From assembly GCA_944388965.1 (NCBI GenBank), contig CALXKL010000002.1, positions 124,001 through 188,000 of the forward strand: a DNA stretch of 64,000 bases, given 5' to 3'. The number at the start of each line of letters is the position of its first letter. The first letter of the stretch is position 1. Under the pieces are notes generated by a model. That model made no database searches and was not told the origin of the DNA. It saw only the letters and a program-made list of their open reading frames with translations. The DNA is from an uncultured Spirochaetales bacterium (GTDB lineage Bacteria; Spirochaetota; Spirochaetia; Sphaerochaetales; Sphaerochaetaceae). This document shows positions 1 to 64,000 of the stretch, piece by piece. The position numbers and the translations under genes were made by a program.

Positions 1-674
1 ATGACGTATGGCACGGCCTCCATGACCTTCATGCCGATTGCAGAGCCGAGCAGCTGGGCCTCCGGCCTCTTCGACGTCCTGACCTCTATCAGCCAGTCGG
101 CCTTCCTGCCATCATCGGTGAGAAGACCGAAGTACGGCACACAGCCGACAATCGAACCGAAAAGGTCCAGGATGCCGCTGTTGCGGTTGCATCTGGCACC
201 CAGGATGCTGTTGGCATACACGACGGCTGAGCTCTCCGCCCAGGACAGTATGTCACCTTCCTTCGGCGTATTGCCGACCTCGTCCATGTAGCAGGTGCAG
301 GTGTATGCATCGTCGCTCATGATGCCCAGCCTCTTCAGCTGCCTGTCATAGTCGTCCTGCTTGGAGTACATGACGCGGAAGAATATCTTCTGTATCAGGT
401 TGGCCGGGACGCACGACTCGAGCGGCCTCGGGTCGACCGAGAACTTCTGGCTCGAGACGGCACCGGCGTCAATCAGCGTGTCCATGAGATCGTACACGGG
501 CTTCATTACAGACAGTCCGAAGCTGGTCACCAGATGGCCGTACTTTCCGGTGATGTCGACCATCCTGGTCGAGCCGAACGTCTCTCCATACATGACGAGG
601 GTCTTCATGACCTTCGCCTTCACATCCCCCTCTTTCCCATCGAGGATGTCCTGTTGTCTCTTGGTGAGTTCCAT
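1..674 (-). CDS. Aconitase X (AcnX) catalytic subunit, 3' end outside window
   Basis: AcnX-family (DUF521) hydro-lyase, related to aconitase; characterised members are cis-3-hydroxy-L-proline dehydratase and mevalonate 5-phosphate dehydratase. The frame runs from ATG at 674 to base 1 without a stop. About 224 residues are visible, including the family hallmark segments TCTCYMDEVGNTP, WAESSAVVYANS and LGARCNRNSG. In this family the Cys residues and the ESSAVVYAN stretch form the Fe-S and substrate site. AGGAG lies 14 nt upstream of the start, a rather long spacing. The swivel (small) subunit would have to lie outside the window. Which hydroxy-acid it dehydrates cannot be decided here; because the genome has the MEP gene ispE, a mevalonate role is less likely (inference). 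Confidence 0.85.
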   Translation of the reverse strand, partial: MELTKRQQDILDGKEGDVKAKVMKTLVMYGETFGSTRMVDITGKYGHLVTSFGLSVMKPVYDLMDTLIDAGAVSSQKFSVDPRPLESCVPANLIQKIFFRVMYSKQDDYDRQLKRLGIMSDDAYTCTCYMDEVGNTPKEGDILSWAESSAVVYANSILGARCNRNSGILDLFGSIVGCVPYFGLLTDDGRKADWLIEVRTSKRPEAQLLGSAIGMKVMEAVPYV

Positions 675-699
675 GGCTTGTCGGTTATCTCCTGATGGC

Positions 700-708
700 A
701 TGATAGCA
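700..708 (-). promoter_or_regulatory. Extended -10 promoter of the aconitase X gene
   Basis: On the minus strand TGC immediately precedes TATCAT, giving an extended -10 of the kind repeated at several genes in this window. It leaves a leader of about 18-25 nt containing AGGAG before the ATG at 674. No convincing -35 box was found. Confidence 0.45.
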
Positions 709-779
709 CGTACCGGGGTATGGAATGAACTCGAAAGATGAAACCTTTTCGAACCACCTGGTGAAAAGCAGTCGATACA

Positions 780-1092
780 TCAGTAGCGTACCCCATCAGA
801 TGCCGCGTATCCAGCCATCATCGTCCTCTTCACATCGTCTGCCGGGACCGTCCGGCCGGCCATCAGATCGGAACACCCCGATTCCAGCTCTGCAGCAAGC
901 TCATGCGAAGACATGTCGGACATCGAGCGACGAGGCGGAATGGTCGCATCGAATGGAATGCCTCCTCTCAGGACCATCTGGGAGAAGAACATGTTGACTG
1001 CGTTTGATACGGATATGCCAAGTCGCGATCTGATATTCATCTGCAATGCATTGGATATCCATCCGCAAAAACGTGGGATGACGAAACGGCAA
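780..1092 (-). pseudogene. RelB/DinJ-type antitoxin, frameshifted relic
   Basis: The last 88 codons encode LGISVSNAVNMFFSQMVLRGGIPFD and then a C-terminal AGRTVPADDV segment, the classic RelB/DinJ antitoxin pattern of ribbon-helix-helix DNA-binding region plus toxin-wrapping tail. The expected N-terminal segment (RMD...ADE) sits in another frame. Removing one T near 1035 joins RMDIQCIADE to IRSRLGIS exactly where family members continue. The N-terminal part is also about two residues short, so the gene looks decayed rather than mis-sequenced. The only possible starts of the 5' piece are a TTG at 1092 and an internal ATG. No RelE/YafQ toxin follows: only about 105 nt separate its stop from the aconitase X start. 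(Long runs here are quoted only in pieces: LGISVSNAVNMF and GGIPFD are the diagnostic ones.). Confidence 0.7.
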
Positions 1093-1224
1093 CCGGGAGT
1101 TCCTGCAAGGAGGATGCGAATCGTTTCTGCGGGGCCATGGATGTCATCACATACGGCATTGATTCCTACGCCTTTCCTATTTCCACTTTTTCACTTATCT
1201 TTGGGACGGATAAGAGAGAGGAAC

Positions 1225-3720
1225 ATGAATCATATGGAAAACGACAATACATTCACGATCGAGGAGCCGTCGGAGCTCCCGTACAACCTGCTGATCCTCC
1301 CGCTTGGCACGAAGCCGCTGTTTCCCGGCATGTTCGCCCCGCTGTACATCACGGGCGAGAACGACATCACGATAGTCAACCAGGCCATGATGAAGGGAGG
1401 CATCTTCGGCGCCATCCTCGAGAAGCCGCACAAGGAGAACGAATCGTTCGTCAACGCCGCCGACAGGTTCTATCCTGTGGGCACGTCGTGCAAGATACTC
1501 AAGACGCTCAAGATGCCCGACGGCGGACTGAACATCTTCGTCTCGACGCTCTCGCGCTTCAGGGTGGAGAGCTTCTTCAGCACCACCAGCTACACCGCTG
1601 CCAGGGTCACCTACCTTGAGGACAAGGTCGACGACAACGACCAGCTCAAGGCCTGGGTGAGGAACCTGAACAACGAGTTCACGAAGATCAACGCCAAGAC
1701 GCCGATGTTCACCGACGAGAACAGGCTGAACATGGTCAACATCGAGAACCCGGGGCGCTTTGCAGACTATGTCGCCTCGATTCTGCCGATCGAAGGCGAG
1801 AAGCTTCAGAAGATCCTCGAGACTCTGGATGTCAGAAAGAGGATCGAGGAGGTCCTCTTCTACATCTCCCAGGAGAGGCGCATAGCCGAGATCCAGGCAG
1901 ACATCCAGACCACGATCAACAAGCGGCTGGAGAAGAACCAGAGGGACTACTTCCTGCGTGAGGAGATGAAGCAGATCCAGAAGCAGCTGGGCCTTGACGG
2001 CAAGAGCATCAACATGGTCGACAAGCTGCGCGAGGAACTGAAGGCGCTTGGTCTGGAGGGAGAGGCGAAGGAGACCGTCGAGAACGAGTTCGCCCACTTC
2101 ACCAGCCTCGAGCCCAATTCCCCTGACTACTCCACCAGTCTGAACTATCTGCAGACCATAGTCGCCCTCCCCTGGAAGGACGAGGGCTTCAAGGATTTCG
2201 ACATCCAGAAGGCCCGCCGGATCCTGGAGAAGGACCACTACGGCATGAAGGAGGTCAAGGAGAGAATTCTGGAGTTCCTCGCCGTCAGGAAGAAGAAGCA
2301 GGACACCAAGGGTGCCATCCTCTGTCTGGTGGGACCTCCCGGAGTCGGAAAGACCAGCGTCGGCCGTTCGATCGCCAGGGCGCTGGGAAAGAAGTACTAC
2401 CGCTTCTCTGTGGGAGGAATGAAGGACGAGGCAGAGATCAAGGGCCACAGGAGAACCTATGTCGGCGCACTGCCCGGCAAGATCATCCAGGGACTGAAGA
2501 TCGTCAAGACCAAGAGCCCCGTGTTCCTGATCGACGAGATCGACAAGATGGGCCAGAGCTACAACGGGGACCCGGCATCGGCTCTTCTGGAGGCATTGGA
2601 CAGCGAGCAGAACAAGGAGTTCCGCGACCGTTATCTCGACATCCCCTTCGACGTGTCGCAGGTCCTGTTCATCGTCACCGCCAACACGCTGGAGACGATT
2701 CCCGGACCGCTTCTGGACAGGATGGAGGTCATCGAGCTGTCCGGCTACACGTCGAACGAGAAGCTCAACATCGCCAGGAAGTATCTGCTGCCCAAGAGCT
2801 ATGAGCGCACAGGCATCGACAAGGGGGACGTGAAGTACTCCTCCAAGGCCCTGCTCTCCATAGCCAACCAGTACGCCCGCGAGGCCGGTGTCAGGAACCT
2901 TGAAAAGAGCCTGGACAAGATAAACAGGAAGATCCTCCTGGAGATGCTGGAGAACCCCGACAAGGAGAAGCCCGTCGTGGTCGACCAGGCCCTCATCGAG
3001 AAGTACCTGGGCAAGCCGGTCTTCCCAGAGGATGAGATCATCAAGGCCGACAAGGTCGGAACCGCCCTGGGCCTGGCCTGGACCAGCATGGGTGGCGACA
3101 CCCTCCTGATAGAGGCGGAGAACTACCCAGGCAAGGGCGAGCTGAAGATCACTGGCCAGCTTGGCGACGTCATGAAGGAATCCGTGTCCATCGCCTGGAC
3201 ATACCTCAAGAGGACCGCAGAGAGACGGGGGATAGACCGTGGCTGGTTCGAGCAGAACAACGTGCATCTGCACGTGCCTGAGGGTGCGACGCCGAAGGAC
3301 GGGCCGTCTGCAGGCATCACGCTCACATGCGCCCTCTACTCGCTTCTTACAGGACAGGTCATCAGGGACCATCTGGCCATGACAGGAGAGCTGACGCTCA
3401 CAGGCAAGGTCATGCCGATCGGAGGCCTCAGGGAGAAGGTGCTTGCCGCCAAGCGCAACGGCGTGAAGGACATCATCATCCCCGAGCGCAACAGGCGCGA
3501 CATGGACGAGCTGACCGACGATGTGAAGGAAGGCGTCACGTTCCATCCGGTGAGCGAGATGGATGAGGTCATACGCCTCGCCTTCCCCGCCGACACGACG
3601 GTCCTGATGAGCGAGAAGGAATACAAGGAGGCACTCGAGAGGAAGGCCGCCGAAGCCAAGGCCGGACAGGGCGACAGCTACGCGAGGCTGGTCGAAGACC
3701 TCCGTTCGGTCCTCTCCTGA
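1225..3720 (+). CDS. lon: ATP-dependent protease La (Lon)
   Basis: Cytosolic AAA+ serine protease that degrades misfolded and regulatory proteins. The 831-residue product has the LonA order: N-terminal substrate domain, coiled region around 250-320, Walker A GPPGVGKT at 370-377, AAA module, then the C-terminal protease domain. The catalytic dyad is visible as Ser695 in GPSAG and Lys738 in LREKV, 43 residues apart as in E. coli Lon. I chose ATG 1225 because GAGAGAGG lies just upstream; a further ATG three codons later is possible, and the open frame extends upstream without Lon homology. The next gene begins 10 nt after the stop, so the two are probably cotranscribed. No CIRCE element was found upstream. 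Confidence 0.97.
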   Translation: MNHMENDNTFTIEEPSELPYNLLILPLGTKPLFPGMFAPLYITGENDITIVNQAMMKGGIFGAILEKPHKENESFVNAADRFYPVGTSCKILKTLKMPDGGLNIFVSTLSRFRVESFFSTTSYTAARVTYLEDKVDDNDQLKAWVRNLNNEFTKINAKTPMFTDENRLNMVNIENPGRFADYVASILPIEGEKLQKILETLDVRKRIEEVLFYISQERRIAEIQADIQTTINKRLEKNQRDYFLREEMKQIQKQLGLDGKSINMVDKLREELKALGLEGEAKETVENEFAHFTSLEPNSPDYSTSLNYLQTIVALPWKDEGFKDFDIQKARRILEKDHYGMKEVKERILEFLAVRKKKQDTKGAILCLVGPPGVGKTSVGRSIARALGKKYYRFSVGGMKDEAEIKGHRRTYVGALPGKIIQGLKIVKTKSPVFLIDEIDKMGQSYNGDPASALLEALDSEQNKEFRDRYLDIPFDVSQVLFIVTANTLETIPGPLLDRMEVIELSGYTSNEKLNIARKYLLPKSYERTGIDKGDVKYSSKALLSIANQYAREAGVRNLEKSLDKINRKILLEMLENPDKEKPVVVDQALIEKYLGKPVFPEDEIIKADKVGTALGLAWTSMGGDTLLIEAENYPGKGELKITGQLGDVMKESVSIAWTYLKRTAERRGIDRGWFEQNNVHLHVPEGATPKDGPSAGITLTCALYSLLTGQVIRDHLAMTGELTLTGKVMPIGGLREKVLAAKRNGVKDIIIPERNRRDMDELTDDVKEGVTFHPVSEMDEVIRLAFPADTTVLMSEKEYKEALERKAAEAKAGQGDSYARLVEDLRSVLS

Positions 3721-3730
3721 GGAGGCCTCC

Positions 3731-4960
3731 ATGCCAATCGAACTTCTTGCCCCCGCAGGGAACATGGAGAAGCTGGTGACCGCATTCGACTTCGGTGCGG
3801 ATGCGGCCTACATGGGACTCACGTCCTATTCGCTGAGAAAGAACGCGGACAACTTCACATCCGACCAGCTTGAAGAGGTGAAGAGGATCAAGGAGCGGTA
3901 CGGCAGAAGGCTGTACTGCACCATGAACATCCTCTTCAGCGAGAGCCAGATACGCGATGTGGAGAACCTGCTGCCGACTTTGAAGGACAGTCCCTTCGAC
4001 GCCTTCATAATCTCGGACCTGGGACTGGTCCCCCTGTTCCACAAGCACCTTCCCGACAAGGAGCTCCACCTGTCCACGCAGGCCAGCTGCATAAACAGCA
4101 GCGCGGCCAGGGTCTATCATGACATGGGCTTCAAGAGGGTCATACTAGGCCGGGAGGCGACGCTTGACGACATCCGCAGGATCAAGGACGCCGTCCCCGA
4201 GCTCGAGCTCGAGGCCTTTGTCCATGGTGCGATGTGCATGAGCTACTCCGGGCGCTGTCTGCTGTCCAGCTTCCTGGCAGGACGCAGCGGCAACCAGGGG
4301 GACTGCTCGCATACCTGCCGCTGGAACTACAGGATGCACTATGCACTCGAGGAGGAGGAACGGCCCGGCGTGTACTACCCAATCGAGGAGAGCGACGGCT
4401 ACACGACGATCCTCTCCTCCAAGGACCTGTGCATGATCGACCATCTGGACGATCTGGTCGATGCAGGGCTTTCCTCGCTCAAGATCGAAGGTAGGATGAA
4501 GTCCATCTACTACATAGCATTGGTCACGAGAGCCTACAGGAAGGCCCTGGATGGGGATTCCGACTGGAGGCTGTACAGGGACGATCTTTTCAACGTGTCG
4601 CACAGGGAATACTCCACAGGGTTCTTCTATGGTCATGACGCGGTGGATGTGAACGATATCGACCGTCCCACGAGCTACGGCTACAGGAGGGAGTACATAT
4701 TCCTTGGCTCTGTCGGCCGCCAGGTCGGGGACGGACTGTGGGAGGTCGACGTGAAGAACCAGATCCGCACCGGCACTCCCATTGAGTACATCGGCAGCGA
4801 CGTATACAGGATCGAGGACGACGGCTTCACCCTGGTGGACGCGGATGGCAACCCTCTTGAGAAGCTTGACCATGGAAAGGTCGGCTTCCTCAAGACGGAC
4901 AAGATGCTCAGACGCGGCTACATCATCAGAAGCGAATCGAAGGTGAAGACAATCAACTGA
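3731..4960 (+). CDS. Peptidase U32 family protein (TrhP/YegQ-like)
   Basis: U32-family protein of 409 residues. It opens with the family hallmark LAPAGNMEKLVTAFDFGADA and contains HGAMCMSYSGRC followed by GDCSHTC, giving clustered cysteines near 169, 176, 192 and 196 that are typical of the Fe-S-binding members. Characterised relatives (TrhP/YegQ, RlhA) hydroxylate tRNA U34 or 23S rRNA rather than act as proteases; others are annotated as collagenases. Its exact substrate cannot be read from sequence. GGAGG precedes ATG 3731, and the gene lies 10 nt behind lon. The 3' end is closed by a hairpin at 4968-5003. Confidence 0.85.
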   Translation: MPIELLAPAGNMEKLVTAFDFGADAAYMGLTSYSLRKNADNFTSDQLEEVKRIKERYGRRLYCTMNILFSESQIRDVENLLPTLKDSPFDAFIISDLGLVPLFHKHLPDKELHLSTQASCINSSAARVYHDMGFKRVILGREATLDDIRRIKDAVPELELEAFVHGAMCMSYSGRCLLSSFLAGRSGNQGDCSHTCRWNYRMHYALEEEERPGVYYPIEESDGYTTILSSKDLCMIDHLDDLVDAGLSSLKIEGRMKSIYYIALVTRAYRKALDGDSDWRLYRDDLFNVSHREYSTGFFYGHDAVDVNDIDRPTSYGYRREYIFLGSVGRQVGDGLWEVDVKNQIRTGTPIEYIGSDVYRIEDDGFTLVDADGNPLEKLDHGKVGFLKTDKMLRRGYIIRSESKVKTIN

Positions 4961-4965
4961 GAATG

Positions 4966-5008
4966 AGAAAGGCGATGGTCACCTGCACGGGTACATCGCC
5001 TTTCTTCA
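4966..5008. terminator. Bidirectional rho-independent terminator
   Basis: AAAGGCGATG (4968-4977) pairs perfectly with CATCGCCTTT (4994-5003) around a 16-nt loop. A/T-rich flanks on both sides let it end the lon unit on plus and the glycosyltransferase unit on minus. Confidence 0.75.
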
Positions 5009-5035
5009 CACATCGCATGATGGCATCTGGTTTCT

Positions 5036-6175
5036 TCAGCCTTGTGCCGCGACCCTCGCGATCTCGTCGCGGAACATCTGCTCCATCTTGTCCACGCAAT
5101 CGTCCAGACGGAACCTGTCGGCCTCCTCGGCGTAAAGATGCTCCATGCGCTTGCGTTCATCCTCGTGCTCGATCCACCAGTCGATCTTCTCTGCCAGGTC
5201 GCTGCTGTCCCCGGGCTTGAAGAGACTGCGCTCGTCGAGCGCGAACTGCGGAGTCGCCGAGCGGTTCGTGCTGTTCGAGATCACGGGCACAAGGCCGGAG
5301 GCGAAGGCCTCCATGCAGCCCATCGCCTCGATCTCGGCATCCGAGGTATGGACATAAAGGTCCGCCATGCCGAATAGCCTCTGCAGCTCCGCCTTCGTGA
5401 GGAACTTCATGACGGCCTTGTTGGGCAGGTCTGCACACAGCTTCTCGTAATGGGCCTTCATCGGTCCCTGACCTGCAAGGTAGAGGACGATCCTGTCCTT
5501 GTACTTGGACTTCTTCACGGCGTCGATGAGGACGTCCTGCCTCTTCTCTCCGGAATAGCGTCCGCTCATGACTATGAGGATCTTGCCCTCGAATTCGGGA
5601 TCCTTGGGGTTCTTGTGATACACGATGTCGGGCTCTATTCCGTTGCTGATGACCCTGAAATCGGCCTTGTACCTGTGCTTCTCCAGCTGGCTGCGGATCA
5701 TGTTGCTCGGGCAGTGGATGTGATGCAGATACTGGAAGATGTACTTCCTGAAGCCGAAATAGGTGAAGTCGATGATCGGCTTGCAATTGCCCAGGTGGAC
5801 CGAATACCAGATGTTCTCCGGCTGCACATGGAAGGCGCCTGTCACGGGCTTGCCCTGTCTTCTGGCCTCGAAGACGGCGCTCCTGCTGAGCGCGAACGGC
5901 ATCATGACATGCACCACATCGGCCCATTCCACGGCCTCCTGCATCGTTTTCCGGTCACGGCTTGCGAACGTGAAGCCCTGCGCCGTGACAAGCTTGTCGA
6001 AGACAGGCAGATGGTAGAGAGGAAAGCCGTACTTCTCCCCTTCTCTGGATTCGCCCTGGGCGGCGACACGCACCTCATGGCCGTGTCTGATCAATGTATC
6101 CCTCAGTCTCCTTGCGGAGTTCGTGTTTCCGTTGTTTGCACCGTCGAACTGATCAAGTACAAGCAGTATCCTCAT
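5036..6175 (-). CDS. Glycosyltransferase family 4 (GT-B fold)
   Basis: Product of 379 residues beginning MRILLVLDQFDGANNGN, a Rossmann start followed by the N-terminal acceptor domain. The C-terminal half carries LIVMSGRYSGEKRQDVLIDA and the donor-binding motif region DAEIEAMGCMEAFASGLVPVIS, where the EAM/EAF glutamates match the E-x7-E pattern of GT4 retaining enzymes. It probably transfers a sugar to a lipid or surface glycan; the sugar is unknown. Family members resemble diglucosyldiacylglycerol or lipopolysaccharide-type transferases. Its ATG overlaps the stop of the upstream exported-protein gene by 4 nt, indicating translational coupling. Confidence 0.88.
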   Translation of the reverse strand: MRILLVLDQFDGANNGNTNSARRLRDTLIRHGHEVRVAAQGESREGEKYGFPLYHLPVFDKLVTAQGFTFASRDRKTMQEAVEWADVVHVMMPFALSRSAVFEARRQGKPVTGAFHVQPENIWYSVHLGNCKPIIDFTYFGFRKYIFQYLHHIHCPSNMIRSQLEKHRYKADFRVISNGIEPDIVYHKNPKDPEFEGKILIVMSGRYSGEKRQDVLIDAVKKSKYKDRIVLYLAGQGPMKAHYEKLCADLPNKAVMKFLTKAELQRLFGMADLYVHTSDAEIEAMGCMEAFASGLVPVISNSTNRSATPQFALDERSLFKPGDSSDLAEKIDWWIEHEDERKRMEHLYAEEADRFRLDDCVDKMEQMFRDEIARVAAQG

Positions 6176-6951
6176 TTCTCGTAGTCCTCGATGATCTCGT
6201 TCATCATCTCGTCCGCAGTGTAGATCTCGCGGGCCAGCAGCGCATATTCGTATGCGAGCTCGTCCTCATGCGCCTTGTCGTATCCGACGGCAAGGCCGGC
6301 GTAGATGGAGAACTGGTCCCAGACTGCACATCCGTTCTCAAGCGCGACGGCCTGTGCCTCCTGGTATAATGCAAGCCCCTTCTTCTTGTTGCCACCGGCG
6401 ATTCCAGGAGAATGCAGGTACTTGTCCGCAGTGAGAAGGAGCACGTGGAAGTCCTCTGGATGGCTCTCCCACAGGTCGCCGACGATCCGGCCGAAGGCAA
6501 GTCCCTTGGATATCGATCCGTCGATCAGATACCAGAACGAGTTCGAAAGCGCCTCCAGCACACCGGTAGCCGATTCGGGGGCGCCGTAGCCGCGTCCCGT
6601 CTCGATGAAAGAGTCGGCGGCCGTCATGTAGGCCTCGGCGACCGGGATGTTGTCCTTCTGCTCTGCGTAGCGTGCGACGATCATCGCGGCACGGGACACC
6701 ATCAGGTAGCTCACCCACTCCTCATAGGGGTATGAGAGTATGTTGGCGGCGAGATCGGCGTAGTCGGCCAAGGCCACATCCAGCCCGGCATCGTCGAAGA
6801 CGTGCTTGCACAGCGTGGCGTACTCCACCGTATCGAAACAGTCCGCATAGTAGTTCACGCTTCCGGCCTCGCCATCTGCGTAGAGTGTTCCGGCCACCAG
6901 CAGGGCGGCAAGAAGTGCAAGGGCAATCGTGCGCAGTGTCGTCTTTCTCAT
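6172..6951 (-). CDS. Exported alpha-helical (TPR-like) protein of unknown function
   Basis: Product of 259 residues. A clear signal peptide (residues 1-25: basic start, TIALALLAALLVAG core, cleavage near LYA-DG) is followed by all-helical sequence with paired Ala/Tyr helices such as ADLAANILSY and AVALENGCAVWDQF, reminiscent of TPR or Sel1-like repeats but without a firm match. It is probably periplasmic. GAGG precedes the ATG, and a TGC-TAGACT extended -10 sits about 50 nt upstream. The 4-nt overlap with the downstream glycosyltransferase suggests a shared envelope role (inference). I do not recognise the family. Confidence 0.75.
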   Translation of the reverse strand: MRKTTLRTIALALLAALLVAGTLYADGEAGSVNYYADCFDTVEYATLCKHVFDDAGLDVALADYADLAANILSYPYEEWVSYLMVSRAAMIVARYAEQKDNIPVAEAYMTAADSFIETGRGYGAPESATGVLEALSNSFWYLIDGSISKGLAFGRIVGDLWESHPEDFHVLLLTADKYLHSPGIAGGNKKKGLALYQEAQAVALENGCAVWDQFSIYAGLAVGYDKAHEDELAYEYALLAREIYTADEMMNEIIEDYEK

Positions 6952-7037
6952 CGGGTACCTCGTCGTCGTTTCTTCTCGTGACCTGAGAAGTCTAGCACAA
7001 CAGCGCCATGGATGCTAGTACGGTCCAAGATCGCCAG

Positions 7038-7262
7038 TCAGTATAGGATCTTCACCTCATCAGGGTCGACCGCCCACTGTCTGAGGACCTCGGCCTTCTC
7101 CTTTTCATTTTTCAGCAGCTGGATATCGGTGAAGTGTCCATCGCGGATATCGATGAAGCCGAAGGTCTCCTCGCCTGTGCAGATGCTTTTCCTGATGGCG
7201 GGAGCAAGTCGGCTGCGGTCATAGGTCATCACCTTCTCCTTCCTCTTGCTGAAGAACCCCAT
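7038..7262 (-). CDS. Small conserved protein, 74 residues, unknown function
   Basis: Start chosen at ATG 7262, which overlaps the upstream peptidase stop by one base (TGATG), giving a product that starts MGFFSKRKEKVMTYD. It contains CTGEETFGFIDIRDGHF and a Leu/Glu-rich tail. Small proteins of this shape occur in Firmicutes and spirochaetes and are sometimes labelled aspartate dehydrogenase without support. No signal peptide, no metal-binding cysteine pair. The role is unknown; coupling to the S41-like gene is the only functional hint. Confidence 0.6.
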   Translation of the reverse strand: MGFFSKRKEKVMTYDRSRLAPAIRKSICTGEETFGFIDIRDGHFTDIQLLKNEKEKAEVLRQWAVDPDEVKILY

Positions 7263-8482
7263 CACAGCACCCCCAGAGCGGCAAGATCGCTGTCGATGCC
7301 GTCGCGGTAGTCGGCGATGCTCCTGGCCACCGGGATGTCCGGCATGAGAGGACCGGTCAGTCCACTGTCGAACCATTTCGTCGACCAGGTGAAGGCAAGA
7401 CGCGAATTGGGAAGCACGCTGCGACCGAGTTCTCCATAGTGGCTGGCGCTTCCGCCTGTCGGTCGTCCGACGAGGACGGCATCCAGCCTGTCCTTCAGCT
7501 CGATTGCGTTCAGGACCGCTGACGAGAACGTATCCTCGCCGATGAGGACGTATACGGCGAGCGGACGCTCCTGGCGGATCTTCTCCAGTCCATCCACAAG
7601 AGGCTCGATGACGGTGCTGTCGCCACCGCTGTTGTACCGCAGGTCAATTATGACCTTCTCATGACCCTTTTCCTCTATGAGGTCGATACAGGCCTTGGCG
7701 AAGTCCGTGAACGGGAAGGATGGCATCTGGGCGCATGACAGGTAGTTGACGAGCAGCGCGCTCTCGTCCGGCAGGTACATTGCATTGTAGTATGAAGCCG
7801 TGTTAAGCGTATCGGGAAGACGCTGCATCAGATTCGTCCGCCCGGATGAAGCGTATTCGTAGTAGTCCAAGGCATCGAGGACGAAGAGACGTCCGTCATC
7901 CAGCTCCACGAAGAAGTCCTCACCTTCTTCTACGAGCCCTGCGACCTCGTAGAACTGTCTGATCAGCAGATGCGTGTCCTTCAGCTGCGACAACAGGAAC
8001 ACGTCGTTGTCATGAGGTATCAGGCCTCTGGAGGCATCGATTATCCGGTCAAGCGTATGGCCGCATACGCTCCTGACGGTACATCCCACCAGATGGTCGT
8101 ATCCGGTCGTGGCGCTGACGATGACGAGATCGTCGCCGAATACATCGAAGACGACGGGCAGGAAGTCGAAGCATGACAGCAGGGTCGTATCCATGCCGAC
8201 GCTGGTGTGCGAGTCGTGTGCAAGTGCGGCGATGGACAGCAGCGAGTAGTACGCCTGCGGCGCATCCATTCGGTCGATGTCCTCGACTACCGATTCGACG
8301 TATCCGTCGGCTACATCCTCGTCGACGCCGTTGAAGAAATCCGCATGACCGGTCTTGAGACTGAGATACAGGTACATGGCATCCTCGCTCCAAGGTCTAT
8401 CGGCGACCTTCCATGCGGTGGCACAGGAGGGAAATGACATGATCACGACGAGAAGCAGTACGATGGAAAGCGGTCTCTTCAT
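7262..8482 (-). CDS. S41-like peptidase lipoprotein (tricorn/IRBP type)
   Basis: Product of 406 residues with a hydrophobic leader ending at SFPSC, a plausible relaxed spirochaetal lipobox, so probably membrane-anchored and exported. S41 signatures appear in order: HDSHTSVG near residue 85-92, DLRYNSGGDS, then IGEDTFSSAVLNAIEL with the candidate nucleophile Ser, and VGRPTGGSAS. The Lys of CtpA-type S41 enzymes is not evident; the His-Ser arrangement fits the tricorn/IRBP subgroup instead. No PDZ domain was recognised. The start is uncertain, with ATG codons at 8491 and 8482 and only weak ribosome-binding sites. Substrate unknown. Confidence 0.8.
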   Translation of the reverse strand: MKRPLSIVLLLVVIMSFPSCATAWKVADRPWSEDAMYLYLSLKTGHADFFNGVDEDVADGYVESVVEDIDRMDAPQAYYSLLSIAALAHDSHTSVGMDTTLLSCFDFLPVVFDVFGDDLVIVSATTGYDHLVGCTVRSVCGHTLDRIIDASRGLIPHDNDVFLLSQLKDTHLLIRQFYEVAGLVEEGEDFFVELDDGRLFVLDALDYYEYASSGRTNLMQRLPDTLNTASYYNAMYLPDESALLVNYLSCAQMPSFPFTDFAKACIDLIEEKGHEKVIIDLRYNSGGDSTVIEPLVDGLEKIRQERPLAVYVLIGEDTFSSAVLNAIELKDRLDAVLVGRPTGGSASHYGELGRSVLPNSRLAFTWSTKWFDSGLTGPLMPDIPVARSIADYRDGIDSDLAALGVL

Positions 8483-8520
8483 GGACCACATTCTAGAACC
8501 ACTGTGTCTGGTGGACAAGC

Positions 8521-9489
8521 TCAACGCGAAGTCTTCCTGCGTCTCCGCCTCCTCTCCTCGCCGATGTTGGCCTTTATAATCGAGCGGTTGCGTCTGTCTG
8601 ATATCACATAGGACCCGACGATCGCCACGAGAAGGCAGGCTCCTGCCAAAAACAGCCAGGCCCAGGGTCCGTCGGTGCCCGGAATGTGCACGTTCATGCC
8701 GAAGAAGCCTGTTATGAACGTCGGGAACATGAGTGCCAGGGATATCACCGTGAGCCTCTTCATTATGACGTTCATGTTGTTTCCGATTACCGAGGCGAAG
8801 GCGTCCATCGTACCGGTGAGGATGTCCGAATAGATGTTGGCCATGGCGATGGCCTGCTTGTTGTCGGTTATGACATCGTCCAGGAAGTCGGTCTCGTCCT
8901 CGTTGTTCAGCTTGAAGATCGGGCTCTTGACCATCTTCTCCAGCAGCATCTCGTTGCTCGTGAGGCTTGTCGTGAGGTAGACCAGCGACTTCTGGATCTC
9001 CAGCAGCTGGATGAGCTCGTAGTTCATGACGCTCCTGTGAAGCTGCTCCTCGACCAGGTCCTTCTGGCGGTTTATGTACTTCAGGATCCTGATGAAGACC
9101 AGGGCGGAACGGCCGAGGATGGACAGGACGAAGCCTTCCCTTGTATCCACGGGGTACTGCCGGAAGCGGGCACGTGCGAAGTCCTCGAGCACGACACTGT
9201 CCGCCTGGCATATGGTTATGACCTTGTCCGGGTACAGCACTATGCCGAGAGGGACGGCGTTGCGGGTGAGAGGGTTCTCCTCATCCTCCTCGTCACGGGG
9301 GATCCTGACGATGAACGCGAGGTAGTCGTCCTCCTTCTCCATGCGGCTCTGCTCATCCTGGTCCAGGATGTCCGCAAGAAGCTCGGAGGAGATCGCGTAG
9401 TCCTCGCTGAGCGTGGTGATGTCATCGCGGTTCACATCGCGTGCATCGATCCATGTATACTTCTCGCTGTTGTTTCTGATCGTGATCAT
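8521..9489 (-). CDS. corA: CorA-family magnesium/divalent cation transporter
   Basis: Inner-membrane pentameric channel that imports Mg2+ (or Co2+/Ni2+). The 322-residue product has a long soluble N-terminal region and two C-terminal membrane helices separated by the signature GMN at 264-266 (context GFFGMNVHIPG), ending in a strongly basic tail (ERRRRRRKTSR). ATG 9489 is preceded by AGGAGG at 5 nt, a strong site that fixes the start. The second helix, AWLFLAGACLLVAIVGSYVI, is typical. About 200 nt of non-coding DNA with a 9-bp inverted repeat lies upstream. Confidence 0.93.
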   Translation of the reverse strand: MITIRNNSEKYTWIDARDVNRDDITTLSEDYAISSELLADILDQDEQSRMEKEDDYLAFIVRIPRDEEDEENPLTRNAVPLGIVLYPDKVITICQADSVVLEDFARARFRQYPVDTREGFVLSILGRSALVFIRILKYINRQKDLVEEQLHRSVMNYELIQLLEIQKSLVYLTTSLTSNEMLLEKMVKSPIFKLNNEDETDFLDDVITDNKQAIAMANIYSDILTGTMDAFASVIGNNMNVIMKRLTVISLALMFPTFITGFFGMNVHIPGTDGPWAWLFLAGACLLVAIVGSYVISDRRNRSIIKANIGEERRRRRRKTSR

Positions 9490-9634
9490 CCTTGCCTCCT
9501 GCCGGGGCAAAGCGGATGCTCAACAGTCTGCCTCGGCTGCGCTTGTCTTACGGTTTGTGCAACTGTCAGGGTGAGGACTGGCCTCTTCGCTCTGTTTCTT
9601 CACAGCCTTGGTCTCCTTATGTAGATATTCTTCA

Positions 9635-9674
9635 CTCAGGTTGTACACGCATTTTCGAAAAAGGGCAACCTGAG
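9635..9674. repeat. Inverted repeat in the corA leader region
   Basis: CTCAGGTTG (9635-9643) and CAACCTGAG (9666-9674) are perfect 9-bp arms; the 22-nt loop contains the nested palindrome TTTTCGAAAA. It lies in the roughly 200-nt gap between lysR and corA on their shared strand. It could be an RNA hairpin in the corA leader or a protein-binding site. No U-run follows on minus. Confidence 0.5.
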
Positions 9675-9691
9675 AAGATGTGAAATCCTCT

Positions 9692-10561
9692 TCACGGGCG
9701 TCTTTCCAGATCGTCGATGAAGGAAAGCACCTTCTGCGATGGTCTGGACGAATAGAGCAGGCCGTACGAGACCGTATATACCCAGTCCACGGCAAGCACC
9801 TTGAGACCGTATGACGACAGGTCCTGCATGGATGACACCAGGATGAACTCCCCATCTTCCTCCAGATGGGACAGGAAGGTGCTCGTCAGTCCATCCCGCT
9901 CCTCTATGGAGATGCGTGGATGGAACTCCCTCAGATCAGCGGCAAGCACATCCGTCTTCCTGGTGAAGCCGTGGAAGGGAACGTAAAGCCGGCCGCCGTA
10001 CAGGTCCTCGATATCCAACCTCCTGCGTCCGGCAAGCCGGCCGGATGCGCTCACGGCCACGGCAAGAGGTCCGTGAGACAGTTCGACGGCCTTGAGCGAG
10101 CACTTCCTGAGAAACGCTTCGTCATACATGCCCAGGGCCACGTCGAAGTCGCGCCCCAGATGCTTCAATGCACCTGGAGCGTCGGGTGACGACACGTCGA
10201 AGTGACGGACGGTGAGCTTCATGCTGCAGGCCGAACGGATCCGGCCGCCGATGTTCCTGGACAGTGCACCGACGATGATGCACCCTTCCCTCTCCCTCTT
10301 GAGCCGCTCCCCCTTGAGCTCGGCCTCGACGACGAGGCGGTCGATCTTCCGGCACGCCTCGGCATAGACCAGGCCCGTCTCGCTCAGGACGGCGCGCGAC
10401 GAGTCAAGCCTGGTGAAGAGACTTGTCGGAACATCCTCCTCCAGGCTCTCGAGCTGGCGGCGAAGCGTCTGGACGGGAATGGACAGACGGGCGGAAAGCG
10501 ACGCAAGGTCAGGGTTGTCACTGACCTCGGCAAGCAGATTGAAGAGCTTGTTGTACAGCAT
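9692..10561 (-). CDS. LysR-family transcriptional regulator
   Basis: Product of 289 residues. The N-terminal winged helix-turn-helix covers about residues 1-60 (FNLLAEVSDNPDLASLSARL, then IPVQTLRRQLESLE), and the rest resembles the periplasmic-binding-protein-like effector domain with SPDAPGALKHL and a GLLYSS segment. It is a DNA-binding regulator responding to an unknown small ligand. It starts 6 nt after the lepA stop and is probably carried in the lepA transcript, so the neighbourhood gives no clear target. The DNA-binding segment is somewhat divergent from canonical LysR. Confidence 0.8.
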   Translation of the reverse strand: MLYNKLFNLLAEVSDNPDLASLSARLSIPVQTLRRQLESLEEDVPTSLFTRLDSSRAVLSETGLVYAEACRKIDRLVVEAELKGERLKREREGCIIVGALSRNIGGRIRSACSMKLTVRHFDVSSPDAPGALKHLGRDFDVALGMYDEAFLRKCSLKAVELSHGPLAVAVSASGRLAGRRRLDIEDLYGGRLYVPFHGFTRKTDVLAADLREFHPRISIEERDGLTSTFLSHLEEDGEFILVSSMQDLSSYGLKVLAVDWVYTVSYGLLYSSRPSQKVLSFIDDLERRP

Positions 10562-10567
10562 TCCGGC

Positions 10568-12385
10568 TCAGTCCTTGTCGTCTTCCGTCCTGAGGACTGC
10601 GAGGAAGGCGCTCTGGGGAATCTCGACGTTGCCGACCATCTTCATGCGCTTCTTGCCCTCCTTCTGCTTCTCGAGAAGCTTCCTCTTGCGGGAGATGTCT
10701 CCACCATAGCATTTCGCGGTGACGTCCTTGCGGTATGCGGATATCGTCTCGCGGGAGATGATCGTACCGCCAATGGCACCCTGTATGGCGATCTTGAACT
10801 GCTGACGAGGTATCTCGTTCTTGAGCCTCTCGCATACCTGACGGCCGTGCTGCTGTGCATTGTCCTTGAACACGAGCTGGGACAGGGCGTCGACGCTCTC
10901 GCCGTTGACCAGTATGTCCAGACGGACCAGGTCGGTCTTCCTGTAGCCTATGACATCGTAGTCGAAGGAGGCGTAGCCCCGGGAGATGCTCTTGAGCCTG
11001 TCGTAGAAGTCGAACAGGACCTCGGCAAGTGGCATCTCGTAGATAAGCTCCACGCGCTTCTCGTCCAGATAGTTCATGTTGGTCTGATAGCCGCGCTTCT
11101 CGAGACACAACGAGATGATCGGACCTACATAGGCCGTAGGCGTTATTATGTTCGCCTGGATGTACGGCTCCTCGACGCTGTCGATCCTCATGACCTCAGG
11201 ATACTCCAGGGGGTTGTCGATCTCGATCGTCTCGCCGTTCTTCATGTGCACGATGTAGCGTACGGACGGGGATGTGAACACAATCGACAGGTCGAACTCC
11301 CTCTCGATCCTCTCCTGCACCACCTCCAGGTGGAGCATTCCGAGAAAGCCGCATCTGAAGCCGAAGCCCAGCGCGGCCGAGCTGTCCTTCTCGTAGACCA
11401 GGCTGGCATCGTTCAGCTTCAGCCTCTCGATGGCCTCCTGGAGCTCCTCGTAGTCGTTGCTGTCCACCGGATAGATCGAAGAGAAGACGACCGGCTTGAC
11501 CTCCTTGAAGCCCTCCAGTGGAGCCGGGGCGGGATTCTTCACACCCGTGACCGTGTCACCGACGCGGATGTCGCTGATGGTCTTTATCCCGGCGATGAAA
11601 TAGCCCACGTCCCCTGCCCTCAGGACACCTTTGGAGACGAGCTGCAGCTGGAAGATTCCGCAGTCCTCGACCTTGTACACGGCATCCGAGTGCATGAACC
11701 TGATCTCGTCTCCGACGGACAGGGTCCCGTCGAACAGTCTGCAATGTACGATGACGCCCCTGTATGAGTCGTAGTGGCTGTCGAAGATGAGAGCCTTGAG
11801 AGGGTCCTCGTCCTTCCCCGATGGAGCCGGAATCTGGTTGACGATGGCCTCGAAGAGGTCGTCGACGCCCTGCCCGGTCTTGGCGGACACGAAGCATGCG
11901 CTGTCCGGATCCAGACCCAGGTCGTGGTCGATCTGGTGCAGGCACGAGGGGATGTCCGCGCTTGGCAGATCTATCTTGTTGATCACAGGGATGATCTCGA
12001 GGTTGTGCTCCATGGCAAGATACATGTTCGCCAGAGTCTGGGCCTCGACACCCTGGCTGGCATCAATCAGGAGGAGTGCGCCCTCGCAGGACGAGATCGC
12101 CCTGGAAACCTCGTACGTGAAGTCCACATGCCCCGGGGTGTCTACGAGGTTCAGCTCGTAGTCATGCCCATCGGCGGCATGATATGGAATCGTCACGGCC
12201 TGGCTCTTTATGGTGATGCCCCTCTCCTTCTCGATGTCCATGTTGTCCAGAAGCTGGGTCCCCATGGGCCCGCGGCTCGTCACCAGCCTGGCCTTCTCGA
12301 TGAAGCGGTCGGCCAGTGTGCTCTTGCCATGGTCGATATGCGCGATTATGCAGAAGTTGCGCTTGTATGTGGTCTCCACGCTCAT
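10568..12385 (-). CDS. lepA: Elongation factor 4 (LepA)
   Basis: Ribosome-binding GTPase that back-translocates or remodels elongating ribosomes. The 605-residue product has the G1 motif AHIDHGKSTL near residue 15, the switch segment ERGITIKSQ, G3 DTPGHVDF, G4 NKID, and the LepA-specific C-terminal domain ending in GNVEIPQSAFLAVL. The length matches the family norm of about 600. Its ATG overlaps the ftsH stop by one base (TGATG), so its translation is coupled to ftsH. Confidence 0.98.
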   Translation of the reverse strand: MSVETTYKRNFCIIAHIDHGKSTLADRFIEKARLVTSRGPMGTQLLDNMDIEKERGITIKSQAVTIPYHAADGHDYELNLVDTPGHVDFTYEVSRAISSCEGALLLIDASQGVEAQTLANMYLAMEHNLEIIPVINKIDLPSADIPSCLHQIDHDLGLDPDSACFVSAKTGQGVDDLFEAIVNQIPAPSGKDEDPLKALIFDSHYDSYRGVIVHCRLFDGTLSVGDEIRFMHSDAVYKVEDCGIFQLQLVSKGVLRAGDVGYFIAGIKTISDIRVGDTVTGVKNPAPAPLEGFKEVKPVVFSSIYPVDSNDYEELQEAIERLKLNDASLVYEKDSSAALGFGFRCGFLGMLHLEVVQERIEREFDLSIVFTSPSVRYIVHMKNGETIEIDNPLEYPEVMRIDSVEEPYIQANIITPTAYVGPIISLCLEKRGYQTNMNYLDEKRVELIYEMPLAEVLFDFYDRLKSISRGYASFDYDVIGYRKTDLVRLDILVNGESVDALSQLVFKDNAQQHGRQVCERLKNEIPRQQFKIAIQGAIGGTIISRETISAYRKDVTAKCYGGDISRKRKLLEKQKEGKKRMKMVGNVEIPQSAFLAVLRTEDDKD

Positions 12386-14442
12386 CAGTGCAGCTCCGAT
12401 ACGTGATGCTCAGGCTCGAATCCGAGAAGCTGTCTGATCTCGGCGTCGTCCAGCGTCTCCTTCCTGCAAAGCTCGTCGGTCAACATGTCCAGCTGATCGC
12501 GGTGCTCGGTGAGGATGCTCCTGGTGGTCGCAAGACATTCGTCGAGAATCTTCTCGACCTCCTCGTCGATCCTCTTTGCGGTGGCGTCGGAGAAGTCCTT
12601 GTGCTGTGTTATCTCGCGTCCGAGGAACAGCGGTTCGCCTTCGTTCGAGAGATTGATGAAGCCCAGGTCGCTCATGCCCCACTCGGTGACCATGCGGCGC
12701 GCCATGGAGGTCGCCTGCTTGATGTCGTTGGACGTACCGGTGGTCGTCTCGCCGTAGACGATGTCCTCGGCCACATAGCCGCCCATGCAGATGACTATCC
12801 TGTCCTTCAGATAGCTCTCGCGAAGAGTGTACTGGTCCTTCTCCGGCAACGATATCGTGAGTCCGAGCGCCTGGCCATGCGGTATGATCGTGACCTTGTG
12901 AAGCGGATCGACATGCTTGAGGTAGTAGTGCAGAAGCGTGTGACCGGCCTCATGGTAGGCGGTTGCCCTCTTCTCCTCATCAGTCATGAACCTGCTCTGA
13001 CGTGCCACGCCGAGGATGATCTTGTCGCGAGCCTGCTCGAAATCGTCCATGACGACCTGCTGGCGACGGCTGCGTGCGGCGTACAGGGCGGCCTCGTTGA
13101 CCAGGTTGGCCAAATCGGCACCGGATGAGCCCGGAGTCGCGCGTGCCACTCTCTCGAGGTCCACGTCCTCGCCGCACTTGACCTTCGCGCTGTGGATGCG
13201 CAGGATGTCCAGTCTCTCCTGGACATCAGGAAGGTCCACGGCAACCTGCCTGTCGAAACGTCCGGGACGCAGAAGCGCCGGGTCCAGGACGTCGGGACGG
13301 TTGGTCGCGGCGATGACTATGACGCCGGGATCGGTCGAGAATCCATCCATCTCGACCAGGATCTGGTTGAGCGTCTGCTCCCTCTCGTCATGCCCGCCTC
13401 CAAGTCCGGAGCCCCTGCTCCTGCCCACGGCATCGATCTCGTCGATGAATATGATACAGGGGGCGTTCTTCCTTCCCGTCTCGAACAGGTCGCGCACACG
13501 GGCGGCGCCCATTCCGACGAACATCTCGACGAAGTCGGATCCGGAGGTGTGGAAGAAGTTCACCCCGGCCTCGCCGGCGACGGCCCTGGCAAGCAGGGTC
13601 TTTCCGGTTCCGGGAGGTCCGACCAGGAGCACGCCCTTGGGTATCTTCGCGCCGATCTCCACATAGCGCTGGGGGTTCTTGAGGAAGTCCACGACCTCCT
13701 GGAGTTCGTACTTGCTCTCCTTCTGTCCGGCCACGTCCTTGAAGAGGACCTTGTTCTCCTTTGGCGAGTACTGCTGTGCATGGCTCTTGCCGAACTGTCC
13801 CATCATCCTGTTGCCGCCTGCGGCACCGACCTGGCGGTACATCGAGAACATGATCAGGAAGAAGATGATCCATGGCAGCAGGTTGATCAGCACAACCCAG
13901 AACGAGACTCCGGCGACGGAGCCCACTATCTCGACCCCGTGCTGTGTCAGGCTGTCCAGAAGCGTCGGATCGTAATACGGGATCCTCGCCGAGCCGTAGA
14001 AGCCGTTGGTCGTGACGAATTCGATGACGCTCTCGTCCTGGATGTCGGCCTGGGTCACCGATCCGCTCTCCAGGGCCGTGAGGAATGCGGAATACGTCAC
14101 CTCTGTCGCCCTCTGGGATCCGCTCTGGTTGAAGAACAGGAACGCGAAGGAGATGATGAGGGCGAGGAAGATGAAGAGGGTGAAGCGGTTGCGGGTGTTC
14201 ATCTTCAGCTTCGAATCCCCGCCCTTGCCGTCCGAGCCCCAGTACCTGTACTGGTCGTAGACGTTGGTCTTCTTCTTGTCCTTGTCCTTGTCCTTGTCTT
14301 TGTCCCTGCCCTTGTCCGGCTTCCCGTCCCCGGGCTGCTGCGGCTGTCCGGCACCGTCGTCCGAGACAGGTGTCTCAGGTGTCCCACCGCTCTTGTTCCC
14401 GTCCAGGATATCCTTGTTGTCGTCGTCTCTATGTTCGTCCAT
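12385..14442 (-). CDS. ftsH: ATP-dependent zinc metalloprotease FtsH
   Basis: Membrane-bound AAA+ zinc protease for quality control of membrane and regulatory proteins. The 685-residue product has two membrane segments (about 85-105 and 185-205), Walker A GPPGTGKT at 275-282, the second region of homology, and the zinc motif HEAGH at 497-501. Unusually, the first 80 residues form a hydrophilic, low-complexity tail with a Lys-Asp repeat ([12 protein letters not shown]) encoded by tandem hexamers. The spirochaetal order spoVG-rplY-pth-tilS-ftsH places it at the end of a conserved block, but it also has its own promoter at 14475-14503. Confidence 0.98.
14275..14304 (-). repeat. Hexanucleotide tandem repeat inside ftsH
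   Basis: Five tandem GACAAR units on the minus strand (four exact GACAAG plus one GACAAA) encode alternating Asp-Lys in the FtsH N-terminal tail. A 6-nt unit can change number without breaking the frame, so the tail length could vary between strains. Confidence 0.7.
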
Positions 14443-14474
14443 AAAATTCCCGAATTGATGAATGCAATACAGGA

Positions 14475-14503
14475 AATATAATATTTAAGAGGTGTCCTTG
14501 CAA
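14475..14503 (-). promoter_or_regulatory. ftsH promoter
   Basis: TTGCAA (14498-14503) and TATATT (14475-14480) with a 17-nt spacer on the minus strand, about 32 nt upstream of the ftsH ATG. Only a weak GGGA precedes the start. Confidence 0.6.
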
Positions 14504-14519
14504 GGCGGGATCCGGCCTT

Positions 14520-15776
14520 TCACAGGACACGCCAGCCGGCCTCGCTCCTCCAGGATGCGCTTGTGAGACTGTCGTCGATGCGGTCACGCCCGCCGAATGG
14601 CGAGGCGAATACGGCCTTGACGCCTTCGGCATCCTGGATGACGAAGGCATATGGGCACCTCCATGACGAGAGCAGCGACGAGAGAAGGATCCTCCTTGAT
14701 GAAGAGATGATCGAATCCCCCTCCTCGTCCATCCTCACAAAGGCCCTGCCCTTCAGCTTCGAGCCGTCTATGCGCAGCGCACCTTCATCGTCGGACTTTG
14801 CCAGATGGAGGCCATACGGCAGTGAAGTCCCCTCCTCGATGGGTGCGCAGAACCAGGCCTTGGCAGGCAGAAAGCGCACCTCATCACCGGCGACGGCCAT
14901 GTGGAACGACCTTTCGGACAGGCTCCGGCAGGACTCCACGCACGTCACGATCCGGGACAGTGCATGAGACGAGAGCCGGGACTGGTCGAAACCGGAGCGG
15001 ATGTCATACAGGGTCCTGAGTCTGGAAAGCGGATGCGCCCCGAGCAGAGCCGACCTGGAGACGACAAGACATGCACCACGACGCGACACGGGAATGGCCG
15101 GGCACCTCGCCTCGAGCGCCTGCATGTCGTCTGCGATCCTGACAATGGTGCTCTTGACATCCTCGTCGAGCCCGTCCATGACCAGATGCCTCACCCTGTT
15201 GCGCAGGCAGAAGAGCGTGTCGTTGGTACTGTCCCGGCTGGGCACCAGACCAAGCGAATCCACATATGAGACGATATCCGCCCGGCTCACGTCCAGAAGC
15301 GGTCTGACCACCTTGCCGCGCCGACGTCTTATGCCGCACAGGGACATCAGGGTCCCGCCAAAGATCAGCTTCATCATGAGCGTCTCCACCTGGTCGTCCC
15401 TGTTGTGGGCGGTGGCCACGAGCGGCTCCTTTTCCAGAATCCTGTATCTGAGAGCCCTGGCCGCGGCCTCGAGGGTGACACCGTCCTCCTTTGCAAGACA
15501 CATGACCTGTCCGGGAGGGATCCTGACGACCTCGAGCGGAACGCCGAGACGTCTGCAGTTGGATTCGTTCAGCCTCCTCTCACAGGCCAGCTCGGCCTCG
15601 CTCCTCAGTCCGTGGTCGACGTACAGCGCCTTCACGTTGAAGCCGAGTGAACACAGCGAAGAAAGCAGACACAGCGAATCGTACCCGCCGGAGAATGCAA
15701 CGGTCAGGGGATCCTGTCTGGACACTCCTTCCCTTTCAAGCAAGGCGGCGACGGTCGAGGGCACGTCCATCTTCAT
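14520..15776 (-). CDS. tilS: tRNA(Ile)-lysidine synthetase
   Basis: Converts C34 of the AUA-decoding tRNA-Ile(CAU) to lysidine, using ATP and lysine. The 418-residue product carries the PP-loop SGGYDS near residue 30, ALYVDHGLR, and the TilS-specific VATAHNRDDQVETLMMKL; the C-terminal part is divergent, as is usual. Its ATG overlaps the pth stop by 4 nt (ATGA). The pth-tilS-ftsH order matches Borrelia. A second in-frame ATG two codons in is possible. Confidence 0.92.
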   Translation of the reverse strand: MKMDVPSTVAALLEREGVSRQDPLTVAFSGGYDSLCLLSSLCSLGFNVKALYVDHGLRSEAELACERRLNESNCRRLGVPLEVVRIPPGQVMCLAKEDGVTLEAAARALRYRILEKEPLVATAHNRDDQVETLMMKLIFGGTLMSLCGIRRRRGKVVRPLLDVSRADIVSYVDSLGLVPSRDSTNDTLFCLRNRVRHLVMDGLDEDVKSTIVRIADDMQALEARCPAIPVSRRGACLVVSRSALLGAHPLSRLRTLYDIRSGFDQSRLSSHALSRIVTCVESCRSLSERSFHMAVAGDEVRFLPAKAWFCAPIEEGTSLPYGLHLAKSDDEGALRIDGSKLKGRAFVRMDEEGDSIISSSRRILLSSLLSSWRCPYAFVIQDAEGVKAVFASPFGGRDRIDDSLTSASWRSEAGWRVL

Positions 15777-16342
15777 TCCGCCTTGAACGAATTGAGATGC
15801 TGGACCACCTTCTGGAGGTCCTCGCCATCGATGATCCGGCGGACGGCCTCAACGGCCTCCGCCTGTGCGGCATCGATCAGTTCGCGGTCATGGGCAGACG
15901 GACGTGACAGGACATGGTCCACGACACTTACACCCTCCGCCGGTCTGCCGACTCCCACGTACAGACGTGCGAACCCCTCGGGAAGGGCCTGCATCATGGA
16001 CTTCAGCCCGTTGTGTCCTGCGCTGGACGTACCTGTGGCCCTGAGACGCACCCGACCTGCCGGCAGGTCCATCTGGTCGCAGATGACCAGGACGCTGTCT
16101 GAGGGAGAGACGACCTTCGGCACCACACGGCCCGAATCGTTCATATATGTCAAGGGGAAGACCAGACGCACCTTCTGTCCACACGACGATTCCACCACAC
16201 AGGTCCTGTATGAAGAAAGGCAGCGCCTTACCAGTCTTGCATGGTAAGATGCTGCCAGTCTCTCGAGTGTCTCCACTCCGGCGTTGTGCCTCGTGCCTTC
16301 ATACTTCGACCCGGGGTTCCCCAGACCAAAGACGACAAGCAT
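15773..16342 (-). CDS. pth: Peptidyl-tRNA hydrolase
   Basis: Recycles tRNA by cleaving peptidyl-tRNA released from stalled ribosomes. The 189-residue product has the diagnostic FGLGNPGSKYEGTRHNAG start with the catalytic His, LTYMNDSG, and GHNGLKSM. The start at 16342 overlaps the rplY stop by one base, and the 3' end overlaps tilS by 4 nt, so it is translationally coupled on both sides. The open frame extends upstream but only into rplY shadow sequence. Confidence 0.96.
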   Translation of the reverse strand: MLVVFGLGNPGSKYEGTRHNAGVETLERLAASYHARLVRRCLSSYRTCVVESSCGQKVRLVFPLTYMNDSGRVVPKVVSPSDSVLVICDQMDLPAGRVRLRATGTSSAGHNGLKSMMQALPEGFARLYVGVGRPAEGVSVVDHVLSRPSAHDRELIDAAQAEAVEAVRRIIDGEDLQKVVQHLNSFKAE

Positions 16343-16977
16343 CACTTCGTCTCTGCGCTGGTGTCCGTAGCGGATGCAGCCGTCGCATCGGCGGCCTCTG
16401 CATCGGCAGGTGCGGGCTCCTCGACCTTGACGGCCTTGACGGTGGCGACGGTCTCGTCCTCGGGCGTGTGGATCTTCACGCCGTCCGCGACGACGATCTG
16501 TGCGACACGCACGGCATCGTTGATATCCAGAGCGGACACGTCGACCTGGATGATGGAAGGCAGATCCTTGGGCAGACACTCGACGTCGATCTCATGCAGG
16601 ACCTGCTCCAGAACGCCGCCGTTCCTGACTCCGACAGGGTTGCCGACCAGCTCGATGCCGACATGCGTCCTGACCTTCTCGCCGGCGGTGACCTCGTAGA
16701 AGTCGATGTGGTTGACGATGCCCTTGAGGAGGTTCTCCTGGAACGTCTTGACGAAGACCATGTGCTTCTGGCCCTCGACATCGAGTGTGATGATCGTGGA
16801 TCCCGTGAAGTGGTGCTTCTTCATCAGGAACTCCTTGGCGACGACTGCACAGTGTGCAGGAGCCTGCTTTCCGTAGATGACTGCAGGGATGTAGCCGGCC
16901 CTGAGAAGGCGGCGGCTTCCGGCGCTGCCGAAGTCGGCAGTCCTGGTCTTGGCGCTGAGTGTGATCATTTCGCTCAT
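16342..16977 (-). CDS. rplY: 50S ribosomal protein L25 (CTC form)
   Basis: 5S rRNA-binding ribosomal protein of the long general-stress (CTC) type. The 211-residue product has the N-terminal L25 beta-barrel (LLRAGYIPAVIYGKQAP) and the C-terminal TL5/CTC domain (HEIDVECLPKDLP), and ends in a low-complexity Ala/Glu/Asp/Thr tail. AAGGAGA precedes ATG 16977. It is flanked by tRNA-Gln upstream and pth downstream. Confidence 0.96.
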   Translation of the reverse strand: MSEMITLSAKTRTADFGSAGSRRLLRAGYIPAVIYGKQAPAHCAVVAKEFLMKKHHFTGSTIITLDVEGQKHMVFVKTFQENLLKGIVNHIDFYEVTAGEKVRTHVGIELVGNPVGVRNGGVLEQVLHEIDVECLPKDLPSIIQVDVSALDINDAVRVAQIVVADGVKIHTPEDETVATVKAVKVEEPAPADAEAADATAASATDTSAETK

Positions 16978-17130
16978 GCTCTCTCCTTGTACTCTCATCG
17001 GGCGGATGGCCCGATTACCATGGATTGAATGCACGCATACGCGTGACGGATGACAATGTTAGCGGAAAAGGTGCAGCCTGTGCAACAGGGCACAAGGGGA
17101 GGGATGGCCCCACCCCCGTCGCCGTCATGA

Positions 17131-17202
17131 CTGGGAAGGCAGGATTCGAACCTGCGATGCCGGCACCAAAAACCAGAGCCTTGACCACTTGGCGACTTCC
17201 CA
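17131..17202 (-). tRNA. tRNA-Gln (anticodon UUG)
   Basis: A cloverleaf folds on the minus strand: acceptor TGGGAAG/CTTCCCA with the U1-A72 pair typical of tRNA-Gln, D-arm GCC..GGC, anticodon arm with loop TTTTGGT (anticodon TTG), a 4-nt variable region, and T-arm GCAGG-TTCGAAT-CCTGC. The discriminator is G. CCA is not encoded (TCA follows), so the CCA-adding enzyme is needed. It sits between spoVG and rplY with its own promoter. Confidence 0.93.
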
Positions 17203-17215
17203 ACGCTAGACTGAG

Positions 17216-17244
17216 AGGATAGCAGATGGGAAAATGGATGTAAA
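17216..17244 (-). promoter_or_regulatory. Promoter of the tRNA-Gln gene
   Basis: TTTACA (17239-17244) and TATCCT (17216-17221) with a 17-nt spacer, about 14 nt before the first tRNA base on the minus strand. Confidence 0.5.
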
Positions 17245-17245
17245 G

Positions 17246-17518
17246 TCAGCCCCGAGGTCTGTCCTTCTCCTCAAGATATGCGCTTATCACGGCATCGGAC
17301 AGCTGTTTGCGGAAGGTGCTCGTTATAGGATGGACGACATCCTTGTATTCGCCGTTGCTCACCTGGCGCGAAGGCATAGCGATGATCAGCTTCTCCCCGT
17401 TCGATACGACCTTGATGTTGTGGACGACCAGCTCGTCATCGAATACGACGGTTGCAAAGGCCTTCAGCTGCTGCTCGTCACCCGCCACTGTCCTTATCTT
17501 TATGTCAGTAATCTCCAT
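17246..17518 (-). CDS. spoVG: SpoVG family regulatory protein
   Basis: Small DNA/RNA-binding regulator; in Borrelia SpoVG is a site-specific nucleic-acid-binding protein with no link to sporulation. The 90-residue product starts MEITDIKIRTV and contains LVVHNIKVVSNGEKL and IAMPSRQ, the conserved SpoVG core, with a charged C-terminus (EEKDRPRG). ATG 17518 is chosen because homology begins there; AAGG precedes it. It heads the block spoVG-tRNA-rplY-pth-tilS-ftsH and has a good promoter. Confidence 0.95.
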   Translation of the reverse strand: MEITDIKIRTVAGDEQQLKAFATVVFDDELVVHNIKVVSNGEKLIIAMPSRQVSNGEYKDVVHPITSTFRKQLSDAVISAYLEEKDRPRG

Positions 17519-17538
17519 AATATTTACCTTGAGACAGT

Positions 17539-17567
17539 ATAATAACACTGTAAGCCATGATTATCAA
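17539..17567 (-). promoter_or_regulatory. spoVG promoter
   Basis: TTGATA (17562-17567) and TATTAT (17539-17544) with a 17-nt spacer, about 20 nt upstream of the spoVG ATG on the minus strand. Confidence 0.65.
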
Positions 17568-17582
17568 TCATAAGTCCTACTG

Positions 17583-18434
17583 TCAGTGAATAAATTTCGA
17601 AAAAGATGTACCGATCACGTCCAGGTAAGCGGACGAGGCCTCCAGCATGGCTGTCAGACGGGCGGCATCTTCAGGCCCTGAAGCCACGAGAATCTGGCTT
17701 GAACCGGAGCCGCTGGTGCTGTGGAAGAGAGCCGTGGAGGCACATTCAAGGTAGTCCCGGTCCTTGAGGATCGGCTGGATCGGGTCGAAGTCGTTGGTGT
17801 AAAGGTTCCGCCATCTGGCGGCATCTGTGGTCCACGGGGGAAGCGGAAGGCGGTCACGCCGCTCCTCGTCCGCCATGCGGAACGCCTCCCTGGTCGACAC
17901 GACGTCTCCTCGTCTCTGCACGATGACAAGAGGCAGGTCGACGGCCTCTATCTCCTCGAGGACCTCCCCCCTGCCCTGTCCGTGAGCCGCGGCGAAGCCC
18001 GATGTGAAGAACGGCACATCCGAACCGAGGGCCAGGGAGACATCCATCAGGTCGTCTCTGGACAGGACGCCACCGCAGATGGAGTCGAGTGCCGTGAGGA
18101 CAGTGGATGCATTGCTCGAACCGCCGCCCAGTCCGGCCTGTACGGGAATCCTCTTGGTTATCGATATGTCGGCATGGAAACGGATGCCGGTCATGGTCGA
18201 GAAGAGCCTTGCGGCCTTCTCCATCAGGTCCGTCGCCGTCGAAGGCATGTAGCCCTCGTTGCCAGTGATCGAGACGCTCGTCTCGTCGCGCAGTTCGAAC
18301 GACAGCCTTATATTGTCGTGGAGTTCGATGCGGTGGAAATAGGTGTCCAGGTCGTGATAGCCGTCGGCCCTGCGGCCCATTATCCGCAGTCCGATGTTGA
18401 CCTTTGCGTATGATTTGAGCTCAAGAACGGTCAA
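17583..18434 (-). CDS. ispE: 4-diphosphocytidyl-2-C-methyl-D-erythritol kinase
   Basis: GHMP kinase of the MEP isoprenoid pathway that phosphorylates the 2-hydroxyl of CDP-methylerythritol. The 283-residue product has the IspE N-terminus (SYAKVNIGLRIMGRRADGYHD) and the ATP-binding GLGGGSSNA motif; the length is normal. It overlaps the upstream DNA-glycosylase gene by 14 nt. Its presence indicates the MEP route, as in Treponema and unlike the mevalonate route of Borrelia. Confidence 0.96.
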   Translation of the reverse strand: MTVLELKSYAKVNIGLRIMGRRADGYHDLDTYFHRIELHDNIRLSFELRDETSVSITGNEGYMPSTATDLMEKAARLFSTMTGIRFHADISITKRIPVQAGLGGGSSNASTVLTALDSICGGVLSRDDLMDVSLALGSDVPFFTSGFAAAHGQGRGEVLEEIEAVDLPLVIVQRRGDVVSTREAFRMADEERRDRLPLPPWTTDAARWRNLYTNDFDPIQPILKDRDYLECASTALFHSTSGSGSSQILVASGPEDAARLTAMLEASSAYLDVIGTSFSKFIH

Positions 18435-19146
18435 GGATGCCCTCCTTGAAAAGGTATTCAGAAACCTGTCGTCCCTCCTGCGCCCATACCCGGTGCGCTG
18501 CAGGATTGATCGGCGACGGGTGGAGTATCTTCACGACCTTTCTGCAACCGGTCCGGACAAGCTGGTCATAGGCATAGTTGCCGATGGCGACGGCCTTCCC
18601 CACCCTGTAATGGTCTATGATAAAGCACAGATAGTCCAGACAGACGTCCTCAAGCAGCTTCCGCTCGCTCCTGACCAGCTTGTCGGGAGTGACGTTCCGT
18701 CCCCGCTCACGCTCGAGGAAGGCCAGAGGGCAGAAGTTCTGCACAGTCGCGAACGAAAAGAAGTCATGGCAATCCGGATAGAGTCTGCGTATCATGGACC
18801 AGAACGCCCTTCCGCTGGGTTCGTCCCTGCGTTCCACGAGCCCCGTCACCGGTCTGGCCGGGTGCTCATGTGCCGGCCTTCCAACCTCGCCAGTCAGGCC
18901 GAGATAGTCCCTTACGACGCTCCTTGCTCCGAACGGCACACCTGTCTGCATCATTCCGTCCGGCCCCGGGTTCATGCCAAGAAACAGCACCTCGTCATCA
19001 CCTGACAAGGCGATGTCCTCATAGGCGAGGAACATGTCCCAGGCATATTCAAGAGGATTCATGACCACGCCGTCGAAGGAAAAACGGAGACTTGACACCA
19101 CATCCCTGAAGGCTTCGGTCCTTGTGATGAACAGGCTGTCAGGCAT
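18421..19146 (-). CDS. SMUG1-type uracil-DNA glycosylase
   Basis: Base-excision repair glycosylase of UDG family 3. The 241-residue product has the family motifs LFLGMNPGPDGMMQTGVPFG (catalytic/uracil pocket) and HPSPINPAAH (DNA-intercalating motif 2). I chose ATG 19146 because homology begins there and a TGC-TATAGT extended -10 ends 7 nt before it, which implies a leaderless mRNA; no ribosome-binding site is present. It is divergent from the HAD gene and overlaps ispE by 14 nt. Confidence 0.88.
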   Translation of the reverse strand: MPDSLFITRTEAFRDVVSSLRFSFDGVVMNPLEYAWDMFLAYEDIALSGDDEVLFLGMNPGPDGMMQTGVPFGARSVVRDYLGLTGEVGRPAHEHPARPVTGLVERRDEPSGRAFWSMIRRLYPDCHDFFSFATVQNFCPLAFLERERGRNVTPDKLVRSERKLLEDVCLDYLCFIIDHYRVGKAVAIGNYAYDQLVRTGCRKVVKILHPSPINPAAHRVWAQEGRQVSEYLFKEGILDRS

Positions 19147-19153
19147 GTTCCCG

Positions 19154-19162
19154 ACTATAGCA
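19154..19162 (-). promoter_or_regulatory. Extended -10 of the SMUG gene, probably leaderless
   Basis: TGC followed by TATAGT on the minus strand; only 7 nt (19147-19153) separate it from the ATG, so transcription should begin at or within a base or two of the start codon. No clear -35. Confidence 0.5.
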
Positions 19163-19195
19163 CAAGACGGACTTTCAGTGTACTCTTTCCAAGCC

Positions 19196-19948
19196 ATGGA
19201 CATCAGAGGAATCATATTCGACAAGGACGGAACGCTCTTCAACTACGCAGAGGTGTGGGGTCCCGTCATCCGCCAGTATACGGACACGATCCTCATGACG
19301 TTCAGCGTGAAGAACGAGGAGGAGGCGCGCCAGAGGATCTACGAGATAGTCGGCGTCGACGACAAGGGCAACAACTACCCCGACGGATTCCTCTTCAACC
19401 ATGACAAGATAGTAAGCATCTTCTTCAAGATCCTGGGCTTCTGCATCCGCAACCACATCAGTCCGTTCAGGATGTACCAGATGCTGACAAGGTTCCTCAA
19501 CAGCCAGAACCGCAAGGTGCTGGACAAGCTGGAGAGCATGGACTTCACCCCGCTGCAGCATCTGATGCAGGCTCTCATGGACCGCGGCATCATGATCGGT
19601 CTGGTCACCAACGACATAACGGCGAACACGAAGGCGTTCCTGGAGGTGATGGGCATCGACAGATACGTACGCTTCCTGCGCACAAAGGAGTCCAACTGCA
19701 GACGCAAGCCGAGCGACGAGTCCATAAGGCAGTTTTCGTCGCTCTTCGGCATCGATCCGATGCGGATCGCCATTGTGGGCGACTCCATCGTGGACATGGA
19801 ATACGCGAAGGCGGGCGACGTGGGCTACACGGTCGCCGTCATGACCGGATACGGCAAGCGTGAAGTGCTCGAGAAGTACGCGGACGTGGTATACGACAAG
19901 GTCGAGGACCTCATCGGCGACCCCGTGCTATTCCCAGAAGTCCTCTGA
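19196..19948 (+). CDS. HAD-superfamily hydrolase (phosphoglycolate phosphatase-like)
   Basis: Product of 250 residues with motif I FDKDGTLF (nucleophile Asp9, acid Asp11), motif II VTND, and motif IV GDSIVDMEYAKAG. A helical cap is inserted after motif I (about residues 20-90), as in Gph/PgmB-like subclass I enzymes. The substrate is unknown, likely a small phosphate ester. The start at 19196 is where homology begins. The last 21 nt overlap the convergent cysteine-synthase gene tail to tail. Confidence 0.85.
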   Translation: MDIRGIIFDKDGTLFNYAEVWGPVIRQYTDTILMTFSVKNEEEARQRIYEIVGVDDKGNNYPDGFLFNHDKIVSIFFKILGFCIRNHISPFRMYQMLTRFLNSQNRKVLDKLESMDFTPLQHLMQALMDRGIMIGLVTNDITANTKAFLEVMGIDRYVRFLRTKESNCRRKPSDESIRQFSSLFGIDPMRIAIVGDSIVDMEYAKAGDVGYTVAVMTGYGKREVLEKYADVVYDKVEDLIGDPVLFPEVL

Positions 19949-20833
19949 CAGATAGCGCTCCCCTGCATCCGGAAGGAGGACGAGTATCCTCTCGCCATCA
20001 CATGCGCCCCTGATGGCGCCGGCAAGGGCTGCTCCGGACGAGATTCCGCAGAAGATGCCCTCCTTACTCGCAAGCTGTCTGGTATATTCGAATGCCTCCT
20101 CGTCACTCACCGCGACGATCTCGTCGACAAGCACCGGGTCGTGGTTTCCTGGGATGAATCCTGCACCTATGCCCTGTATCCGGTGCCTTCCGGCCTTCCC
20201 TCCTCCAAGGACAGGAGACGAGGCGGGTTCGACTGCGACGGTCCAGACATCGAATCCATCCAGCTTGAGACGTCTGGATACGCCGCTCAGGGTACCTCCG
20301 CTACCGACGCCTGCCACGAACTTGTCCAGATGGAGGTCCTTGAAATCGTGCTCGATCTCGGTTGCCGTGGTCTCGAAGTGCGCAAGGGCGTTGTCGGGAT
20401 TGTCGAACTGCATGGGCATGAAGGCGTGCGGCGTGGACGCAACCAGCCGGGTGGCCTTCGCAATGGCACCTGCCATGCCTTCGGATGCGGCAGTGAGCAC
20501 AAGCTCGCTGCCGAGCGCCTTCATCATGACGCGCCGTTCGCGGCTCATGCTCTCAGGCATGACTATGATGCATCTGTAGCCCTTCACCGCCGCGATATAG
20601 GACAGGGCGATTCCGGTGTTCCCGCTCGTAGGCTCTATTATGGTGGAACCGGGGACCAGGTCTCCCCTCTTCTCGGCCTCCTCGATCATATACAGGGCGG
20701 CGCGGTCCTTTGATGAGCCCAGCGGATTGAAGCGCTCGAGCTTCACGTATATCTCGGCACCCTTCGTGTCGATATGGTTGAGCTTTACGCACGGCGTATG
20801 GCCGATGAGGTCTAGAATGGAATCGCAGAGCAT
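19928..20833 (-). CDS. cysK: Cysteine synthase (O-acetylserine sulfhydrylase)
   Basis: PLP-dependent fold-type II enzyme making cysteine from O-acetylserine and sulfide. The 301-residue product has LIGHTPCVKLN, the PLP lysine in NPLGSSKDR, TSGNTGIAL for substrate binding, and GSGGTLSG for the PLP phosphate. It is slightly shorter than usual (about 310). AGGAGG lies 9 nt before ATG 20833. Its sulfide product feeds the same cysteine pool as the cysteine desulfurase and thiI genes elsewhere in the window (inference). Confidence 0.95.
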   Translation of the reverse strand: MLCDSILDLIGHTPCVKLNHIDTKGAEIYVKLERFNPLGSSKDRAALYMIEEAEKRGDLVPGSTIIEPTSGNTGIALSYIAAVKGYRCIIVMPESMSRERRVMMKALGSELVLTAASEGMAGAIAKATRLVASTPHAFMPMQFDNPDNALAHFETTATEIEHDFKDLHLDKFVAGVGSGGTLSGVSRRLKLDGFDVWTVAVEPASSPVLGGGKAGRHRIQGIGAGFIPGNHDPVLVDEIVAVSDEEAFEYTRQLASKEGIFCGISSGAALAGAIRGACDGERILVLLPDAGERYLSEDFWE

Positions 20834-21045
20834 GGAATCCGTCCTCCTGAATCAATGATAACTGAATAATCCGGATGAGACCATATTGAGACAAAATGCC
20901 TGGCTTCTATTACCATCGATGCCGATTGCATTCCCATAGCCTCCAGCCCTGTGATGTCGTCGACCTGTCCGGACGTCGTGTGCACAGAATCCGCCATTGC
21001 TGAATATAGGAGTCATGAGGACTTCATTCGGAGGTGTCCAAGACA

Positions 21046-21900
21046 ATGGATAGCAGAAGGATATTCGATGAGATGAAGCGGCGGATCATCGCCCATCCGA
21101 CGCTGATGGACGACGTGCCATTCACCGTCGCGGTAAGACGCAGCATGGCACTTGCCCAGCTCATCATACGCACCACGCTCTCGCAGGAGGACCTGGTGGT
21201 CACCGACGTGCGATGCCAGGAGAAGGTCCCCGGCATCGGGCACAAGGGCGTGGTGTTCGATGCGCTTTGCTTCGACGGCTGTGGTAACATGTATGACGTG
21301 GAGGTCCAGAAGGGACGCTTCGAGGATCTGCCGAAGCGGGCTGCCTTCTACGAGGCCATGCTGACGGTGCACAGTCTCGAGGTCGGTAGCCATGGCTATA
21401 CGGGAATGCCTCACAGGTGCGTCATCTTCATCTGCGATGGCGACGTAGTCGGTAAAGGCAGACCGGTGTACGACTACAGATGGCGACTGGATGACGGAGA
21501 GGATCTGGGGAACGGAGGCAGGATAGTCTTCGTCAACGGAGAGTACAGGGCGGACGATGCCATCGGACACTTGATGGCGGACATGGACCAGAGCGACCCG
21601 GAAAGGGCGTTCAACGAAGAGGTCAGGAGCGCCCTGGAGGTGCTCAAAGGAGAGGAGGGATCGAAAGACATGAGCGATGAGATGGAAAAGCTTCGCAATG
21701 CGATTTTCAGTGATGGAGAAGCCATAGGCAAGGCCGCAGGCAGAGCCGAGGGTGAGAAGATAGGAGAAGCTAGAGGAAAGGCTGAGCTTGCGGCCAGGAT
21801 GCTGAAGGACGGCAGGTATACTCTTGACGAGATAGTGAACATCACCGGGCTGAGTGCAGACCAGGTGAGCGAGGCGGCATCTGGATACGGGGCGAAGTGA
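21046..21900 (+). CDS. PD-(D/E)XK nuclease-family protein (Rpn/PDDEXK_2 type)
   Basis: Product of 284 residues of the Rpn/transposase_31-like nuclease family. The core reads GVVFDALCFDGCGNMYDVEVQKG, with the nuclease Asp and ExQ placed as in PDDEXK_2 proteins, and HKG just upstream. The C-terminal third (about 210-284) is Glu/Lys/Gly/Ala-rich with GKAAGRAEGEKIGEARGKAEL, the helical tail common in these proteins. Relatives act as recombination-promoting nucleases or phage-defence effectors and often occur in many copies. GGAGG lies 10-11 nt before ATG 21046; a GTG four codons earlier is too close to that site. A strong terminator follows. Confidence 0.85.
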   Translation: MDSRRIFDEMKRRIIAHPTLMDDVPFTVAVRRSMALAQLIIRTTLSQEDLVVTDVRCQEKVPGIGHKGVVFDALCFDGCGNMYDVEVQKGRFEDLPKRAAFYEAMLTVHSLEVGSHGYTGMPHRCVIFICDGDVVGKGRPVYDYRWRLDDGEDLGNGGRIVFVNGEYRADDAIGHLMADMDQSDPERAFNEEVRSALEVLKGEEGSKDMSDEMEKLRNAIFSDGEAIGKAAGRAEGEKIGEARGKAELAARMLKDGRYTLDEIVNITGLSADQVSEAASGYGAK

Positions 21901-21927
21901 CGCCGGCGGATCTTTCATTAGTCATGG

Positions 21928-21957
21928 CATCCTGCAACTTCTGCAGGATGTCTTTTC
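21928..21957 (+). terminator. Rho-independent terminator after the Rpn-like gene
   Basis: CATCCTGCA and TGCAGGATG form a perfect 9-bp stem with a 5-nt loop, followed by TCTTTTCG on plus. Confidence 0.8.
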
Positions 21958-22007
21958 GTCTTGGCAAACGCGATATGGAATCAGGAGACAATGGTCAGTA
22001 CGTACGG

Positions 22008-22042
22008 AAAAAAATGCCGGGGGCAATCCCTGTCCGGCATCA
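22008..22042 (-). terminator. Rho-independent terminator of the lipoprotein gene
   Basis: On minus, ATGCCGG pairs with CCGGCAT around a 13-nt loop, followed directly by a run of seven T. It lies about 20 nt after the lipoprotein stop codon. Confidence 0.85.
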
Positions 22043-22063
22043 TCAGGTTCAATTCAGTCAACT

Positions 22064-22639
22064 TTACGCTGTAGGACTCTGCTGGATCAGCTGTCCATTG
22101 ACTTCCATGGAGTATGAAGGCTTGTTTCTCATATACAAGCTGAAGACTTCACCTGTGGAATCGATTCTCACAACATAGTCATAAACCATCTCTGCATTGT
22201 ACTGCTCTTCATTCGGATCGCCATGCATCGTGAATATCCCCCAGACAGTACAATCAACACCATTTGAAGAATCAGATGTGACTGCCTTGATGGAATACTC
22301 ATTCATAGAGCATGTCAGGCTCATTGAAGTGGCTGAACTTGTCCCGGAAAGAGTCAGAGTTCCAGCCTTGTTGGTGAATGACAGAGTTTCTCCCCTTTCC
22401 GGACTACTCATATATTCTCCAAGTTCAGAATCACTTCCGATTGGGTTCAATGACATACCAATCATCGCGTACCCAATAAGGTCTTTCTGTGTTGCACTTC
22501 CTGTATTGACTGCAGGTGCCCCCGGAATCTCACTTGCAGATCCATTGCCATTACCACCACTCGGAGCAGGGTTGTCACCACTGCAAGCCACTGCGAGGAT
22601 CAGCAGGATCGCTGACAACAATACGACGATTCTTTTCAT
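22064..22639 (-). CDS. Small surface lipoprotein of unknown function
   Basis: Product of 191 residues. The signal peptide MKRIVVLLSAILLILAVAC ends at Cys19, a relaxed spirochaetal lipobox, followed by a Gly/Asn/Ser-rich linker and a beta-rich domain (KAGTLTLSGTSSATSMSLTC, then VYDYVVRIDSTGEVFSLYM). No enzyme motif is visible. Base composition is clearly AT-richer than its neighbours, suggesting acquisition or a fast-evolving surface protein. GAGGGAAG precedes ATG 22639. The promoter contains an 8-G tract in its spacer, so expression may switch. It forms a single-gene unit with its own terminator. Confidence 0.8.
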   Translation of the reverse strand: MKRIVVLLSAILLILAVACSGDNPAPSGGNGNGSASEIPGAPAVNTGSATQKDLIGYAMIGMSLNPIGSDSELGEYMSSPERGETLSFTNKAGTLTLSGTSSATSMSLTCSMNEYSIKAVTSDSSNGVDCTVWGIFTMHGDPNEEQYNAEMVYDYVVRIDSTGEVFSLYMRNKPSYSMEVNGQLIQQSPTA

Positions 22640-22704
22640 TTTCTTCCCTCTCTTTCGCGTTTTTAGACGGAGAAAGGACATCGGCCCCTTCTTCCGCCGA
22701 TGCC

Positions 22705-22732
22705 ACTGTAGGACATTTACCCCCCCCGTCAA
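22705..22732 (-). promoter_or_regulatory. Lipoprotein promoter with poly-G spacer
   Basis: On minus, TTGACG (22727-22732) and TACAGT (22705-22710) are separated by 16 nt. Eight consecutive G (22720-22727) start at the last base of the -35 box and fill nearly half the spacer. Gain or loss of a single G changes spacer length to 17 or 15. Confidence 0.65.
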
Positions 22733-22895
22733 GGCTTTTGCAGAGGCTGATCAGGACTTATGCGAAAAGTCGCATAACATCTCCCAGGCTGCCGCACTTC
22801 ATTCTGCATTCTGCGCCGCCACTACGCATATACACCCCCTTCTAGTTAACATTCACCACAAAATAACTTCCTTTGTGAAAAGGAGTTGTCGTTTA

Positions 22896-22924
22896 TTGAC
22901 AAAACTTTCCCGTTTTGTCATATT
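22896..22924 (+). promoter_or_regulatory. Promoter of the acyl-CoA synthetase gene
   Basis: A consensus TTGACA (22896-22901) and CATATT (22919-22924) with a 17-nt spacer, about 45 nt upstream of the ATG. The surrounding 22733-22960 is an AT-rich divergent control region; I see no gene in it. Confidence 0.65.
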
Positions 22925-22969
22925 ACCCTCGATAGTGAATTCAACCCACACCTGAAGAGGGAAAAAACA

Positions 22970-24682
22970 ATGGACAAGATACAGAACGAACTCAACCAGT
23001 ATAGGGGAAAGTACTTCAACGGAGAGTGGCCGACGATCTACGAGATGTTCGCCACATCATGCGGACGCTTCCCGGACAGGCCTTGCTTCACAGTGTTCGA
23101 CCCCAAGAGGAAGTCATACACATACGCACAGGTGGACGAGATGGTCAGAAAGGTCGCGACCAGGCTCGTTGCCGACGGTGTGAAGAAAGGTGAAAAGGTC
23201 GCCATCAACGGCAAGAACTCCATCCAGTGGGCGATCGCCTATCTTGCGATCAACTACATCGGTGCGGTCATCGTACCCATCGACAACCAGATGCACATCG
23301 ACAGGATGTGCCGCCTGACGGCATTCGCCGACTGCGTCTACCTGATCGCGGACTTCGACGTCATCAGCAAGATCCCCGCGGACGACCCCTGGTTCGCCTC
23401 CCTCAAGGGATACATGACGCTCAAGGGCCATGTGGACGGACACGAGAACGTGATGGAGCTCGAAGGCGGTGCGGACGCGGTTTGCGACTCCCATGACTGC
23501 GAGGCGCTTGCCGCCATCCTCTTCACCAGCGGAACCACCGGAAACGAGAAGGGTGCGATGCTGACCAACAAGAACATCGTCTCGGATGTCTATGCCGCGG
23601 CATGCGACATGAACGTCACCGAGAACGACATCCTGTACGCCCTTCTGCCCCTGCACCACTCCTATGCATGCACCACTGTCCTTCTGGAGACGCTCAAGCA
23701 CGGTGCCGAATGCGTCTTCGGACATGGGATCGTCGTCTCCAGGATGATCAACGACATGAAGAACGGCAAGGTCACCATCTTCATGGGCATCCCCCTGCTC
23801 TACAACAAGCTGCTTGCCGGCATCATGAAGCAGGTCAAGGCCAAGGGAAAGGTCACATACGCCGTCGTAAGGAGCGCAATGGCCATCAACGGCTTCTTCA
23901 AGTCGCATTTTAACAAGGTCCCGCTCAAGGGCTTCTTCGACAAGAAGATCCTTTCAGCGATCGGACTTGACCACAGCAGGATCCTGATATGCGGTGCAGG
24001 TCCCCTCTCGCCCCAGGTCTTCAAGCAGTACCAGCAGATGGGTCTCAACTTCCTGCAGGGCTACGGCCTTACGGAGACGGCTCCCGTCCTCACGCTCAAC
24101 CCGATCGAGAAGTTCAAGGTCGAGTCCATCGGCAAGGCGTTGAACATGATGGACATCATAATCGCCGACCCTGATGCAGAGGGTGTCGGAGAGATCCGCG
24201 TCAAGGGACCGAACGTCACTCCCGGCTACTACAAGGACGAGGAGAACACGAAGGCGCTCTTCGACGAGAACGGCTATCTGAAGACCGGCGACCTGGCCAT
24301 AAGGGACAGGGACGGCTACTTCATCCTCAAGGGCAGGGCGAAGAACATCATCGTCACCGAAGGTGGAAAGAACGTCTACCCGGAGGAGATCGAGGATGCA
24401 TTCCAGACCTTCGAGAACGTCGAGCAGATCATGATCCGCGGCTACCAGCAGAAGAAGGACGTCCCCTGCGAGGCGATCGAGGCCGTCATCTACCCCAACC
24501 CGGACTTCTACAAGGACAAGGGCATGGACGCCGCGGCGATCGCGAAGGACATCGAGGAAACGGTCGGCGTCGTCAACAAGACGCTCGTGGGCTACAAGAA
24601 GATCGAGAAGATCACGATTCTCGACAAGCCAATGGACATGACGACCACGAAGAAGATCAAGCGCGCTACAGTCGCCAGGTGA
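22970..24682 (+). CDS. AMP-binding long-chain acyl-CoA synthetase (FadD-like)
   Basis: Activates fatty acids to acyl-CoA (or to acyl-ACP) through an acyl-adenylate. The 570-residue product has the AMP-binding P-loop ILFTSGTTGNEKGAML near 183-198, the A5 motif LQGYGLTETAPVL, the A7 motif YLKTGDLA, and the C-terminal GRAKNIIVTEGGKNVYPEEIE. The final Lys of the C-terminal domain is likely within TTTKKIKR. GAGGG lies upstream of ATG 22970. Chain-length specificity cannot be read. Spirochaetes use such enzymes to incorporate host fatty acids (family knowledge). Confidence 0.93.
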   Translation: MDKIQNELNQYRGKYFNGEWPTIYEMFATSCGRFPDRPCFTVFDPKRKSYTYAQVDEMVRKVATRLVADGVKKGEKVAINGKNSIQWAIAYLAINYIGAVIVPIDNQMHIDRMCRLTAFADCVYLIADFDVISKIPADDPWFASLKGYMTLKGHVDGHENVMELEGGADAVCDSHDCEALAAILFTSGTTGNEKGAMLTNKNIVSDVYAAACDMNVTENDILYALLPLHHSYACTTVLLETLKHGAECVFGHGIVVSRMINDMKNGKVTIFMGIPLLYNKLLAGIMKQVKAKGKVTYAVVRSAMAINGFFKSHFNKVPLKGFFDKKILSAIGLDHSRILICGAGPLSPQVFKQYQQMGLNFLQGYGLTETAPVLTLNPIEKFKVESIGKALNMMDIIIADPDAEGVGEIRVKGPNVTPGYYKDEENTKALFDENGYLKTGDLAIRDRDGYFILKGRAKNIIVTEGGKNVYPEEIEDAFQTFENVEQIMIRGYQQKKDVPCEAIEAVIYPNPDFYKDKGMDAAAIAKDIEETVGVVNKTLVGYKKIEKITILDKPMDMTTTKKIKRATVAR

Positions 24683-24722
24683 TCAGGACACAGGTATCTA
24701 TTTCCCAGAAAGATATGTCTTC

Positions 24723-24755
24723 GGCCGGAGAGCTTCTCTCCGGTCGATTCTGTTT
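24723..24755 (+). terminator. Rho-independent terminator after the acyl-CoA synthetase
   Basis: GGCCGGAGAG and CTCTCCGGTC form a 10-bp stem (one G-T) with a CTT loop, followed by GATTCTGTTTATT. Its T-rich tail overlaps the -35 region of the next promoter. Confidence 0.75.
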
Positions 24756-24781
24756 ATTCGCATCTTCTTCCCTGCTATAAT
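24753..24781 (+). promoter_or_regulatory. mtaD promoter, probably leaderless
   Basis: TTTATT (24753-24758), a 17-nt spacer, then a perfect TATAAT (24776-24781) preceded by TGC. The ATG is only 7 nt after the -10, and no ribosome-binding site fits between, so the mRNA should start at the AUG. Confidence 0.65.
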
Positions 24782-24788
24782 CCCCATC

Positions 24789-26066
24789 ATGAAGACACTG
24801 TTGAAGAATCTCACGATCATCCCCATGACCGAGGATGGCCTATCGTTCACCGGCGACATCCTGATCGAAGGAAGGGACATCGCCGCCATCGGCCCGGACC
24901 TCTCCAGTGACGCAGTCGATGTAGTCAAGGACTGCGCCGGAAGAATCGCCATGCCCGGCTTCGTCAACGGGCATACGCATCTGTCCATGACACTGATGCG
25001 AAACTACAAGGACACGTGCTCCAATCTGCAGGAATGGCTTGGACAGATATTCCCCATCGAGGACAGGATGGACGACGATGACATATACTGGGGCTCCATG
25101 CTCGGGCTTTCGGAGCTCATCAGGAGCGGATGCACCAGCTTCGCCGACATGTACTTCCACCAGTGGATGACCGCACGTGCCTGCAAGGAGGCGGGGGTGC
25201 GCGGCTTCCTGTCCCTCACCCTCTTCGGCGACGAGGAAGAGACGAAGGACCGGCTGTCCGTGCGCAGGATGGACGAAGAGCTTGACGGGGACCTGCTCAG
25301 ACGCGACCTGGCGGTCCACGCGATCTACACCTGCAGCGACGGCACATACAGATACACCGCCGACTGGGCCAGGGAGCATGGAGCGATCGTCAACACCCAC
25401 CTGAGCGAGACGCGCAAGGAGATGGACGACTGTCTGAAAGACAACGGCTGTCTGCCGGCATTCCATCTGGACAGGCTTGGGTTCTTCGATGTGCCCTGCT
25501 ACATCGCCCATGGCGTATGGCTGCAGGACGACGAGGTCGCCCTGCTACGCGACAAGGGCGTCGCCCTCGTGCACAACCCCTCCTCCAACTGCAAGCTGGC
25601 AAGCGGAATCGCCCCGGTGAGCCGCTTCAGAAAGGCGGGACTGACCGTGGGGCTGGGAACCGATGGTGCGAGCTCGAACAACAACCTGTCGATGGTCAAG
25701 GAGATGCGCCTGGCCGCGATGATATCCACTGTCAGCACGCTGGACGTGTCGGCGCTCCGACCGTACGACGTCATGAAAATGGCCACGATCGACAGCGCGA
25801 AGGCGCTGCATGCCGACGATCTGGTCGGAAGTCTCGAGGTCGGCAAGAGGGCCGACATCACGATCATAGACCCGCGCAAGGCGAACATGACCCCGCTCAA
25901 CGACATCTTCTCGGCAATCGTCTTCTCCATGGATGAAGAGAACATCGACTCCGTATACGTCAACGGCAGATGTCTCATGGAGGAAAGACGTCTGCTGACA
26001 ATCGACGAGGCCGAAGTGCGTCGCCAGGCGCTCAAACGCTGGGACAGGCTCAGAAAGGAGGACTGA
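24789..26066 (+). CDS. mtaD: 5-methylthioadenosine / S-adenosylhomocysteine deaminase
   Basis: Amidohydrolase-superfamily deaminase that converts MTA or SAH to the inosine analogue. The 425-residue product has the metal-binding GHTHLSM near residue 60, the substrate loop NLQEWLGQIFPIED typical of MtaD, later metal His residues in NTHLSET and IAHGVW, and the catalytic Asp in LGTDGASSNN. Direct coupling to mtnA supports a methionine-salvage role over a generic chlorohydrolase-like one. There is no ribosome-binding site before ATG 24789, consistent with a leaderless transcript. Confidence 0.9.
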   Translation: MKTLLKNLTIIPMTEDGLSFTGDILIEGRDIAAIGPDLSSDAVDVVKDCAGRIAMPGFVNGHTHLSMTLMRNYKDTCSNLQEWLGQIFPIEDRMDDDDIYWGSMLGLSELIRSGCTSFADMYFHQWMTARACKEAGVRGFLSLTLFGDEEETKDRLSVRRMDEELDGDLLRRDLAVHAIYTCSDGTYRYTADWAREHGAIVNTHLSETRKEMDDCLKDNGCLPAFHLDRLGFFDVPCYIAHGVWLQDDEVALLRDKGVALVHNPSSNCKLASGIAPVSRFRKAGLTVGLGTDGASSNNNLSMVKEMRLAAMISTVSTLDVSALRPYDVMKMATIDSAKALHADDLVGSLEVGKRADITIIDPRKANMTPLNDIFSAIVFSMDEENIDSVYVNGRCLMEERRLLTIDEAEVRRQALKRWDRLRKED

Positions 26067-27100
26067 TGATGCAGCTGCAGGAGACTTTCAAGGCGCTGGA
26101 GATGAAGGGTGACGAGCTCGTGCTCATCGACCAGAGACTACTTCCCGCATGTGAGCAGGACTTCATATGCCGTTCGTGCGAGGACGTGTTCCATGCCATC
26201 AGGGACATGGTTGTCCGTGGGGCTCCGGCCATCGGAGGTGTGGCCGGCTATGGCGTATGGTTCGCAGCCAGACAGGCCCGTGGCGACATGGATCTCTTCG
26301 ACAGGCTGTGCGCCCATCTCGTGGATGCACGTCCTACGGCGGTCAACCTGGAATGGGCTGTCAGACGCGTTTCAGCAGTGGCCAGGGCGACATCGATGGA
26401 CCTTGATGCGATACGTCGTGAAGCCGACCGCATCGTGGAGGAGGACATCGCGATGAACCACAGGATCGGCGAGATCGGCAGCCGCATCGTGCCCCCAGGA
26501 GCCACCATCCTCACCCACTGCAACACCGGAGCGCTCGCCACGTGCGGCTGGGGTACGGCCCTTGGCGTGATCAAGACCGCCTACGGCCAGGGCAAGGTCG
26601 CCCATGTGTACGCAGACGAGACCAGGCCAAGGCTGCAGGGTGCGAGACTGACCGCATGGGAGCTCGTGAAGGCGGGCATCCCGGCCACACTCATCCCCGA
26701 CAGCGCCGCCGCAACCCTGATCAGGGATGGCAGGATCGACTGCGTCATACTCGGAGCCGACAGGATCACGGCGGACGGGGACGTCGCCAACAAGCTAGGC
26801 ACATTCGCCCTGTCCGTCATCTGCCGAAGATACGGCGTCCCGTTCTATTCTGCGGCCCCCACGACTACCATAGACTTCGACACCCCGCACGGCTCCATGA
26901 TACCGATCGAGGAGCGGGATGGAAGCGAGGTGACGCACATCGGGGATGTCAGGGTGGCACCTGAAGGAATCGGGGTGTACAACCCCTCTTTCGACGTGAC
27001 GCCGCATGAGAACATCACCGGCATCATAACCGAGTGCGGGATACTGGAAGAGCCGTACGACGTCGCGATAGCCGACCTCAGGAAGAGACTGGGACGCTGA
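26066..27100 (+). CDS. mtnA: S-methyl-5-thioribose-1-phosphate isomerase
   Basis: Isomerises methylthioribose-1-phosphate to methylthioribulose-1-phosphate in methionine salvage. The 344-residue product has VRGAPAIGGVAGYG, NLEWAVRR, the catalytic Cys in THCNTGALAT, and GADRITADGDVANKLGT with the catalytic Asp. Two adjacent ATGs (26066 and 26069) overlap or follow the mtaD stop; AGGAGG sits a few nt upstream. With mtaD upstream this suggests an MTA-deamination variant of the pathway; no methylthioinosine phosphorylase or later enzyme is in the window. Confidence 0.93.
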   Translation: MMQLQETFKALEMKGDELVLIDQRLLPACEQDFICRSCEDVFHAIRDMVVRGAPAIGGVAGYGVWFAARQARGDMDLFDRLCAHLVDARPTAVNLEWAVRRVSAVARATSMDLDAIRREADRIVEEDIAMNHRIGEIGSRIVPPGATILTHCNTGALATCGWGTALGVIKTAYGQGKVAHVYADETRPRLQGARLTAWELVKAGIPATLIPDSAAATLIRDGRIDCVILGADRITADGDVANKLGTFALSVICRRYGVPFYSAAPTTTIDFDTPHGSMIPIEERDGSEVTHIGDVRVAPEGIGVYNPSFDVTPHENITGIITECGILEEPYDVAIADLRKRLGR

Positions 27101-27161
27101 GGGGCGTAACCGTAAACCACATCCAGGTGTTCCCTCTCATTGTGGAGGGAAAGGAACGATA

Positions 27162-28163
27162 ATGGCCAAGAAAGGTAAGAAGAAAAGACATGTCACGCGC
27201 AGGCTGATCCTGCTTGTGGTCATCCTCGTCCTGATATTCATCGCCCTGTGCCTCGTCACGCCGGGTGAGGACGAGATGACGCTTTCGGTTGCAGGAGGGG
27301 AGATTCCCGGTCTCGAGCTGCCGGCACCTGTCGAAGGTGAGCAGATCATAGAGCACACCGGCTACACGCTGAGCTACAACGAGGATGCGGAGCAGCCCAG
27401 CTGGGTCGCCTACTGTCTGACCAGGGACGAGGCGTATGGAGACGTCGCCGAGCGCGAGGACGACTTCAGGGAGGACAGGAGCGTCAGGTCAGGCTCGGCC
27501 ACGCTCGCAGACTACAGGGGATCTGGCTACGACAGGGGGCACATGGCTCCCGCCGCGGACTTCAAGTGGTCAGCCGAGGCCATGAGCGACACCTTCTACC
27601 TGTCGAACATGTCGCCTCAGAACGGTTCGTTGAACAGAGGGCTGTGGGCCGACCTCGAAGCGATCGTCCGTCAGATGGCCGTCGACAACGAGAAGGTGTA
27701 CGTCGTCACGGGACCGGTGCTCACCGACGGTCCATTCGAGACCATAGGAGAGAGCCGGGTGGCGGTTCCGCACCAGTACTACAAGGTCGTCCTCGACTAC
27801 ACGGACCCCGACATAAAGGCCATCGGCTTCGTACTTCCAAACGAGAAGTGCGAGGAGGACATCGAGTACTACGTCAGGACGGTCGACGAGGTGGAGGAGC
27901 TGACCGGGCTGGACTTCTACCCCGCCCTGCCGGACGATGTCGAGAGCATAGTCGAATCGCAGGTGGACATCGGAAGATGGTCGTTCAGGCAGTTCAGCTC
28001 ATCGAGCAGACCGGATGACTACCAGCCGACGGACATCTCCACATCCACGGGGAGCACGGCGAAGCTCGAGAACGCCTTCAACACGGTCTTCTATGAAATA
28101 AAGGCCGAGGTCTTCTCGATCCTCGGCCTTAGCGGCATCGCAAAGGATTTCGGTCTGCTCTAG
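27162..28163 (+). CDS. Membrane-anchored DNA/RNA non-specific endonuclease (NucA/EndoG type)
   Basis: Product of 333 residues. A basic start and one membrane helix (about 15-35, LILLVVILVLIFIALCLV) anchor it with the catalytic domain outside. The beta-beta-alpha metal motif is visible as DRGHMAP with His127 as general base, and the metal-binding Asn is in NRGLWADLE. The last 60 residues are a Ser/Thr-rich extension unlike the enzyme core. It may degrade extracellular nucleic acid for nutrition or defence (inference). AGGGAAAGGAA precedes ATG 27162. Its 3' end overlaps the convergent feoB by 4 nt. Confidence 0.88.
   Translation: MAKKGKKKRHVTRRLILLVVILVLIFIALCLVTPGEDEMTLSVAGGEIPGLELPAPVEGEQIIEHTGYTLSYNEDAEQPSWVAYCLTRDEAYGDVAEREDDFREDRSVRSGSATLADYRGSGYDRGHMAPAADFKWSAEAMSDTFYLSNMSPQNGSLNRGLWADLEAIVRQMAVDNEKVYVVTGPVLTDGPFETIGESRVAVPHQYYKVVLDYTDPDIKAIGFVLPNEKCEEDIEYYVRTVDEVEELTGLDFYPALPDDVESIVESQVDIGRWSFRQFSSSSRPDDYQPTDISTSTGSTAKLENAFNTVFYEIKAEVFSILGLSGIAKDFGLL
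28101..28130 (-). terminator. Hairpin inside nuclease coding DNA, likely feoAB terminator
   Basis: AAGGCCGAGG and CCTCGGCCTT are perfect 10-bp arms around a 10-nt loop. They lie within the 3' coding region of the nuclease gene, 30 nt beyond the feoB stop on minus, followed there by TATTTCATAG. Confidence 0.5.
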
Positions 28164-30508
28164 ATGAACAGCATGCCGACGGTGTGCACCACGAGCGCCA
28201 CCACGTAGGCGATGAGGCACTGCATCACGGCCACGAGGGCGGCGCTGCGTCCACCCATCTCGCGCCTGACCGCGCTTATGGCGGCGACGCATGGTGTGTA
28301 GAGCAGGCAGAAGGCCAGGAAAGTGACCGCCGTCAGCGGCGTGAAGATCAGCGAAAGGTCTCCTCCGGGAAGGAGTATCGTGAGCGTGCTGACGACGTTC
28401 TCCTTGGCTATGAAGCCGGTGAACAGCGCCGTGGACACTCTCCAGTCGTCGAGGCCGAGAGGCCTGAAGACGACCGACACGATCGACCCGAGGGTGGCAA
28501 GCAGTGAATCCTGACTGTCCGATACCACGTTCAGCCTGATGTCGAACGTCTCCAGGAACCAGACAACTATGGTCGCGACGAAGATGATGGTGAAGGCCCT
28601 GGTGATGAAGTCCTTCGCCTTGTCCCACATCAGACGGACGACGGACACCATGGACGGGATCCTGTATGTCGGCAGCTCCATGACGAACGGCACCGCCTCC
28701 CCCTTGAAGACGAAACGGTTGAGGACAAGGGCGGTGAGGATTCCCACGACGATTCCGCCAAAGTATAGGCCGACCATGACGAGACCTGCCATGTCGGGGA
28801 AGAAGTATGCCGAGAAGAACGCGTAGATCGGCAGCTTCGCCGAGCATGACATGAACGGCACAAGCATCACCGTCATCTTCCTGTCACGCTCGCTTGGAAG
28901 CGTGCGTGCCGACATTATGGCGGGCACCGAACAGCCGAAGCCGACCAGCATCGGAACGAAGCTGCGACCGGACAGGCCAAGCCTTCTCAGCAGGCGGTCC
29001 ATCACGAAGGCCACGCGGGCCATGTAGCCGGAGTCCTCAAGCATGGACAGAAAGAAGAACAGGATGACTATGAAAGGCATGAAGGAGAGCACCGTGCCGA
29101 CTCCGGAGAATATGCCGTCCACAACCAGTGAGACCACCACGGGATTGACGCCGAAGGAGGTCATTCCGGCCTCGACGATCCGGCCCAGACGCTCTATGCC
29201 CAGCGACATGAGGTCGCTCAGCCAGCTGCCAAGCGGTCCGAACGTGATGAAGAACGTAAGCGCCATTACCAGCACGAACACGGGGATTGCCGTGTACTTG
29301 CCTGTGAGTATGCGGTCCGCCTTCCGGCTGATGGCCTGTTCGCGGCTCTCGCGTGGTCTGACGACCGAGACCTTCGTCAGGGTCTCGATGAAGGAGAACT
29401 TCATGTCGACGATGGCGGCCATCCTGTCGGCTCCGGCCTCTTCCTCCATCTGCGTCAGGATATGGCCGATCATGTCCTTCTCGTTGTCGTCGAGGTCCAG
29501 CTCGTTGATCACGAGGTGGTCGTCCTGACATATCTGCGTCGCGGCGAAACGGACCGGGTAGCCCGCAGCCTCGGCATGGTCCTGGATCAGGTGCGTGATT
29601 GCATGGATCGCCCTGTGGACCGCACCATGGTCCTTGCCGTCGGGAAGACAGAAGTCGGTGCGGCGTGGCAGCGTCTGGTCGAGACAGACGTTCACGACAT
29701 GCTCGATGAGCTCCCCTATTCCCTCGTTCTTGCTTGCAGCGATCGGGACGACCGGCACTCCGAGCGCGCTCTCCAGTGCATTGATGTCGATCGTACCCCC
29801 GTTCTCGCGCACCTCGTCCATCATGTTCAGCGCAATCACCATCGGCTTGTCCAGCTCCATCAGCTGGGTGGTCAGATACAGGTTGCGCTCGATGTTGGTC
29901 GCATCGACGATGTTTATTATCCCGTCGATGTCGTTCTTGATTATGAAGTCGCGCGTGACGATCTCCTCGCTGGTGTACGGGGCGAGAGAATAGATGCCGG
30001 GAAGGTCCGTGACCGTGATCTCCTTATGCCCCCTTACCCTTCCATCCTTGCGGTCGACAGTGACGCCGGGAAAGTTGCCCACATGCTGGTTGCTGCCGGT
30101 AAGCTGGTTGAACAGCGTCGTCTTGCCGCAGTTCTGGTTCCCGACGAGGGCCAGAGAGAGCGGCGTGCCCGCCTTGCGGCGCGCACCCTTGGCAAGTCTG
30201 CTCTCCTCTCCGAGGTTCGGATGGACGGTAGCGTTTATCCGCCTTCTGACCACATCCTCGTCCTCGTCGTCATGGGATTCGTGTATCCCTTCCACCTCTA
30301 TGTTCTCGGCCTCGCTCCTGCGTATGGTCAGGCTGTAGCCGCGCACCCTGATCTCTATGGGGTCTCCAAGAGGTGCGCTCTTGAGCAGGGAGACCTCCAC
30401 TCCGGGAGTGAGTCCCATCTCCAGAATATGCTTTCTGAGGGCGACGTCCCTGGTCTCCACACTCGATATCACGGCATCCTTGCCTATGGCAAGCTGTGAC
30501 AGGTTCAT
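28160..30508 (-). CDS. feoB: Ferrous iron transporter, FeoA-FeoB fusion
   Basis: Fe2+ uptake GTPase and permease. The 782-residue product begins with a FeoA SH3-like domain (about 1-75, with MGLTPGVEVSLL), then an acidic/basic linker, then the FeoB G domain: G1 GNQNCGKTT at 123-131, DLPGIYSLAPY (G3), ALNMMDE (G4). The membrane part holds the gate and core segments (VPMLVGFGCSVPAIMSARTL, LVPFMSCSAKLPIYAFF). I chose ATG 30508 because GGAGG lies 10 nt upstream; an in-frame TTG at 30532 is unlikely. No separate feoA or feoC lies nearby. No Fur box was recognised. Confidence 0.95.
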   Translation of the reverse strand: MNLSQLAIGKDAVISSVETRDVALRKHILEMGLTPGVEVSLLKSAPLGDPIEIRVRGYSLTIRRSEAENIEVEGIHESHDDEDEDVVRRRINATVHPNLGEESRLAKGARRKAGTPLSLALVGNQNCGKTTLFNQLTGSNQHVGNFPGVTVDRKDGRVRGHKEITVTDLPGIYSLAPYTSEEIVTRDFIIKNDIDGIINIVDATNIERNLYLTTQLMELDKPMVIALNMMDEVRENGGTIDINALESALGVPVVPIAASKNEGIGELIEHVVNVCLDQTLPRRTDFCLPDGKDHGAVHRAIHAITHLIQDHAEAAGYPVRFAATQICQDDHLVINELDLDDNEKDMIGHILTQMEEEAGADRMAAIVDMKFSFIETLTKVSVVRPRESREQAISRKADRILTGKYTAIPVFVLVMALTFFITFGPLGSWLSDLMSLGIERLGRIVEAGMTSFGVNPVVVSLVVDGIFSGVGTVLSFMPFIVILFFFLSMLEDSGYMARVAFVMDRLLRRLGLSGRSFVPMLVGFGCSVPAIMSARTLPSERDRKMTVMLVPFMSCSAKLPIYAFFSAYFFPDMAGLVMVGLYFGGIVVGILTALVLNRFVFKGEAVPFVMELPTYRIPSMVSVVRLMWDKAKDFITRAFTIIFVATIVVWFLETFDIRLNVVSDSQDSLLATLGSIVSVVFRPLGLDDWRVSTALFTGFIAKENVVSTLTILLPGGDLSLIFTPLTAVTFLAFCLLYTPCVAAISAVRREMGGRSAALVAVMQCLIAYVVALVVHTVGMLFI

Positions 30509-30539
30509 GATTCTCGATCCTCCGCTTTCCAACGGATGA

Positions 30540-30569
30540 AGTGTATTTACATGGGCAGGAACGAGTCAA
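30540..30569 (-). promoter_or_regulatory. feoAB promoter
   Basis: TTGACT (30564-30569) and TACACT (30540-30545) with an 18-nt spacer on minus, about 31 nt before the ATG. Confidence 0.5.
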
Positions 30570-30614
30570 TCGAGGAGAGGATGATCAAAATACGATTCTC
30601 CCCCGGTACAGCTC

Positions 30615-30641
30615 TTCACATGTTCTACACACTGGGATAAT
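30615..30641 (+). promoter_or_regulatory. Promoter of the AAA gene
   Basis: TTCACA (30615-30620) and GATAAT (30636-30641) with a short 15-nt spacer; the -10 is good and the -35 is weak. Predicted start near 30648 places the G10 tract inside the 5' leader. Confidence 0.45.
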
Positions 30642-30677
30642 TTAGAAAGGAAGGACTTATCGGAAAACCACTTTTTA

Positions 30678-30687
30678 GGGGGGGGGG
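30678..30687 (+). repeat. Homopolymeric G10 tract in the AAA leader
   Basis: Ten consecutive G followed by AAAAAGGAA and the ATG at 30697. The tract ends 9 nt upstream of the start, adjacent to the likely ribosome-binding AAGGA. Confidence 0.9.
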
Positions 30688-30696
30688 AAAAAGGAA

Positions 30697-31464
30697 ATGG
30701 ACGACCTTGCAGCCGCATCCGACATTCTCGTCACTCGGGTATGCATGAAAAACCATGACGGACTCGATCATGTCGTGGGAGTCCGCAAGAACCTCAGGCA
30801 ACTGAACTATATCGCATACGAGTACGGAAACATCCAGCAGCTCGAGGAACGGGGGATGAGACGGCGCAGCTGCATACTGCTCCAGGGACCGGAAGGGACT
30901 GGAAAGATGTACACCGCATTCGCCCTCGCCCATGACTGCGGCCTGGACCTGTGCCTGGTACATGTGCAGGAGGTGTTCGTGGACGACGAGGACAGGACGC
31001 TTGCGAATCTGCGAAGCGTCTTTTCCTCCATCGATGAAGACAGGGCGCTGTACCTCTTCGACGATGTCGATGGAATCGTCCACAGGCACAGGACCAGCGC
31101 ACTGCTGACCAACCTGATCAAGCGCAATGCGATCATGGGACGCAGTCTTCTGGTGTTCACGAGTCTTCCCGGAGTCTTCTCGCAGGACACGCACCTGTGC
31201 CAGGCGCTGGACATGGTCCTGACCTTCGGACTGCCGGAAGGCGACCAGCTGGCCGATCTGTTCCGCATCTATCTGCCGGAGCACGAGGAGATGGCCCACA
31301 GCAGCAGGATAGCCAGCACATGCGAGGATATGACGCACAGCGAGATCGCGCGCGTCCTGAACCAGATCAGGATCGAGGCCCTTGCAGGCGGAAGCGAAAT
31401 CACCACCGGACAGGTCCTCAACACCCTGCTGGACAATCTACACTCGATCAGATTCCACGAGTGA
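30697..31464 (+). CDS. AAA-type ATPase with degenerate P-loop
   Basis: Product of 255 residues resembling the AAA module of FtsH/Vps4-like ATPases: HVVGVRKNLRQLNYIAYEYGN, P-loop GPEGTGK at 64-70, Walker B LYLFDDVD near 118-125, sensor-1 segment LLVFTSLPG, and a helical lid. Two key positions are altered: the Thr/Ser after the P-loop Lys is Met71, and the Walker B acid pair is DD rather than DE. It may bind ATP without efficient hydrolysis (inference). There is no membrane helix or protease domain. The gene stands alone behind a G10 tract. Function unknown. Confidence 0.75.
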   Translation: MDDLAAASDILVTRVCMKNHDGLDHVVGVRKNLRQLNYIAYEYGNIQQLEERGMRRRSCILLQGPEGTGKMYTAFALAHDCGLDLCLVHVQEVFVDDEDRTLANLRSVFSSIDEDRALYLFDDVDGIVHRHRTSALLTNLIKRNAIMGRSLLVFTSLPGVFSQDTHLCQALDMVLTFGLPEGDQLADLFRIYLPEHEEMAHSSRIASTCEDMTHSEIARVLNQIRIEALAGGSEITTGQVLNTLLDNLHSIRFHE

Positions 31465-31707
31465 TGGCGCCTTCTTCACATCGACCTTGTCGGAGAAGTC
31501 GATCTCCTTCCAGGGGTTGGCGTTGGACGGGCTGAAGCATCGGTGCGTGCACTGTCTGCATGCATGCTTGGCGATGTAGCGGCGCCTGCCGTCCTTCTTC
31601 ACGCTCTTGAGATGCATCTCCTGCCCCATCGGACAGTAGACAACGTCGGCGACCCTGTCGCGGTAGAACGCGTTGTTCTCCATTGCAAGTCTCTGTAGTT
31701 CTTCCAT
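31438..31707 (-). pseudogene. IS1182-like transposase fragment
   Basis: An 89-codon frame encoding FYRDRVADVVYCPMGQEM, then GRRRYIAKHACRQCTHRC and NPWKEIDFSDK. This matches the Cys-containing insertion segment between the catalytic acids of IS1182/DDE_Tnp_1_6 transposases (F-x-YD...CP.G...C..C..RC). Both catalytic flanks are missing, so it is a scrap, not a transposase. Its ATG overlaps the fhs stop by one base (TGATG), so it would be translated by coupling; a domesticated small zinc-binding protein is the alternative. Its 3' end overlaps the AAA gene by 27 nt. Confidence 0.55.
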
Positions 31708-33377
31708 CAGCTCAATCCCGTGATGACTCCATCATCATCCACGTCGATGCCTTCCGCCGCAGGCACCTTCGGCAACCCGGGCATCGTCATCATGTCCCCG
31801 GCGTAGGCCACGATGAACCCGGCTCCGGCGGACACCTTGACCGCCCTTATCGTTATTCGGAAACCTTCAGGGGCCCCGGTCAGCTTCGCATCGTCGGAGA
31901 AGGAGTACTGCGTCTTCGCGATGCACACAGGCCAGTCCCCGAAACCCTCCTTCTCGGCCTTCCTCATCTGGCTTACGACGCCGGGGGCGAACACCACACC
32001 GTCGGCATGGTAGATCCTGGTGGCGACCTCACGGATCTTGTCGGCGATGGACAGGTCGTCGGGGTATGTGAAATGGGCCTGGTAGCGGTCACCCTGGTCC
32101 AATGCGCCGAGCACGGCGTCCGCGAGATCCAGTCCACCCTGCCCGCCGCGGGCCCAGACTTCGCACATCCTCACCTCGACTCCCATCCTTCTGCAGCAGT
32201 CCTCGACGAGAGAGATCTCGGCATCGCTGTCGCTCGAAAATCGGTTTATCGCGACCACAGGAGGAAGGTTCCACACGTCACGTATGTTCTCCACATGTCG
32301 CACCAGATTGGCCAGCCCCCTGTCAAGCGCATCCAGATTCTCCAATGACAGGTCATCCTTCTTCACGCCGCCATGGCTCTTGAGCGCCCTGATCGAGGCG
32401 ACCAGCACGATTGCAGAAGGCATCATGGACGACAGGCGGCACTTTATGTCGATGAACTTCTCGGCACCCAGGTCGGCGCCGAATCCGGCCTCCGTCACGA
32501 CCACGTCCGCAAGCTTGAGCGCGGTACGTGTGGCGATGACGCTGTTGCAGCCATGGGCGATGTTTGCAAACGGTCCGCCATGGACGAAGGCGGGGGTATG
32601 TGCAAGCGTCTGCACAAGATTGGGCTTCAGTGCATCCCTGAGCAGTGCGCATACGGCTCCGGTGGCCTTCAGGTCCCCTGCCGTCACAGGTCTGTCGTCA
32701 AAGGTTCTGGCGACGATGATGCGAGACACTCTCCTCTTCAGGTCCGCCATGTTGAGCGAAAGGCAAAGCGTGGCCATGATCTCGCTTGCCGTGGTTATCT
32801 CGAAGCCCTCCTCCCTGGGAGTCCCGTTGCTGCGGCCTCCAAGGCCCGTGACGATGGATCTGAGCTGTCTGTCGTTCATGTCCATGCAGCGTCGCCACGT
32901 GATCCGTCTGGGGTCTATGCCCAGCGGATTGCCCTGCTGGATCGAATTGTCGACAAGCGCGGCGATGAGATTGTTGGCCGCCGTGATGGCATGTATGTCG
33001 CCGGTGAAGTGGAGGTTTATGTCCTCCATCGGGACCACCTGGGCATAACCGCCGCCGGCAGCGCCTCCCTTGAGACCGAAGACAGGACCAAGCGACGGCT
33101 CCCTGAGCGCAAGCGCCACGTCCACGCCCCTGAGGGCAAGGGCATCTGCAAGTCCTATGGACACGGTGGTCTTGCCCTCCCCGGCCGGCGTCGGGTTGAT
33201 CGCCGTGACAAGGACCAGACGTCCACGCTTGCCCTTTGACTCCAGGGCGGCGTAGTCTATCTTGGCCTTGTAGCGGCCATAGGGCTCCACCAGGTCCTCG
33301 GGTATGCCGAGACGCTGTGCAATCTCGGCTATCGGACGCATCTCGACGCCATGTGCTATCTCGATATCGGAAAGCAT
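31707..33377 (-). CDS. fhs: Formate-tetrahydrofolate ligase
   Basis: ATP-dependent synthesis of 10-formyl-THF from formate and THF, feeding purine, fMet and one-carbon metabolism. The 556-residue product has the ATP-binding [23 protein letters not shown] segment (shown in part), [20 protein letters not shown], and [13 protein letters not shown]; length is normal. The ATG at 33377 lies only 6 nt after a TAAAGT -10 with no ribosome-binding site, so it is probably leaderless. Pyruvate formate-lyase or a Wood-Ljungdahl branch is not visible here. Confidence 0.96.
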
Positions 33378-33383
33378 AGATGA

Positions 33384-33413
33384 ACTTTAGAGAAAAGCCG
33401 CGGCATCAGTCAA
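33384..33413 (-). promoter_or_regulatory. fhs promoter, probably leaderless
   Basis: TTGACT (33408-33413), an 18-nt spacer, TAAAGT (33384-33389), then TCATCT and the ATG on minus. The 6-nt gap leaves no room for a ribosome-binding site. Confidence 0.6.
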
Positions 33414-33426
33414 TGGCGAATGGCCG

Positions 33427-34722
33427 TCACAGCGACAGGAAGGCCCTGAACAGGTCCTTGGCGTATCTGCAGTCCTCCACACCGGCCGTCTCGTAGCTGG
33501 AGTGCATCGCAAGCTGTGCAAGTCCGACGTCGATGCTGGGTATGCTCAACCTGCGAATCGACAGATTGCCAAGCGTGCTTCCGCCGGTGACGTCGGAGTT
33601 GTTGACGAACACCTGGTACGGTATGCCGTTCCTGTCCATGAGATCCTTGAGATACGATGCCGTATAGCCGTCGGTCGTGTACTTCTGGTTCGCCGCGTAC
33701 TTGATCACCACGCCTTTGTTCATGACCGGCCTGTTCGTCGGGTCGCACTTCTCCGGGTAGTTGGGATGCAGGGCATGGGCGTTGTCCGCGCTGACGGCCA
33801 TGGAGGCGGCGGCGATCATGCATTTCTCCTCCCCGTCATATCCCAGGGCGCCCAGAATCCTGTCACATGTGTTCGCCAGGAAGTCCGAGAGCGCACCCTG
33901 ACGGCTGGAAGAGCCCACCTCCTCGTTGTCGAAAAGGGCGATCAAGGAAAGGCTGTCGGCAGGTCTGGTCTCGACAAGCGCCCTGAATGCGGCATGGGCG
34001 CACATCAGATCGTCAAGACGTGCGGCCGAAATGAACTCGTCATCCGCTCCCCATATGCATGGCGAGGTACGGTTGTACAGATACAGGTCCCAGTCCAGGA
34101 TATCCTTGCCTTCGACTTCGAGCTCTCTTGAGAGCAGGTCCAGGAACAGGCCCTTGTCGAGATCGGTGGAGAAAAGAGGTCTCATCTCCTTCTGGACGCT
34201 TATCTTCACACCGTCGTTTACATTCCTGTTCTGGTGTATCGCCAGAGACGGGATGCACAGCAGATCGCGTCCGAAGTCGACAAGACGGCATGAAATGCCC
34301 TCATCCGTCCTCGTGAACGCCCTGCCCGCGATGGACAGCGGACGGTCGAACCATGTGTTCAGCGTCAGTCCTCCATAGGTCTCCACATTCAGCGTCGAGT
34401 ATGAGCCGCTGCCGGTGTCGACCGGCTCCGGCTTCACCTTGAAGCATGGGCTGTCCGTATGGGCGCTGACGATATGCATCGAGCTGAAGCGTTTCCGTGG
34501 TACGCGCAAGGCGATGATGGATGAGCCGCCACGCACCACATAACATGAATCGCCAGGCCCGAGAGAGAATCTTCCCTCCTCTCTGAGCTCCCTGAAGCCC
34601 GCCTTCTCCAGAGCGGCTGCCATGTTCGAGACCACATGGAAGGTCGATGGTGATGATTCCAGAAAGCCAATTAGCTCTTTTGAGTCCTTCGTATCCTTCA
34701 TGGCGCCGATTATATTCCTCAT
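33427..34722 (-). CDS. M18-family aminopeptidase
   Basis: Zinc aminopeptidase of the aspartyl aminopeptidase family, probably cytosolic, acting on peptide N-terminal residues. The 431-residue product has SAHTDSPCFKVKP (metal-binding His/Asp), IFALFDNEEVGSSSRQGA-type segment (visible as ALFDNEEVGSSSRQGA), and MAVSADNAHALHPNYPEK; the last metal His lies near LAMHSSYE. ATG 34722 has GAGG 10 nt upstream; ATG 34701 is an alternative start. It is divergent from the araC-type gene. Confidence 0.93.
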   Translation of the reverse strand: MRNIIGAMKDTKDSKELIGFLESSPSTFHVVSNMAAALEKAGFRELREEGRFSLGPGDSCYVVRGGSSIIALRVPRKRFSSMHIVSAHTDSPCFKVKPEPVDTGSGSYSTLNVETYGGLTLNTWFDRPLSIAGRAFTRTDEGISCRLVDFGRDLLCIPSLAIHQNRNVNDGVKISVQKEMRPLFSTDLDKGLFLDLLSRELEVEGKDILDWDLYLYNRTSPCIWGADDEFISAARLDDLMCAHAAFRALVETRPADSLSLIALFDNEEVGSSSRQGALSDFLANTCDRILGALGYDGEEKCMIAAASMAVSADNAHALHPNYPEKCDPTNRPVMNKGVVIKYAANQKYTTDGYTASYLKDLMDRNGIPYQVFVNNSDVTGGSTLGNLSIRRLSIPSIDVGLAQLAMHSSYETAGVEDCRYAKDLFRAFLSL

Positions 34723-34781
34723 CGGCCGCTTGCCTCAAGAAAGAAGGCGCGCTATCTTTTTGTTAGCATAGGACAACAAAT

Positions 34782-35240
34782 ATGAAGGAAAAACCGATAT
34801 GCCACAAGTATGCAGACAGGATACCGGACAACGGTACGTCCGCATGCGACGGCCTTGCATGCCGTCGTGTCCGCGAATGCATGCGTTACATACAGGACCA
34901 TCCGACTGGAATCGCAGGCATCAAGGAGCTGACGTGGCGCTTCTCGATCTCATCCACGCTGCTGAGAGACCGCTTCAAGGCGGAGTTCGGCATATCTCTC
35001 GGGGCGTTTCTCAGGAGGACGAGACTGGAAGAGGCTAGACGCATGATTGAAGAGGAGCCTGGTATGACGATATCGGAGATAGCCTCACAAGTCGGCTACC
35101 AGAACCACAGCCGCTTCGCATCGGCCTTCACGAAGCAGTTCGGACTCGGACCTTCGCAGTACAGGAGACTCGTGGCATGCCGCATGAAGGAAGGAACCGG
35201 CAGGCGGTCATGGCCCACACCACATGGATCTGAAGTGTAG
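34782..35240 (+). CDS. AraC-family DNA-binding protein without a sensor domain
   Basis: Product of 152 residues made mostly of the double helix-turn-helix of AraC regulators: first HTH around 45-70 (IKELTWRFSISSTLLRDRFK), linker EARRMIEEEPGMTISEIA, second HTH with VGYQNHSRFASAFTKQFGLGPSQYRR. The N-terminal 40 residues include four Cys (CHKY, CDGLACRRVREC) and may bind metal or sense redox (inference). It lacks the usual ligand or dimerisation domain. Targets unknown; apeB-like M18 is divergent from it. Confidence 0.88.
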   Translation: MKEKPICHKYADRIPDNGTSACDGLACRRVRECMRYIQDHPTGIAGIKELTWRFSISSTLLRDRFKAEFGISLGAFLRRTRLEEARRMIEEEPGMTISEIASQVGYQNHSRFASAFTKQFGLGPSQYRRLVACRMKEGTGRRSWPTPHGSEV

Positions 35241-35245
35241 AAAAC

Positions 35246-35270
35246 GACCCCGACATGATCCGCCGGGGTC
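35246..35270. terminator. Bidirectional terminator between araC-type gene and valS
   Basis: GACCCCG (35246-35252) pairs with CGGGGTC (35264-35270). On minus it is followed by GTTTTC for valS; on plus it follows the araC-type stop. Confidence 0.6.
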
Positions 35271-35299
35271 ATAATCACGATGTCATATGCCTAGGAGGA

Positions 35300-37954
35300 C
35301 TACTTCAGCCTGGAAAGAAGCCCGATGTGGTCCTTCGCCTTGGCGATGACCTCCTCGAACTCGGCCTTCTTGCCCTTCTCCTTCTCCACGGCCTCGCTCT
35401 TCGCGTTCTGCAGGAACTGCGGATTGGACAGCTTCCTCATCGTGCCCTCGAGGTTCTTTTCAGCCTTGCGGATCTCACCTTCCAGCTTGAGTATCTCGGC
35501 GTCGATGTCGATGGCCTCCTTGACGAAGCAGAACACCTCATAGCCAAGCGCGCTTGAAGGATAGGCCTGGGACACGTCGACACTGGAGTCCACATCGATC
35601 GTGAGCGTGCTTGCACCCATGAACGACGCCATCAGCTCCTTCTCGCCGATGAACAGCGACGTGCCGGTGAAGTCCTTCGAAGGACGGATGACGACGCCGA
35701 AGCGCTTCTCCGGTGCGATGCCAAGCTGGCTGCGTGCCGCACGCACTATCCTGACCGCCTCCTGGAGCGATCCGACCAGAGCCTCCTCCACAGGGAAGTC
35801 GAAGGCCGGGTCGACCTGGGGATACCTCTGGGATATGAGCATGCCGGTGCTGCCGGGCAGCCTCTGGTAGATCTCCTCTGTGACGAACGACAGGAACGGA
35901 TGCATCAGGCGCATGCTCTTCGAGAGCAGGTCGATCATGATTGAGATGGACAGGTCCTTCTCCTCGTCGCTGCCATGCAGCAGGCGCTGCTTCGTCGCCT
36001 CCACATACCAGTCGCAGAAGTCGTTCCAGAAGAACGAGTATACGGCCTGGGCCGCATCGTTGAAGCGGTAGCCGGCCATGGCCCTGTCTATGGTCTCGAT
36101 CGTTCTCGCCAGCCTTGTGTAAATCCACTTGTCCATCACCGAGAGCATTCCGGCGTCGATGTCGACGAGGGTTCGTCCCTCGGCGTTCATGAGCAGGAAC
36201 CTGGTGGCGTTCCAGATCTTGTTGGCGAAGCGGCTTCCCATCTTGAAGGAGTCCATGTCGATCTGGACGTCCTGTCCCTGGGCGGCCAGATAGCACAGTG
36301 TGAACTTCATGGCATCCGCGCCGTACAGGTCGATGACCTCGATCGGGTCTATTCCGTTTCCAAGGCTCTTGGACATCTTCCTGCCCTGCTTGTCGCGCAC
36401 GAGTCCCGTGATGACTATGTCTCGGAACGGGGCCTTCAGGGTAAACTCCTCGCTTGCCATGATCATCCTGCTGATCCAGAAGAAGATTATGTCGTAGGCC
36501 GACACGAGGGTGCTGGTCGGGAAGAAGGTCTCCAGGTCGGGCGTCCTGTCAGGCCAGCCCAGTGTGCTGAAAGGCCACAGCCAGGAGCTGAACCATGTGT
36601 CCAGGACATCCGGATCCTGCTCCAGGTCATGGCTGTGACAGTCAGGGCATTCCGTGACATCGGTACGGCTGACGATCATCTTGCCGCACTTGCGGCAGTA
36701 CCACACCGGAATCCTGTGGCCCCACCACAGCTGACGCGAGATGCACCAGTCGCGGATGTTCTCCATCCAGTGGACATAGGTGTTCTCCCATCTCTTCGGA
36801 TAGAAGACTATGTCTCCATCGCGCAGGGCCTTGAGGGCCTTGTCGGCCATGCCCTTCATGGAGACGAACCACTGGTCCGACAGATACGGCTCGACGATGG
36901 TATGGCAGCGGTAGCAGTGTCCGACGTCATGGGCATGGTCGGTCTCCTTGACGAGGTAGCCGGCATCCTTCAGGTCCTCGACGACAAGCTTCCTGGCGCT
37001 GACGGGATCCATGCCCTGGTACTTCTGTGGCACATTGCCGTTGAGCGTTCCGTCCGCATTGAGCAGATTGATGGCCTCAAGGCCATGCCGTCTTCCGCAT
37101 TCCCAGTCGTTGGGGTCGTGGGCCGGGGTTATCTTGACCATGCCGGTACCGAACTCCATCGACACGAAGGAGTCGGCGATGATGGGGATCCTCCTGTCCG
37201 TAAGAGGAAGCAGAAGCTCCTTTCCCACGACGTCCCTGTATCTCTCGTCATCGGGGTTCACGGCGACGGCGACATCACCGAACATGGTCTCGGGACGGGT
37301 CGTGGCGACCGTGATGAAGCCGCTTCCGTCCGCATACGGGTAGCGCACGTCGTACAGCTTGCCCGGCATGTTCTCGTACTCGACCTCGTCGTCTGCGAGG
37401 GCCGTGCCGCACTTGGGACAGTAGTTGACCAGGTACTGGCCCTTGTAGATCAGGCCGCGCTCATACAGCGTGACGAAGGCCTCGCGCACCGCACGGGAGA
37501 GCCCCTCGTCCATGGTGAAGCGCTCGTGGTCCCAGTCGCATGAACAGCCCATCTTCTTCAACTGGCTGGTTATGATCTCGTGGTGTCTGTCCTTCACCTG
37601 CCATGTGCGCTCGAGGAACTTCTCGCGCCCGAGGTCCTGCCTCCTGAGACCCTCCTTGGCCAGCTGCCGCTCGACGACGTTCTGCGTCGCGATGCCTGCA
37701 TGGTCGGTTCCCGGGACCCACAGCGTCTTCAGACCCTTCATGCGCTGATAGCGGATGATGATGTCCTGCAACGTGTTGTTCAGGGCGTGCCCCATATGGA
37801 GTATGCCGGTCACGTTGGGTGGCGGCATGACAATGGAGAAGTGGCTGCATCCATCAGGGTCGGGATGGAAGGCTCCGTTCTCGACCCACTGTCTGTATAT
37901 CCTGTCTTCGAATTCCTTGGGATCGTATGATTTGGACAGTTCGACGGCTTTCAT
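35300..37954 (-). CDS. valS: Valyl-tRNA synthetase
   Basis: Class I aminoacyl-tRNA synthetase. The 884-residue product has PPPNVTGILHMGHALNN (HIGH motif as HMGH), the editing domain with threonine-rich TTRPETMFGD, zinc-type Cys pairs (CRKCGK, CPDCH), the KMSKS motif in GRKMSKSLGNGIDP, and a C-terminal coiled coil (IDIDAEILKLEGEIRKAEKN). Length is normal. GGAGG precedes ATG 37954 and an extended -10 promoter lies upstream. The gap of 100 nt to hisS is too short for a T-box. Confidence 0.98.
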   Translation of the reverse strand: MKAVELSKSYDPKEFEDRIYRQWVENGAFHPDPDGCSHFSIVMPPPNVTGILHMGHALNNTLQDIIIRYQRMKGLKTLWVPGTDHAGIATQNVVERQLAKEGLRRQDLGREKFLERTWQVKDRHHEIITSQLKKMGCSCDWDHERFTMDEGLSRAVREAFVTLYERGLIYKGQYLVNYCPKCGTALADDEVEYENMPGKLYDVRYPYADGSGFITVATTRPETMFGDVAVAVNPDDERYRDVVGKELLLPLTDRRIPIIADSFVSMEFGTGMVKITPAHDPNDWECGRRHGLEAINLLNADGTLNGNVPQKYQGMDPVSARKLVVEDLKDAGYLVKETDHAHDVGHCYRCHTIVEPYLSDQWFVSMKGMADKALKALRDGDIVFYPKRWENTYVHWMENIRDWCISRQLWWGHRIPVWYCRKCGKMIVSRTDVTECPDCHSHDLEQDPDVLDTWFSSWLWPFSTLGWPDRTPDLETFFPTSTLVSAYDIIFFWISRMIMASEEFTLKAPFRDIVITGLVRDKQGRKMSKSLGNGIDPIEVIDLYGADAMKFTLCYLAAQGQDVQIDMDSFKMGSRFANKIWNATRFLLMNAEGRTLVDIDAGMLSVMDKWIYTRLARTIETIDRAMAGYRFNDAAQAVYSFFWNDFCDWYVEATKQRLLHGSDEEKDLSISIMIDLLSKSMRLMHPFLSFVTEEIYQRLPGSTGMLISQRYPQVDPAFDFPVEEALVGSLQEAVRIVRAARSQLGIAPEKRFGVVIRPSKDFTGTSLFIGEKELMASFMGASTLTIDVDSSVDVSQAYPSSALGYEVFCFVKEAIDIDAEILKLEGEIRKAEKNLEGTMRKLSNPQFLQNAKSEAVEKEKGKKAEFEEVIAKAKDHIGLLSRLK

Positions 37955-37990
37955 ATATAATAAGCCTCCAGTGTGAAAAGACTGCCTTGA

Positions 37991-38019
37991 ATATTAGCAG
38001 AAGAAAATCAAGAATACAA
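37991..38019 (-). promoter_or_regulatory. valS promoter
   Basis: TTGTAT (38014-38019), a 17-nt spacer and TAATAT (37991-37996) preceded by TGC, an extended -10, about 36 nt before the valS ATG. Confidence 0.65.
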
Positions 38020-38054
38020 CAACGACGAAGTTCGTATCAGGAGAGCATTAGGAC

Positions 38055-39365
38055 ATGATAGATCCAGTCGTACTCAAGGGTTTCAGGGACTCGCTTCCCG
38101 GCCAGGAGATACCGAAGAAGAGACTGATTTCGAAGCTCGAGGAGATCTTCTCCCTCTATGGCTTCTCGCCCATCGACACCCCCGCCCTGGAGTATACCAG
38201 CGTCCTGCTTGGAAAGGGCGGAGGCGAGACCGACAAGCAGATATTCCACTTCCAGGACAACGGGGGGCGCGAGGTGGCGCTCCGCTTCGACCTCACGGTC
38301 CCGTTCGCCCGCTTCGTGGCCAGCCATGCCGGCGAGATATCCCGCCCGTTCAAGCGCTACCACATCAGCAAGGTATGGCGTGGAGAGAACCCGCAGAAGG
38401 GACGCTACCGCGAGTTCTACCAGTGCGACTTCGACATCGTCGGGGTCGACAACGCATATTCGGATGCCGAGATACTCTCCACCATGGCATTCTGCTTCGA
38501 CACCATTTTCCAGGGCGATTCGTCCCGGTACATGTTCCACCTCTCGCACAGGGGGCTGTTCAACGAGTTCCTCGACAGCCTCTGCGTGCGCGACAGGTCG
38601 GTCGAGATCCTGCGTACCGTCGACAAGCTGCGCAAGATCGGACGCGACGAGGTGGCAAGGCTGCTTTCACAGGAGACCGGAAGCGCCGAGAAGGCCGAAG
38701 GCATCCTGTCATTCATCAGCGTTGTCGAGAAAGAGGACTTTCTCGCCACGCTTGCAAGGCTCGAAGGACTGATCGGCCACGAGACCGCCTCGTCCAAAAG
38801 GATGAAGGACATCCACACCCTGCTGGTACAGGAGGGCATAGCCGACCGCTTCATGTTGGATCCGTCCATCACGCGCGGCCTCGACTACTACACGGGCATC
38901 GTGTACGAGACGTTCCTCACCGCCCTGCCCTCCATCGGAAGCGTCTGCTCCGGCGGAAGATACGACAACCTTGCCAGCCTTTACACGAAGGAGGACCTTC
39001 CCGGCGTCGGTTCGTCCATCGGTCTGGACAGGCTGATCGCCGCGCTCGAGGACCTCGGTCTTCCCATACTCGGCTCCAGGGGTTCGGCCGACCTGCTGAT
39101 CGTCAGCGAGGACAAGGCGGGCAGCTACGAGGAGGACGTCAAAGTCGCATCCACACTCAGATCGAGGGGCGTCAGATGCGACATATACCCCTTCGACGTG
39201 AAAAAGATGAAGGCCGTGTACGACTACTGCGACAGGAACGGCATCCCCCTCGTCCTGATCCACAACTGGAAGGGTGAGAGGATACTCAAGGACACCAGGA
39301 GCAAGGAGAGCGTGGTGCTGGAAGCGTCAGAGGTGGCAGGTGCAGTCGAAGATAGACTTTCTTGA
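38055..39365 (+). CDS. hisS: Histidyl-tRNA synthetase
   Basis: Class II synthetase of 436 residues. Motif 1 region GFRDSLPGQE, motif 2 FKRYHISKVWRGENPQKGRYREFYQCDFD, the histidine-specific loop RGLDYYTGIVYE, and motif 3 GVGSSIGLDRLIAAL are all present, followed by the anticodon-binding domain. AGGAGA lies about 14 nt upstream. Its 3' end overlaps the hrpA start by 26 nt, so the two genes are cotranscribed and may be coupled. Confidence 0.97.
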   Translation: MIDPVVLKGFRDSLPGQEIPKKRLISKLEEIFSLYGFSPIDTPALEYTSVLLGKGGGETDKQIFHFQDNGGREVALRFDLTVPFARFVASHAGEISRPFKRYHISKVWRGENPQKGRYREFYQCDFDIVGVDNAYSDAEILSTMAFCFDTIFQGDSSRYMFHLSHRGLFNEFLDSLCVRDRSVEILRTVDKLRKIGRDEVARLLSQETGSAEKAEGILSFISVVEKEDFLATLARLEGLIGHETASSKRMKDIHTLLVQEGIADRFMLDPSITRGLDYYTGIVYETFLTALPSIGSVCSGGRYDNLASLYTKEDLPGVGSSIGLDRLIAALEDLGLPILGSRGSADLLIVSEDKAGSYEEDVKVASTLRSRGVRCDIYPFDVKKMKAVYDYCDRNGIPLVLIHNWKGERILKDTRSKESVVLEASEVAGAVEDRLS

Positions 39366-41961
39366 CCTGCCCGTATACAGGCACAGGGACCTGATCCTCT
39401 CCAGCCTGGAGACGGACCAGGTCATAATAGTCGAGAGCCCGACCGGAAGCGGCAAGACGACCCAGATCCCCCTGATACTGAAGGAGGCCGGATACGACAG
39501 GTCCGGCATCATAGGCGTCACCCAGCCGCGTCGCATCGCCACGCTGTCCATCTGCGATTTCATAAGGCGTCAGCTCGACATCCAGGACAACTACTGCGCA
39601 TACACGATGCGCTTTGCCGACACAAGCGACGAGACCACCAGGATCAAGGTCATGACCGACGGAATCCTGCTGCAGGAGCTCAAGGGCGACCGCTATCTGT
39701 CGCGCTACAGCGTGATGATGGTGGACGAGGCGCACGAGAGGAGTCTGAACATCGACTTCATACTCGGCCTCCTCAAGCAGGTGCTCGAGGTCAGGAAGGA
39801 CCTGAAGGTCATCATAAGCAGCGCGACCATCAACACCAGGAAGTTCAGCGAATTCTTCGGCAAGGCGAGGATCATAAGCATCCCGACCAAGGTCTATCCT
39901 GTCGATGTGCAGTACTGTCCGCTGCAGGAAAGCGACCCGGACGACTGGTACTCCAGACGCGGCATGAACGAAACCGACCTGAGGATGGAGCGCATATACT
40001 CCATCGTCGAGCAGCGCATCAAGGACGGACAGGAGGGAGACATCCTCATATTCCTTCCCGGAGAGTTCGAGATACTCCAGTGCGAAGACATGCTGCGCCA
40101 CTGCCCGTTCCACGACAGGTTGCAGATATACCCGCTGTACGGAAGGCTGAGCAAGGAGGAGCAGGAGCGTGTCTTCACTCCCACCGGCGAGGGTAAGACG
40201 AAGGTCGTCATAGCCACCAACATCGCTGAGACCAGCATAACGATAGACGGCATACGTGCCGTCATCGACAGCGGTGTCGCGAAGGTCAACTACTACGACC
40301 AGCGCACCTTCACCTCCTCTCTCGTACCCCAGCCGATAAGCAAGGCCTCGGCCGAGCAGCGTAGGGGAAGAGCCGGACGGACCCGGCCGGGGACATGCTA
40401 CCGGCTCTACACCGAGGACAGCTACGGCAGGAGGGAGGACTTCAGCCGTGAGGAGATCACGCGCAGCGACCTGGCGGAGGTGGCGCTCAGGATGAGCGAC
40501 CTGGCCATCTACGACTACGACAACTTCCCCTTCATCACCCCTCCAAAGAAGAGCGCCCTGGCATCTGCCAAGTACACTCTATCGCTGATCGGCGCCATAG
40601 ATGATGACAACCATCTGACGTCCACCGGAGAGATGATGGTCCGCTTCCCCCTCATACCCAGGCTGTCCCGGGCGATCGTAGAGGCGGTCATGAGACATCC
40701 GGCTGTCCTTGAGGAGGTCCTCATAGCCGTCTCGTTCCTGTCCACCAAGGGGCCGTTCCTCTTCCCTCAGGACAAGGCGATGCTCGCAAGGACACGACAG
40801 GAACGTTTCCAGGACTCCACATACGGCGACTTCGCGGGCTACCTCAAGCTCTACAGGGAATACACTCGCATCGGGGAGAAGGCCCAGACCCTCAAGGCCG
40901 CCGAGAAGGCCAGGGAGAAGTTCTGCCGCTACTACTTCCTCGACATCCAGACCATGGACGAGATAGTGCACATCAAGGGCCAGCTCGAACTGATCGTGTC
41001 CTCTCTCGGAGTGCCAATCACCAGCGGTGGTGACATGTCGGAGTACCTGATCTGCCTTGGATGCGGACTGCTGCAGTTCGTATGCATCCTCGACGACTCA
41101 TCGTCCTACAGGTCACTTACAACCGACGCGATATACATCCACCCGTCCTGCAGCTGGTTCCGCAACAAGCCCGGCTACATCCTCGCCGGGGAAGTCGTCC
41201 AGACGTCACGCATGTTTGCACGCTCCGTCTCGCCGCTCAAGGCCGAATGGCTCGACGAGATATACCCGGACCTGAAGAATCTTCTCAGGTACACGAGGGC
41301 CTCCGGCTACGAGAACATAAGGAAGAGCTATGACAGCGCGATCGAAGCCGACGCCAGACGCAAGTTGAAGAAGAGCGAAAAGGACGGGGTGAAGGACGGA
41401 GGATCCAGAGTCGTGTTCGGCTACACCCTCCGCCAGGATGTCAGGAAGAGGAAAGGCGGAAAGGGGGATGTGGTCTACCTGGTCAAGCTGAAGGACCTCA
41501 AGGACATGGCCGCAATGGCCTTCCAGGCCGGAAGCGTGCCGAAGATCAAGGTGCGCCTCTCCTCCTGTGCCGGAGTGACAACACAGGCGCTTCCGCTCAA
41601 GACATACATCCAGGAGGCCGACCTCATTGCGGACAGAAGAGCGCTCGACGGGTTCAAGGACGAGTACTTCACGCTCGACGACGATCATGCTGCGCTTTCC
41701 GACAGGCTGGACATGCTGTTCACCCCGTGTGGAATCGGAGGGGGAAAGCTCGGCTTCCTCACGATCGTGAGGACAAAGGACAGGAAGAAGACATACAAGA
41801 TACACGCATCAGGCTCCCTGCCCTCTGCCGTCGACACGGCGTTCTCGGCCCTGAACGACATTCTCGACGAGACGCATTCCAACAGGAAACGCTACTCGAA
41901 GCTCCAGAAGGCCTGTCAGAAGATACTGGACCAGCTCTCGAAGCTGGAAGGTCTGGAATGA
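39340..41961 (+). CDS. hrpA: HrpA-like DEAH-box RNA helicase
   Basis: ATP-dependent RNA helicase; HrpA matters in ribosome rescue in E. coli and in mRNA processing and infection in Borrelia. I chose GTG 39340 because GAGG lies 6 nt upstream and homology (VYRHRDLILSSL) begins at once; it overlaps hisS. The 873-residue product has motif I SPTGSGKTTQIP, motif II DEAH, motif III SAT, motif V/VI AETSITIDG and QRRGRAGRTRPG, then winged-helix and OB-fold regions. The C-terminal 200 residues are Lys-rich and divergent. It is shorter than the roughly 1300 of E. coli HrpA but fits spirochaetal HrpA. Confidence 0.92.
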   Translation: MQSKIDFLDLPVYRHRDLILSSLETDQVIIVESPTGSGKTTQIPLILKEAGYDRSGIIGVTQPRRIATLSICDFIRRQLDIQDNYCAYTMRFADTSDETTRIKVMTDGILLQELKGDRYLSRYSVMMVDEAHERSLNIDFILGLLKQVLEVRKDLKVIISSATINTRKFSEFFGKARIISIPTKVYPVDVQYCPLQESDPDDWYSRRGMNETDLRMERIYSIVEQRIKDGQEGDILIFLPGEFEILQCEDMLRHCPFHDRLQIYPLYGRLSKEEQERVFTPTGEGKTKVVIATNIAETSITIDGIRAVIDSGVAKVNYYDQRTFTSSLVPQPISKASAEQRRGRAGRTRPGTCYRLYTEDSYGRREDFSREEITRSDLAEVALRMSDLAIYDYDNFPFITPPKKSALASAKYTLSLIGAIDDDNHLTSTGEMMVRFPLIPRLSRAIVEAVMRHPAVLEEVLIAVSFLSTKGPFLFPQDKAMLARTRQERFQDSTYGDFAGYLKLYREYTRIGEKAQTLKAAEKAREKFCRYYFLDIQTMDEIVHIKGQLELIVSSLGVPITSGGDMSEYLICLGCGLLQFVCILDDSSSYRSLTTDAIYIHPSCSWFRNKPGYILAGEVVQTSRMFARSVSPLKAEWLDEIYPDLKNLLRYTRASGYENIRKSYDSAIEADARRKLKKSEKDGVKDGGSRVVFGYTLRQDVRKRKGGKGDVVYLVKLKDLKDMAAMAFQAGSVPKIKVRLSSCAGVTTQALPLKTYIQEADLIADRRALDGFKDEYFTLDDDHAALSDRLDMLFTPCGIGGGKLGFLTIVRTKDRKKTYKIHASGSLPSAVDTAFSALNDILDETHSNRKRYSKLQKACQKILDQLSKLEGLE

Positions 41962-41963
41962 CC

Positions 41964-41995
41964 AGAGGGGACGCCGACACGGCGTCCTCTTCTTA
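41964..41995 (+). terminator. Rho-independent terminator after hrpA
   Basis: GGACGCCG-ACA-CGGCGTCC forms an 8-bp stem, extendable to about 11 with AGAGG/TCTT pairing, then TTCTTAT. Confidence 0.75.
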
Positions 41996-41996
41996 T

Positions 41997-42246
41997 ATCC
42001 GGATCAGCTCTGAGTAATTCAAATCGTATGTTTCGGAAATATGCTATGCTTTTTAATAAAATCAAATAGATATATATACCGATATAGGTATTATTTTATA
42101 AATATATTTTCTGACATCACTTCTATTCATATCCAAAGCCTGTTTGGGCGAATGCATTCGCCTCGCTCAGTCATGAAGTCATGTAGAACAGATGGGATGC
42201 AATCGTCATGGTCCTTGGACCGCTTTCGAAAATCCGTCTGCCGATT
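41997..42246. other. AT-rich intergenic island with a 16-bp palindrome
   Basis: No gene is supported here. Roughly 42006-42130 is extremely AT-rich (runs such as AGATATATATACC and TTTATAAATATATTTT) in an otherwise GC-rich chromosome. It is followed by the perfect palindrome GGCGAATGCATTCGCC at 42147-42162. The island lies 3' to both flanking genes (hrpA on plus, aroB on minus), so it need not be a promoter for either. Confidence 0.6.
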
Positions 42247-43311
42247 CTACCTGACGGTTGCGGGAGCAATGACATTCCTTTGTACGAGCTGTGCAGGCAG
42301 ATCCTTGAGGACAGGACGGCCCCAGTCCTCGAGCAGTACGAAGCGGACACGGCCTGAGATGTTCTTCTTGTCCTTGGCCACCGCGCTCTGGAAATCCAGC
42401 CAGCGGCCTCTTTCGATGCGTCTTGCGATATCGTAGCCGTACATGGTGAGCAGAGAATCCGCGGCCTCTACGAGAGCGCTGTCCGTGACACCGGCATCCT
42501 GACCGCAGTGCATGGCCCTCGAAAGCCCCCATGCCACAGCCGTGCCATGCTTCACGCGGAAGTCCTCGATACTCTCGAGCGCATGGGCGAAAGTATGGCC
42601 GAGGTTGAGGGCCTGTCTTATGCCCTTCCTCTCCTCCGGATCGCGCTCTATGTACGACGCCTTCACCTGCAGAGAAAGAGACAGCATCGTGGAAAGGGCC
42701 TGCCTGTCGCGCGAGAGCACATCCTTCCTGTTGTCCACCAGGAAGTCGTACAGATCATGGGCTGAAGAGAGGAACGCATGCTTGATCACCTCTCCAAGAC
42801 CGCTCATGTACTCGCTCTCCGGCAACGTCCTCAGGCAGGATGGGGAGATCAGTACATCACGTGCGGGATAGAACGTCCCAACGAGGTTCTTGCCACCGTG
42901 GAAGTCGATGGCGCTCTTGCCTCCTATGGATGCGTCGACCATGCACAGCAGAGTCGTCGGCACGAGCACGAGCCCACAGCCCCTCATGAAGACGCTTGCG
43001 GCGAACGCGGTCATGTCGCACACAACACCTCCGCCGAAGCCGATGAAGAGGCTGTCGCGCCCCAGATGTGCGTCGAGGGCCGCCGAGAGGATCTTCTCGA
43101 TGGACGACCACGACTTGAACTTCTCGCCGCTTGGCAGGATGACGTTGTTCTCCGGAAGGGACGTGAACAGCCTTGCGCTGTTGACGTCGAAGACCCACAG
43201 CACCCGCTGTCCATAGTCGGAGAGTCTGGATGAAAGCTCTCTTATCGTGTCGACGAAGAGGACGTGCGTCGTCCTTCCTCCCTGGAGTGTCACATCGATA
43301 TCCGCTGCCAT
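42247..43311 (-). CDS. aroB: 3-dehydroquinate synthase
   Basis: NAD- and metal-dependent second step of the shikimate pathway. The 354-residue product has LFIGFGGGVVCDMTAFAAS, VPTTLLCMVDASIGGKSAID, and the metal-site segments GLGEVIKHA, NLGHTFAHALE and HGTAVAWG. ATG 43311 is chosen because family homology begins there; only 7 nt separate it from a TATCAT extended -10, and there is no ribosome-binding site, so a leaderless mRNA is likely. Its partner shikimate genes are not in the window. Confidence 0.94.
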   Translation of the reverse strand: MAADIDVTLQGGRTTHVLFVDTIRELSSRLSDYGQRVLWVFDVNSARLFTSLPENNVILPSGEKFKSWSSIEKILSAALDAHLGRDSLFIGFGGGVVCDMTAFAASVFMRGCGLVLVPTTLLCMVDASIGGKSAIDFHGGKNLVGTFYPARDVLISPSCLRTLPESEYMSGLGEVIKHAFLSSAHDLYDFLVDNRKDVLSRDRQALSTMLSLSLQVKASYIERDPEERKGIRQALNLGHTFAHALESIEDFRVKHGTAVAWGLSRAMHCGQDAGVTDSALVEAADSLLTMYGYDIARRIERGRWLDFQSAVAKDKKNISGRVRFVLLEDWGRPVLKDLPAQLVQRNVIAPATVR

Positions 43312-43318
43312 GTATGAG

Positions 43319-43327
43319 ATGATAGCA
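43319..43327 (-). promoter_or_regulatory. aroB extended -10, probably leaderless
   Basis: TGC then TATCAT on minus, with 7 nt (43312-43318) to the ATG. AAGACA about 18 nt further upstream could serve as a weak -35. Confidence 0.5.
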
Positions 43328-43375
43328 CACAAGACGCTCTTGTGTCTTTGTCCGCTATTGGACAGAATAGGTTCC

Positions 43376-44491
43376 ATGCAGAGAAAGACATGCTATTTCG
43401 ACAATGCGGCGACGACGCTTATCAGTCCGCAGGCCCTCAGGACATACGAGGAGACAGCACTGATGCATATGGCGAATCCTTCCGCCTCGTATGCGGCCGG
43501 GCGTGAGAGCCACAGGCTGCTCGAGTCCGCCCGAGCGAGCGTTGCGGAGGTCCTCGGGGTGAAGAGCTCGAACATATTCTTCACAAGCGGAGCCACCGAA
43601 TCGATCGGCATCGTCATGTCCTCTCTGCTGTGGGCCAAGACCCCCGGAGAAGTCCTGATATCCGCAATCGAGCATGAGGCGGTAGGCGCCTGGGCCGCGA
43701 TACTCAAGGAGAAGGGATGGACGGTCAGGACCATACCTGCAAGGGGCGGATTCATACGGCCTGAGACATTGGAAGGCATGCTTACGAAATCGACGAGACT
43801 CGTCGCGGTGATGGCCGTGAACAACGTTCTCGGCACGATTCAGGACATGAAAGGCCTCAGCGAGGTCATCAGAAGGAAGGAATCGGAGTTCGGACGCCGC
43901 ATCTTCCTCTTCAGCGACAGCGTCCAGGCTCTGGGCAAGACCGACTTCACTCCCGGCAGACTCGACATCGACGGTGCATCCTTCTCCGGGCACAAGATCC
44001 ATGGTCCTAGAGGCGTCGGCATCCTTTACCTCTCAACCCCGAGGATCCAGGTCCTCTCCCATGGCGGCGGCCAAGAGGGCGGAGTGAGGGGAGGAACCGA
44101 GAACCTGCCGGCGATCGCGGCGCTTGCCGTCGCCTGCCGGCAGCTTGCAGACAGGAACACATCGCACATAGTGCAGATGAACCGTCTGATCAGGGACGGC
44201 CTTTCGGGTACCGACAAGACCGTCCTGTCTCCGGAACACGACACGACCCCCTACATCCTGTCGATCGCCACGCATCTTCCGTCCGAGGTGGCACTGAGGA
44301 TGCTGCAGGACAAGGGCTACCTGGTCTCTTCCGGATCCGCCTGCTCCAACAATGCACGAGGCAAGGCGGAGTCGGTCTATCGTGCATGCGGTTTCGACAG
44401 GTATGCATCGGGTGCGCTCAGGATATCCTTTTCACACGACAACACCCTTGAGGAGGCGCAGGGCCTTCTCGAGGCGCTCAGGGAGCTCTAG
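43376..44491 (+). CDS. Cysteine desulfurase (IscS/NifZ-type)
   Basis: PLP enzyme that releases sulfur from cysteine as a persulfide. The 371-residue product has the N-terminal YFDNAATT, SGATES for cofactor binding, the PLP lysine in FSGHKIHGPRG, and the catalytic Cys in SSGSACSNN. Just 3 nt separate it from thiI, the same arrangement as the dedicated NifZ-ThiI sulfur relay of Bacillus, so it probably supplies ThiI rather than general Fe-S assembly (inference). No iscU or suf genes are nearby. Confidence 0.92.
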   Translation: MQRKTCYFDNAATTLISPQALRTYEETALMHMANPSASYAAGRESHRLLESARASVAEVLGVKSSNIFFTSGATESIGIVMSSLLWAKTPGEVLISAIEHEAVGAWAAILKEKGWTVRTIPARGGFIRPETLEGMLTKSTRLVAVMAVNNVLGTIQDMKGLSEVIRRKESEFGRRIFLFSDSVQALGKTDFTPGRLDIDGASFSGHKIHGPRGVGILYLSTPRIQVLSHGGGQEGGVRGGTENLPAIAALAVACRQLADRNTSHIVQMNRLIRDGLSGTDKTVLSPEHDTTPYILSIATHLPSEVALRMLQDKGYLVSSGSACSNNARGKAESVYRACGFDRYASGALRISFSHDNTLEEAQGLLEALREL

Positions 44492-44494
44492 AAC

Positions 44495-45739
44495 ATGCCA
44501 AAGCATCTGTATCTGATCAAAGAGGGCGAGATATCCCTCAAGGGACTCAACAGAGGCCTTTTCGAGAAGAGGCTGAAGAACAACATAAAGGACAAGCTGC
44601 GCCCCTACCATTCGACGACGCAGCGCCAGAAGGGACGCATCTTCCTCTTCGTAGACGAGGAGTGTCCACGGGAGCGCATAGAGAAGGCCCTCTCCACGAC
44701 CTTCGGCATAGTCGGCTGGGCGGAGGCCGTCATGTGCGAAAAGAGGCTCGAGACGATTCTCGAGAAGGCGAAGGAACTGCTGGAGAAGTTCGACGCGACT
44801 GGCATTAGAACATTCAAGGTCGTCGCGAGACGCGAGGACAAGAGCTTCCCGTACCACAGCTACGACATGGCTTGCCGACTGGCCGAAGTCGTGCATGAGG
44901 TGTTCCCATCACTCGAGGTCGACCTGAAGAGGCCCGGGCTCGTCCTCCACCTGGAGATCCGCAACCAGGCATTCCTGTACACCAGCGACAACCCAGGACC
45001 GAGAGGGCTTCCCGTCGGTACCGCAGGACGAGGCATGCTTCTGCTCAGCGGAGGCATAGACAGTCCCGTCGCTGCATACGAGATGGCCAAACGCGGCGTG
45101 AAGCTCGACTGCCTCTACTTCCATGCATATCCGTACACCAGCGACGAGGCACTCGAGAAGGTCAAGACCCTTGCCCGCACGATAGCACCCTACCTCAACG
45201 GCACCAGATTGTTCGTGGTCCCGTTCACGGAAGGCCAGCTGAACATACGGGACAAGGCGCACGAGGATGCCACCACGCTGATGTTCCGGGCAAGCATGAT
45301 GAAGCTGACGAGCCAGGTCGTGCGGACCGAAGGCATGGAGTGCATCGTCACAGGAGAGGCCCTCAGCCAGGTCGCCAGCCAGACCCTGCCGGCGATGGCG
45401 TTCACCGACAGCATGGCGGAATACCTGGTTCTTCGTCCTCTCGTGGGATTCGACAAGGAGGAGATCATCGGTATCGCCAGGAGGATCGGGACATACGAGA
45501 CCAGCATCCTGCCATACGAGGACTGCTGCGTCATCTTCTCTCCGAAGCATCCCGTCACCAATCCGGACAAGGCGCAGATGACGGCGCATTACGAATCCCT
45601 CGGGATGGAGGAGTTCATCCACAGGGCACTGCAGGAGACGGTGATATACTCCTATGACGCCAACGGCGAGAGCACCGGAACCTGGAGCTTCGCGGACAGG
45701 ATGGCGAAGATGCAGGAGGACTGCGGATCTTTGAGATGA
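44495..45739 (+). CDS. thiI: tRNA 4-thiouridine synthase ThiI (no rhodanese domain)
   Basis: Makes s4U8 in tRNA and, in some species, supports thiamine biosynthesis. The 414-residue product has a ferredoxin-like/THUMP N-terminus (about 1-165), then the PP-loop LLSGGIDSPVAAYEM, and VTGEALSQVASQT plus PLVGFDKEEI of the adenylation domain. The C-terminal rhodanese domain of enterobacterial ThiI is absent, so persulfide must come from the adjacent desulfurase. The stop codon lies inside a 10-bp hairpin (45720-45747). Confidence 0.94.
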   Translation: MPKHLYLIKEGEISLKGLNRGLFEKRLKNNIKDKLRPYHSTTQRQKGRIFLFVDEECPRERIEKALSTTFGIVGWAEAVMCEKRLETILEKAKELLEKFDATGIRTFKVVARREDKSFPYHSYDMACRLAEVVHEVFPSLEVDLKRPGLVLHLEIRNQAFLYTSDNPGPRGLPVGTAGRGMLLLSGGIDSPVAAYEMAKRGVKLDCLYFHAYPYTSDEALEKVKTLARTIAPYLNGTRLFVVPFTEGQLNIRDKAHEDATTLMFRASMMKLTSQVVRTEGMECIVTGEALSQVASQTLPAMAFTDSMAEYLVLRPLVGFDKEEIIGIARRIGTYETSILPYEDCCVIFSPKHPVTNPDKAQMTAHYESLGMEEFIHRALQETVIYSYDANGESTGTWSFADRMAKMQEDCGSLR

Positions 45740-45747
45740 TCCGCAGT
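45720..45747 (+). repeat. Hairpin spanning the thiI stop codon
   Basis: ACTGCGGATC and GATCCGCAGT are perfect 10-bp arms around an 8-nt loop. No U-run follows, so it may be an RNA-stability element or weak terminator. The rest of the 138-nt gap to the next gene (45740-45877) holds no gene I can support. Confidence 0.5.
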
Positions 45748-45877
45748 GAAGCGTCTGCCGGCTGGTGGCAGGAATCCCTCTTTCCAAGACTTTGCAAGTA
45801 AAAGGTTTTGACATTTGAGGAACATACTTGTCCCGAAGCCTTCCTTCAAAGCCTGATTTTCTATATTTTTCATAGAT

Positions 45878-48796
45878 ATGTATCGAGTGGGAATAGATAT
45901 CGGGTCGACGACCATCAAGGTCGTCGTGCTCGATGACGACGACAGGATCGTGTTCTCCCAGTACGAGAGACACCTTTCAGAGATAATAGACAAGACCAGG
46001 GACATGCTTGGCAGGATTCTTCCAATCGTCAAGGACGAACCGGTCAGCATCGGCATATCGGGATCGGCCGGAATGGGGCTTGCCAACGACTGCCACATAC
46101 CGTTCGTGCAGGAGGTCTATGCAACGCGCAACGCCGCCAGGCACTACATCCCGGACACGGACGCAATAATCGAGCTGGGTGGAGAGGATGCGAAGATTCT
46201 CTTCCTGACCGGAGGACTCGAGGTCAGGATGAACGGCAGCTGCGCAGGAGGTACGGGTGCGTTCATCGACCAGATGGCGACACTTCTTGGAATCGGACGC
46301 GACGACATGGAGTACTATGCCAGCCGGGCCACGCAGACATACACCATCGCCAGCCGATGCGGAGTGTTCGCCAAGACGGATGTCCAGCCCCTCATCAACC
46401 AGGGTGCGAAGGTCGAGGACATCGCCGCCTCGATTCTCGTGGCCGTGGTGAACCAGACGATCGCGGGCCTTGCCCAGGGCAGGAAGATCACGGGACGCAT
46501 AGTCTATCTCGGCGGTCCTCTCACCTTCATACCCACTCTCAGGGCCAGATTCGACGAAGCCCTCGGTACGAAGGGCATCTGCCCTGATAATTCGCTCTAC
46601 TACGTCGCCCTGGGAACCGCGCTGACGAAGAACAGCGAAAGGCTGACGGTGCAGGAATGCATAGACCGCATCGAGTCCTACTCCGGCGAAGGGAAGTACG
46701 TCCAGTTCGAACCGCTGTTCAAGGACGACGAGGACTACAGGCTATTCAAGGAGCGCCATGAAAGGGACTGTGTCAGGTCGGCGGATCCGGCGGCATACGT
46801 CGGCAAGGCCTATCTCGGAATAGATTCCGGCTCCACCACGATAAAGATGTGCATAATCAGCGAGAACGGAGACCTTCTGCTCTCGCGATACAGCCCGAAC
46901 AACGGCAATCCGATCCAGGCCGTTGAATCGTTCCTGATGTCCTTCTACGAGGAGTTCCCGTACATAAGGCTGGCGGGAACGGCCAGCACAGGCTATGGCG
47001 AAGACCTGATGAAGGCGGCATTCGACCTCGACTACTCGCTCGTGGAGACACAGGCCCACTTCATCGGTGCACGCTTCTTCATGCCTGATGTGGACTTCAT
47101 CATCGACATCGGCGGACAGGACATGAAGTGCTTCAAGATCCGTGACGACAGCATAGACGACATCTTCCTCAACGAGGCATGCTCCTCCGGTTGCGGATCG
47201 TTCCTTCAGACGTTCGCCGTGGCTCTTGGAAAGTCCGTGAGCGAATTCGCCGCCGCCGCGATAAAGTCGCAGCACCCGGTCGACCTCGGAAGCAGATGCA
47301 CCGTCTTCATGAACTCGTCGGTCAAGCAGGCACAGAAGGACGGAGCACTGTTGGAGGACATCTCGGCAGGTCTTGCCATATCGGTCGTGAAGAACGCGAT
47401 CTACAAGGTCATCAGGGCCACCAGCGCCGAATCGCTGGGACGCCACATCGTCGTCCAGGGAGGGACGTTCCTGAACGACGCGGTCCTGAGGGCCTTCGAG
47501 AAGGAGATCGGGGCAGACGTCATACGACCGAACATCGCAGGCCTCATGGGAGCCTTCGGCGCGGCGCTCTACGCAAAGCGCAGAAGCGAGAGCGAAGGCC
47601 GGCAGGAGTCCTCGATCCTCTCGGAGGAGGAGATCCGCGAGTTCACGCACGATGTGAAGAGCACCAAGTGCAACGGATGCACGAACCACTGTCTGCTGAC
47701 GATCAACACGTTTGCAGGTGGCCGGAGGCTGATCAGCGGCAACCGCTGCGAGCGCCCGGTCGCGAAGACGAAGGTCCTGGACCCGGAGCTGACGGACATC
47801 TATGCATACAAGGAGCAGCTGTTCGACGAATACGCATCCAGACACAACAGCGCCGCCACACGTGGCACCATGGGTCTTCCCATGGCCCTCGGAATGTGGG
47901 AGCTGCTGCCATTCTGGCACACTCTCTTCACGGATCTCGGCTGGGACGTCGTCGTGTCCGGCAAGTCCAACAGGGACCTTTACGTAAGAGGCCAGGGCTC
48001 GATTCCCTCAGACACCGTCTGTTTCCCCGCAAAGCTAATGCATGGCCACATCGAGGCCCTGCTGGACAAGAAGGTCGACGCGATCTTCCTGCCCTGCTCC
48101 AGCTACAACGTCGACGAGGAGAAGGGCACAAACCACTTCAACTGCCCTGTCGTCGCCTATTACGCCGAGGTCGTCCACTCCAACATGGACCTCAGGGGTA
48201 CACCCTTCTATTACCCCTACCTCAGCCTCGAGAACGAGAAGCATCTAGCACGGCGCATCGCCGAGACCTTCGGCATACCGAAACGTACGGTCGCAAAGGC
48301 GGTTGAGCATGCATTCCAGGAACTGCACAGCTACCACGAGAAGGTCGTCAAACGGGGAGAGGAGATCGTCGAGAGGGCCCACAGGGACGGCAAGAGGATA
48401 ATAGTGCTGTGCGGCAGACCCTACCACGTCGACGGCGAGACGAACCACGGCATCGACCGCCTGATACTGACCCTTGGAGCCTATGTCATCAGCGAGGACA
48501 GCATAAGCTACAAGGAGAGAAGGCATGACGTTAGGGTCCTGAACCAGTGGACCTACCACGCCAGACTGTACGACGCCGCATACTACGTCAGGGAGCATGA
48601 GGACATGGACCTCGTGCAGTTCGTGTCATTCGGATGCGGACTGGACGCCGTCACCAGCGACGAGGTGCGCGAGATACTTCGCGAGAAGGACAGGATCTAC
48701 ACGATGATAAAGATCGACGAGATCACGAACGTCGGTGCCGTAAGAATACGTCTGAGAAGCCTCTTCGCGGCCATTGAGGAGAAGAACAATGCCTAG
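45878..48796 (+). CDS. Double-domain acyl-CoA dehydratase activase (BadF/BadG/BcrA/BcrD family, with DUF2229)
   Basis: Product of 972 residues. Two ASKHA ATPase modules are fused in tandem: the first starts VGIDIGSTTIKVVVL, the second (about residue 310) LGIDSGSTTIKMC. Each has the Cys pairs that hold the bridging [4Fe-4S] cluster in HgdC-type activators (GSCAGGTG with SRCGVF; EACSSGCG with SRCTVF). A C-terminal DUF2229-type region follows, with CNGCTNHC and CFPAK. Such proteins use ATP to drive low-potential electron transfer to a partner. The true substrate is unknown. It overlaps the next gene by 8 nt. A TATATT -10 lies only 10 nt before the ATG and no ribosome-binding site is visible. Confidence 0.88.
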   Translation: MYRVGIDIGSTTIKVVVLDDDDRIVFSQYERHLSEIIDKTRDMLGRILPIVKDEPVSIGISGSAGMGLANDCHIPFVQEVYATRNAARHYIPDTDAIIELGGEDAKILFLTGGLEVRMNGSCAGGTGAFIDQMATLLGIGRDDMEYYASRATQTYTIASRCGVFAKTDVQPLINQGAKVEDIAASILVAVVNQTIAGLAQGRKITGRIVYLGGPLTFIPTLRARFDEALGTKGICPDNSLYYVALGTALTKNSERLTVQECIDRIESYSGEGKYVQFEPLFKDDEDYRLFKERHERDCVRSADPAAYVGKAYLGIDSGSTTIKMCIISENGDLLLSRYSPNNGNPIQAVESFLMSFYEEFPYIRLAGTASTGYGEDLMKAAFDLDYSLVETQAHFIGARFFMPDVDFIIDIGGQDMKCFKIRDDSIDDIFLNEACSSGCGSFLQTFAVALGKSVSEFAAAAIKSQHPVDLGSRCTVFMNSSVKQAQKDGALLEDISAGLAISVVKNAIYKVIRATSAESLGRHIVVQGGTFLNDAVLRAFEKEIGADVIRPNIAGLMGAFGAALYAKRRSESEGRQESSILSEEEIREFTHDVKSTKCNGCTNHCLLTINTFAGGRRLISGNRCERPVAKTKVLDPELTDIYAYKEQLFDEYASRHNSAATRGTMGLPMALGMWELLPFWHTLFTDLGWDVVVSGKSNRDLYVRGQGSIPSDTVCFPAKLMHGHIEALLDKKVDAIFLPCSSYNVDEEKGTNHFNCPVVAYYAEVVHSNMDLRGTPFYYPYLSLENEKHLARRIAETFGIPKRTVAKAVEHAFQELHSYHEKVVKRGEEIVERAHRDGKRIIVLCGRPYHVDGETNHGIDRLILTLGAYVISEDSISYKERRHDVRVLNQWTYHARLYDAAYYVREHEDMDLVQFVSFGCGLDAVTSDEVREILREKDRIYTMIKIDEITNVGAVRIRLRSLFAAIEEKNNA

Positions 48797-50054
48797 CATT
48801 CCGTTCACGAAGGAGATGAAGAAGGACTACACCATCCTCATCCCCAACATGAGTCCGATACATTTCAACGTCATGAAGCGTCCGTTCGAGCTCCACGGCT
48901 ACCGGATAATACTGCTCACCAACTCGTCGCATACCGTGATCGAGGAAGGCCTGAAGTACGTGCACAACGACATGTGCTACCCCGCCCTGCTGGTGATCGG
49001 CCAGATGCTCGATGCACTCAAGCGCGGCATCTGCGATCCCGACAGATGTGCCCTCGCGATCTCCCAGACAGGCGGAGGATGCAGGGCCAGCAACTACTAC
49101 TTCCTCCTGATCAAGGCGCTTGAGAGGGCCGGCTATCCCCAGATACCCGTCATTTCGCTCAACCTCAGCGGCATGAACAGGAACCCGGGCTTCACGATCA
49201 CGCCGTCGATGCTGCTTCAGGCACTGTCAGGACTGATCTACGGCGACATGCTCATGCTTCTCTCGCACCAGGTCAGACCATACGAGTTGAACAGGGGTGA
49301 CACGGACCGCATGGTGGACAAATGGACCGGGTACATCGACTCCTGCTACAAGGAGAACCGCCATTACCTGGGACGCTGGATGAAGAGGAACCTTTACGCC
49401 ATGTCGGACGACTTCGCCTCGATCGAGGTCGACCGGAGCCGCAGGAAGGTCAAGGTCGGAGTCGTCGGAGAGATATACCTGAAATACGCCCCTCTTGGCA
49501 ACAACAACCTGGAGGACTTTCTGGAATCGGAAGACTGCGAGGTCATGGTGCCCGCCCTGCTGGGCTTCGTCCTGTACGGCTTCTCCAACGGCATCAAGGA
49601 CAGCGAGTACTACGGGAGGGGAAGGAAGTACGCATTCATCATGAAGCACTTCGGGATGCCGTTCCTTGCCCGCTACGAGCATCTTCTCGAGAAGGCCATC
49701 ACGCGGCATGCCGAGTTCGTGCCCCCTGCCACGATAAAGGAACTGCAGGAATACGCAAGCCAGATCATAGACACCGGTTGCAAGATGGGAGAAGGCTGGC
49801 TGCTGACGGCCGAAATGGTCGAACTCATAAAGAAGGGATACTCGAACATAATAACGACACAGCCCTTCGGATGCCTGCCCAACCATATCTGCGCCAAGGG
49901 CATGATAAGGCCGCTGAAGGAGAAGTACCCGGAAAGCAATATCGTGCCGATCGACTACGACCCATCGCAGTCACGCGTAAACCAGGAGAACAGGATCAAG
50001 CTGATGCTCTCGGTTGCAAGAGAGCGTCTTGAAGACGAGAAGGAGAAGGCTTGA
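48789..50054 (+). CDS. 2-hydroxyacyl-CoA dehydratase-like partner protein (CoA protein activase family)
   Basis: Product of 421 residues related to the HgdB/BcrC-like component that accompanies fused activases. Conserved cysteines lie in YVHNDMCYPALLVIG, RGICDPDRCALAI and TGGGCRASNYY near the N-terminus and in PFGCLPNHICAKG near the C-terminus, a pattern expected for a [4Fe-4S] protein. ATG 48789 starts inside the previous gene (8-nt overlap), so the two products are made together. No 2-hydroxyacyl-CoA transferase or dehydratase subunit pair is nearby, so the role as classical dehydratase is doubtful. Confidence 0.85.
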   Translation: MPSIPFTKEMKKDYTILIPNMSPIHFNVMKRPFELHGYRIILLTNSSHTVIEEGLKYVHNDMCYPALLVIGQMLDALKRGICDPDRCALAISQTGGGCRASNYYFLLIKALERAGYPQIPVISLNLSGMNRNPGFTITPSMLLQALSGLIYGDMLMLLSHQVRPYELNRGDTDRMVDKWTGYIDSCYKENRHYLGRWMKRNLYAMSDDFASIEVDRSRRKVKVGVVGEIYLKYAPLGNNNLEDFLESEDCEVMVPALLGFVLYGFSNGIKDSEYYGRGRKYAFIMKHFGMPFLARYEHLLEKAITRHAEFVPPATIKELQEYASQIIDTGCKMGEGWLLTAEMVELIKKGYSNIITTQPFGCLPNHICAKGMIRPLKEKYPESNIVPIDYDPSQSRVNQENRIKLMLSVARERLEDEKEKA

Positions 50055-50058
50055 GGCT

Positions 50059-50097
50059 CGCGGAGGGAACAATCCCCCTCGCTTACGGCGATTTTTC
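50059..50097 (+). terminator. Rho-independent terminator of the activase operon
   Basis: GCGGAGGG pairs with CCCTCGC (one bulged G) around a short AACAATCC loop, followed within 8 nt by ATTTTTCTT. Confidence 0.55.
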
Positions 50098-50124
50098 TTG
50101 ACGGATTGCAAATTCCGATATAAC
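50098..50124 (+). promoter_or_regulatory. Promoter of the candidate small RNA
   Basis: TTGACG (50098-50103) and TATAAC (50119-50124) with a 15-nt spacer, immediately after the activase-operon terminator. Transcription would begin near 50131. Confidence 0.4.
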
Positions 50125-50130
50125 AATAAC

Positions 50131-50212
50131 TTGTAATTCCTGTGAACCCCGTTTGGTTTGCACCTCCTTAGGCTGGTATGATCAACCCCCTTGATCGACC
50201 AGCCGCTTTTTT
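50131..50212 (+). ncRNA. Candidate small RNA with an exposed anti-Shine-Dalgarno motif
   Basis: Between the promoter-like boxes and a very strong terminator lie about 82 nt with no open frame. They contain CACCTCCTTA at 50161-50170, identical to the 3' end of bacterial 16S rRNA, directly before the terminator stem. That motif is predicted single-stranded. The hairpin is GGCTGGT-AT-GATCAA-CCCCC-TTGATC-G-ACCAGCC followed by GCTTTTTT. The alternative is a plain operon terminator with a chance motif, or a ribosome-binding site on minus. Confidence 0.4.
50171..50212 (+). terminator. Strong rho-independent terminator
   Basis: A 7-bp stem GGCTGGT/ACCAGCC continues into a 6-bp stem GATCAA/TTGATC with a C5 loop and ends in GCTTTTTT. 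The following 50213-50504 contains no gene I can support. Confidence 0.85.
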
Positions 50213-50514
50213 CTCTTTCTCCTCTGCCTGTCTTCCACAGCCACGCATGCGGACATTCCATTTCATGCTGAGTGTATCGGTGACAGGTCGTACGAATGGA
50301 AAGATGAACCGGTCGGATATGCAGGATTCCGGAAAGCGGAAGAAGCACTATCCCATGCCGTAGGAGACTCGAGACGGCCGTCGGGCACTCCGTTTCCTTT
50401 CCCGAATAGGCAATGGTCAACAGTCGACCTGCGCTGTCCAGAAATGCGGAGAGGACAAGTCCCATTCATGGATCAATGACAGGACCGTGACCGACATATC
50501 TTCACAAGACGAAA

Positions 50515-50539
50515 GAGGCATCCGCTCACCGGATGCCTC
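50515..50539 (-). terminator. Rho-independent terminator of rpmF-acpP-rnc
   Basis: On minus, GAGGCATCCG pairs with CGGATGCCTC around a 5-nt loop and is followed by TTTCGTCTT, about 25 nt after the rnc stop. Confidence 0.75.
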
Positions 50540-50564
50540 CTCTGTCATCAGCCCACAGACAGGG

Positions 50565-51305
50565 TCAGTCGGTCTCCTTGATCAGGTTCAGGCTGATCAG
50601 GGCAAGGCGGGCTGCATTCTGTTCGGCCTGCTTCTTGTTGCCACCGCTGGCCGGGCCGAAACACTTCGGCCCTATGAAGACCTTCACGTAGAATGTCGGA
50701 TTATGCTCAGGTCCCTTCGTACGGTCGAGGAAGTACTCTGGCACCTTGCCGCGGGTCTTCTGGGCATAGGCCTGCAGTGTGCTCTTGTAGTCCTTGTTCG
50801 TGTTCCTGCCCTTGAGGACGTTCTCGACCTGTCCCCTGAGCCAGCTGAGCACATATGTCCGGGCCGCCTCGAACCCCTGGTCCAGGTAGATCGCGGCGAT
50901 GATGGCCTCCATGGCATCGGCGAGAATGGCCTTCTTGCTGCGCCCGCCGTTGATCTCCTCGCCGTGTCCGATGTGGATGTACTTCGGCAGCTCGAGCTTG
51001 TGGGACACCTCCGCAAGGCTCTCCTCCGAGACGACCATGGACTTGATCCGTGACAGGTCACCCTCCTGATGGTCAGGAAGCGATTCGTACAGATAGTCGG
51101 CGCATACGAGACCGAGCACGCTGTCGCCCAGGAACTCCAGGCGCTCGTTGCTCACACTACCCGTCTCGTTTGCATAGGATGTATGTGTAAGGGACAGTTC
51201 CAGCAGATTGATGTCCTTGAATTCGACACCGAGATTCCTGCTGAATGACAAAAGCTCCTCCAAACGTTCTTTTGAAGGAGCCTTTAAGGAATGCTGTGCC
51301 AACAC
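50565..51305 (-). CDS. rnc: Ribonuclease III
   Basis: Double-strand-specific endoribonuclease for rRNA and mRNA processing. The 246-residue product has the catalytic signature SNERLEFLGDSVLG, a second acidic motif LADAMEAIIAAIYLDQG, and a C-terminal double-stranded-RNA-binding domain (residues about 170-245, with GKGNNKKQAEQNAA-like NKKQAEQNAARLAL). It follows acpP by 4 nt; rnc after acpP is a common bacterial arrangement. Confidence 0.97.
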   Translation of the reverse strand: MLAQHSLKAPSKERLEELLSFSRNLGVEFKDINLLELSLTHTSYANETGSVSNERLEFLGDSVLGLVCADYLYESLPDHQEGDLSRIKSMVVSEESLAEVSHKLELPKYIHIGHGEEINGGRSKKAILADAMEAIIAAIYLDQGFEAARTYVLSWLRGQVENVLKGRNTNKDYKSTLQAYAQKTRGKVPEYFLDRTKGPEHNPTFYVKVFIGPKCFGPASGGNKKQAEQNAARLALISLNLIKETD

Positions 51306-51309
51306 GGTC

Positions 51310-51552
51310 TCAGCTGAGGACCTCGGACAGATACTTCACTGCATCTCCGACAGTCTCGAACTCGTTGGCCATGTCATCAGGAATGGTAACGCCGAGTTCC
51401 TCCTCGATTGCGTAGACCAGTTCATAGGTGTCGAGGCTGTCCGCTCCCAGATCCTTCCTGAACGATGCACTGGGCACGATCTTCGCCGGATCGACGGAAA
51501 GCTTGTCGGCAACCAGATCTCTAACCTTGTCAAGAACCTGAGTTTCTGTCAT
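51310..51552 (-). CDS. acpP: Acyl carrier protein
   Basis: Carrier of growing fatty acids on a phosphopantetheine arm. The 80-residue acidic product contains the attachment site GADSLDTYEL with Ser39, and helix II LVYAIEEELGVTIPDD. It lies between rpmF (12 nt upstream) and rnc (4 nt downstream), the rpmF-acpP-rnc order. Host or home-made acyl groups activated by the acyl-CoA synthetase at 22970 may enter the same pathway (inference). Confidence 0.97.
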   Translation of the reverse strand: MTETQVLDKVRDLVADKLSVDPAKIVPSASFRKDLGADSLDTYELVYAIEEELGVTIPDDMANEFETVGDAVKYLSEVLS

Positions 51553-51564
51553 CTTCTTCTCTCC

Positions 51565-51750
51565 TTACTCGGCATCCTTCACGACGACCTGCTTGCCGTT
51601 GTAGTATCCACACTTCGGGCACACCTGGTGGGACGGAACAAGGTTTCCACAGGTCTGGCAAGGAGAAAGGGTCGGAGCTGCAAGCTTCATGTTGGCGGCC
51701 TTGCGTGAAGCAGCCTTGGATTTGGATGTCTTATACTTTGGAGTAGCCAT
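51565..51750 (-). CDS. rpmF: 50S ribosomal protein L32 (zinc form)
   Basis: 61-residue ribosomal protein. It starts MATPKYKTSKSKAASRKAAN and has a four-Cys zinc ribbon, Cys31 and Cys34 in CQTCGN and Cys44 and Cys47 in CPKCGYY. Zinc-type (C+) paralogues are used when zinc is sufficient. AGAGAGG precedes ATG 51750. It heads the rpmF-acpP-rnc operon behind two promoters. Confidence 0.96.
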   Translation of the reverse strand: MATPKYKTSKSKAASRKAANMKLAAPTLSPCQTCGNLVPSHQVCPKCGYYNGKQVVVKDAE

Positions 51751-51795
51751 TACTTAACCTCTCTGAAATGTTATCTGGAATAGACACTTTCCGGA

Positions 51796-51824
51796 TGTTA
51801 ACCCAAAAGCGGAGCGTTGGTCAA
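51796..51824 (-). promoter_or_regulatory. Proximal rpmF promoter
   Basis: TTGACC (51819-51824), a 17-nt spacer and TTAACA (51796-51801), about 45 nt upstream of the rpmF ATG on minus. Confidence 0.55.
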
Positions 51825-51895
51825 TAATCCCGATGCACACAAGATGCGCTTCGGAACCGTTTCCGTTCCAGATGGCAGTTCCACCAACACAGACA

Positions 51896-51923
51896 ATATT
51901 AACACAATCGCAAAATGTGTCAA
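51896..51923 (-). promoter_or_regulatory. Distal rpmF promoter
   Basis: A consensus TTGACA (51918-51923), a 16-nt spacer and TAATAT (51896-51901) on minus. It starts transcription about 140 nt before rpmF, tandem with the proximal promoter, and lies just beyond the ilvB stop. Confidence 0.6.
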
Positions 51924-51972
51924 TATCTTCCCGTGCCGGTGGTTACGACCATCTGCCCGCCCTGATGCAGCC

Positions 51973-53658
51973 TTACATGGGCTCCTCGACAAAGCCCATC
52001 ATGTCGTTGATGGACGCGCCTGGAGCGACCATTGGCAGAACCTTGTCGTCCAGCGGGATCTCGCAGTCCACCACGACAGGGCCGTTCTTCGAGAAGGCCT
52101 CCCTTATGACCGCTGCGGGGTCGTCGTCAAGGCTCATCCTCATGCCGGCTACACCGTATGCGCCTGCAAGTGCGACCCAGTCTATCGGGGTGTCCAGCGT
52201 CGTCTCGCTGTAATGTCCGTCGTAGAACAGCGTCTGCCACTGGCGCACCATTCCAAGGCAATGGTTGTCGAAGATCAGGATGACGATCGGAAGCCTGTAG
52301 CGCGCGATCGTGGCAAGCTCGTTGCAGTTCATGCGGAAGGAGCCGTCACCTGCGACGTTGCACACCCTTGCATCCGGGTGCGACATCTGCACGCCGATAG
52401 AGGCGCCTGTGCCGAAGCCCATCGTACCCAGTCCGCCTGAGGTTATGAAGTGTCTTGGCTTCGTGTGGCGGAGGAACTGGGCAGCCCACATCTGGTGCTG
52501 TCCGACCTCCGTCGTCACATATGAGTCGTCGAAGCTCCTCAGCTCCTTGCCCAATGCCCTGAGAATCTCCCTTGCACGACGCGATTCGCTGGTGACCTTC
52601 ACGGGGTAGCGTCTCCTGTTGTGCGCGATCGATGCAATCCAGTCAGGATGGCTTGCCTTCTCGCCGAGCATGGCGTTCAGACGGGTCAGCACCTCCTTCA
52701 CATCACCCACGACATGGACATGGGAGACGATGTTCTTGTCGAACTCGGCCGGATCGATGTCCAGCTGCAGGATCCTTGCCTGACGGGCGAACGTCGAGCC
52801 CTTGCTTATGACACGGTCCGAGAAGCGCGCGCCGATGACGATGAGCAGGTCGCAGGCGTTGACGCTCATGTTGCTCAGCTTGGTGCCGTGCATGCCGACC
52901 AGGCCGGTGAAACGAGGATTGTCCGCCCTGACTGCACCAAGCCCCATGAGGGAGGCGCATACGGCCGAGTCCGTCTTCTCGAGGAACTCCTCCAGCTCAG
53001 GAGAGGCATCCGAACGGATTACACCGCCTCCGATGTAACACATGGGACGCTCCGCCTCGCGGATCATCTTCACGGCCTTCTCCAGATCGGCCTGGCGCAG
53101 CCGTCTCACATCGCGCTCCACAGGAAGCGGCTGGCTGTACTCGTACTCGACATCGTCGGTCTGGATGTTCTTCGGGACGTCGACCAGGACGGGGCCCGGG
53201 CGGCCGGAGCGGGCGATGTGGAACGCCTCGCGCAGCGTCGCAACCAGATCGTCCTTGTCCTTGATGATGTAGTTGTGCTTCGTTATCGGCATCGTGACGC
53301 CCGTGATGTCGACTTCCTGGAAGCTGTCCTTGCCAAGAAGATTCAACGGAACGTTGCCTGTGATCGCGACCACCGGGGACGAGTCCATGTAGGCCGTTGC
53401 AAGACCCGTCACCAGATTCGTCGCTCCAGGGCCGGAGGTGGCGATGCACACCCCGACCTTGCCAGTGGAGCGGGCATAGCCGTCGGCGGCATGGCTCGCA
53501 CCCTGTTCATGAGCCGTCAGGACATGCCTGATCCTTCCCTTGTTCTCCCAGAGGGCGTCGTACAGAGGGATGACCTGGCCTCCGGGGTATCCGAAGACCG
53601 TGTCGACTCCCTGCTCCACCAGCACCTCGACTATCGCCTGTGCTCCCTTCAGCTTCAC
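51973..53658 (-). CDS. ilvB: Acetolactate synthase, large subunit
   Basis: ThDP-dependent enzyme condensing two pyruvates (or pyruvate and 2-oxobutyrate), first common step of valine, leucine and isoleucine. The 561-residue product has VFGYPGGQVIPLYD with the catalytic ThDP Glu following in TAHEQGASHAADG, FAD-binding segments (LGKDSFQEVDI), and the ThDP motif GDGSFRMN...NNHCLGM region. The start is GTG 53658, immediately after the ilvD stop, with AGGAGG inside the end of ilvD. It is the last gene of the operon, about 10 kb from its regulatory subunit ilvN. No clear terminator follows. Confidence 0.97.
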   Translation of the reverse strand: MKLKGAQAIVEVLVEQGVDTVFGYPGGQVIPLYDALWENKGRIRHVLTAHEQGASHAADGYARSTGKVGVCIATSGPGATNLVTGLATAYMDSSPVVAITGNVPLNLLGKDSFQEVDITGVTMPITKHNYIIKDKDDLVATLREAFHIARSGRPGPVLVDVPKNIQTDDVEYEYSQPLPVERDVRRLRQADLEKAVKMIREAERPMCYIGGGVIRSDASPELEEFLEKTDSAVCASLMGLGAVRADNPRFTGLVGMHGTKLSNMSVNACDLLIVIGARFSDRVISKGSTFARQARILQLDIDPAEFDKNIVSHVHVVGDVKEVLTRLNAMLGEKASHPDWIASIAHNRRRYPVKVTSESRRAREILRALGKELRSFDDSYVTTEVGQHQMWAAQFLRHTKPRHFITSGGLGTMGFGTGASIGVQMSHPDARVCNVAGDGSFRMNCNELATIARYRLPIVILIFDNHCLGMVRQWQTLFYDGHYSETTLDTPIDWVALAGAYGVAGMRMSLDDDPAAVIREAFSKNGPVVVDCEIPLDDKVLPMVAPGASINDMMGFVEEPM

Positions 53659-55329
53659 CTACTCCTCCTTGAAAACCGCACCTCTGCTTGCGGACGTGAC
53701 CATCTCGCGATAGCGCTTCAGATAGCCCGAACATTCGTTCACCCGTGGTCTGAAGCCCTTCCTCCTCTCCTCGAGGACCTTCTCGTCCACATTCAGCTGC
53801 AGCAGACATGCCTCGATGTCGATCTCTATCTCGTCTCCGTCCTCCACCAGGCCGATCATGCCGCCGGCTGCGGCCTCCGGGCATACATGCCCGATGGAAG
53901 CGCCTCTGGTGGCACCGGAGAACCTTCCGTCGGTGATCAGCGCCACGTCCTTGTCGAGACCCATTCCGGCAATCGCGCTGGTCGGATTGAGCATCTCCCT
54001 CATTCCAGGTCCGCCCTTTGGCCCCTCATAGCGGATGACGACCACATCGCCCTTGACGATCCTCTTCTCATAGATCGCCCTGATGGCGTCCTCTTCGCAG
54101 TCGAAGACACGGGCAGGACCCTTGTGATGCAGCATCTCGGCAGCGACTGCGGAACGCTTCACGACGGCACCCTCGGGTGCGAGGTTGCCCTTGAGCACCG
54201 CGATTCCGCCGGAGCTGTCATACGGATCGTCTATCGGACGGATCACGGACGTGTCATGGTTGACCGCCTTGTCGAACGACTGGGCGATGGTTGAGCCCGT
54301 GACGGTCACCAGGTCCCTCTTCAGCAGTCCCTTCCGGTCCAGCTCCTTCATCACGGCCATTATTCCGCCTGCAAAATACAGGTCCTCGATATGCGCCGCA
54401 CCTGCCGGCGCCAGATGACACAGGTTGGGCACCTTGGCTGAAAGGGCGTTCGCATCCCAGATGTCGAGCTCCACGCCTGCCGAATGGGCGATGGCGGGAA
54501 GATGCAGCATCGTGTTCGTGGAGCATCCCAGCGCCATGTCGACGGTCAGCGCGTTCCAGAATGCATCGCGGGTCAGTATGTCACGTGCCCTTATTCCCTT
54601 GGCCAGCATGTCCATGACGGCATATCCGGCCTCCTTTGCAAGACGCTCGCGCTCGGCATATACCGCAGGTATCGTCCCGTTTCCGGGAAGCGCGATTCCA
54701 ATCGCCTCGCACAGACAGTTCATGCTGTTGGCCGTGTACATGCCCGAGCAGGATCCGCAGGTGGGACATACGCTGTCCTCCCATTCGCGCACCTCGTCCC
54801 CGTCCATGGTCCCGGCCTTGTACTTTCCGACCGCCTCGAACATTGACGAGAGCGAGAAGCTCCTGTCCTTGACGCCCTTTATGTGGCCTGAGAGCATCGG
54901 ACCGCCGGAGACGAAGACACATGGCAGATCCAGTCTGCATGCGGCCATCAGCATGCCCGGCACGATCTTGTCGCAGTTGGGCACGAAGACCAGTGCATCG
55001 AAGGGATGGGCGTTCGCCATCACCTCTATGGAGTCGGCGATCAGTTCACGCGAACAGAGGGAGTACTTCATCCCCTGGTGTCCCATGGCGATGCCGTCGC
55101 ACACGCCTATCGTCTGGAAGGCGACGGGGTTTCCTCCCGCCTCCCTGACACCGGCCTTGACCGCCTCGACTATGCGCTCGACCTGGATGTGGCCGGGGAT
55201 GATCTCGTTCTGGCTTCCCACGATGCCGATCACCGGACGCTCCATCTCCCTGTCGGTCCATCCCAGGGCCTTCATCAGAGACCTGTTGGGCGCCCTCTCG
55301 ACACCCCTCATCATCACGTCGCTTCTCAT
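53659..55329 (-). CDS. ilvD: Dihydroxy-acid dehydratase
   Basis: Fe-S enzyme dehydrating the 2,3-dihydroxy acids to 2-keto acids for valine and isoleucine. The 556-residue product has [15 protein letters not shown] and [19 protein letters not shown], which carry the cluster cysteines, and [19 protein letters not shown]. The ATG at 55329 follows leuB by 8 nt (GAGTGAGG upstream). ilvB starts on the base after its stop, so translation is tightly coupled. Confidence 0.98.
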
Positions 55330-55337
55330 GCGTCACC

Positions 55338-56399
55338 TCACTCCAGATTGTCCACGACGGCCTGGCCCATGGCCTTGGTGCCGCACAGCCTCATGCCTTC
55401 GGTGAAAATGTCCGCCGTCCTCCAGCCCTGGTCGAGCGTCCTGTCCACGGCCATCTCGAGCGCATCCGCCTCGGCCTTCAGGTCGAAGCTGTAGCGCAGC
55501 ATCATGGCCACGGAAAGTATCGTGGCAAGCGGATTGGCCTTGTCCTGGCCGGCTATGTCGGGAGCCGAACCGTGGATAGGCTCGTACATGCCGAACGAAT
55601 CGGAGCGCAGCGATGCCGAAGGAAGCATTCCGATGGAACCGGTGATCATGCTGGCCTCGTCCGAGAGGATGTCGCCGAACATGTTCTCGGTCAGGATGAC
55701 GTCGAACTGCTTGGGATTGCGCACGAGCTGCATGGCCGCGTTGTCGACATACAGATGGTTCACCGTCACATCTGGATAGGCCTTCGCAACCTCGTCCACG
55801 GTCGCCCTCCACAGGCGGCTGGTCTCGAGGATGTTCGCCTTGTCCACGCTGGTGAGTCTACCATTGCGCTTCATCGCAATCTCGAAGGCCTTGACGGCGA
55901 TGCGTTCGACCTCGCCCTTCGTATAGCTCATCGTGTCATAGGCCTCGTCGTCCGTCCTGCCCCTCTTGCCGAAGTAGATGCCTCCGGTGAGCTCACGCAC
56001 TACCATCACGTCCAGTCCACCCTCGACCAGCTCGCTGCGCAGCGGACAGGCGTCCGCCAGCTGTCTGTAGAGCATGGCAGGGCGCAGGTTGCAGAAGAGG
56101 CCAAGGCCTCCCCTCAGTCCGAGAAGCGCCTTCTCGGGGCGCAGATGGGAAGGTACATCATCCCACTTCGGTCCCCCGACGGCGCCCAGCAGGACGCTGT
56201 CGCTCTCCTTCGCCGCCTGGAGCGTCTCGTCTGGAAGAGGAACACCCGTCCTGTCGATCGCCGCACCTCCGGCAAGGAGCGTCCTGTAGCTGAAATCATG
56301 ACCATAGATCTCTCCGATGCGGTCCAGAACCCTGACAGCCTGTGCGACTATGTCCGGTCCGATTCCGTCACCGGGGATGACTGCAAGCGAGATTCTCAT
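55338..56399 (-). CDS. leuB: 3-isopropylmalate dehydrogenase
   Basis: NAD-dependent oxidative decarboxylation of 3-isopropylmalate; with citramalate-derived 3-methylmalate it also makes 2-oxobutyrate for isoleucine. The 353-residue product has [39 protein letters not shown] and [16 protein letters not shown] 56399 overlaps the leuD stop by 4 nt (ATGA); the frame's upstream extension is leuD shadow. Confidence 0.97.
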
Positions 56400-56890
56400 T
56401 TCGTCGCCTCCTTCTTCAGATAGTCGACAAGCCCGCCTTCGGCGATGATGGCCTGCATGAACGGCGGGAACGGCTCCGCCTTGAACTCCAGGTTCTTCGT
56501 GATGTCCCTGATGAGGCCCGTGTCGAAGTCGACCTCGACCTCGTCGCAAGCCTCGATTGCACGGCTGGCCTCGGGACATTCGAGAATCGGAAGTCCGATG
56601 TTGATCGCATTGCGATAGAAGATCCTGGCGAATGTGGTTGCGATGACGCATCCGATCCCGCTCTCCTTGATCGCGAGAGGTGCATGCTCACGGCTCGAAC
56701 CGCAGCCGAAGTTGGCTCCGGCCACGATGATGTCGCCCTTCTTCACACGCGACACGAAGTCCTTGTCGATGTCCTCCATGCAGTGCTGCGCAAGCTCGCT
56801 GGCGCTGCTGGTGTTGAGGTAGCGTGCAGGGATGATCACATCCGTGTCCACGTTGTCGTAGTATCTGAAGACTCTTCCTCTGGCTTTCAT
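56396..56890 (-). CDS. leuD: 3-isopropylmalate dehydratase, small subunit
   Basis: Swivel-domain partner of LeuC. The 164-residue product has [14 protein letters not shown] and the hallmark [14 protein letters not shown]. The short length is of the archaeal/HACN-like LeuD type, matching the short LeuC next to it. GGAGGAGAG precedes ATG 56890, 13 nt after leuC. Family members of this type can also handle citramalate, needed here because cimA is in the operon (inference). Confidence 0.96.
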
Positions 56891-56903
56891 CTCTCTCCTC
56901 CTC

Positions 56904-58166
56904 TCACTCGAGACCTGCGGGGTCCGCGATCCTGCCCGCGACCGCACTTGCCGCGGCCACTGCCGGACTTGCAAGATAGACCTCGCTCTTCACATGGCCC
57001 ATGCGGCCGACGAAGTTGCGGTTGGTCGTGGACACACATCTCTCGCCTTCGGCCAGGATGCCCATGTAGCCGCCAAGGCATGGTCCGCAGGTCGGAGTGC
57101 TTATGACGCATCCGGCATCCAGGAAGATGTCGAACAGGCCCTCCTTCATCGCGTCCCTGTAGACCTTCTGCGTAGCGGGGATCACCAGGCATCTGACGCC
57201 CTTCGCGACATGGCGTCCCCTGAGGATGTCGGCCGCCTGCTCGAGATCGGACAGTCTGCCGTTGGTGCACGAGCCGATCACGACCTGGTCAATCACGACA
57301 TCGCCGCACTCGCCTATGACATGCGTGTTCTCTGGCAGATGCGGGAAGGCGACTGTGCTCTCGATCGTGGACAGGTCGATGTCATACACCTTCTCGTATA
57401 CGGCATCCGGGTCGCTTGTGAAGATCCTGGGTTCTCTGGCACCGGCCTCCTTCAGGTAGGCAAGCGTCTTTTCATCCACCGGGAAGATGCCGTTCTTGCC
57501 ACCGGCCTCGATGGCCATGTTGCACACCGTGAAGCGGTCGTCCATCGTCAGCGACGCGACACCCGGTCCGTCGAACTCCATCGTCATGTACAGCGCCCCG
57601 TCGACTCCGATCATGCCGATGATATGCAGTATCAGGTCCTTTCCACTGACGTATTTCCTGAACGAGCCGGTCAGATTGAACTTCAAGGCCGAAGGGACCT
57701 TGAACCAGGCCTTTCCGGTCGCCATACCGGCCGCCATGTCGGTCGAGCCGACGCCTGTCGAGAAGGCGCCCAGGGCTCCGTAGGTACATGTGTGGCTGTC
57801 CGCGCCGATGACCACATCCCCTGCCGTCACGAGCCCCTTCTCTGGAAGCAGGGCATGCTCGACGCCCATCTCGCCCACCTCGAAGTAGTTGGTGATGTCC
57901 ATCCGTCTTGCGAAGGTGCGCACACACTTGCACTGGGTGGCCGCCTTGATGTCCTTGTTGGGCGCGAAATGGTCCGGCACCAGGGCGACCTTGTCCTTGT
58001 CGAACACCCTGTCCAGGCCGAATCTTGCGAACTCCTCTATCGCCACAGGGCTCGTGATGTCGTTTCCAAGCACGAGGTCCAGGTCAGCCATGATGAGCTG
58101 TCCTGCATGCACCTCGTCAAGTCCCGCGGCACGCGCCAGTATCTTCTCGGTCGATGTCATTGCCAT
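56904..58166 (-). CDS. leuC: 3-isopropylmalate dehydratase, large subunit
   Basis: [4Fe-4S] aconitase-family subunit that, with LeuD, isomerises 2- to 3-isopropylmalate. The 420-residue product is the short (archaeal-type) LeuC, with [34 protein letters not shown] and [10 protein letters not shown] holding the cluster cysteines. Only 3 nt separate it from cimA. The single LeuCD pair must serve both the leucine and the citramalate routes (inference). Confidence 0.97.
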
Positions 58167-58169
58167 CCT

Positions 58170-59764
58170 CTATCTCCTCCTTGTGTCGTACCTGTCCTTG
58201 AACAGCTTGTACTCTATGCTGTCGGACAAGGCCAGGAAACTCGCCTTTATGATGTCGCTCGAGACTCCGATCGTCGACCATGTGTCATAGCCGTCGGTGG
58301 AGTCGATGAGCACCCTGACACGGCTGGCCGTGGCATCCGAGCCCTCCAGCACGCGAACCTTGTAATCCGTAAGATGGACGCTTCTGAGCGACGGGTAGAA
58401 GCGCTCCAGCACGGACCTCAGGGCGATGTCCAGCGCGTTCACCGGACCCCTACCCTCCGCCCCCGCGATGGCGCTCTCGCCACGCACCCGGGCCTTCACC
58501 AATGCCGTGTGGCTGGTGCCGCTGTCCGGGTCTGCGTACGGCAGGCTTCCTATGGTCTGGTAGTGGACGAAGGTGAAGAACGGCTCGCAGGGCAGCAGCT
58601 CCTTGTAGATGATTACGTCGAAACTGTTCTCCGCCCCTTCGTACTGGTATCCCTCGGCCTCCTTGCTCTTCAGGATCTCGATCAGACGGACCACCTGCGG
58701 ACTGTCCTTGGTCAGTCCGGACCTTATCCTTTCGATCCTCTTCATCAGCAGCGCCCTGCCGCTGACCTCGCTCATCAGCAGTCTGCGGGACGAGCCCACC
58801 TGCTCCGGTCTCACATGCTCGAAGCTGGAAGGATCCTTCAGGACGCCGTCGATGTGCATCCCGCCCTTGTGGGCGAACGCCGAAGAGCCGATGTACGGCG
58901 TGCTCGATGCTATGTTGATGTTGCTCAGCGCGGCCACGGTCCTGCAGGTCTGTGCAAGACTGTCCAGGCGGCCCGAGATGCACCTTATGCCCATCTTCAG
59001 CTCAAGGTCCGCGATGATCGTCGACAGGTCGGCGTTGCCGCACCGCTCGCCGATTCCCAGAAGCGTGCCCTGGACCTGTACGGCTCCGGCCTTGACCGCC
59101 ATCAGGGACGAGGCCACGGCACAGCCCGAGTCGTTATGGGCGTGGATCGCCACAGGCACGTGCGGAAACAGCCCCACCACCTCCGACACGGCCTCGTGGA
59201 CCTCGTCGGGGAGCATGCCGCCACGCGTCTCGCAAAGCACAAGCGTGTCGGCTCCGGCATCGACGGCCGCCCTCAGACAGCGTATCGCGTATTCCCTGTT
59301 CTCCTTCCAGCCGTCGAAGAAGTGCTCGGCATCGAAGAAGACGGTGCGTCCATGTCCCTTCAGCCATGCCACCGAGGACGAGATGAGCTCCAGGTTCTCC
59401 TCGAGCGTTATCTTCAGGATCCCGGTGACCTGGAAGTCCCAGCTCTTGCCGAAGATGGCCACGTGCTCCACGTCCGCCTCGAGGAGGCTGGCCAGGTTGC
59501 GGTCCTCGTCGCAGGACACCCCGTGGCGCCTCGTGGAGCCGAACGCGACGATCCTGGCATTCGAAAGATGACGGGTCGCAAGACGCTGGAAGAACGTCAG
59601 GTCCTTGACGTTGCTGCCGGGGTTGCCCGCCTCGATGTATGCCACTCCAAGCGCGTCCAACTCGTCGACGATCCTGAGCTTGTCCTCGACGGAGAAGCTC
59701 AGGCCCTCCCCCTGGCTGCCGTCGCGCAGCGTGGAGTCGAAGATCTCTACCACACGCCCCGCCA

Positions 59765-59765
<1 letters not shown>
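58170..59765 (-). CDS. cimA: (R)-citramalate synthase
   Basis: Condenses pyruvate with acetyl-CoA, the committed step of the threonine-independent isoleucine route. The 531-residue product has the HMGL/IPMS-like barrel (FDSTLRDGSQGEGLSFSVEDK in two parts, catalytic Arg in TLRDG), IHAHNDSGCAVASS, GTLLGIGERCGN, and a C-terminal LeuA-type allosteric domain (YKVRVLEGSDATASRVRVL). SQGEG rather than EQAPG and the sequence around HNDSGCAV separate it from the LeuA next door. Its ATG overlaps the leuA stop by one base. Confidence 0.9.
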
Positions 59766-61360
<1,595 letters not shown>

Positions 61361-61380
61361 ATCTCCTCCGGTCATCAAGG

Positions 61381-62394
<1,014 letters not shown>

Positions 62395-62922
62395 TCAGTT
62401 CTCGAATTCTATTTCACTCAGGGCCCTTCCACCCCGCTCCAGCGCGGTGATGCCCGTACGTGCAAGTTCCACGATGCCGTAGTCCTCTATGAGGGACATG
62501 AATGCATCCAGCTTGTCCAGGTCGCCGGTGAGCTGCAGCGTCATCGTGACCCTTGTGACGTCTATGATCTTCGCCTTGAATATCTCGGCCAGCTCCACCA
62601 GATGGGTACGCGTCATATCGTCCGCCCTGATCTTGACCAGCACCAGCTCCTTCTGCAGCGAACCCGAGGCCGTCATCTCGTAGACCCTGATGACGTCCAC
62701 CAGCTTCTCAACCTGGCGCTTGATCTGCTCGATCACGGCCTTGTCCTCGACGCATACGACGATGGTGATGCGGCTGATGTCGCTCCTCTCTGTCTCACCC
62801 ACGGACAGGGAGCTTATGTTGTAGCCGCGCCGCGAGAAGAGCCCCACGACCCTCATCAGCACACCGGACTTGTTGTTGACCAGTATCGCCAGCGTGCTCT
62901 TCTCCATCCCGTTTTTCTCCAC
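62395..62922 (-). CDS. ilvN: Acetolactate synthase, regulatory small subunit
   Basis: Valine-sensing subunit with an N-terminal ACT domain (LAILVNNKSGVLMRVVGLFSRRGYNISSLSVG, in parts) and a C-terminal domain (LVLVKIRADDMTRTHLVELAEIF). About 175 residues, normal for the family. Start uncertain: GTG 62922 has GGAGG at 5 nt spacing; GTG 62928 and ATG 62907 are alternatives. It is the first structural gene after the attenuator. Its catalytic partner ilvB is at the far end of the operon, an unusual separation. Confidence 0.95.
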   Translation of the reverse strand: MEKNGMEKSTLAILVNNKSGVLMRVVGLFSRRGYNISSLSVGETERSDISRITIVVCVEDKAVIEQIKRQVEKLVDVIRVYEMTASGSLQKELVLVKIRADDMTRTHLVELAEIFKAKIIDVTRVTMTLQLTGDLDKLDAFMSLIEDYGIVELARTGITALERGGRALSEIEFEN

Positions 62923-62935
62923 TGCCACCTCCGAT

Positions 62936-62975
62936 AAAAAAATCCGCCCGCGGTCCTCTTCTTCATGACCACGGG
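62936..62975 (-). terminator. ilv-leu attenuator: terminator and antiterminator segments
   Basis: On minus, CCCGTGGTC (62967-62975, segment B) pairs with GACCGCGGG (62947-62955, segment C) and is followed by seven T (62936-62942): a terminator just before ilvN. Segment A, GACCACGG (62996-63003), overlaps the leader stop codon and is complementary to the same B. A:B and B:C are mutually exclusive, so ribosome stalling upstream of A should allow A:B and transcription through. Confidence 0.85.
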
Positions 62976-63002
62976 CTACAGCAAAACGAACTAAACCGTG
63001 GT

Positions 63003-63080
63003 CTAGTCTCCAATAAGTAGCGCAATGAGGACGATCGCCCCGGAAGGCTCTGACGATGTTGTGGAAATGTACCTCTTCAT
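63003..63080 (-). CDS. ilv-leu operon leader peptide
   Basis: A 25-codon ORF with GGAGGAGG 8 nt before ATG 63080. It begins MKRYISTTSS and near its end has IVLIALLI: six Ile, Val or Leu codons plus one Ala, then GD and TAG. It encodes no protein domain. The stop codon abuts segment A of the attenuator. Shortage of charged Ile/Val/Leu tRNA would stall a ribosome here and favour the antiterminator. The peptide itself is probably degraded. Confidence 0.85.
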   Translation of the reverse strand: MKRYISTTSSEPSGAIVLIALLIGD

Positions 63081-63118
63081 CCCGACTACCTCCTCCCAGG
63101 CGAAGACCCGATGTGCTT

Positions 63119-63148
63119 TTCTTACTTCTTTTGGACGTCCTTTGTCAA
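63119..63148 (-). promoter_or_regulatory. ilv-leu operon promoter
   Basis: A consensus TTGACA (63143-63148), an 18-nt spacer and TAAGAA (63119-63124) on minus. Just upstream, TGCA-containing repeats (63160-63240, for example TGCAAAATTCTGCA) may form a regulator-binding region; 63149-63247 has no gene. Confidence 0.6.
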
Positions 63149-63247
63149 TCGCGATATGCAAAATTCTGCATCTTTTTGCACTCTTCATTTGACAATGTGC
63201 ATCATGCAGGATAGCAAGTCGCTGCAATGCAAGAAGTTGCTGATGCT

Positions 63248-64000
63248 TCAGGATTCCACCGACATATGGTCCCGGAAGCTCGACGGGGTCTGTCCGCTGA
63301 AGCGGCGGAAGATCTTGGCGAAGTAGCCGGGCGACGGGAAGCCGCACTCGGCGGCGATCTGGGATATGTTCTTCCTGGGGTCCTTCATCAGCTGTGCAGC
63401 CTTGTTCACCCGCCAGGCGTTGAGGTACTGCAGGAAGTTCAGCCCCGTCTCCTCCTTGAACAGCCGGCTCAGGTGGCTTTCGGACAGCTCCAGGTACTGG
63501 GCCGCCTCCTGCAGTCCGACAGGACGGCTGTAGTTGGCCGCGATGAAGGAGATGACCGAGTTTATGACATGGTTCTCGACACTCCTTGGCAGGGCGATGA
63601 GCTCGGGGTCGCTGGTCTTGAGCCTCTCGATCTCCTGGTCCTCCTGCCTCATCTTCTCCACAAGACATGAGAGCGTCTCGTGGAACTGTCTGGAGTCGAT
63701 CGGCTTCTGCAGGTAGTCGAACACTCCGAGCCTTATGGCGCTCCTCGTGTACGAGAAGTCGGTGTAGCCAGACAAAATGACGGCATGGGAGACGGCGCAC
63801 TTCTCCAGCATGGACAGTCCGTCCTGGCCGGGCAGGCGTATGTCGGTTATCACGACATCGGGCTGAAGCTCGAGTATGGTCCTCTCACCCTCTATTCCGT
63901 CGGCACAGGTGGCCACGAGCTCGAGGCCGAGATCGGCCCATGGAGTCGTGATGGCGATCTCCTGGCAGACAAGCTGCTCATCCTCGACAAGAACGACCGT
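63248..64000 (-). CDS. AraC-type response regulator (YesN-like), 5' end outside window
   Basis: Two-component response regulator. The visible 250 residues start inside the receiver domain (VVLVEDEQLVCQEI, phosphoacceptor Asp in PDVVITDIRLPGQDG, switch Thr/Ser in VILSGYTDF, Lys in YLQKPID) and end in a C-terminal AraC double HTH (EAAQYLELSESHLSRLFKEETG, then IAAECGFPSPGYFAKIFRRFSG, in parts). In this subfamily the kinase gene is usually adjacent and the targets are sugar uptake genes. Its stop is 99 nt before the ilv promoter, and no link to amino acids is shown. The codon frame runs through base 64000. Confidence 0.92.
   Translation of the reverse strand, partial: TVVLVEDEQLVCQEIAITTPWADLGLELVATCADGIEGERTILELQPDVVITDIRLPGQDGLSMLEKCAVSHAVILSGYTDFSYTRSAIRLGVFDYLQKPIDSRQFHETLSCLVEKMRQEDQEIERLKTSDPELIALPRSVENHVINSVISFIAANYSRPVGLQEAAQYLELSESHLSRLFKEETGLNFLQYLNAWRVNKAAQLMKDPRKNISQIAAECGFPSPGYFAKIFRRFSGQTPSSFRDHMSVES

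Follow-up and report, generated by a model that had tools for sequence, protein, structure and literature searches.

The presence of a run of guanines between the two hexamers of a putative promoter raises the question of whether the gene lying downstream, a lipoprotein gene in the 64,000-nucleotide stretch of spirochaete DNA analysed here (the window), is controlled through changes in the length of that run. The promoter reads TTGACG-GGGGGGGTAAATGTCC-TACAGT on the minus strand, from 22732 to 22705, with a spacer of 16 nt and a tract of eight G that includes the last base of the -35 hexamer, exactly as described in the sequence-only reading that had singled out this locus (Table 1). The start codon of the lipoprotein gene follows 66 nt downstream, and a divergent AMP-binding gene of the acyl-CoA ligase type lies on its other side. 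The -10 hexamer agrees with TATAAT at four positions out of six, a feature that counts against the explanation preferred below. Just downstream of the -10 hexamer, the leader region carries the arms GGCATCGGC and GGCCGATGTC (window positions 22676-22704), representing a potential 5′ hairpin; leader hairpins, differing in sequence, are also found at other promoters of the window's type. Folding z-scores of the leaders, with the calculation starting 5 nt past the -10 hexamer, are weak (mean of -1.4).

Table 1. Features of the G-tract promoter and of its lipoprotein gene, in window coordinates
Feature	Position	Strand	Basis or remark
-35 hexamer TTGACG	22727..22732	-	sequence
G8 tract, proposed slippage-prone switch; seven G in the spacer, one being the last -35 base	22720..22727	-	
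Remaining spacer TAAATGTCC	22711..22719	-	identical in the orthologue of genome G002
-10 hexamer TACAGT	22705..22710	-	sequence
Predicted 5′ leader, about 59 nt	22640..22698	-	transcription start (near 22698) inferred from the position of the -10 hexamer
Ribosome-binding site AGGGAAG	22643-22649	-	just upstream of the lipoprotein start codon
Lipoprotein gene, 191 aa	22064..22639	-	start codon at 22639; signal peptide ends in LAVAC (lipobox), Cys19

The product of the gene begins with MKRIVVLLSAILLILAVAC-SGDNPAPSGG... and, on the basis of its sequence, is predicted to be located at the cell surface. The gene had been called AT-richer and its product unrecognised, and both descriptions hold, the former because the gene has a G+C content of 46% versus 58.6% of the window, the latter in that the protein finds no match in Pfam or NCBIfam. 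Likewise, a profile search of solved structures returned no match for this protein, and its AlphaFold model, with a mean pLDDT of 48.6, is too poor for use. With respect to the Tpr family of porin-like proteins, the lack of Pfam and NCBIfam matches and the small size identify the product as a small lipoprotein rather than a Tpr protein. The closest relative in genome G012, 45% identical over the matched part, is also encoded behind a promoter of this kind. An open reading frame adjoining the lipoprotein gene (21034-21900) resembles PD-(D/E)XK nuclease family transposases, with a match below threshold.

On its own, the site is weak, because about one promoter-like match per 1.2 kb arises by chance. 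Accordingly, the hexamer pair by itself is not significant (2 promoter-like sites versus 1.1 expected), and the 64-kb window contains two G/C runs of at least eight, where about two are expected. What stands above chance is the placement of the tract, together with the occurrence of the same architecture across relatives. In particular, tracts of eight or more G are rarer than expected in the genome holding the window (2.1 Mb, 17 contigs), with 22 found where first-order base composition predicts about 68, and seven of these 22 are followed, at most 160 nt downstream and in the right orientation, by a lipoprotein start, versus 0.3 expected from random positions (P ~3e-8). A further automatic hit, C6:100204, was left out of the seven; it concerns an exported protein in which the lipobox is probably spurious. 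Five promoters of this genome are of the window's type, characterized by CTTGAC, a G6-8 tract, C or T, an A/T-rich stretch and TAnnnT, and four are found in its sibling G002; in both genomes they precede lipoproteins with the common N-terminus MK(R/K)...C..DNPxP.

The same architecture was sought in 139 genomes of the family, employing the pattern TTGACN{0,9}G7N{0,10}TANNNT and a matched control pattern. Three genera (g1, g8 and g16) yielded 105 raw matches, a few of which are overlapping readings of a single site, versus 1 match of the control, while the other 19 genera remained at chance level, with 11 pattern versus 15 control matches. Besides the window's type, a second type of promoter was recognised, TTGACA-N6-8-G8-10-TAGCCT, whose downstream lipoproteins begin with ...ACDDNTPxP, and poly-C versions of the tract promoters were found as well. 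Among 95 distinct G-tract sites, the spacer measures 16 nt in 41, 17 nt in 20 and 15 nt in 19; that is, 80 of the 95 (84%) fall between 15 and 17 nt, where a crude uniform null would give about 25%, the search having allowed any spacer from 6 to 25 nt. Moreover, two bases not fixed by the search pattern show clear preferences: the sixth base of the -35 hexamer is A (TTGACA) in 65 of the 82 sites whose tract is clear of it, and the fifth base of the -10 hexamer is mostly C, with related sites favouring TAnnCT. Such spacing and such preferences, which the search did not impose, are characteristic of real promoters whose spacing is constrained. The position of the tract is variable, touching the -10 hexamer in 69 sites, the -35 hexamer in 13 and neither in the remaining 13. 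An unrestricted permutation test gave a weak negative correlation (r = -0.32, p = 0.02); a version restricted to spacers of 14-18 nt was discarded, as choosing sites by the total itself makes the negative correlation being tested.

The genes behind these promoters are nearly all lipoprotein genes. Under a stricter lipobox rule, a lipoprotein open reading frame begins within 160 nt downstream at 72 of 85 sites versus 27 of 4000 random positions, and several of the remaining 13 genes encode lipoproteins overlooked by the lipobox rule, or exported proteins. Some of the products contain BspA leucine-rich repeats, Big_2 domains, Listeria-Bacteroides repeats, a right-handed beta-helix or a pectate-lyase-like adhesive domain, all of them typical of adhesins, and the products in general would be expected, from their sequences, to reside at the cell surface.

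If the tract is prone to slippage, traces of length change should be found between orthologous promoters. The length is unequal in four of seven close pairs, which are species-level orthologues: G8 in the window versus G7 in G002, 8 versus 6 in the pair C4/C12, whose flanks are nearly identical, 6 versus 8 in C15/C38, and 8 versus 9 in one pair of genus g16 (G076/G083). In the first three of these the tract is the only indel from the -35 to the -10 hexamer. The other pairs, including C5/C28 and C3/C28, have equal tracts (8/8 twice and 9/9 once). The flanks of orthologous promoters carry indels too, and across the seven pairs the excess of the tract over its flanks is modest. The G012 orthologue of the window lipoprotein has a promoter with G7. 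In one further case a homologue (L094) bears an interrupted tract, GGGGGAGG, and in another a tract promoter (L087) corresponds to an orthologue (L078) with no tract and a spacer of 17 nt. This pattern is what slippage under selection for spacing would be expected to leave, the differences between species being no proof of switching within a population. The phase-variable promoter proposed in the sequence-only reading thus gains support from the recurrence of the motif before many lipoprotein genes with the control pattern almost absent, from a spacing kept at 15-17 nt and from orthologous tract lengths that differ amid conserved sequence.

These observations also bear on other ways of explaining the tract. 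A homopolymer might simply have come to lie beside promoter-like hexamers in an intergenic region, as the lack of significance of the single site would allow; but the recurrence relative to matched controls, the narrow spacing, the association with lipoproteins and the conservation of the site in the orthologous region of two other species make such a coincidence very improbable, and it was rejected. Rejected too, as very improbable, was a switch acting on translation, in which the tract would be part of a longer coding sequence and slippage would shift the frame. An open reading frame of this kind does exist (22064-22732, in the same frame as the lipoprotein gene, with a TTG start at the -35 hexamer), but the start conserved in orthologues and paralogues is that of an MKR/MKK signal peptide provided with a ribosome-binding site, the stretch upstream of it is not conserved as protein and the differences in length are not divisible by three.

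More weight has to be given to a static class of promoters, in which a lipoprotein regulon would use the G tract as an invariant element, either structural or bound by a regulator such as an activator or alternative sigma factor, with drift accounting for the length differences between species. The recurrence of the tract in a regulon-like set with common flanks, such as TAAATGTCC or TAGCCTTCCAGCAGAAAA, is in keeping with it, as is the equal length of several orthologous tracts. However, an element that touches now one hexamer, now the other, or neither, and that is sometimes made of C, is ill-suited to serve as one binding site, the constant being instead the total spacing. The inequality of length in four of the seven pairs, the interrupted tract of one homologue and the orthologue that dispenses with the tract and keeps the spacing also speak against a fixed element, which we consider unlikely.

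The site of the window is most likely a poly-G spacer switch and one of a set through which this lineage would control the transcription of its lipoproteins. According to the mechanism proposed, a sigma-70-type promoter with poly-G in its spacer would gain or lose single G by slipped-strand mispairing at replication, each G shifting the distance between the -35 and -10 hexamers by one nucleotide, to 15 nt with G7, 16 nt with G8 and 17 nt with G9. Since 17 nt is the usual optimum of this spacing, transcription of the lipoprotein in single cells is expected to be low with G7, intermediate with G8, which is the assembled state, and high with G9. On the grounds of the recurrence, the narrow spacing, the association with lipoproteins and the tract differences among orthologues, all observed, we infer that the window promoter is transcribed, that its tract slips within the population and that tract length affects expression. 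As MutS-type mismatch-repair proteins are present, slippage would run alongside mismatch repair and, with a tract as short as G8, may be slow. The promoter set comprises at least seven members in the window's own genome and about 100 sites over the three related genera, nearly all before lipoprotein genes, and so many independent switches would give rise to a population displaying many combinations of surface lipoproteins.

Promoters in which a homopolymer sets the spacing are known from other bacteria, and the mechanism proposed here has been reported for meningococcal porA and for TP0126 of Treponema pallidum (PMC7864442; PMC2791445). In Treponema pallidum, the gene of the OmpW homologue TP0126 has a poly-G tract between the -35 and -10 hexamers, and its transcription is best at a spacing of 17 nt (PMC7864442). 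The likeness to the present case extends to the organism, a spirochaete, to the gene, which encodes a surface protein, and to the geometry of the tract. TP0126, however, is a single porin-like gene of a pathogen, whereas a set of lipoprotein promoters is found here in three uncultured genera; in addition, most tracts of this set touch the -10 hexamer, those of the window's type touch the -35 hexamer, and a block of promoter, leader and signal peptide is shared. The promoters of tprE, tprG, tprJ and tprL of the same bacterium, which belong to genes of putative surface proteins, carry G tracts of about 7-11; eight G or fewer permit transcription of tprE, tprG and tprJ, and a tprL reporter is brighter with G8 than with G10 (PMC7864442). 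These promoters drive porin-like Tpr proteins, those described here lipoproteins. In Neisseria meningitidis, an unstable homopolymer in the core promoter of porA, opc and fetA alters the -35/-10 spacing or the binding of sigma factor (PMC7864442; PMC2791445). The phylum and the products are different in this instance, and the loci are few per genome. In common with porA and TP0126, the window promoter has its homopolymer between recognisable -35 and -10 hexamers at a spacing near 17 nt, namely 16 nt. To our knowledge, no promoter-signal cassette is shared by porA, opc and fetA. A survey of the literature on Sphaerochaeta phase variation, and on lipoproteins switched by homopolymers in other spirochaetes, retrieved nothing beyond T. 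pallidum. The present set is an unusually extensive form of a known promoter switch and no new category.

The common block merits separate consideration. From the -35 hexamer to the lipobox, DNA identity is as high as 96-97% within a tandem pair on contig C30 of G002, and likewise between loci on contigs C9 and C28 of the same genome, while the mature proteins that follow have no similarity or about 21%. Between G010 and G012, promoter flanks 97% identical precede unrelated mature proteins. A mild case is that of the window and the same locus of G002, with 70% identity in the block and about 26% between the mature proteins. Near-identical blocks before unrelated mature proteins suggest a joint copying of promoter, leader and signal peptide onto different surface domains, and there is an even chance, judging from these comparisons, that the three constitute a block of about 110-140 bp recombining onto unrelated mature domains. 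If so, it would represent a portable switch-and-export cassette, by which a captured surface domain gains secretion and phase variation at once, and many lipoproteins, each switching independently of the others, would make up a combinatorial surface repertoire. Loci at which near-identical blocks are joined to unrelated mature lipoproteins are L157, L152, L156, L135, L151 and L164.

Among spirochaetes, what is known of poly-G promoter switches comes mostly from the agent of syphilis, an organism difficult to culture and to manipulate. If uncultured spirochaetes apply such switches to their lipoproteins throughout the genome, this would point to a way of diversifying the cell surface that is general in part of the phylum. 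Moreover, the signature TTGACA, G8-10, TAnnCT would allow phase-variable surface proteins to be listed from assemblies and the switch to be tested in existing metagenome reads.

Other G tracts are placed differently with respect to genes. The window contains a G10 tract (30678-30687) that ends 9 nt short of an ATG (30697), the start of an AAA+ ATPase-like open reading frame (30697-31464). The tract falls within the ribosome-binding region AGGGGGGGGGGAAAAAGGAAATG, where changes in length could vary translation; a DNA comparison with 15 other species of the genus gave no match. Finally, two loci, L016 (G000:C1:205883-205892) and L038 (G000:C13:15152-15159), have tracts of G10 and G8, respectively, inside open frames. 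In the lipoprotein-like protein of L016, the G10 follows closely on the signal-peptide region (CDGTTSTPDV, then glycines), and both tracts are candidates for translational frame switching.
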